A stretch of 33,097 nt of DNA from the NCBI GenBank assembly GCA_024277755.1, contig JAJRUN010000014.1, positions 1 to 33,097 on the forward strand, in the 5' to 3' direction. Each line of letters starts with the position of its first letter. Positions within the stretch are counted from its first letter, which is position 1. Made by a program: the position numbers and the translations under genes. Source of the DNA: Gammaproteobacteria bacterium. GTDB lineage: Bacteria; Pseudomonadota; Gammaproteobacteria; Tenderiales; Tenderiaceae. Below, in pieces: positions 1-33,097 of this stretch. The notes below the pieces were generated by a model, which did not search any database, had not been told where the DNA came from, and was given only the letters and a program-made list of their open reading frames with translations.

Positions 1-454
<454 letters not shown>

Positions 455-476
455 TTAAAAAATTTAATTTGTTTGC

Positions 477-767
477 TTAGGCTTCAATAACTGCAACAAC
501 GTCTTCTTCACGCATTACCAGCAGTTCTTCGCCATCAACCTTGATTTCAGTACCGGCAAATTTACCAAACAACACTTTGTCGCCAATCTTGACGTCCAAC
601 GGGCGCTTTTCGCCATTTTCGAGGATCTTGCCATTACCAGCAGCAACCACTTCGCCTTCCACAGGCTTTTCAGTCGCTGAACCAGGCAGAACAATCCCAC
701 CCGCTGAGGTACGCTCTTCTTCTATGCGACGAATAACGATACGATCATGCAAAGGACGGATATTCAT
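477..767 (-). CDS. groES: Co-chaperonin GroES (Hsp10)
   Basis: GroES is the heptameric lid of the GroEL folding chamber. The 96-residue product begins [18 protein letters not shown] and has the mobile-loop region near [15 protein letters not shown] (about residues 20-35). It also has the conserved segments [24 protein letters not shown] (split here only for description) and the C-terminal [14 protein letters not shown]. The length is typical of the family. The frame extends five codons further upstream, but the ATG at 765-767 is preferred because GGAG lies about 9 bases before it and the family starts at MNIRPLHD. It is first in the groES-groEL operon; the promoter and CIRCE operator lie at 830-886. 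Confidence 0.97.
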
Positions 768-829
768 TCTTGATATCTCCAATTAATTCAAAAAGTTAAA
801 ATAAAAACAAATCATGTGGAGCGCAGTTT

Positions 830-856
830 TTGGCACTCCCTCGTAAAGAGTGCTAA
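830..856 (-). promoter_or_regulatory. CIRCE operator (HrcA repressor site) of groESL
   Basis: Read on the minus strand, the site is TTAGCACTC, nine bases, then GAGTGCCAA. The classical CIRCE element is TTAGCACTC-N9-GAGTGCTAA, so 17 of 18 arm bases match and the spacer is exactly nine. It sits just downstream of the -10 box, where HrcA would block initiation or early elongation of groES-groEL. HrcA itself is not in the window, so its presence is inferred. Confidence 0.95.
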
Positions 857-858
857 AC

Positions 859-886
859 ATAATAGGGGCAAATATCTCATAGTCAA
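859..886 (-). promoter_or_regulatory. Sigma-70-type promoter of groES-groEL
   Basis: On the minus strand a TTGACT -35 box (881-886) is separated by 16 bases from a TATTAT -10 box (859-864). The CIRCE operator begins two bases after the -10 box, placing the transcription start inside or beside the operator. This is the standard arrangement for HrcA-controlled groE operons. No convincing sigma-32 heat-shock promoter was seen here. Confidence 0.8.
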
Positions 887-976
887 CCCCGGGCAAGGTC
901 ACAATTTTGAAAGAATTTCAGAGATTCAACAGCCTGAACTAAAAAGAAGCAGAAGAGAACATTTAACTTAGGGCGC

Positions 977-1432
977 TCAAGGCTGGTCGTCTTTGTCGCG
1001 AGAAAATTCGCCTTCAATAGTACGTGGGCCATTACGATGCGGCTGTGACGTACCAGCAACCCCATCAACATTAAATATACCGCGCCGCAAAAGCCCGGCA
1101 ATCAGCCCTTGTCGCAGCGGCGGTATCAGACAAACAAAGCCAATCGTATCGGTAAAAAAACCCGGTGTCAGCAACAGGGCACCACCAAACAACAGCAGCA
1201 CACCCTCAAGCAACTGCAAGGCGGGCAACTCGCCACGCGCCATACTTGCCTGCACCCGTCGCAAGGTGGCAAATCCCTGCTGACGCAGCAACAGAGCACC
1301 GAGCACAGCTGTAAACACGACCAGAAAGACCGTCGGAATAGCACCAATCATCCCACCCACCTGAATCAGCAGATAAATTTCTATAATAGGTACAATCAAA
1401 AACAGTACTAGCAAGGTTCGAAATGAAAACAT
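977..1432 (-). CDS. fxsA: FxsA family inner-membrane protein
   Basis: The 151-residue product starts MFSFRTLLVLFLIVPIIEIYLLIQVGG and has the FxsA family pattern. A first membrane segment contains the conserved PIIEIYLL, then come a second one (IPTVFLVVFTAVLGALLL), the LRRVQASMARGELP loop, and further hydrophobic stretches (LLEGVLLLFGGALLLTPGFFTDTIGF). The C-terminal 35 residues are hydrophilic. E. coli FxsA (158 aa) relieves exclusion of phage T7 by the F plasmid; its native role is unclear. A TTG-started extension of seven codons is possible, but the ATG at 1430-1432 fits the family start. It lies upstream of groES on the same strand and is divergent from cutA. Confidence 0.88.
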   Translation of the reverse strand: MFSFRTLLVLFLIVPIIEIYLLIQVGGMIGAIPTVFLVVFTAVLGALLLRQQGFATLRRVQASMARGELPALQLLEGVLLLFGGALLLTPGFFTDTIGFVCLIPPLRQGLIAGLLRRGIFNVDGVAGTSQPHRNGPRTIEGEFSRDKDDQP

Positions 1433-1518
1433 TTGGGCCACCCCTTTATTCAAGCCGTTATTCTACACCAGCCTCAGAGGCTTTGCTCCACGACCAATGT
1501 TCCGGTATCTTGCCGGGC

Positions 1519-1839
1519 ATGCAACAAAAATCACAAATCGTACTCAACACCTGCCCCGATGAAGAGACGGCGCGCGAAATCGCCAGCCTGCTTATCGAGC
1601 AACAGTTAGCCGCCTGTGTCAACATCATCCCGGCCATCGAGTCTGTCTACCGTTGGCAGGACAAGGTCGAATTCGCCACTGAATACCTGCTAATCATCAA
1701 GACCCAGAGCGACTGTTATACTGAGCTGGAAAACACCATCCAAACACTGCACCCCTATGAACTTCCAGAGATAGTGGCTGTCCCTATTGAGGCTGGCCTG
1801 CCGGCCTATCTTGACTGGATCAATAACAATACGAAGTAA
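1519..1839 (+). CDS. cutA: Divalent-cation tolerance protein CutA
   Basis: CutA is a small trimeric cytoplasmic protein of the PII-like fold, named for copper tolerance in E. coli; its exact biochemical role is not settled. The 106-residue product MQQKSQIVLNTCPDEETA contains the family signatures ACVNIIP (about residues 36-42), YRWQDKVE, EYLLIIKT and HPYELPEIVAVPI. The open frame extends 32 codons upstream, but that part overlaps the fxsA 5' end and is not CutA-like, so the ATG at 1519 is chosen; the ribosome site there is weak. Its stop is five bases before dsbD, and the cutA-dsbD pairing is common in gammaproteobacteria. Confidence 0.93.
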   Translation: MQQKSQIVLNTCPDEETAREIASLLIEQQLAACVNIIPAIESVYRWQDKVEFATEYLLIIKTQSDCYTELENTIQTLHPYELPEIVAVPIEAGLPAYLDWINNNTK

Positions 1840-1844
1840 TCGCC

Positions 1845-3764
1845 ATGTCTGCCAAGCTAAATTCCAAAACATTCCTTTTCTGCCTGACTCTGTTAATTAG
1901 CTGGCTCGGTTTCATCCCTGCCCAGTCAATCGCTACAGACGAATGGGAGGCAATCACCGTTGAACCCAGCCAGGACAAAGGCATACTCGACAGCCTCTCA
2001 TCTTTCGGACAAAAACTCGGCTTTGGTAGCGGCAACCAAGGTCCATTCATCCCCCCTGAACAAGCCTTCATCCTCAGTGCGGACGTGGATGATGCCTACA
2101 ACCTGACAGTACGCTGGGACATCACCGATGGTTACTATTTGTATCGCGACAAGTTCCGGTTTGAGTTAATCGATGCCGACGGCATTTCAATCCAGGCCTT
2201 TGAATTGCCTCGCGGTGAAGAAAAGCACGATGAGAATTTTGGTCTGATGGAAGTATTTCATAACGAAATCGAAGCCAAACTGCCACTCCAGCGTGACAAC
2301 ACCCTAGCCACCGATATCACCCTGCAAGTCAAATATCAAGGCTGCGCTGAGGCCGGTTTCTGCTACCCGCCCATGAAACAACTGCTGACCCTCAGCCTGC
2401 CAAAAGCCATCGGCCCGCCCCCCGCACGCACAAGCAACAGCAGCTTTGTTTCCGCACAGGACAGATACGCCAACAACCTGGCACAAGACAGCCTGTTACT
2501 GAGCATGCTCAGCTTCTTCGGCCTGGGCCTGCTACTCACCTTTACCCCCTGCGTGCTACCAATGATTCCGATCCTGTCCAGCATCATCGCTGGCCAGGGC
2601 AGCAACATCACCACCCGCCGAGCCTTTTCTTTATCACTCATCTATGTGCTGGCAATGGCCCTCACCTACACCATTGCCGGGGTGATTGCGGCTCTGTTTG
2701 GCAGCAACCTGCAAGCTGCCTTTCAAAACCCCTGGGTACTGGGCAGCTTTAGCGCCGTATTTGTCGTCTTGGCACTGTCCATGTTCGGTTTTTATGAATT
2801 ACAAATGCCCCAGACCATCCAGAACAAGCTAACCAGTTTCAGCAACAAACAACGTGGAGGCAGTTATGTTGGTGTCGCTGTCATGGGCTTGCTTTCGGCC
2901 CTGATCGTCGGCCCCTGCATCGCTGCCCCACTGGCCGGTGCACTGATTTATATCGGCCAGACTGGCGATGCCGTACTCGGTGCCGCAGCACTATTTTCCC
3001 TAAGCATGGGCATGGGCGCACCACTCTTATTAATTGGCACCTCGGCAGGCAAGCTCATACCCAAAGCCGGGCCGTGGATGAACACCATCAAAGCCATCTT
3101 TGGTGTCATGCTAATTGGCGTAGCCATCTGGATGCTGGAACGCATCATTCCCGCTGCAATCGGCATGGCCTTATGGGGTATTTTGCTAGTGGTCTGCGCT
3201 GTTTACCTCGGCGCCGTTGAGCGTCTGCAACCGGAAGCCAGTGGCTGGCGAAAATTATGGAAAGGCGTCGGTATCGTCACCCTAATTTATGGCGGCATGC
3301 TGCTAATCGGCGCCGCCAGCGGCAGTAAAGACCCGCTGCAGCCGCTGATCAGCACCTGTCAAGGCGATGACTGCGGCCAGACAACCCAACAACACAGCCT
3401 GGCATTCAAACAAATCAAAGGCATGAAAGGTCTGCAACAAGAACTACAACTCGCCGCGGCTCAAAATAAAACCGCCATGCTCGATTTCTATGCCGACTGG
3501 TGCATATCCTGTGTCGAAATGGAAAAAAAGACCTTTTCCGACACCGGCGTGCAAGCCGCACTGGCCGACACCATCCTGCTACAGGCTGATGTCACCTTGA
3601 ATGACGCACAAGACAAAGAGCTGCTTGAGACCTTTGGACTGTTTGGCCCACCATCTATATTATTTTTCGACCAATCAGGGCAAGAGCTGTCGAAGTTTCG
3701 CCTGATGGGCTTTCTCGACGCTGATGGTTTCAAGACCCATATCGCAGCGGCGCAAACGCTATAG
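1845..3764 (+). CDS. dsbD: Thiol:disulfide interchange protein DsbD
   Basis: DsbD carries electrons from cytoplasmic thioredoxin across the inner membrane to periplasmic DsbC/DsbG and cytochrome c maturation factors. The 639-residue product has all expected parts. There is a signal peptide (residues 1-30) and an N-terminal periplasmic alpha domain with the CAEAGFCYPP cysteine pair (C167, C173). The membrane beta domain of about eight helices has TPCVLP (C236) and GPCIAAP (C358). The C-terminal thioredoxin domain has WCISC (C553, C556). All six redox cysteines are present, so it should be active. The stop is TAG. It is probably co-transcribed with cutA and the TlpA-like gene 13 bases downstream. 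Confidence 0.97.
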   Translation: MSAKLNSKTFLFCLTLLISWLGFIPAQSIATDEWEAITVEPSQDKGILDSLSSFGQKLGFGSGNQGPFIPPEQAFILSADVDDAYNLTVRWDITDGYYLYRDKFRFELIDADGISIQAFELPRGEEKHDENFGLMEVFHNEIEAKLPLQRDNTLATDITLQVKYQGCAEAGFCYPPMKQLLTLSLPKAIGPPPARTSNSSFVSAQDRYANNLAQDSLLLSMLSFFGLGLLLTFTPCVLPMIPILSSIIAGQGSNITTRRAFSLSLIYVLAMALTYTIAGVIAALFGSNLQAAFQNPWVLGSFSAVFVVLALSMFGFYELQMPQTIQNKLTSFSNKQRGGSYVGVAVMGLLSALIVGPCIAAPLAGALIYIGQTGDAVLGAAALFSLSMGMGAPLLLIGTSAGKLIPKAGPWMNTIKAIFGVMLIGVAIWMLERIIPAAIGMALWGILLVVCAVYLGAVERLQPEASGWRKLWKGVGIVTLIYGGMLLIGAASGSKDPLQPLISTCQGDDCGQTTQQHSLAFKQIKGMKGLQQELQLAAAQNKTAMLDFYADWCISCVEMEKKTFSDTGVQAALADTILLQADVTLNDAQDKELLETFGLFGPPSILFFDQSGQELSKFRLMGFLDADGFKTHIAAAQTL

Positions 3765-3777
3765 GGCAAGGATTCAC

Positions 3778-4320
3778 ATGAACAAAAAAAACGTAGCCGT
3801 CATTACGGTGGCCATTGTTATATTTGGCGTCATCATCGGCAATTTTGCCGTCAGCATGTTTAGTCAAACCTCTAAACCCGCAGCTGAAGCGCCATCTCTA
3901 ATCGGCTCGAAACTGCCCAATTACAGTCTTCTTAGCCTTGATGGTGTACGCGAAAGAAGCGAACAGTGGCTAGGCAAGATACAGGTCATCAATTTCTGGG
4001 CCACCTGGTGCCCCCCCTGTAAACGCGAAATACCGACGCTAATCGAGGTGCAAAATGAGTTTCGCGACCACAACGTTCAAATCATCGGCATTGCCCTCGA
4101 TGACCCCAGGGCAGTAGAGAAATATGTAGCAGAAATCGGCATCAACTATCCAATCCTAGTGGGCGATGACGACGTAGTCAGAGTCTCGGAAAGCTTGGGC
4201 AATGACATGGGCATCCTGCCTTACACGGTGATTGTTAATCAGGCAGGCAATATCAGTTTCATCCGTTATGGCGAAGTAGATAAAGAAACTGTAGAAAGCG
4301 AGATCAGAAAACTGCTTTAA
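3778..4320 (+). CDS. TlpA/ResA-like membrane-anchored thiol-disulfide oxidoreductase
   Basis: The 180-residue protein has one N-terminal membrane anchor (residues 6-25, VAVITVAIVIFGVIIG) followed by a periplasmic thioredoxin fold. It has the active site FWATWCPPCKREIP (C78, C81) and the cis-Pro region ILPYTVIVN. This is the AhpC/TSA-TlpA family used for periplasmic thiol reduction, often in cytochrome c maturation. The location right after dsbD suggests that DsbD is its electron donor (inference). The frame begins earlier, but the ATG at 3778 has AAGGA upstream and gives the membrane anchor directly. A 155-bp gap to aroQ follows; it holds only a weak 6-bp inverted repeat (4335-4352). Confidence 0.9.
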   Translation: MNKKNVAVITVAIVIFGVIIGNFAVSMFSQTSKPAAEAPSLIGSKLPNYSLLSLDGVRERSEQWLGKIQVINFWATWCPPCKREIPTLIEVQNEFRDHNVQIIGIALDDPRAVEKYVAEIGINYPILVGDDDVVRVSESLGNDMGILPYTVIVNQAGNISFIRYGEVDKETVESEIRKLL

Positions 4321-4475
4321 CAACTAAACCATCGAGTTAGACGTTGCTAACTGCTGCCAACTTGCAGCGAACGGTCGCCAGCTTGATAAAAACTGGACAA
4401 AAACCACCTTGACGTGACAAAATCCCTTCAACTACCGGCACTTCGTTAACAAAATGTTCGTATTAAAGGGAATAC

Positions 4476-4919
4476 ATGGCCAAAATTCTGGTACTGAACG
4501 GCCCTAACTTGAACCTGCTTGGCAGCCGCGAACCGCAGCACTACGGCGCCACCAGGCTGGCCGACATCGACGCGTCACTGACTCAAACGGCTCAGCAGGC
4601 GAATCATGAGCTAAGCTGTTTTCAAAGCAATGCCGAACACGAACTCATTGAGCAGATTCACTTGGCGGGACAAAATCAGGTTGATTTCATCCTCATCAAC
4701 CCGGCGGCATTTACTCATACAAGCGTTGCGTTGCGCGATGCCTTGAGTGCAGTCCAAATCCCGTTTATTGAAATACATTTATCGAATATCCATGCCCGCG
4801 AGGGCTTTCGCCGCCAGTCTTATTTTTCAGACCTGGCACAAGGAGTGATCAGTGGGCTAGGTCCAATCGGCTACCCGCTAGCCTTGCAGGCCGCCATAGA
4901 ACAAATAACTCAAACTTAA
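4476..4919 (+). CDS. aroQ: 3-dehydroquinate dehydratase, type II
   Basis: This is the third step of the shikimate pathway: dehydration of 3-dehydroquinate to 3-dehydroshikimate in the cytoplasm. The 147-residue length fits the dodecameric type II family. Visible motifs are [18 protein letters not shown] with catalytic Tyr23, the conserved [16 protein letters not shown], and [14 protein letters not shown] with catalytic His101. AAAGGG lies before the ATG. The order aroQ-accB-accC is widely conserved in proteobacteria, and accB begins 23 bases later. Confidence 0.97.
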
Positions 4920-4942
4920 AACACTAACAACGGTTTAAAGAC

Positions 4943-5395
4943 ATGGACACACGCAAAATAAAAGCACTCATTGCACTATTAGAAGAATCGGATGTGACTG
5001 AAATCGAGATTCATGAAGGCGAAGAATCTGTTCGCATCAGTCGTCACAAGCAAGTGATTGCGGCTCCCGTAGCCGCCATGCCTGTTGCAGCACCAGCTGC
5101 GGCAGCCGCTCCAGTTGCAGAAGCCGCTCCAGTTGCAGAAGCAGCACCAGCCGCAGCTAGCGGCCACGAAGTGACGGCCCCCATGGTTGGTACTTTTTAT
5201 CGTTCTTCTTCGCCTGGCGCCAAGCCTTTCGCTGAAATTGGTCAGCAAATCAATGAAGGGGACACCCTCTGCATCATCGAAGCGATGAAGATGCTGAACC
5301 AGATTGAATCAGACAAATCAGGCAAGATTACAGCCATCCTGGTCGAAAATGGTCAACCAATTGAATACGGCCAACCACTGTTTGTCATTGAGTAA
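4943..5395 (+). CDS. accB: Biotin carboxyl carrier protein of acetyl-CoA carboxylase
   Basis: AccB carries biotin between the carboxylase (AccC) and carboxyltransferase (AccA/AccD) halves of acetyl-CoA carboxylase, the first step of fatty-acid synthesis. The 150-residue protein starts [23 protein letters not shown]. It then has a flexible Ala/Pro linker (about residues 43-72) and a C-terminal biotinyl domain with the EAMKM motif; Lys116 is the biotinylation site. The linker contains a tandem DNA repeat (5108-5143). It is 58 bp upstream of accC, with which it forms an operon. Confidence 0.97.
5108..5143 (+). repeat. Two tandem 18-bp repeats in the accB linker
   Basis: GCTCCAGTTGCAGAAGCC at 5108-5125 is followed directly by GCTCCAGTTGCAGAAGCA at 5126-5143, with one mismatch at the last base. 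They encode APVAEA twice within the Ala/Pro-rich hinge of AccB. Copy-number change would only alter the length of a flexible linker. Confidence 0.9.
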
Positions 5396-5453
5396 GCACA
5401 TCACCTGTTACGTAATACTCGGCCAAGCACACAGACAATAGAGTTAGAGACTT

Positions 5454-6797
5454 ATGTTCGAAAAAGTTGTTATCGCCAACCGTGGCGAAATCGCCCTTCG
5501 TATTTTGCGTGCCTGCCGCGAGCTGAGCATCAAAACCGTGGCTGTACACTCATCCGCCGACCGCGACCTGAAACATGTTCGCCTGGCAGACGAATCAGTT
5601 TGCATCGGCCCTGCCGATTCCACTCACAGCTACCTGAATATCCCTGCCCTGATTAGCGCCGCCGAAGTAACGGATGCTGTTGCCATCCATCCCGGGTACG
5701 GCTTTCTGTCTGAAAATGCTGACTTTGCCGAGCGCGTTGAGGAGAGCGGCTTCACCTTCATCGGCCCAAAACCCGAAACCATCCGCATCATGGGTGACAA
5801 GATCTCAGCCATCGAGGCAATGAAGGCCAGTGGCGTGCCCTGTGTTCCCGGGTCTGACGGCCCGCTAAGAGACAACCATGACGAAATTCTGGCGATGGCG
5901 CGCAAGATCGGCTACCCCGTCATTATCAAGGCTGCCGGCGGCGGCGGCGGTCGTGGTATGCGCGTCGTCAACAGTGAAGCGACCTTATTGCACTCCGTGG
6001 CTCTGACCAAGGTTGAGGCCGGTAGTTTTTTTGGCAATGACATTGTCTATATGGAGAAATTTCTCGAAAATCCACGCCATATCGAATTCCAGGTATTGGC
6101 CGACACCCACGGCAACGCCATTCATCTAGGTGAGCGTGACTGCTCCATGCAACGTCGTCACCAGAAGGTAATCGAAGAAGCACCAGCCCCAGGCATCAGC
6201 GACGAACTGCGCCAGAAGATGGGCAAGGTTTGCGCCAATGCCTGCATCAAAACAGGCTATCGCGGCGTTGGCACCTTTGAGTTTCTCTACGAGAACGGCG
6301 AGTTCTATTTCATCGAAATGAATACCCGCTTGCAAGTGGAGCACCCTGTCACCGAAATGATCACAGGCATTGACCTGGTGAAAGAACAGCTATTGGTTGC
6401 CGCAGGTGAAAAACTCTCATACACGCAAGAAGACATCAGCTTCAATGGCCACGCCATTGAGTGTCGCATCAATGCCGAAGACCCGGACAGTTTCATGCCT
6501 TGTCCCGGCAAGATTACCAACTTTCATGCCCCTGGCGGCTTGGGAGTGCGGGTCGATTCGCACATCTACAGTGGTTACTCCGTGCCGCCGCATTACGACT
6601 CCATGATTGGCAAACTGATCTGTCATGCCAGCGACCGTGAAACCGCCCTGGTACGCATGGCTGGCGCGCTGGACGAACTGGTCATTGACGGCATCAAGAC
6701 CAACAAAGCCTTGCACAGTCGCCTGGTACGAGACGCCGCCTTTATGGCTGGCAGCACCAGCATCCATTACCTGGAAAAGAAGCTCGGCCTCAGCTAA
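5454..6797 (+). CDS. accC: Biotin carboxylase subunit of acetyl-CoA carboxylase
   Basis: AccC carboxylates AccB-bound biotin using ATP and bicarbonate. The 447-residue product (E. coli 449) starts [21 protein letters not shown] and shows the biotin carboxylase N-domain. Its ATP-grasp domain has the glycine-rich loop [12 protein letters not shown] (Lys159) and the segments [29 protein letters not shown] and [12 protein letters not shown]. Every family signature is present. A 73-bp gap with a strong inverted repeat (6809-6851) separates it from prmA. Confidence 0.98.
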
Positions 6798-6808
6798 ACC
6801 AACACCAA

Positions 6809-6851
6809 GGACGTACTGGCAACGACGTAAAAATGTAAGCCCAGTACGTCC
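6809..6851 (+). repeat. 11-bp perfect inverted repeat between accC and prmA
   Basis: GGACGTACTGG (6809-6819) pairs perfectly with CCAGTACGTCC (6841-6851) around a 21-base loop. There is no T-tract after the right arm, so it is not a standard intrinsic terminator. It could be an mRNA processing or stabilising stem, an attenuating hairpin, or a protein-binding palindrome. Its right arm ends 19 bases before the prmA ATG. Confidence 0.75.
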
Positions 6852-6870
6852 CTTAACCCAGCGATCACCT

Positions 6871-7749
6871 ATGCCCTGGTTACAAATTAAATTCGACAGC
6901 TCACCACAACAGGTTGACCATGTCAGTGACCTACTAACCGGGCTGGGCGCAGCAGCCGTGACGTTTGAAGACGCTGCAGATCAACCCTTGTTCGAACCCG
7001 ATCCAGGCGAAACCAGGCTGTGGAACAACACCCGCATCATTGGCCTGTTCGACGCCAACGTCGATATGCCAGGCATCATTGAACAACTCAAACAGACTCT
7101 GGGCAAGCACGCGCCGCAGCAGATACAGGTCAACCCCCTCGAAGATAAAGACTGGGTACGGGCCTGGATGGACACATTCAAACCGATTCGTTTTGGCCAA
7201 AACCTGTGGATCTGTCCCAGCTGGCACACCCCCGACCAACCTGACGCCACCAACGTCATGCTTGACCCAGGTTTAGCCTTTGGCACCGGCACCCACCCCA
7301 CCACCGCCCTGTGCATGGAGTGGCTGGATGCCAACCCACCGGTTGGCCTTGAGGTGGTGGATTTTGGTTGTGGCTCTGGCATTCTCGCCATCGCTGCTGC
7401 CCTACTGGGGGCAGCACACGTCGCGGCCATTGACCACGACCCACAAGCGGTATTGGCCACCAATGACAACGCCGAAAAAAACAATGTCAGCGACAAGGTC
7501 AATGCCCTGCTGCCACGACAATTTGCAGACCAGCCAGCCGACCTAATCCTGGCCAACATCCTCGCCAATCCATTGTTGGAACTAGCACCACGCTTTGCCG
7601 AACTGCTCAAACCTGGCGGCCAGATTGTGCTATCAGGCATCCTCGCCGAGCAGGCCGAACAGATATTGCAACGCTATGCAGAATGGTTTGACCTGCAATC
7701 GCCGACGCAACAAGATGACTGGGTACGAATCGACGGCATACGCCGTTAA
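6871..7749 (+). CDS. prmA: Ribosomal protein L11 methyltransferase
   Basis: PrmA trimethylates lysines and the N-terminus of ribosomal protein L11 using S-adenosylmethionine. The 292-residue product (E. coli 293) starts MPWLQIKFDSSPQQVDHVS. It has the N-terminal L11-recognition domain, the linker PGLAFGTGTHPTT, the SAM-binding motif VVDFGCGSGILAIAA and the motif LILANILANPLLELAP. The same frame is open upstream into the end of accC, but that part is unlike PrmA; the ATG at 6871 matches the family start. accC-prmA adjacency is widely conserved. Confidence 0.96.
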   Translation: MPWLQIKFDSSPQQVDHVSDLLTGLGAAAVTFEDAADQPLFEPDPGETRLWNNTRIIGLFDANVDMPGIIEQLKQTLGKHAPQQIQVNPLEDKDWVRAWMDTFKPIRFGQNLWICPSWHTPDQPDATNVMLDPGLAFGTGTHPTTALCMEWLDANPPVGLEVVDFGCGSGILAIAAALLGAAHVAAIDHDPQAVLATNDNAEKNNVSDKVNALLPRQFADQPADLILANILANPLLELAPRFAELLKPGGQIVLSGILAEQAEQILQRYAEWFDLQSPTQQDDWVRIDGIRR

Positions 7750-7768
7750 GCCCAGGCTACATAACAGC

Positions 7769-8569
7769 ATGTATACACACTGCCCCCATTGCGACACCTA
7801 TTTCCGCATCTCCTCGGAACAGATAAAATCAGCCAATGGCGACGTCCGCTGCGGTCGTTGTTTTGGTGTTTTTAACGCCATCAAAAATCTGGCGGACAAG
7901 CCACCAGCAACCACTGACAGCGATCCAAAAGAAAAACCTCAAAGCGTTCCCGACCACGAAGATACAGTTAAAGAAAGCAGCAAAACCAGCCCTGCCGAGA
8001 CAACCATTGAGTCCCGCCAAGACAGCCAGGAAAAGGCCACGCAGACGCATTCACAGCAGATCATTGAAGAATTTCAATGGCAGGCAAGCCCCCAGCCAAA
8101 AGGAAAACGCCTGACCTGGACATTACTAAGCCTGCCGCTATTGGCCCTACTGGGACTGCAATATGTCTATTACAACCTCAATCAACTATCCCAAAACAAT
8201 CAATACCGCCCGGCATTGACAAGCCTGTGCTCACTAACAGGCTGTGAGTTACCACTATTTAAATCACCACAACAAATAGAGCTGGCACATCGCGACATTC
8301 GCGCCCACGCCAGAAAAAAGAATATCCTGGTGGTCAAGGCGACTATTACCAACCTGGCTGATATCACCCAGGCCTTTCCAATCATGCAGCTCAGCATGCA
8401 GGACATCACAGGCCACACCATCGCCGGCAGGCGCTTTCTGCCCAGCGAATACTTGGTCGACAACAGTCATATTGACGCAGGCATTGCCGCCAGGCAAAGC
8501 TATCAAATCCAGCTCAACCTGATCGACCCCGGTAAGGATGCCGTGGGTTTTGAGTTCGAATTTCTGTAG
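7769..8569 (+). CDS. Zinc-ribbon membrane protein with DUF3426 domain
   Basis: The 266-residue protein begins with an MJ0042-type zinc ribbon, MYTHCPHCDTYFRISSEQ followed by VRCGRCFGVFNA, with two CxxC pairs. Next come a hydrophilic, probably disordered Lys/Glu/Ser/Thr-rich linker (about residues 40-110), one membrane segment (TLLSLPLLALLGLQYVYY, about 118-135), and a C-terminal DUF3426 domain outside the membrane. Proteins of this layout sit next to prmA in many proteobacteria; their function is not established. The start is the ATG at 7769, giving the zinc ribbon at the exact N-terminus. The stop is TAG. Confidence 0.88.
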   Translation: MYTHCPHCDTYFRISSEQIKSANGDVRCGRCFGVFNAIKNLADKPPATTDSDPKEKPQSVPDHEDTVKESSKTSPAETTIESRQDSQEKATQTHSQQIIEEFQWQASPQPKGKRLTWTLLSLPLLALLGLQYVYYNLNQLSQNNQYRPALTSLCSLTGCELPLFKSPQQIELAHRDIRAHARKKNILVVKATITNLADITQAFPIMQLSMQDITGHTIAGRRFLPSEYLVDNSHIDAGIAARQSYQIQLNLIDPGKDAVGFEFEFL

Positions 8570-8676
8570 AAAATCCTCTGCAAAGCTTTTCTCCATACCC
8601 TGTTTAAGGGTAAAATCCGCGGTTCGGCTCAGAGGCCGCCCTCATTAACATTTGATCACAGGTTGGCAAGCGATTC

Positions 8677-9663
8677 ATGCAGATTGGTCCCTACAAGCTA
8701 AGCAATAATTTAGTCCTGGCACCGATGGCCGGCATCACCGATCGGCCGTTCCGTCAACTATGCAAACGCATGGGTGCAGGCATGGCGGTATCCGAAATGG
8801 TGTCGTCAAACTCTCTGCTGTGGGGCAGTGAAAAAACCAAACGTCGCGCAAATCACGAAGGTGAAACCGAGCCAAAATCAGTACAGATCATGGGGGCCGA
8901 CCCAAAACTGATGGCCGATGCGGCCCGCTACAACGCTGATAATGGCGCCCAGATCATCGACATCAACATGGGCTGCCCGGCAAAAAAGGTCTGTAACGTT
9001 GCCGCCGGCTCTGCTCTGTTACAACATGAAACCCTGGTCAAGAAAATCCTTGAAGCCGTGGTTGGCGCTGTCGACATCCCCGTCACACTCAAGATCCGTA
9101 CCGGCTGGAACACTGACAACCGCAACGGCGTTGCCATCGCCCGCATCGCCCAGGAATCAGGCATCCAGGCCCTGGCCGTCCATGGCCGCACCCGCGCCTG
9201 CGCCTATCGTGGTGAGGCAGAATACGACACCATCGCCGACATCAAACAGGCCATCAACATTCCGGTCATTGCCAATGGCGATATCACCACCCCGGAAAAG
9301 GCCAAATTTGTGCTTGAACGCACCGGCGTCGACGGCATCATGATTGGCCGCGCCGCTCAGGGGCGACCCTGGATATTCCGCGAAATCGAACACTTTCTCA
9401 GCACCGGCGAAACACTGCCAGAACCACCCATTCAGGAAGTCCGCGACATCCTGATCGGCCATCTGCACAATCTCTACGAATTTTACGGTGAACACACCGG
9501 CGTACGCATGGCCCGCAAGCACATCTCCTGGTATAGCAAAGGGCAACGTAATGGCGGTGCCTTTCGTCAGGCGGTAAATCGCGTAGACAGCATTGAAGAG
9601 CAACTAAAAATGACCGAGGAATTCTTTGAGCGTGTACAGCAGGACATACAACAGGCAGCCTGA
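8677..9663 (+). CDS. dusB: tRNA-dihydrouridine synthase B
   Basis: This flavoenzyme reduces specific uridines in the tRNA D-loop to dihydrouridine. The 328-residue protein starts MQIGPYKLSNNLVLAPMAGITDRPFR. It contains the Dus signatures INMGCPAKKVCN, VTLKIRTGW, LAVHGRTR, IPVIANGDI and DGIMIGRAAQGRPWIF, and ends in the helical tRNA-binding domain (ARKHISWYSKG). The length and the immediate fis partner downstream (one base between the dusB stop and the fis ATG) identify the DusB subfamily. Confidence 0.97.
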   Translation: MQIGPYKLSNNLVLAPMAGITDRPFRQLCKRMGAGMAVSEMVSSNSLLWGSEKTKRRANHEGETEPKSVQIMGADPKLMADAARYNADNGAQIIDINMGCPAKKVCNVAAGSALLQHETLVKKILEAVVGAVDIPVTLKIRTGWNTDNRNGVAIARIAQESGIQALAVHGRTRACAYRGEAEYDTIADIKQAINIPVIANGDITTPEKAKFVLERTGVDGIMIGRAAQGRPWIFREIEHFLSTGETLPEPPIQEVRDILIGHLHNLYEFYGEHTGVRMARKHISWYSKGQRNGGAFRQAVNRVDSIEEQLKMTEEFFERVQQDIQQAA

Positions 9664-9664
9664 A

Positions 9665-9943
9665 ATGACCGAAGCAAATGACGTGCCCAAGCCGTTTAAA
9701 GAGCGCCGCAGACAGCCGCTTCGTAATGCGGCCCGTGTCGCCCTGGACAACTATTTTAATGACCTGGATGGTGAAGAACCGTGCGGCAACCTGTATGAGA
9801 TGATGATTGGTGAAGTCGAGCAGGCTCTGTTCAGCGCCATCATGGATCGTACCCGTGGCAACCAGTCAAAGGCCGCCGAGATCCTTGGCATCAATCGCAG
9901 CACCCTGCGCAAGAAACTCCGCCTCTACGGCTTACTGGATTAA
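9665..9943 (+). CDS. fis: Nucleoid-associated DNA-binding protein Fis
   Basis: Fis bends DNA and regulates rRNA promoters, recombination and growth-phase genes. The 92-residue product (E. coli 98) has a variable basic N-terminus, the dimerisation helices (LYEMMIGEVEQALFSAIMDR), and the C-terminal helix-turn-helix NQSKAAEILGINRSTLRKKL (about residues 66-85). That last region is nearly the family consensus. The ATG at 9665 lies one base after the dusB stop, implying translational coupling as in the enteric dusB-fis operon. Confidence 0.96.
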   Translation: MTEANDVPKPFKERRRQPLRNAARVALDNYFNDLDGEEPCGNLYEMMIGEVEQALFSAIMDRTRGNQSKAAEILGINRSTLRKKLRLYGLLD

Positions 9944-10032
9944 TAACAGCCAATATAGCCTGGAGAGCCTACCCCACGAAGTGCCTTGAGTATTGAACAA
10001 AGCGTAATCCGGGACAGGCATTTCACAATCGC

Positions 10033-10059
10033 CCTGGATTCTGTTTCACTCCATCCAGG
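10033..10059 (+). repeat. 7-bp inverted repeat in the purH leader
   Basis: CCTGGAT (10033-10039) and ATCCAGG (10053-10059) flank a 13-base loop, 37 bases before the purH ATG. A run of six T follows nine bases after the right arm (10069-10074), so it could be a weak terminator for dusB-fis or a purH leader hairpin. The spacing is too loose for a confident terminator call. No consensus PurR operator was seen. Confidence 0.5.
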
Positions 10060-10096
10060 CCACACATATTTTTTCAAACTTTTGGATAGCGACATC

Positions 10097-11671
10097 ATGG
10101 CAACTATCAAACGCGCACTTATCAGTGTTTCCGACAAAACCGGCATCGTCGAATTTGCCCAGGCACTGAGCAACATGAATGTTGAAATACTTTCAACAGG
10201 TGGCACCTACAAGCTGCTGACCGACAACAACATCGAGGCCACAGAAGTATCCGACTACACCGGCTTTCCGGAAATGATGGCTGGCCGGGTCAAGACCCTG
10301 CACCCGAAAATTCACGGCGGCATCCTCGCTCGTCGCGGCATTGATGACGCCATCATGGCCGAGCACGGCATCAATACCATCGACATGGTAGTGGTCAACC
10401 TCTATCCATTCACAGAAGCCGTGGCCAAACCGGATTGTGACCTGCCTACCGCCATCGAAAACATCGACATCGGCGGCCCCACCATGGTTCGCGCCGCCGC
10501 CAAAAATCACAAAGACGTCGCCATCATCACCGATGCGACGGACTACGGCGTTATCCTTGACGAAATGCAGGAAAACAACCAAACCTTGAGTCACACAACC
10601 CACTTCCACCTGGCCTGCAAGGCATTTGAACACACCGCCGCCTACGACGGAGCCATCGCCAATTACCTGGGCAGCATCAGCGATGGCGGCCACAGCAATA
10701 ATGACCGGCTCAATTTTCCACGCACCTTTAGCACCCAGTTCGTCAAGGCGCAGGACATGCGCTACGGCGAAAATCCACACCAGCAAGCCGCCTTCTATGT
10801 TGAAAGTCAGGCCAGCGAGGCCTGCATATCCAGCGCCATCCAGCTACAAGGCAAAGAACTTTCATTCAACAACATCGCTGACACCGATGCCGCGCTGGAA
10901 TGCATTAAACAGTTTGAGCAACCTGCCTGTGTCATCGTCAAACACGCTAATCCGTGCGGCGTATCGATTGCCGACAGCCAACTTAAAGCCTACGACAACG
11001 CCTACAAGACCGACCCCACCTCAGCCTTTGGCGGCATCATCGCCTTTAATCGCGAACTGGATGCAGAAACAGCTCAGGCCATCGTCGAACGCCAGTTTGT
11101 TGAAGTCATTATCGCCCCCAGCGTAAGTGATGCCGCGGTTGAAATCGTTGCACAAAAGAAAAATCTCCGCCTGCTGGCTTGCGGCCAATGGGGTGACAGC
11201 CAAGCGGCACTGGACTACAAGCGCGTCACCGGCGGCCTGCTAATCCAAACCCGCGACAACGGCATGGTCAGCGTTGAAGACCTGAAGGTGGTCAGCCAGC
11301 GCACCCCTAGCGAACAAGAGCTGAAAGACCTGGCCTTTTGCTGGAAGGTAGCCAAGTTCGTCAAATCCAACGCCATCGTTTATGCCAATAACGGCATGAC
11401 CATCGGTGTCGGTGCAGGCCAGATGAGCCGCGTCTACAGCGCCAAGATTGCTGGCATCAAGGCGGCCGACGAGGGCCTGGAAGTCAAAGGTTCGGTGATG
11501 GCCTCGGACGCCTTCTTTCCCTTCCGTGACGGCATCGATGCCGCAGCGGCAGCCGGCATTAGGGCCATCATCCAACCCGGCGGCTCCATGCGCGACGAGG
11601 AAGTTATCGCCGCTGCCGACGAACATGGCATGGCCATGCTGTTTACCGGAATGCGCCATTTCCGTCATTAA
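10097..11671 (+). CDS. purH: Bifunctional AICAR formyltransferase / IMP cyclohydrolase
   Basis: PurH catalyses the last two steps of de novo IMP synthesis. The 524-residue product (E. coli 529) begins [21 protein letters not shown]. Its N-terminal methylglyoxal-synthase-like cyclohydrolase domain (about 1-195) has STGGTYKLL and [15 protein letters not shown]. The C-terminal transformylase domain includes [15 protein letters not shown], the catalytic Lys-His in [24 protein letters not shown] and the terminal [15 protein letters not shown]. The upstream in-frame extension of 37 codons is unlike PurH, so the ATG at 10097 is used. The gene ends at a strong bidirectional terminator. Confidence 0.98.
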
Positions 11672-11680
11672 TCACAGATC

Positions 11681-11726
11681 ACTGGCAATAAAAAAGCCCG
11701 CAGATGCGGGCTTTTTTATTGCCAGT
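11681..11726. terminator. Bidirectional intrinsic terminator, 21-bp perfect stem
   Basis: The left arm (11681-11701) and right arm (11706-11726) are perfect reverse complements over 21 bases around a 4-base loop. The GC-rich core GCCCGC/GCGGGC is flanked by A6 on the left and T6 on the right, giving a T-tract on both strands. It lies between the convergent purH (10 bases away) and beta-helix gene (10 bases away) and should terminate both. Confidence 0.97.
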
Positions 11727-11735
11727 AAAACCTGG

Positions 11736-14084
11736 TTAGCAAGTCCTGCGACGCAGCAGCAACAATCCAAAGCAGAGCAGCAACAACGGATTAACGCTAC
11801 CACTGCCGCCAGAATCATCATTTGAAGCGGCAGGTATCACCTGAGCCTGCGGCTGCTCTTCCTCTGCAACAGGCTCATTCACAACCGCTGGCTCATCAAT
11901 CACAACAGGATCCGCCTCAGGATTATTGGCTGGTGCCGACACAGCCACCGCTGCCTGCAAGTCCTGAACACTGGGGTCAGCACTCTTTGGCACCGCAATT
12001 GCCACCGGGTCACGAATCACACCCAATGCAGGATTAGTATCAAACCTGTCGTTGTCGCGCAACGTCAGGGTCAGGGTCTTGTCCACCAGGTTAATCACGC
12101 CTCGCGATTCAATCGCACTCGGCTCACTCGGCAATATCTGCCACGTCCCCGTAACATCCAGCTTGCGAATCACCGCATCAGCGCTAATGACTGACTCCGG
12201 CGGCAGTTGAATCACCACCACCGTGCCGGCCTCCAGGTTAGCTGCGGTTGGAATATCCTGCACATCGAAATAAAACACTCCAAACGGCATGCTGTAATCA
12301 AGATCCGCCGTTGTTGCATCCAGGTTGCTTGGTGCAGCCACCGAAACCGGCGATACCGTCCCCGCACTCCCTGGCGCCAGCTCAATCACCATTTCACTAC
12401 TGATCGGCTCACTGCCAATGCTGATACTGACCGTGGCTGGCGCTGAGCAAACAGATTGATCGCAGGCATAAAAGGTAAAGCTATCTGCGCCTGCAGCAGC
12501 AATATCGGCAGTGTAAATAAACTCAAATTCACCAGGGATCAGGGTCGGGGCACCCCGCCCCACCTCGCCCTGCAATGGCTGCTGAACCACCTGATAAAAA
12601 AGCGAATCGCCATCGACATCGCTGGCGCGCAACACACCGGTTACGGCCTCACCTGCATTGACAACCAGAGACTGGTTAAAGGCGACAGGTTCGGTATTGA
12701 CTCCGGTTGACGCCCCCTGGTTTGCCAATGGTGCAATAAAACCATTCAGCGGCACAAATGCTCCATCTTCATAGGCACCGATATCACACCCTGCCAATGG
12801 ACGACCATAACCACGCTGATCAATTGGCAGACAATGACTGCCCGCATCAAGGGCTTCGCTCCCCGCAAGCAAGGCATGGCTACGGGCAACGCCACCGTTA
12901 TTGGCCAATGTTGCCAGTCCTGCCGTCGCCGAACTGAAGCTGCTGCTATCCGCCGTCAGATGACAGCTGCCGTCACTATCCAGATTAGCCCCCTGCGAAA
13001 TCAACTCGGCGTTTGCGGCCCTGAAATAACAATCCTGATTAGTCGTGCTATTGGCAATAATTGTATTGCTTACCATTAACGAAACCTTGCCTTCAACATA
13101 AAGGCCGGAGCCACCCTTACCATTTTCCGGGGTGGCACTATCAATGCCGTTAGCACCATTGTTGGCGAAAGTGACATTTTTCAATTCATGCGCCACACCA
13201 CCAAAACTGGAGTTGCCATTATGAAGGAACAGCCCACCGCCATTGCGATTGGCAAAGTTGCCACTGATGGTTGAGTTGATGATTTTCAAACTGCCAAGCA
13301 AATGATAAATACCGCCGCCATCAACACCAACAGAATGACCAATGATGGCGCTATTGTTGATTTCGAGCATGCGTCCCATCGCTGCGTTAAAAATCCCGCC
13401 ACCCAAAAAGCTAGCCCCGCCATTGGCGCTGATCTCAGAATAATTGATACTGAGATTACCATCCAGGTTGTAGATCCCAGCCCCCTGGCCATCGGCCTTA
13501 TTCTGATCAACCACGGAACGATTAAGCACTACAGTACCGTTAAAATTACTGATACCCCCACCCGCAACAAAGGCGTAGTTAAGCGTGATATTACTGTCAT
13601 TCACGGTTAACTGGCCGCCATTGACATCAATACCGGCGCCGCCGAAGTCCTGGCCAAACTCAATCAGGCCATTACGTACGGTCAATGCATTTAACACCAG
13701 AACACCATCGCCATGCACTTGTATGACACGATCCAGCTTCATCGCATCAATCACCGTCTGATCAGCACCTTTGCCATTAATGGTGATCTCACTGACAACA
13801 TCAAGATCACCGCTCAACGCCATGTCATCCCCGGTCCCGGCCAATGCAAAATTGTATACGCCAGCGGGCAACTCAATCACATCAGCTCCGGCACTGGCGT
13901 TGGCATGCTGAATCGCGGCACGCAGACTACACTGGCCTGAAGAGGTCATACAAACACCATCGGCAGTATTAACATCCGCCATGTCCACCAAGGTATTCAC
14001 TTCGATAACGGCAGCAGAGGCCGAAGCCAGAAAACCAGCCGACAGCAAAACGCCCACACTCAAGGCCCTGCACACTTTAAACAT
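11736..14084 (-). CDS. Secreted beta-helix protein with CSLREA-like N-terminus, choice-of-anchor Q region and GlyGly-CTERM-like tail
   Basis: The 782-residue protein has a signal peptide (1-24, ending ASASA). A CSLREA-type segment with CSLRAAI follows, then Gly/Asn-rich parallel beta-helix repeats (about 90-330, many INNSxI/NGGGI units). Next is a choice-of-anchor Q ending DQRGYGRPLAGCDIGAYE (to about 437), then a cadherin/VCBS-like domain (465-558, ASDVDGDSL). After a further domain resembling choice-of-anchor U (about 560-695) and a Pro/Val/Glu linker, the C-terminus is GGSGSVNPLLLLCFGLLLL plus RRRTC. That tail fits GlyGly-CTERM sorting signals processed by rhombosortase after export, usually for type II secreted proteins. 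The ATG at 14084 has GAGGG nine bases upstream. Its enzymatic or adhesive role is unknown. Confidence 0.88.
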   Translation of the reverse strand: MFKVCRALSVGVLLSAGFLASASAAVIEVNTLVDMADVNTADGVCMTSSGQCSLRAAIQHANASAGADVIELPAGVYNFALAGTGDDMALSGDLDVVSEITINGKGADQTVIDAMKLDRVIQVHGDGVLVLNALTVRNGLIEFGQDFGGAGIDVNGGQLTVNDSNITLNYAFVAGGGISNFNGTVVLNRSVVDQNKADGQGAGIYNLDGNLSINYSEISANGGASFLGGGIFNAAMGRMLEINNSAIIGHSVGVDGGGIYHLLGSLKIINSTISGNFANRNGGGLFLHNGNSSFGGVAHELKNVTFANNGANGIDSATPENGKGGSGLYVEGKVSLMVSNTIIANSTTNQDCYFRAANAELISQGANLDSDGSCHLTADSSSFSSATAGLATLANNGGVARSHALLAGSEALDAGSHCLPIDQRGYGRPLAGCDIGAYEDGAFVPLNGFIAPLANQGASTGVNTEPVAFNQSLVVNAGEAVTGVLRASDVDGDSLFYQVVQQPLQGEVGRGAPTLIPGEFEFIYTADIAAAGADSFTFYACDQSVCSAPATVSISIGSEPISSEMVIELAPGSAGTVSPVSVAAPSNLDATTADLDYSMPFGVFYFDVQDIPTAANLEAGTVVVIQLPPESVISADAVIRKLDVTGTWQILPSEPSAIESRGVINLVDKTLTLTLRDNDRFDTNPALGVIRDPVAIAVPKSADPSVQDLQAAVAVSAPANNPEADPVVIDEPAVVNEPVAEEEQPQAQVIPAASNDDSGGSGSVNPLLLLCFGLLLLRRRTC

Positions 14085-14164
14085 ATTCAACATCCCTCAC
14101 ACCAAAACAAACAAGCCCATCGGCTAATATTGGTCACGCCAGCCTTAAAGCTCGCAAAAATTAT

Positions 14165-14179
14165 AATGATTCTATCATT
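14165..14179. repeat. Palindrome between the divergent beta-helix gene and purD
   Basis: AATGAT-TCT-ATCATT is a perfect 6-bp-arm palindrome in the AT-rich part of the 197-bp divergent intergenic region. It overlaps a TATAAT-like sequence (14162-14167, plus strand; also readable at 14160-14165 on the minus strand). No good -35 box is at the right distance on either strand. It may be an operator; the regulator is unknown. A second small repeat, CGCAA-N6-TTGCG, lies at 14215-14230. Confidence 0.45.
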
Positions 14180-14281
14180 CATTTCTAATCCCGCACAGGC
14201 CAAGGTAGTATTCGCGCAAGGGCTGTTGCGATAGAATATAACCCTATCTACCCAACAAAAAAGTCAGGAATCATATTCAAA

Positions 14282-15571
14282 ATGAAGCTCTTAGTGATAG
14301 GTAGCGGTGGCCGTGAACACGCCTTGGCATGGAAAGCAGCCCAATCATCCAGTGTAGAAAAGGTCTTTGTTGCCCCCGGCAACGCTGGCACAGCGACTGA
14401 AGCCAAACTTGAAAACGTTGCCATCGGCGTTGAAGAGATTGACGCCTTGGTCAAATTTGCCCGGGACAATGCCATCGCCATGACCATTGTTGGCCCTGAA
14501 GCACCACTTGTGATTGGCGTGACCAACGCCTTCGAAGCTGCTGGCCTGCGTTGCTTCGGCCCCAGCGAAGGTGCCGCACAACTGGAAGGTTCAAAAGCCT
14601 TTACCAAAGACTTTCTTTCCCGCCACAATATCCCTACGGCTGACTATCAGAATTTCACCGAAACCGAACCGGCACTGGCCTATCTAAAAGAAAAAGGCGC
14701 ACCGATTGTCATCAAGGCCGATGGCCTGGCGGCAGGCAAGGGGGTCATCGTCGCCATGACCCAGGATGAAGCCGAAACGGCGGTCAAAGACATGCTGGCT
14801 GGCAATGCCTTTGGCGAAGCCGGTCACCGGGTGGTCATCGAAGAATTTCTTAGCGGTGAAGAGGCCAGTTTCATCTGCATGGTGGACGGCAAAAACATCC
14901 TGCCCATGGCCACCTCGCAAGATCACAAACGTGTTGGTGAAGGCGACAGCGGCCCCAACACCGGCGGCATGGGTGCCTACTCACCCGCCCCAGTTGTTAC
15001 CCCTGAAATTCATGACCGCATCATGTCTGAAGTCATCGAACCGACTGTTGCCGGCATGGCCGCCGAGGGTAACCCCTACACCGGCTTTCTCTACGCCGGC
15101 CTGATGATCGATGCCAGCGGCACCCCCAAGGTGATCGAATATAACTGCCGCTTTGGCGACCCCGAAACCCAACCGATTTTGATGCGCCTCAAATCCGATC
15201 TGGTTGAACTCTGCAACCAGGCTCTGAATGGCAAACTCGACCAGGCCAGCGCCGAATGGGACGAACGCGCAGCCCTCGGTGTGGTACTGGCCGCTGGCGG
15301 CTATCCCGGCAGCTACGGCAAGGGCGATGTCATCAACGGCCTGGCGGGTGCCGATTCCGCCGATGCCAAAATATTCCACGCTGGCACGGCTGAAAAAAAT
15401 GGCCAGGTGGTCACTGCCGGAGGTCGGGTACTCTGTGCCGCCGCACTCGGAGACAGCGTCTCTGAGGCCCAGGCCAAGGCCTATGAACTGGCCGACAAGA
15501 TCAGTTGGAACGGCATGTTCACGCGTCGCGACATCGGCAACCGCGCCATCGCCCGCGAGCAAAATACCTGA
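14282..15571 (+). CDS. purD: Phosphoribosylamine-glycine ligase (GAR synthetase)
   Basis: PurD joins glycine to phosphoribosylamine using ATP, the second step of purine synthesis. The 429-residue product has the expected N-terminal MKLLVIGSGGREHALAWK and the pre-ATP-grasp VGPEAPL. Its ATP-grasp core has IVIKADGLAAGKGVIVA, the signature QDHKRVGEGDSGPNTGGMG and YNCRFGDPETQPI, followed by a C-terminal domain ending FTRRDIGNRAI. In many relatives purD directly follows purH; here a 2.3-kb antisense gene lies between them. tsaC starts six bases after its stop. Confidence 0.98.
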   Translation: MKLLVIGSGGREHALAWKAAQSSSVEKVFVAPGNAGTATEAKLENVAIGVEEIDALVKFARDNAIAMTIVGPEAPLVIGVTNAFEAAGLRCFGPSEGAAQLEGSKAFTKDFLSRHNIPTADYQNFTETEPALAYLKEKGAPIVIKADGLAAGKGVIVAMTQDEAETAVKDMLAGNAFGEAGHRVVIEEFLSGEEASFICMVDGKNILPMATSQDHKRVGEGDSGPNTGGMGAYSPAPVVTPEIHDRIMSEVIEPTVAGMAAEGNPYTGFLYAGLMIDASGTPKVIEYNCRFGDPETQPILMRLKSDLVELCNQALNGKLDQASAEWDERAALGVVLAAGGYPGSYGKGDVINGLAGADSADAKIFHAGTAEKNGQVVTAGGRVLCAAALGDSVSEAQAKAYELADKISWNGMFTRRDIGNRAIAREQNT

Positions 15572-15577
15572 CCGGCG

Positions 15578-16135
15578 ATGAATCACTGGCATCTGCGCCA
15601 AGCCGCCAGCATCCTTCACGCTGGCGGCATTATTGCCTACCCCACCGAAACCGTCTTTGGCCTCGGCTGTGATCCCCTCAACCACAACGCCGTTAACCAG
15701 CTGCTGGCACTCAAACAACGACCAGTGGAAAAGGGCCTGATCCTGATCGGCGCCCGGTTTGAACACCTGCGGCCATTCATCGATATCAGTGATGACACAC
15801 TGTTGCAAAAACTGCTGACACCGCCACCACAACCCACCACCTGGGTAGTGCCCGCCCGTCCCCACACACCCAACTGGCTCACCGGGCAGCATGACTCAAT
15901 CGCCGTGCGCATTACCTCACACCCCATCGCCGCCGCAATCTGCAACCGCTTTCATGGCGCGATCGTCTCCACCAGCGCCAACCCGGCCGGACAGCCCCCG
16001 GCCCGCTCATCCCTCAGCGTCAAACGTTACTTCAACAAACAGCTCGATTACCTGCTTCATGCCAGCATCAACCCCCATAACCCGCCCAGCGAAATCCGTG
16101 ATTTACTCAGTGACAAGCGCTTCCGCGGCAGCTGA
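15578..16135 (+). CDS. tsaC: Threonylcarbamoyl-AMP synthase TsaC (YrdC/Sua5 family)
   Basis: TsaC makes threonylcarbamoyl-adenylate from threonine, bicarbonate and ATP, the first step of the universal t6A37 tRNA modification. The 185-residue product matches the short, single-domain TsaC form (E. coli 190 aa) and lacks the C-terminal Sua5 domain. Motifs seen are GGIIAYPTETVFGLGCD, the KxR region LKQRPVEKGLILI, SIAVRITSHP and IVSTSANPAGQPPA. The partner TsaD is also in this window (26554-27567). tsaC-hemF adjacency is common in gammaproteobacteria. No good ribosome site is visible, so coupling to purD is likely. Confidence 0.94.
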   Translation: MNHWHLRQAASILHAGGIIAYPTETVFGLGCDPLNHNAVNQLLALKQRPVEKGLILIGARFEHLRPFIDISDDTLLQKLLTPPPQPTTWVVPARPHTPNWLTGQHDSIAVRITSHPIAAAICNRFHGAIVSTSANPAGQPPARSSLSVKRYFNKQLDYLLHASINPHNPPSEIRDLLSDKRFRGS

Positions 16136-16168
16136 AAACTGATAGAATTCCTCAACCATATTGAATAG

Positions 16169-17104
<936 letters not shown>

Positions 17105-17119
17105 GCAACAGCAACACCC

Positions 17120-17145
17120 AAAGGGCCCTCAGCGGCCCTTTTTTT
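17120..17145 (+). terminator. Intrinsic terminator after hemF
   Basis: AAAGGGCC (17120-17127) and GGCCCTTT (17134-17141) form an 8-bp stem with a 6-base loop, followed by a continuous T run to 17145. It lies 15 bases after the hemF stop and closes the purD-tsaC-hemF unit. Confidence 0.92.
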
Positions 17146-17232
17146 GCCCCCGGCTCCTGCAACAACCATATACCCGACTCCCCCCCCCGCATCAAAATAA
17201 ACCATTACTCTTAAAAAACGACAAGATAGATA

Positions 17233-17261
17233 TTGACTTATATTTAGACTAAATCTAATAT
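17233..17261 (+). promoter_or_regulatory. Sigma-70-type promoter of the diheme peroxidase gene, with an internal palindrome
   Basis: TTGACT (17233-17238) and TAATAT (17256-17261) are 17 bases apart. The spacer contains ATTTAG-A-CTAAAT (17242-17254), and a second symmetry TTAGA-N5-TCTAA (17244-17258) runs into the -10 box. A repressor bound here would block RNA polymerase, so the gene is probably regulated, perhaps by peroxide, iron or oxygen. The regulator cannot be named from the sequence. Confidence 0.75.
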
Positions 17262-17326
17262 GCATATCTGACGCACAAGACGTCGCAAATAAACAACCGA
17301 CAAACCCTGTAGGAAGGATGACTAAA

Positions 17327-18367
17327 ATGAAACAGACAAAATACAGTTTGTTGCTAGCCAGCGCCGCAGCCGCATTATTGGCCAGCAGCATTGTCAGCGC
17401 CGACACACTCCCAAGCATAGTGCCTGCCCCGGCCGACAATCCCACCACCCCCGAAAAAGTTGAACTGGGCAAACAGCTCTTTTTTGACCCGCGCCTTTCC
17501 GTTGACGGCACCGTGTCATGCAACTCGTGTCATAACATCATGTCCAGCGGCACCGATAACCGCCCCACCTCGGTGGGTATTGATGGCCAACGCGGCGGTC
17601 GAAGCGCACCCACTGTTTGGAATGCTGCATTTCTAAGCGCCCAATTCTGGGATGGCCGTGCAGCCACGCTGGAAGAACAGGCCAAGGGGCCACCATTGAA
17701 TCCAATCGAAATGGGCATGCCAAGTGAAGCGGCAGTGGTTGAACGTCTAAACTCAATCCCTGGGTATGTCGAGCAGTTCAAGCTCGCCTTCGGTGGCAAA
17801 GATGCCGTTAGCTACGACAACATGGCTAAGGCCATCGCCTCCTTTGAGCGCACCTTGATCACAGCCAACAGCAACTATGATCGTTTTCTTGCCGGCGAAA
17901 AAACCGCCATGTCAGAACAGGCCCAGCGCGGCAAAAAGGTATTTGAACAGAGCGGCTGTAACGCCTGCCACAGCGGCGGCAATTTTGCCGGACCCGAGCT
18001 GCCTATCGGCGAAGGTTTTTATCAGAAGTTTCCTGCCATCGCCAGCGACTATGACCACAAGTACAAGCTGAGTGAAGATAAAGGACGCTTTGAAGTCACC
18101 AAGGATCGGGCCGACATGAATAAATGGCGTGTCCCCAGCCTACGCAACATCGCCCTCACTGCACCCTACTTTCATAATGGTTCGGTTGAAACCCTGGACG
18201 AAGCTGTACGCGTCATGGCCAAGACTCAGCTCGGTCTGGACATAAATGACCAGGATGTGGACGACGTCGTTGCCTTTCTGCAAAGCCTGAACGGTGAATT
18301 TCCTGACATCAGCATGCCACGCCTGCCCGACACCATTAACAGCAGCCAGGTTGGCGGCATGAAATAA
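17327..18367 (+). CDS. Periplasmic diheme cytochrome c peroxidase
   Basis: This family reduces hydrogen peroxide to water with electrons from cytochromes or similar carriers in the periplasm. The 346-residue product has a signal peptide (1-25, ending SIVSA). It carries two heme c sites: CNSCH (C65, C68, H69) in the electron-transfer domain and CNACH (C211, C214, H215) in the second domain. Also present are the family segments LGKQLFFDPRLS, LNPIEMGMP, FERTLITANSNYD and WRVPSLRNIALTAPYFHNG. The ATG at 17327 is preferred over the one at 17318 because AGGAAGG abuts the first but lies nine bases before the second. It is transcribed alone, with its own promoter and terminator. Confidence 0.95.
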   Translation: MKQTKYSLLLASAAAALLASSIVSADTLPSIVPAPADNPTTPEKVELGKQLFFDPRLSVDGTVSCNSCHNIMSSGTDNRPTSVGIDGQRGGRSAPTVWNAAFLSAQFWDGRAATLEEQAKGPPLNPIEMGMPSEAAVVERLNSIPGYVEQFKLAFGGKDAVSYDNMAKAIASFERTLITANSNYDRFLAGEKTAMSEQAQRGKKVFEQSGCNACHSGGNFAGPELPIGEGFYQKFPAIASDYDHKYKLSEDKGRFEVTKDRADMNKWRVPSLRNIALTAPYFHNGSVETLDEAVRVMAKTQLGLDINDQDVDDVVAFLQSLNGEFPDISMPRLPDTINSSQVGGMK

Positions 18368-18395
18368 ATGACAACAAACCTGTAGTCACACCTTG

Positions 18396-18432
18396 GGGCG
18401 CCACCCTCCCCCTAATCCGGCGCCCTTTTTTT
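18396..18432 (+). terminator. Intrinsic terminator after the peroxidase gene
   Basis: GGGCGCC (18396-18402) pairs with GGCGCCC (18419-18425) across a 16-base loop and is followed by seven T (18426-18432). It lies 29 bases after the peroxidase stop and 34 bases before the end of the convergent lipoprotein gene. Confidence 0.88.
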
Positions 18433-18465
18433 ATTTCTATTTAACTGAGACCTTTGGCAATTAAC

Positions 18466-19740
18466 TTATTCCTGCGTTGAAATCACAATCAGCTGACGCA
18501 AAAATTGAAGTATCTCCTTGCCAAACACATCGTTATGATCTTTGATCAAACGCTTGTCCACCGTCACATTAAGGAATGGGTTTCGTGCCACGGTTTTGCC
18601 AAGGTGAATCAATTCCGTCGCACCATACTGCTGCACACCGCCCACCTGCTGCTGACGCCAAACATCCAGCACATCGGCATAGGCCGTATTTTTGGCTCGA
18701 CTTGCAGGGCGCAATTGATGGGTTAGCAACGGCTCGAAATGCCCCACCGTACTTCTGTCCGCAGCACCTTCGTGATAGCTGACCGGACGACGACAATCAT
18801 CACGGCTGATCGGCCCGTGTGTTTCAAAAAAGGTTGAGAAAATCCGCCCCATCGGGAAAAGATATTTGGTGGCCTTATCGGCTTCCGACGTCAGGATCAC
18901 CAAACGTGGTTGCTGTTCAAGAAAATAACTACAGCGAGCCTGGGCCATGTCAAACAACGGCGCATAACGCAGCGCTTCAAATGCCGGATTAAGCAACACT
19001 ACCAGATCACCAAAACCTTTGGCGGTATCGTTAAACCCTTTTTTCTCACGGCTGTCGACAAAACGGCTAGCTAGAATCTGTGACGTGGCACTGTAAACCG
19101 CCGCGCCACCAAAACTATGCCCCACAATCACCAAACGGCTCTTGATGGGTGGGTCCAGGGTGTTTTTTACATTACTGATCTCTTCAAGTTTAAGCAGTAA
19201 TTCATCCATGCCAAGATGACCAACCTCTTGCGCGGTGCTCTTGCGGTCCCAGAAAGTTATGTTGTTCAAATAGGGCACATCAATGGACTCACCACGCCAG
19301 CCCACATATACCCCCACCACTTTACGTGGCGGTTTATTCTGCGCAGTGGCCAACTCGCTTTCCAGCTGACTGAGTTGCGCCAGACTGCCTTTGAAGCTCT
19401 CGACATTTGAATCTTGCGGCTTGGCATTGTGGTGCCAGCCGTGAACAAAGACATTGATTAACAGACTTTCATTCGCCGCCATGATGTAGAGTTCATCCAG
19501 CACCGCCTGCATCTGCCTGCGATTGCGCAGCTGACCCTGGTCATCAATCTCAACAAAACCAAGCAGATATTCTTGATCTGAGCTTGCCTGATGCAACTGA
19601 ATGGCATGCTCTTCACAGGTTTTCTGCGGCGAAACCTGACAACTGGAAAACGCTTTTCGATAAATATCATTGGAGGCACAGCCCGACACCAGAAAAATCA
19701 ACAGCACCAAAGATATTAACCGCCTAACAGACATAAACAT
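18466..19740 (-). CDS. Outer-membrane lipoprotein with alpha/beta-hydrolase fold
   Basis: The 424-residue protein has a lipoprotein signal (LVLLIFLVSGC) with the lipidated cysteine at about residue 21 followed by Ala, which favours outer-membrane sorting. The body shows an alpha/beta-hydrolase pattern: FVHGWHHNA (the oxyanion-loop HG region), VVGVYVGWRGESIDVP, and the nucleophile elbow VIVGHSFGGAA with Ser209. A late VGHFEPLL could contribute the catalytic His. It resembles uncharacterised serine-hydrolase lipoproteins; the substrate is unknown. The ATG at 19740 is chosen because GGAGG lies six bases upstream; a TTG one codon earlier is also in frame. It lies downstream of apaH on the same strand. 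Confidence 0.8.
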   Translation of the reverse strand: MFMSVRRLISLVLLIFLVSGCASNDIYRKAFSSCQVSPQKTCEEHAIQLHQASSDQEYLLGFVEIDDQGQLRNRRQMQAVLDELYIMAANESLLINVFVHGWHHNAKPQDSNVESFKGSLAQLSQLESELATAQNKPPRKVVGVYVGWRGESIDVPYLNNITFWDRKSTAQEVGHLGMDELLLKLEEISNVKNTLDPPIKSRLVIVGHSFGGAAVYSATSQILASRFVDSREKKGFNDTAKGFGDLVVLLNPAFEALRYAPLFDMAQARCSYFLEQQPRLVILTSEADKATKYLFPMGRIFSTFFETHGPISRDDCRRPVSYHEGAADRSTVGHFEPLLTHQLRPASRAKNTAYADVLDVWRQQQVGGVQQYGATELIHLGKTVARNPFLNVTVDKRLIKDHNDVFGKEILQFLRQLIVISTQE

Positions 19741-19779
19741 CAAGAACCTCCCTGTTCTAACAGCCCGACTCCCGTAAAC

Positions 19780-20622
19780 CTAACCCGGCTGACATGCTCC
19801 ATCGCAATTCAGTGTAGACCATTGCGGCACATCTACATCCAATCGCACTGCCACCAGCTGGCCGCCCCACAGACAACCACCATCTAACGACAAGGCATTA
19901 TCTCTTTCACCAATGCCCAGTGTAGACCAATGCCCAAAAACAACACGTTCATTTTGCATTTTACGGCCAGGCACCTCAAACCACGGCATGGTGCCCTGTT
20001 TTTGCATCCCCGGCTTGCCCTTAGCCTTTAACTCCAAACGACCATCGGCATAACAGAAACGCAACCGGGTAAAGACGTTGGCAATAAAACGCCATCGATC
20101 CACGCCTTCCAGTTCGCTAGACCAACAATCAGGCTGATTGCCATACATAACTTGAATAAACTCACGATAATCGTCACTGCGTAACTTGTTTTCCAGCTCA
20201 CGCGCACATGATAAAGCCATTGCCAAATCCCACTGCGGCGGCAAGCCTGCATGAACCATGCTGTATCCCAGATCACGATCATGATGCAATAATGGTTGAT
20301 GTCGTAACCAATGCATTAGCTCACCACGGTCAGGGGCATTAAGAATCTCGTCCAGAGTATCCTGCTTCAATTGCTTGCCAAATCCCTCTGCCTTGGCCAG
20401 CAGGTGCAGGTCATGATTTCCCAGCACGGTCACCGCACGGTCACCCAGGCCTTTGACAAAACGCAATGTTTCTAAAGACTTCGGACCACGGTTAACCAAG
20501 TCACCGCAAAACCATAATCGATCACTGCTCTGGTCAAATTTAAGTTGTAACAACAACTGCTGCAACTCATCAAAACAACCTTGAATATCACCGATTGCAT
20601 AGGTGGCCACATTACTCTCCAT
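19780..20622 (-). CDS. apaH: Symmetrical diadenosine tetraphosphatase ApaH
   Basis: ApaH hydrolyses Ap4A to two ADP and also removes Np4 caps from RNA. The product of about 280 residues (E. coli 280) has the metallophosphatase motifs YAIGDIQGC, LWFCGDLVNRGP, VTVLGNHDLHLLA and SMVHAGLPPQWD, and the C-terminal FGHWSTLGI and SLDGGCLWGG. The frame starts nine codons upstream at 20649, but the ATG at 20622 gives the normal family length; neither start has a clear ribosome site. Relatives often encode apaH beside ksgA/apaG, which are not seen here. Confidence 0.95.
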   Translation of the reverse strand: MESNVATYAIGDIQGCFDELQQLLLQLKFDQSSDRLWFCGDLVNRGPKSLETLRFVKGLGDRAVTVLGNHDLHLLAKAEGFGKQLKQDTLDEILNAPDRGELMHWLRHQPLLHHDRDLGYSMVHAGLPPQWDLAMALSCARELENKLRSDDYREFIQVMYGNQPDCWSSELEGVDRWRFIANVFTRLRFCYADGRLELKAKGKPGMQKQGTMPWFEVPGRKMQNERVVFGHWSTLGIGERDNALSLDGGCLWGGQLVAVRLDVDVPQWSTLNCDGACQPG

Positions 20623-20831
20623 CAAAATAAAAAACCGCTCAAAACGCATTTTTATCTTAACTGATTCAGAAAATAATTAATTAGCGCAGCAATATTCCAC
20701 CTTAAGGGGCCTGCCCAGCAAAAAACCTTTCTCGATACTTCAGTAGACGCCCACCATCACCACTCCAAGCATTTTCTAAACAGCATATAACTCAATTACT
20801 TACCATCTTTTTTACAAGGAAAAAACACATC

Positions 20832-20858
20832 TCAAGTAAGCCCTAGCAGCGCCGATAT
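20832..20858 (+). promoter_or_regulatory. Sigma-28 (FliA) promoter of the chemoreceptor gene
   Basis: TCAAGTAA (20832-20839), eleven bases, then GCCGATAT (20851-20858) matches the flagellar sigma-28 consensus (TAAAGTTT or TCAAGTTT, N11, GCCGATAA) in both boxes and the exact spacing. The MCP start codon is 33 bases further on. This implies expression with the late flagellar regulon and a motile host. Confidence 0.85.
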
Positions 20859-20891
20859 TCATCCCATGATTCATGCAAATATTTTTCCGCT

Positions 20892-22823
20892 ATGACGATT
20901 AAACAACGACTGTTTTTATTATCAGCCGTTATTACTGCTGCCGTTTTATCCATGCTGGCATTACAGCAATATACGACCAATCAGTCCGACCTTCTGAGAC
21001 AAGGCATTACCACTCTGTTTGATGTAGAGGCTGATATGCAGGCCATGCTGGCAACTGAACGACAGTATCTGCTAACCCACAGCAAGGAGGCCAGAGATAC
21101 TTTTTATCGCGAAGAAGAAGAGCTGGTGGAAGAACTGCATGAATTAGCTGAAATATTAGATCAACTGGGAATGGATGCAACACCACTGGAGCAAATCTAT
21201 CGTGATCTGGATCGCGTGGTTTCACACTTTGTTGAACTCGAGCAACTGATTGAACAGATAGGACTGAATGAAACTGTCGGTTTGAAAGGTGTCTTGCGTA
21301 AGGCCGCGCATCAAGTCGAAGCGACATTTCACCAGGCCGGCAATGATAAATTAATGATTGACCTGCTGATGCTGCGCCGCCATGAGAAAGACTTTCTGCT
21401 TCGCCTGAACACAAAATATGTCGACCGTTATGAGGCTGTATACAGCAAATTGATTGCCAGTCTTGAACAAAGCCCGCTGGGTGTGCCCAGCCGCGATAAC
21501 ATTCTTGAGAATTTGAAGATTTATTCGGCCAATTTTCATCAGCTGGTGAAAGCCCAAAAACGTCTTGGTTTTCATGAAGAGAATGGCTTGCGTGCAGAAC
21601 TGGGAAACAGTATCGAACTGACGTTGAAAAACCAACGTGTTCTGGTTAACGCCACAGCAGAGGCGATCAGACAGGCACGAGCAACTCAGGATAAACTTCT
21701 TTTCGGTGGCAGCCTGCTACTGATTTTAACACTTGTTAGCATGGCTTTATTGATTGCACGCAGCGTAACCCGCAGTCTGTCGCTCATCACGGAGGCGATG
21801 GAGCAGGTGGCCGATGGCAGCGCCGAACTGAACGCCAGTTTACCTGAAGAAGGTAAAGACGAAACGACCCATATTGCCCGAGCCTTCAACCTTCTTAGTC
21901 ACAAGCTGGATAAAACAATAAGTCAAATACTGATGGTAGCATCCAATCTGTCGCAGAGCAGCATGCGGGCACAGGAGATCACGCAGGCAACTAGCAGCTC
22001 GATAGAGGAACAGGTTGAAGCCATTACCCATCTTAATGAATCCATCAGCCTGATGGCCGACAGCAGCCAACAGGTACGCACAGCTATCACCGAGGCGAGC
22101 GTCATGGCCCGTGAGGTACAGAACAAAGCCACAGAAGGCCGCGCAGTCGTGGATAATGCGGTGGTAGGGATGCAGGAAATGCAGGACGAGGTGGAACGCC
22201 TGGAACAGAGTATCAGCGCACTTACCGGTCATCACGAAGATGTCGGACAGGTGCTGGACATGATCGTTACCATTGCCGAACAGACCAACATGCTGGCATT
22301 GAATGCAGCGATCGAAGCGGCCCGGGCTGGTGAATATGGCCGAGGTTTTGCTGTAGTGGCAGATGAGGTGCGAGCCTTGTCACATCGCACCACTGATGCC
22401 ACTGATGAAGTGCGCAAGCTAATGGATGCCATTCGCAACGGTAACCAGGAGGCCGTATCGCTGATGACGCGCAGCGCCGAAGCATCAGCGTCTAACATGG
22501 AACGCACACACGCCGCCGGTGAGGCCTTTGCCGTCATTACAGCTGCCGTTGATGAAATCAACGAAAGCAATGTTCAGGTGTCGGGCCTTTCCGAACAGCA
22601 GGCCGCACTGGCTGATGAGGTTCGCGATAACATCCGCCAGATTCACGACAGTGTTCATTCCCTGTCGGAGTTGGCGCGCAAAAACATTTCTGATAACGGC
22701 GACCTGTCGCAATATTCAGTGCAGCTTGAGTCGCTGGTTGCCGGACTTTCTGAGACAACACCAGAAAATAAGCACGCAGGGACTACAGTTGTAACACAGG
22801 ATGATAATGTGGAGTTGTTCTAA
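20892..22823 (+). CDS. Methyl-accepting chemotaxis protein with HBM-like sensor domain
   Basis: This is a 643-residue transmembrane chemoreceptor. TM1 (about 7-24) is followed by a long all-helical periplasmic domain (25-268). That domain includes [20 protein letters not shown], typical of helical bimodular (HBM) sensors of the McpS/TlpQ type. TM2 (about 270-291), a HAMP domain and a cytoplasmic coiled-coil signalling domain follow; the tip is [18 protein letters not shown] (about 462-479), then [15 protein letters not shown]. The C-terminus NVELF resembles the CheR/CheB tether NxExF (inference). The ligand is unknown; known HBM sensors bind organic acids or amines. No ribosome site is obvious. 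A FliA promoter precedes it. Confidence 0.95.
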
Positions 22824-22879
22824 CCAATGCGGAAAAAACCGTTAAATCGCGTTTGTTTTTAATACCACCTGGCTAGCAC

Positions 22880-23326
22880 TCAACCAGGCCCCACCTGCAG
22901 CCAAAAGGTCACCGGCCCATCATTCACCAACGCGACTTTCATGTCTGCGGCAAACCTGCCTGTAGCTACCTTGCCATGTCGCTGCCGTGCTTTTTCAGTC
23001 AGATAGTTAAACAGTTGTTCACCTTCGACAGGTGAAGCGGCGGGGGTAAAACTGGGACGGGTGCCTTTGCGCGTGTCGGCGGGCAAGGTGAATTGCGGCA
23101 CCAGCAGTAATTCGCCATCAATGTCTTTCAGACTAAGGTTCATTTTGTCTGCGGCATCGGCAAAGACCCGGTATGTCAGCAGCCGTTCTAACAGACGGTC
23201 TGCCTGTGCTTTAGTGTCGCCACGTTCGATCCCCACCAGCACCAGCAGACCCCGGCCAATTTCGCCAACTATTTGATCATCAACTTTTACACTGGCTTCA
23301 CTGACACGTTGCAGTAATCCAATCAT
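22880..23326 (-). CDS. dtd: D-aminoacyl-tRNA deacylase
   Basis: Dtd hydrolyses D-aminoacyl-tRNA and Gly-tRNA(Ala), protecting translation from misacylation. The 148-residue product starts [21 protein letters not shown] and has [45 protein letters not shown] and the C-terminal [12 protein letters not shown]. The catalytic-site Thr of QFTL and the cross-subunit GPVT motif are kept. The usual Ser of SQFTL is Pro, a departure from E. coli. Its ATG overlaps the pip stop (ATGA), so the two genes are translationally coupled. Confidence 0.95.
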
Positions 23327-24273
23327 GCCAGCAGCGCCGCCATCTTATCGGTGGCCTCAACCAGGGCGCTGCATGTGCCTGCCTGACTTGCGGAGTGACC
23401 GGCATCAGCAATGATTTTTAGCTCGGCTTGTGGCCAGGCTTTGTGCAGTTCCCAGGCACTTTCAATTGGGCAGACCATGTCGTAGCGACCATGCACAATC
23501 ACAGCGGGGATGTCATTCAGTTTATGAGCATCACGCAGGATTTGGTTTTCTTCCAGAAAGCTGTTGTTGACGAAATAATGACATTCAATGCGCGCCAAAC
23601 TCAAAGCAATAAACGGGTCATCAAAGTGATCGACCACTGTTTGTGACGGTTCTAATGTTGCGCAGCGGCCTTCCCATACTGACCAGGCTTTGGCGGCGGC
23701 CATGCGCTGCATTTCGTTGTTGCCGGTGAGTTGTTGGTAGTAGGCCTGTAATAGGTTGCCACGTTCTGCTTCGGGGATTGGCTTGAGATATGATTGCCAG
23801 TAATCAGGAAAGATCCGTGATGCGCCCTCTTGATAAAACCACTCTATCTCACGTGGCCGGCACAGAAAGATGCCACGCAGAACCAGGCCTGACACGCGTT
23901 CGGGATAGGTTTCCGCATAAACCAAGCCTAGCGTCGACCCCCAGCTGCCACCAAACACCAGCCACTTTTCAACGCCTAGCTTTCCACGAATTAATTCCAT
24001 GTCGGCCACTAGCGCCTGGGTGTTGTTGCCTTTCAATTCGGCGTGCGGTGATGAACGACCACAGCCACGTTGGTCAAACAAAATTATTCGATATTTATCT
24101 GGATTGAAAAAGCGTCGGTGATAGGGTTCACAACCAGAGCCGGGGCCGCCATGCAAAAACACAACCGGGATACCGGCGGGATTGCCACACTCCTCCACAT
24201 GCAGTTTATGTGGTGGTTCGACTTCAATCGTGTGATTAACGTAAGGTTCGAGGTGGGGATATAAATCAGACAT
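23323..24273 (-). CDS. pip: Prolyl aminopeptidase (proline iminopeptidase), S33 family
   Basis: This cytoplasmic serine peptidase releases N-terminal proline. The 316-residue product starts [18 protein letters not shown] and has [20 protein letters not shown] (oxyanion loop), [14 protein letters not shown] and the nucleophile motif [15 protein letters not shown]. It also has HGRYDMVCP with the catalytic Asp and ADAGHSA with the catalytic His. AGGA lies upstream of the start. It overlaps dtd by four bases (ATGA). Confidence 0.95.
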
Positions 24274-24315
24274 TGGGCTTATCCTTTTATCGGATTGATG
24301 CTACCCAATATACAA

Positions 24316-24341
24316 CCCCTCCCCCGAAATTGGGAGAGGGG
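24316..24341. repeat. G/C-rich hairpin between typA and pip
   Basis: CCCCTC-C-CCC and GGG-A-GAGGGG pair with one internal mismatch around the loop GAAATT. It lies 22 bases after the typA stop and 43 bases before pip on the same strand. There is no T-tract on the minus strand after it, so it is at best a weak terminator or an RNA 3'-end stabiliser for typA mRNA. Confidence 0.55.
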
Positions 24342-24362
24342 CGACAACAACTACAATAGCTT

Positions 24363-26174
24363 TTAGCTGCGCGAGGCGCGCTTGCGTTCGTTTTCTGTCA
24401 GCAGTTTTTTACGCAGACGGATATGGTTTGGTGTTACTTCCACCAACTCGTCATCATCTATAAACTCAAGCGCCTGCTCCAGGGAATGAACCACTGGCGG
24501 CGTCAGCACTTGCGCTTCATCTGTGCCAGAGGCACGCACATTGGTCAGTTGCTTGCCTTTCAAGGCGTTAACCACCAGATCATTGTCACGCGAGTGCAGG
24601 CCGATAACCATGCCCTCATACACCTCGGTGCCGTGTCCAATAAACATGCGACCGCGTGATTGCAGATTGAAGATCGCATTAGTCAGGGCTTTACCTGGTG
24701 CGTTGGCAATCATCACACCGTTTTTACGTACACCATAGTCACCCTTTTTGAATGGCCCATAGTGATCAAAAACGCTGTAGATCAAACCGGAACCTTGGGT
24801 AGCGGTGAGAAATTCGGTACGAAAACCGATCAGTCCACGGGCTGGCATGATGTAATCCAGACGTACACGACCGTGACCATCAGGCACCATGTCTTTCAGA
24901 TCACCACCACGGATACCAATCTTTTCCATGACGCCACCTTGATGCTGATCTTCCACATCAATCGTTACCTGTTCGTAAGGTTCTTGTGCTTCACCGTCAA
25001 TTTCACGAATAATAACTTCCGGGCGCGATACACCCAGTTCAAAACCTTCGCGGCGCATGTTTTCAATCAGGACTGATAAATGCAGCTCACCACGACCCGA
25101 GACGCGGAACTTGTCAGGATCAGACCCCTGCTCAACACGCAAGGCCACGTTATGAACCAGCTCCTGGTCAAGACGATCTTTAATCTGGCGAGAGGTAACA
25201 TACTTGCCATCTTTGCCTGAGAACGGTGAGTTATTCACCTGAAAAGTCATGCTTACGGTTGGCTCGTCGACCGACAATGGCACCAAGGCTTCAACGGCAT
25301 TGGGATCACACAAGGTGTCTGAGATATTCAATGGGTCAAGACCGGTAAAACAGACGATGTCACCGGCTTGCGCTTCGTCAACTTCAATACGCTCTAGTCC
25401 CAAGAAACTATACAGTTGCAGAATGCGGCCGTTACGACGCTGGCCTTCGGTATCAACAATAGTCACCTGAGTGTTGTTCTTGACACGGCCACGAGTAATA
25501 CGACCGATACCAATCACACCGGTATAACTGTTGTAATCCAGCTGCGAGACTTGCAACTGAAAGGGGTCATCCAGCTCAACCTGTGGCGGGTGAACGTAAT
25601 CAACGACGGTTTGCAGTAGTGGCTTCATATCGCCATCACGCACATCAGGTTCCATACCGGCAAAGCCGCTCAGGCCAGAGGCATATACCACGGGGAAATC
25701 GAGTTGTTCGTCGGTTGCGCCCAAACGGTCGAACAGTTCAAACGTCTGATCCAGCGCCCAGCCAGGACGTGCCGCTGGACGATCGATCTTGTTGACTACC
25801 ACGATAGGTTTGAGGCCACGGGCCAATGCCTTTTCAGTCACAAAACGGGTTTGAGGCATGGGGCCTTCCACTGCATCCACCAGCAACAACACGGAATCCA
25901 CCATCGACAAAACACGTTCTACCTCACCACCAAAATCGGCATGACCGGGGGTATCAACGATGTTGATGTGATACTCGCCCCACTTGATTGCGGTGGGCTT
26001 GGCCAGGATGGTAATACCGCGCTCACGCTCCTGGTCGTTGGAGTCCATAGCACGCTCAGCCAACTGCACCCGATCACCGAGCGTGTCGGATTGTTTCAGG
26101 AGCTGGTCAACCAGGGTCGTCTTGCCATGGTCAACGTGAGCAATGATGGCGATATTACGGAGATTCTCGATCAC
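24363..26174 (-). CDS. typA: Ribosome-binding GTPase TypA/BipA
   Basis: TypA is a translational GTPase related to EF-G/LepA, involved in 50S assembly and stress and cold growth. The 603-residue product has all G motifs: [16 protein letters not shown] (P-loop), [25 protein letters not shown] and [15 protein letters not shown]-Tu/EF-G domains and the TypA-specific C-terminal domain ([19 protein letters not shown]) follow. The start is taken as the GTG at 26172-26174, giving [13 protein letters not shown] as in homologues, with GAGG nine bases upstream; the longer frame would need a TTG. It is divergent from the 61-aa gene. Confidence 0.97.
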
Positions 26175-26306
26175 GATGTGATGCCTCAAAAAAGAAGGAA
26201 TGCTAAAAGACGCGCGATTATAGCCTAAATCCGACTTTTTCGCCTGCCTTTAGCCCCTGCCCACATTTTGTCATAGAAATTTCATCAGCCTGTATCAGAT
26301 GTGTCA

Positions 26307-26339
26307 TATAAACGGTGTAAAAATTACTCTCCGTTTATA
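26307..26339. repeat. 9-bp perfect inverted repeat before the 61-aa gene
   Basis: TATAAACGG (26307-26315) and CCGTTTATA (26331-26339) are perfect complements across 15 bases. The right arm ends six bases before the ribosome site GAGG (26346-26349) of the small gene. It could be a bipartite operator or a 5'-UTR stem close to the ribosome site. A TATAAA on the plus strand (26307-26312) could double as a -10 box, but no -35 was found. Confidence 0.75.
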
Positions 26340-26355
26340 ACATTTGAGGATCAAC

Positions 26356-26541
26356 ATGAAATTCACCGTTAAAGAGTGGCCCGACAAAAGCGCTAGCCTG
26401 CTGACCGAAAACGGTTACAATCTGGCAACCTTCAGCAGCATGAGCGAGGCCCATAAAGTCTATGGCGAATGGAGAAAGTCTCAGCAGGCACAGGACTTCA
26501 GACGGCCTGACGCACCACTGAGCGAGGCAATTCGCGCTTAA
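26356..26541 (+). CDS. Conserved-looking small hypothetical protein, 61 aa
   Basis: I do not recognise this protein. The ATG at 26356 has a strong ribosome site (GAGG, six-base spacing), and the frame fills the gap between typA and tsaD. The product MKFTVKEWPDKSASLLTENG continues YNLATFSSMSEAHKVYGEWRKSQ and ends DAPLSEAIRA. It is soluble, with no signal peptide or membrane segment. The pattern suggests short beta strands followed by a helix (SEAHKVYGEWRKSQQAQ). A TTG-started version four codons longer is less likely. It is preceded by a 33-bp inverted-repeat element and ends 12 bases before the convergent tsaD. Confidence 0.72.
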   Translation: MKFTVKEWPDKSASLLTENGYNLATFSSMSEAHKVYGEWRKSQQAQDFRRPDAPLSEAIRA

Positions 26542-26553
26542 ATAAACCGCCCG

Positions 26554-27567
26554 CTAGACAGGATGCAGCGCTGCCAATGACCAGCGCGCCTTAGCCTGTA
26601 TAGCGAGCGGTTCGGTTTGACCCGCCTGTAGCCGGACACTGCCAGCGTAGGCAATCATAGCGCCATTGTCGGTACAAAATTCTGGCCGCGGATAATAAAG
26701 CTGTGCACCATGACCTTGCACCAATTCGGCAAGCTGTTGGCGCAGACGCCGGTTGGCACTAACCCCCCCCGCCAACACCAAACGCTTTAGCCCTGTCTGC
26801 TTCAATACCCGACGACACTTGATGACCATGGTTTCAACCACGGCGACTTCGAAGGCAAGGGCAATATCGGCCTTGGTCTGCTCATCATTACCATTTTCAG
26901 CCAGCGTATTGACGGCAAAGGTCTTCAGACCGCTAAAACTGAAATCCAGCCCAGGGCGATTTGTCATGGGACGCGGAAAACGAAATCGATCGGGATTACC
27001 CTGTTCGGCCAGTGCTGATATTGCCGGGCCACCCGGATAAGCCAACCCCAGCAATTTGGCTGTTTTATCAAAAGCTTCGCCAGCGGCATCATCGACCGTA
27101 TCCCCCAACAGCCGATAATGGCCAACGCCGTCAACTTGCACCAGCATGGTATGCCCACCTGACACCAGCAGGGCAACAAAGGGAAACTCAGGCACATCAT
27201 CTTCCAGCATGGGCGCCAGCAAATGCCCCTCCATGTGATGCACGGCAACGGCGGGAATGCCCCAGGTCCACGCCAGGCTGCGGCCAATGCTGGCCCCCAC
27301 CAATAACGCACCGATCAACCCCGGGCCAGCGGTATAGGCAACGCCATCGATATCTGCCTTTTTCAAACCAGCCAATTGCAATGCTTCTTGGATTAATGGA
27401 AGCGTTTTGCGAACGTGATCACGAGAGGCCAGCTCCGGCACCACGCCACCATACTCCATATGCAGCTCAATCTGACTGTACAAAACATCTGCCAACAACC
27501 CTTTCTCGGTATCATAAATGGCAATACCGGTCTCATCACAGGAGCTCTCAATTCCCAATACACGCAT
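26554..27567 (-). CDS. tsaD: tRNA N6-adenosine threonylcarbamoyltransferase TsaD
   Basis: TsaD transfers the threonylcarbamoyl group from the TsaC product to A37 of ANN-decoding tRNAs, together with TsaB and TsaE. The 337-residue product starts [19 protein letters not shown] and has the iron-binding HHMEGH (His111, His115), [12 protein letters not shown] and [13 protein letters not shown]. It also has the late [10 protein letters not shown] with the third metal ligand. GGAG precedes the ATG. The common neighbour rpsU is not beside it; an ABC transporter is divergent instead. Confidence 0.97.
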
Positions 27568-27702
27568 ATCAACTTATCTCCAATAGTGCCGCTAGTTTAA
27601 CAGCCTTGTGTAATTATGAGACTCAGGCAGAAAAACCATATATTTCTATCAGTTGCCAGCTATAATGGCCGGCTATTATCTGAAACAGGGTTCAAATAGC
27701 TC

Positions 27703-29046
27703 ATGATCCGAGTCAGTGGTTTAACCAAGATTTTTGAGGGTGGCAACAAAGCCATCAACGATCTGTCGCTGGAAGTCAAACAGGGTGAAATCCTTGCTTT
27801 GCTTGGCCCGAATGGCGCTGGCAAAACAACAACCATCCGAGTGCTCACCACTCTGAGTGGTTTTGACCAAGGTGAAGTAGAAGTCGCCAGCTTCAATGTT
27901 GATAGCGATCCGGAGTCTGTCCGTCGCGCCATTGGCCTGGTAGCCCAAAAAACAGGGGTTGATCACTTTCTAACCGGCCGTGAAAACCTGGTGTTACAGG
28001 GCCGCCTCTACAGAATGAATACCGCTGAGATCGAATCACGGATTATCGAGTTAGCCAAATATTTTGAGCTAGACGACTCCCTCGACCGCACAGTAATGAC
28101 CTATTCTGGTGGCATGCAACGCAAACTCGATATCGCTACTGCCTTGATTCATAAACCAAAAGTTCTGTTCCTGGATGAACCAACTCTGGGGCTCGACATC
28201 AAGAGCCGTCAGAATTTGTGGCAATACATCAATAAACTAAACATTGAACAGGGCCTGACCATATTGCTCACCACCCACTATCTTGAAGAAGCTGACCACC
28301 TGAGCCACCGCGTTGCGATTATCAACCAGGGAAAAATCCAGATCATCGACACCCCTGAAGCCCTTAAAAATGATATTCATGGCGATGCTGTCATTCTTAA
28401 TTTTGACAGCCAAGGCCCTGAGACCGGCGATTTCACCTATGCCCTGCATGAAGACCCAGAGATCAAGGATGTTGTCTGGCAAAATGACAAACTTCACGTC
28501 TACGTCGACAATGGCGGCAGCGCTGTACCCAAGCTTGTCCACCTGGCCGAAGAAAAAGGACTGCTCATCAAAAGTCTTTCCCTGTCACAGCCGAGCCTGG
28601 ATGATGTTTTTCTGAAATACACCGGTACCACTTTGGATGAAGCAGTGAAAGAAGAAGGTGACGAATGGTGGCACCAGTGGGCAGGCAAAGGCGGTGGAGG
28701 TAAATGGCAGAAGAACTGGGATAAATGGCAGGACAAGATTGAAGAAAGTGGTTCTGAAGAAGATAAAGCTGGCTGGCAAGATAAAATGCAAGAATGGCAG
28801 AACAAGGACGACAGCGGTCAGAATGGATCAGCCAGCCCAACTAAAACCGATAATAGCCCGCAACAACAAAGTGGCAAGCAGCCTCAAGGCGACGGGGAAA
28901 AGTCGCAGAAGACTAATGACCAACCACAACAGTCTACTGACAAACAATCGGAATCAGATAAACAACAGGACTGGCCACAACAACAGTGGGCTGGCAAAGA
29001 TCAAGGTGACTGGCAGAAATGGCAGCAACCTGAAAAAGATAAATAA
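27703..29046 (+). CDS. ABC-2 type exporter ATPase with a Trp/Gln/Lys-rich C-terminal tail
   Basis: Residues 1-316 are a DrrA/CcmA-type nucleotide-binding subunit. They include LLGPNGAGKTTTIRVL (Walker A), VAQKTGVD (Q-loop), TYSGGMQRKLDIATAL (signature), VLFLDEPTLGLD (Walker B) and LTTHYLEEAD (H-loop), then a C-terminal domain ending LDDVFLKYTGTTLDEA. Residues 317-447 are an added hydrophilic tail of about 131 residues with twelve Trp, many in WQ-x steps (KWQK, KWQD, GWQD, EWQN, DWQK, KWQQ), and Gln/Lys/Asp/Ser-rich linkers. I know of no such tail in the family. The permease follows 41 bases later, so the pair forms a drug/polymer-type exporter of unknown substrate. Confidence 0.92.
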   Translation: MIRVSGLTKIFEGGNKAINDLSLEVKQGEILALLGPNGAGKTTTIRVLTTLSGFDQGEVEVASFNVDSDPESVRRAIGLVAQKTGVDHFLTGRENLVLQGRLYRMNTAEIESRIIELAKYFELDDSLDRTVMTYSGGMQRKLDIATALIHKPKVLFLDEPTLGLDIKSRQNLWQYINKLNIEQGLTILLTTHYLEEADHLSHRVAIINQGKIQIIDTPEALKNDIHGDAVILNFDSQGPETGDFTYALHEDPEIKDVVWQNDKLHVYVDNGGSAVPKLVHLAEEKGLLIKSLSLSQPSLDDVFLKYTGTTLDEAVKEEGDEWWHQWAGKGGGGKWQKNWDKWQDKIEESGSEEDKAGWQDKMQEWQNKDDSGQNGSASPTKTDNSPQQQSGKQPQGDGEKSQKTNDQPQQSTDKQSESDKQQDWPQQQWAGKDQGDWQKWQQPEKDK

Positions 29047-29087
29047 AGACCAGCCCCACGCTAAAGAATTTTAAAGAGAGAGTTATT

Positions 29088-29846
29088 GTGTTTGCAGATA
29101 CCTGGCACCTGTTTCTGAAATATACCAAGATCACCCTGCGCATGCCGCTGTGGACCTTATTCACCCTGATCCAGCCATTACTATGGCTGATCATCTTTAC
29201 CCAACTGTTCAAAAACTTTGTTCAGGCACCCACTGACGGTGGTAGCTACATAGATTTTTTCGTGCCCGGCGTACTAGTGATGACAGCGCTGTTTGGCTCA
29301 TCATGGTCAGGGGTTAGCCTGCTGCGCGAAATCACTGCCGGCTCCGTGGATAAGATGTTAGTTTCGCCAGTCTCCCGTGTTGCCATCGTTCTCAGCCGGG
29401 TAATGCACTCAGCGGTGCAGGTGGTATTACAAACCCTTACCATCATGCTGGTCGCCTGGGCCTTTGGTGCCAATCTAAACCTGGACCCCATCAATCTACT
29501 CCTGGCGATGGTCAGCATCTTTCTGCTGGGCGTTGGCCTAGCAGCGCTTTCAAACGGCTTTGCCATTATTCTACAACGTGAAGAACCACTGGTCATGATT
29601 GGCAATCTGATGACATTACCACTGATGTTTCTGTCCACAGCCATGGTGCCAAAGCAATTCATGCCGGGCTGGATAGAAGCAGTCTCGCTAATCAACCCAA
29701 TCACTTACGCCGTGGAGTCTGTTCGCGCAGTGTTGGTCGGCACACCGGACCTGGGCACCTATGGCTTTGGCGTCGGCATCATGTTTGTGTTTGCGGGTTT
29801 GTCACTGGCCTGGGCAGTCAGCGCCTTCAATGGGCTGCGTGATTAA
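29088..29846 (+). CDS. ABC-2 type transporter permease
   Basis: The 252-residue protein has six predicted membrane segments and the ABC-2/DrrB layout. It has the N-terminal amphipathic stretch MFADTWHLFLKYTKITLR, then FTLIQPLLWLIIF, FVPGVLVMTALF, the cytoplasmic REITAGSVDKMLVSPVSR, FLLGVGLAALSNGFAI, LPLMFLSTAMVP and the characteristic INPITYAVESVRAVL. It starts with GTG at 29088, preceded by AGAGAG. It forms the membrane half of the exporter with the upstream ATPase. The substrate is unknown. The 150 bp after it hold small inverted repeats (29874-29888 and 29953-29992) but no clear terminator. Confidence 0.93.
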   Translation: MFADTWHLFLKYTKITLRMPLWTLFTLIQPLLWLIIFTQLFKNFVQAPTDGGSYIDFFVPGVLVMTALFGSSWSGVSLLREITAGSVDKMLVSPVSRVAIVLSRVMHSAVQVVLQTLTIMLVAWAFGANLNLDPINLLLAMVSIFLLGVGLAALSNGFAIILQREEPLVMIGNLMTLPLMFLSTAMVPKQFMPGWIEAVSLINPITYAVESVRAVLVGTPDLGTYGFGVGIMFVFAGLSLAWAVSAFNGLRD

Positions 29847-29952
29847 AAAACAAAACACCAAGTGAGCAGCCAGCACTCATTAAGAGTGACCCCGTCTATG
29901 AGCCTGCCCCACGGCGTTCTTCGATAACTTTTCTGGCCCCTACCGAGGGCTT

Positions 29953-29992
29953 GCGCTACCCCGCTCGCCATTCGCATATCTCAATGTAGCGC
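29953..29992. repeat. 7-bp inverted repeat after the ABC permease gene
   Basis: GCGCTAC (29953-29959) and GTAGCGC (29986-29992) are perfect complements with a 26-base loop, ending four bases before the stop of the convergent barrel gene. No T-tract follows on either strand. A smaller repeat CACTC-N5-GAGTG lies at 29874-29888. Their role is unclear. Confidence 0.4.
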
Positions 29993-29996
29993 GATG

Positions 29997-31925
29997 CTAG
30001 AAGTTCATCCGCATACCTGCATTGATGGAGTTTTTGCTAAAACTCCCCAATGAAGTACTTTGCCGCCCTTCTATCGACTGCAATTCATTAAAGATAAAAC
30101 CCACCGGAAGATTAGAGTACTGGTTTGAAAAACGGTAATCTGCAAAAAGACTGACCCAGGAATCAACACGGTAATTTATCCCGCCTCCAAAACCAAAACT
30201 AAAGGTACGGCGGAAACGCTGAAACCTGGTTCCTGAATCACCATTATGATACATATTCAGTGAGACACGCCCATCGGCATACACTGACAATGATTCATCG
30301 AGACGTTTGTCAATTCGACCATTCACACCATGCCCCGTGTAAGCATAGTCACTGCCCTGAACATTTCGGCTGTTATTGATCGTTAGCGAGTAACCATAAT
30401 TCAAATAGACATTGTTTGGCCCGACATGATTACGACTTAAGCTCAGATTTACTGTATCCGCATCAAAAAATGGATTGGTTGATGAACCAAACCCCTTGTA
30501 GCTCAAATTCGCTCGATAGCCGACCCGGTTCTCGTCCATCCAACTTGCTGAACCCGTTAGGGTTTGTGTCACCGTTGAGCTTTGCTCTGGCCTAAGGACA
30601 CTCGACTGAGCATTCTGAGCAAGCCCTAAGCTCCAGTCGTAACCCCATTTATCAAATAACAAACTTGGCACCACTGAGAAATTAAAGAAGTCATATTGAG
30701 CACGATGATAGATTGAATAAGAAGGGGAAACATTAACAGACAGTTTCATACCCTTTCTTAACTTATAGCGATAATTAACTCCCGCATATAAATCAGAACG
30801 GTACTCAAAATACTTTTGCTCACGCGCACTATTCATATTGTCATCAAAACCAACCGAATAGCCAACTGAATAACTAAAACCATTGGTCTGACGCTGAAGA
30901 TAATCCATTCTATCCTTTGCTCGTTTTTTTAAACCTGACGGAATTCTCTGAGCCAAAGTCACAGCCTTATACTGATTGATTGCCTTTTTTTCTTCTTCCA
31001 GTTGCTCATAAACATACGCAACACTCATTCTAGCCCGATGATAATTTGGATATTTCTCAATAATTTTCAGATACCAATCAACCGACCTTTCCAGCTCGCC
31101 CTGTTGTGCGGTAGACACCGCCAAGCCCCATAACACGGCCAGCTCATCAGCCTTCATTTTATTGGCACGTAAAAAGTTTTTTTCTGCCTTTACCGCATCA
31201 CCATTTTTCAATTCAAGATTAGCACTTGCTATCAACAACCTTAACTCCAATCTATCCCGACCCGCCTCATCAATATGTCCGGCAAGACCCATTTGATACG
31301 CTGAAACAGCCTTTTCAAACTCACCAGAATCTTCATAAACAAGACCCGACTTTAAGAAACCATCAGCATAATCAGGCCCTATCCGCATGGCATTTTCAAA
31401 ATACTTAATTGCTTCATCACGGCGCCGTTGCTTCATCAACAAGTCCCCCATACCCACCAACGTAACCACATCTTCTGGCGTTTTCTGTAGCCTGGCTTTT
31501 AGAGCGGCCTCATCGGCCAGCATGCCACGCACTGACGTCAGGTTCCAACGCTTCGCAACTTTATCAAGGGTATTCTGAGCGGCTTTGCCAACTGGGGAGG
31601 CCGGTGCTCTAGCAACAACAAAATCCAATCCGCGAACTGCACTTAACACATCCGAAAGTTCAAGATTAATAATGGCCAGACGATAACGCGCATCCAGGTT
31701 GTCTGGCTGAACCGCTAAAACTCGTTGATATGCTAGCTTAGCCCCTTCATAGTCTTTTTTATTGTGCAAATAACCAGCCACATTCATATTGGCTATCACA
31801 TGATTTTCATCCAATTTCAAAACCTTCTGAAACTCGGCATGAGCAGCATCTCTATCGTCCGCCTGAACATATGCAAAAGCTTTCAACACTCCCACCTTAA
31901 TCCTTGCAATACGTTCAGCGCCAAG
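29997..31925 (-). pseudogene. 3' portion of a TPR plus outer-membrane beta-barrel gene, cut off from its 5' part by an in-frame TAG
   Basis: From 31925 the frame runs 642 codons plus a stop, in the same frame as the upstream TPR gene and separated from it only by TAG at 31926-31928. It continues TPR units (YVQADDRDAAHAEFQKVLKLD, YEGAKLAYQRVL, DEAIKYFENAMRIGPDY, FEKAVSAYQMGL). It then becomes a beta-barrel of about 290 residues beginning SYSVGYSVGFDDNMNSA and ending INAGMRMNF with a C-terminal Phe typical of outer-membrane proteins. Alone it has no signal peptide. A GTG at 31895 with AAGGA upstream could start a separate protein, but a barrel without export is unlikely to work. The layout resembles PgaA/BcsC or Slam proteins; identity is uncertain. 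Confidence 0.75.
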
Positions 31926-32693
31926 CTAATCCGCATTTGCTATTGCTTGCTCATAATATTTAATCGCTTTTTTTGGCTGACGTAGTGCTTCGTAAACACC
32001 AGCAAGGTAAAAGGCGACAGCGGGGTTATTTGGTGTTTGTTGAAGCAAACGCTCATAAGCAAGTCTAGCCTCATCAAACAAGCCAGATCGTGCATAGGTG
32101 GTTGCAACAACCTCCAGCATTGTTCTATTGCCTTCATGGTCAATCATCAATGCACGACCGATTTCTAAAATTCTGTCTCGGTCACGGTTTTCTAATGCTA
32201 ACCTTAATCGCAGTAAATCCATTTCAAGTGATGTTTGTTTGGCATATCGAAAACTAGGCCCTGCCCCAGCCAAGGCACGTTCATATTCCTGAACAGCTTC
32301 CTCGCCCTTACCAATTTCTGTTAATGCTTTGGCTAGCGCCAGCCTGGGCAAGGGATTTTGAGCCGGGGTTACAGCAACTGCGCGTTGTATCAGGTCAAAA
32401 CCTCGAACATGATTGCCTTTTCGAAAATTGATGACAGCCAACTGATACAGCGCCTCCCCAGATTTTGGGTCGAGAAGCAAAACATCTTCATAAAATTTTA
32501 TGGCCGCAGCGACATCACCCTGCTTCAGGGCACTGCGACCGGACCTTTTCAATTTTTCAAGCTGTGCAGCTGCCGCCCCCACATCAACATCTGCCAATAT
32601 ATCCTGAGCTGAAGCGGGTGTTAGCGACATAGAAATGCAAAAGAACAACACACATGACAGCACGGATATCATTTTTTTACATGACAGGCTCAT
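31926..32693 (-). pseudogene. 5' portion of the TPR plus beta-barrel gene, ending at an in-frame TAG
   Basis: The 255-residue product has a signal peptide (MSLSCKKMISVLSCVLFF to about residue 30, cleavage after PASA). Tandem TPR units follow (SGRSALKQGDVAAAIKFYED, PKSGEALYQLAVINFRKGN, EEAVQEYERALAGAG, SGLFDEARLAYERLLQQTP, ALRQPKKAIKYYEQAIANAD), and it stops at TAG in the middle of the TPR array. The next codons continue the array in the same frame, so the ancestral gene probably encoded one protein of about 898 residues. A CAG to TAG change would explain it. The ATG at 32693 gives the best signal peptide; a TTG at 32705 overlaps the preceding stop. If truncated here, it would be a short periplasmic TPR protein. 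Confidence 0.75.
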
Positions 32694-32701
32694 ATGAAAA
32701 A

Positions 32702-33097
32702 TCAAAAATAAATATTCATTTTGAATAGCGCCTTCCAGCCATCAAAACTCAACCTGATCGCAGTATAATCCTCTTGATCCACCGGCACTTCAGCTAGATA
32801 TTGCAGATTACCTGTTAAAGGGTCCAGCCTTTGCGGCAACCAGATATTCACATTATCCGTTGATAAAAAATCTACTTTACTATTTCCATCGCCTAGATTT
32901 ACACGTTTAAATCCTATTATATATGAAGCATCAAAACCAAAAGACAGCCAATCACGGACAAAATAATCAATACCAAACCCAGGCTGGAGCATCATCAACC
33001 CGGTCGCCTGCGACTCCAGTATCATTGATTTTTTTACCCCTTCCGCATCACCGGAAGTAAAAAGAAAGATCAGATCTTCTCTATAATCAATATCAAA
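32702..33097 (-). CDS. Putative outer-membrane beta-barrel protein, C-terminal part only
   Basis: The frame is open from the window end to a TGA at 32702-32704, giving 131 residues. Alternating hydrophobic/polar strands with aromatic girdles (GLMMLQPGFGIDYFV, WLSFGFDASYIIGF, AIRLSFDGWKALFKMNIYF) and a C-terminal Phe indicate an outer-membrane beta-barrel. The start and signal peptide lie beyond the window. Its stop overlaps a TTG and lies 9 bases from the ATG of the TPR gene, so the two are probably co-transcribed and work together in the envelope. The family was not recognised. Confidence 0.7.
   Translation of the reverse strand, partial: FDIDYREDLIFLFTSGDAEGVKKSMILESQATGLMMLQPGFGIDYFVRDWLSFGFDASYIIGFKRVNLGDGNSKVDFLSTDNVNIWLPQRLDPLTGNLQYLAEVPVDQEDYTAIRLSFDGWKALFKMNIYF

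Follow-up and report, generated by a model that had tools for sequence, protein, structure and literature searches.

A lone in-frame TAG in a TPR/outer-membrane-barrel gene is probably a base error or rare minority base in a draft assembly

Does a single in-frame stop codon within an otherwise open gene reflect the biology of the organism or the assembly in which it is found? The question is raised by a locus within the window analyzed here, a stretch of 33,097 nucleotides that makes up one entire contig (C148) of an 85%-complete draft genome (G000; 2.65 Mb in 153 contigs). The initial annotation of this DNA described a gene for an exported protein with TPR repeats and an outer-membrane barrel, cut by one TAG, and offered a recent nonsense mutation, a sequencing error, programmed readthrough, or a strain-level switch as possible meanings.

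Layout and conservation of the interrupted gene

The whole gene occupies positions 29997 to 32693 on the minus strand and comprises 898 codons plus a terminal stop, broken once by the internal TAG; its frame, codon counts, stop position, and final phenylalanine are exactly as first annotated. The first part (31929 to 32693, minus strand) consists of 255 sense codons from the ATG at 32693, and its N terminus, MSLSCKKMISVLSCVLFFCISMSLTPASAQ, resembles by eye a typical signal peptide of about 29 residues, probably ending in ...TPASA (32607 to 32693, minus strand). The TAG follows at 31926 to 31928 (minus strand), and beyond it lies a second part of 642 open sense codons (30000 to 31925, minus strand), the last of which encodes Phe, before the terminal TAG at 29997 to 29999. 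TPR repeats are matched by Pfam on each side of the internal stop, and those of the second part are followed by the predicted barrel. A search of the gene's own genome found no second copy. On the plus strand of the window, at 27700 to 29846, genes for an ABC transporter ATPase and an ABC-2 membrane protein converge with the split gene, a layout that is conserved in relatives.

Ten complete homologues were aligned, three from the same genus (G001, G002, and G006, with 73%, 54%, and 51 to 52% identity to the protein, respectively), four from other family members (G007 to G010), and three from more distant genomes (G031, G032, and G046). Each of the ten is encoded by one uninterrupted gene for about 900 aa; G005 contributes only a 94-residue homologue fragment at a contig edge. 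The records of these relatives are themselves uncultured Chromatiaceae and Gammaproteobacteria drafts, with contig coverage of 6.7x, 3.4x, and 2.3x where stated. Because the 642-codon frame is in register and the homologues match over the full length, it is no product of chance, and the earlier view of one gene split by one stop, whose halves are meaningful only jointly, is borne out by these homologues.

The same alignment bears on the possibility that the locus encodes two separate proteins, a short one of 255 codons and a second one restarted at an internal GTG. A candidate restart is present at 31893 to 31905 (minus strand), where the GTG at 31893 to 31895 has AAGGA five bases upstream. 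However, every complete homologue is fused as a single protein, and homologues encoded as two proteins with the same boundary, which the initial annotation had named as evidence against a split gene, were not encountered. The restarted product would also be without a signal peptide and would be unable to bring its barrel to the outer membrane. Two products from this locus are thus, in our estimate, highly improbable.

Comparison with G001 shows that both parts are under purifying selection and that neither side of the TAG is decaying. Nonsynonymous and synonymous differences stand at proportions of 0.18 and 0.70, respectively, before the TAG and of 0.13 and 0.59 after it; because synonymous sites are near saturation, only the contrast between the two classes was used. 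Relative-rate counts with G002 as the outgroup are similarly balanced, at 16 versus 14 before the stop and 43 versus 42 after it. The initial annotation had called for a comparison of this kind between the halves. With 642 open codons and low ratios of nonsynonymous to synonymous differences, we see neither relaxed selection nor lesions beyond the TAG, as would be expected of a pseudogene with an established loss of function. A true nonsense mutation of very recent origin, through which the full-length exporter would be lost and a nonfunctional periplasmic TPR fragment left, would produce the same pattern without decay.

Decoding at the internal TAG

The position of the TAG is a variable one, aligned with Asp in G001 and with Gly, Asn, Lys, Arg, or Glu elsewhere. 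An origin by a single change from CAG (Gln) had been suggested, yet Gln is found at the aligned codon in none of the ten homologues, and this origin is therefore unsupported.

It is conceivable that the TAG is read through, by a suppressor tRNA, a leaky context, or recoding, to give the full-length protein. Such a reading would accommodate the intact and constrained downstream frame as well as the C that is the base 3' of the TAG, the feature for which the initial annotation had kept programmed readthrough open. The decoding apparatus speaks against it. RF1 is present and intact in this genome, and TAG is an ordinary terminator here, ending 42 of 150 long coding-like open reading frames in a 361-kb sample (TAA ends 76 and TGA 32), in agreement with the earlier judgment that genome-wide TAG recoding is unlikely. 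A suppressor tRNA with a CUA anticodon was found neither among the 33 tRNAs of this draft, which is incomplete and may conceal one, nor among the 30 of 39 tRNAs checked in G006 and the 30 of 33 checked in G003. Pyrrolysine was rejected on the grounds that the draft yields no PylS, for which relatives give only weak matches below the threshold. In addition, the stop is missing from all ten complete aligned homologues, and other genes of the draft are broken by UAA and UGA too, at Glu, Gln, or Cys positions, so that one suppressor would not suffice. Readthrough of this TAG is accordingly rated as very improbable.

A strain-level on/off switch of an envelope exporter by phase variation had also been proposed. 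Surface-facing proteins are common targets of phase variation. When the site is read directly, however, neither a repeat nor a homopolymer nor an invertible element is present at the TAG, and no interrupted allele is seen in relatives. Substitution to a stop is not known as a mechanism of reversible switching, and we regard this proposal as scarcely credible.

Lone stops elsewhere in the draft

The most informative context for the TAG is the remainder of the same assembly. We searched 614 kb of G000 with a codon-usage screen of uncalibrated sensitivity for in-frame stops between coding-like stretches, which were then read by eye. Seven conserved genes with a lone internal stop were found, the split gene included, or about 11 per Mb. 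Among the other six, the gene for RNase E (rne) has a TAA in its catalytic part (G000:C139:8222, plus strand), where relatives have Glu or another sense residue and nine are intact. The glutathione reductase gene (gor) has a TAG (G000:C103:887) and a gene for a bifunctional aldolase/dehydrogenase (aldolase/SDR) a TAA (G000:C150:11504), both at a position that is Glu in all aligned relatives, while rnfE has a TGA (G000:C29:10274) at a position that is Cys in all of them. The remaining two are TAG codons in genes for an NDUFA9-like protein (G000:C73:10374; Glu, Gln, or Asp in relatives) and an exosortase/EpsI protein (G000:C50:14983; Gln or Gly). Relatives are intact at each of the six sites.

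Applied to two control drafts, the identical screen yielded a single interrupted gene, for a transposase, in the 263 kb sampled from G001 and nothing in the 322 kb sampled from G004. Given the sample sizes, the excess in G000 is a modest contrast, with seven of eight cases if the transposase is counted (P=0.04) and seven of seven if it is not (P=0.009). The screen was unusable on G006 because antisense frames score as coding there. The transposase-like gene (G001:C99, L171:4829), IS256-type by eye, is interrupted by a lone in-frame TAG. In G003, a further draft from the genus, the RNase E gene (G003:C51:4564-5829, L185) is likewise interrupted by a lone TAG, which stands where all the compared relatives have Glu.

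With at least six further conserved genes of this draft, that for RNase E among them, cut by isolated stops, the likeliest origin of the TAG studied here is a wrong base in the assembly consensus, or else a rare minority base, in a gene that is otherwise ordinary. Sequencing error was among the options first listed, and it is the one that best fits seven genes interrupted by all three kinds of stop with uninterrupted orthologues in close relatives. We hold this reading to be probable but stop short of greater confidence because the missense comparison gave no raised error rate: in six of the seven interrupted genes, departures from otherwise invariant columns amount to 2.95% in G000, against 1.2 to 2.6% in the genus and higher values outside it. 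This is no clear excess, so that the comparison does not demonstrate a raised rate of missense errors in G000. Alignment of 69 kb with relatives revealed no frameshift. Natural loss is in principle conceivable for most of the seven genes, and it is RNase E that provides the strongest argument for error. A caveat is a second, RNase G-like protein, which shares 39% identity with the RNase E query and is uninterrupted in G000.

These other interruptions also weigh on the very recent nonsense mutation introduced above. The TAG does stand in the deposited sequence, the gene is plausibly dispensable, and lone nonsense alleles occur in natural populations. Against this, six other conserved genes in the draft are also hit, among them the normally essential RNase E, the rest of the operon is kept, and there are no frameshifts or further lesions. 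We therefore consider a true mutation unlikely, though far from negligible. It could alternatively be supposed that the lineage tolerates real stops through generally leaky termination at UAG, UAA, and UGA, so that all seven genes, RNase E among them, yield full-length products. Such readthrough would have to cover all three stop codons although no machinery for it was detected, and it seems to us about as improbable as suppression of the single TAG. Recoding of a single codon was rejected, since three kinds of stop replace differing residues.

The three clearest stops (rne, gor, and the aldolase) and the rne stop of G003 fit a G-to-T change, as damage might cause; however, G-to-T changes make up 31% of all nonsense routes, and the missense counts give no confirmation, leaving this pattern a hint only. 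A hypermutator was rejected on the basis of mutY, the gene examined, which is intact.

On the preferred reading of a consensus error, the locus would carry an ordinary gene, about 900 codons long and placed last in an envelope-export operon. The internal TAG would then be one miscalled consensus base in a fragmentary metagenome assembly, or a rare minority variant that the assembly picked up. We infer that the TAG base is absent or rare in the cells and that the living population probably makes the full-length protein. As biology, the TAG is then most likely without importance and the gene an ordinary intact member of its family. The case suggests a caution for draft metagenome assemblies: before a lone stop is ascribed to readthrough, switching, or gene loss, it should be weighed against the count of comparable stops in the rest of the assembly.

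A precedent is found in Mycobacterium smegmatis, in which 28 of 73 re-sequenced interrupted genes proved to be sequencing errors (PMC1852416). Both cases share lone events that split a conserved gene with intact orthologues, at several per megabase: about 11 lone stops per Mb in our sample and 4 proven errors per Mb in M. smegmatis (PMC1852416). The errors in that species were proven by re-sequencing, whereas those proposed here are inferred from the assembly sequence alone.

Predicted product, operon, and related systems

The gene product is most likely a protein with a signal peptide, a long periplasmic TPR solenoid, and a 14-strand outer-membrane barrel. In the AlphaFold model of the nearest homologue, the TPR solenoid extends to about residue 606 and is followed by a 14-strand barrel, and the internal TAG would fall in a loop between two TPR helices. 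The C-terminal 298 residues encoded in the window (30000 to 30893, minus strand) are likewise predicted to fold as a 14-strand barrel like those of OmpG and CymA.

PgaA and BcsC share this architecture of periplasmic TPR repeats leading into a C-terminal outer-membrane barrel, and a bacterial polysaccharide outer-membrane secretin (4y25), which we take to be PgaA, is among the fold matches of the barrel. The barrel of PgaA/BcsC-type exporters has 16 strands, however, compared with 14 predicted here, and the G006 homologue scores far under the NCBIfam cutoffs for both families (33.7 versus 366.65 bits for PgaA and 43.3 versus 858 bits for BcsC). No polysaccharide synthase was recognized among the operon genes of G006. 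TPR repeats followed by a 14-strand barrel are found as well in the Slam/DUF560 proteins of type 11 secretion (PMC8406197). The TPR_Slam repeat model, one among many matching TPR models, passes its cutoff in the second part of the split gene and in the G006 homologue; the first part does not reach it. The barrel region has no Pfam match to the Slam barrel family.

The split gene stands last in a conserved envelope-export operon. In G006 (L056:3420-12437), the order is a LolA-type protein, a 149-residue protein, a DUF1302 protein, an HAE3-type RND pump, a 296-residue outer-membrane protein, and the TPR/barrel protein. In G000, the gene upstream of the split gene encodes the outer-membrane protein; its 3' end lies at 32702 to 33097 (minus strand), where the contig end cuts it, and its start lies on contig C2, which adjoins the window contig by a 12-base overlap within this gene, 1.2 kb from the TAG. 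Orthologues of the queried operon genes are found on C2 with stops at gene ends only, and the remaining operon genes, mostly on this second contig, look intact. Directly upstream of the operon (L121:5879-8137 on C2) lies a tandem pair of genes for probably secreted proteins of about 310 residues, with 77 to 79% identity to the G001 relative.

It may be that the TPR/barrel protein moves a substrate over the outer membrane jointly with the RND pump of the operon. With three outer-membrane proteins beside its RND pump and LolA-type protein, the operon offers a modest lead in its own right. Its closest likeness is to AmeABCD of Castellaniella defragrans (PMC6394551), where an HAE3-family RND pump likewise occurs with a LolA/DUF1329-type periplasmic protein and a DUF1302 outer-membrane protein. 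All three occur together here, as assigned on the G006 genes with orthologues in G000, although the RND match to HAE3 lies under the NCBIfam cutoff (219.9 versus 351.9). A counterpart of AmeC was not identified in the operon. The putative export system would be AmeABCD-like and would differ from AmeABCD in the addition of two outer-membrane components, one of about 296 aa and the other the TPR/barrel protein encoded by the split gene.
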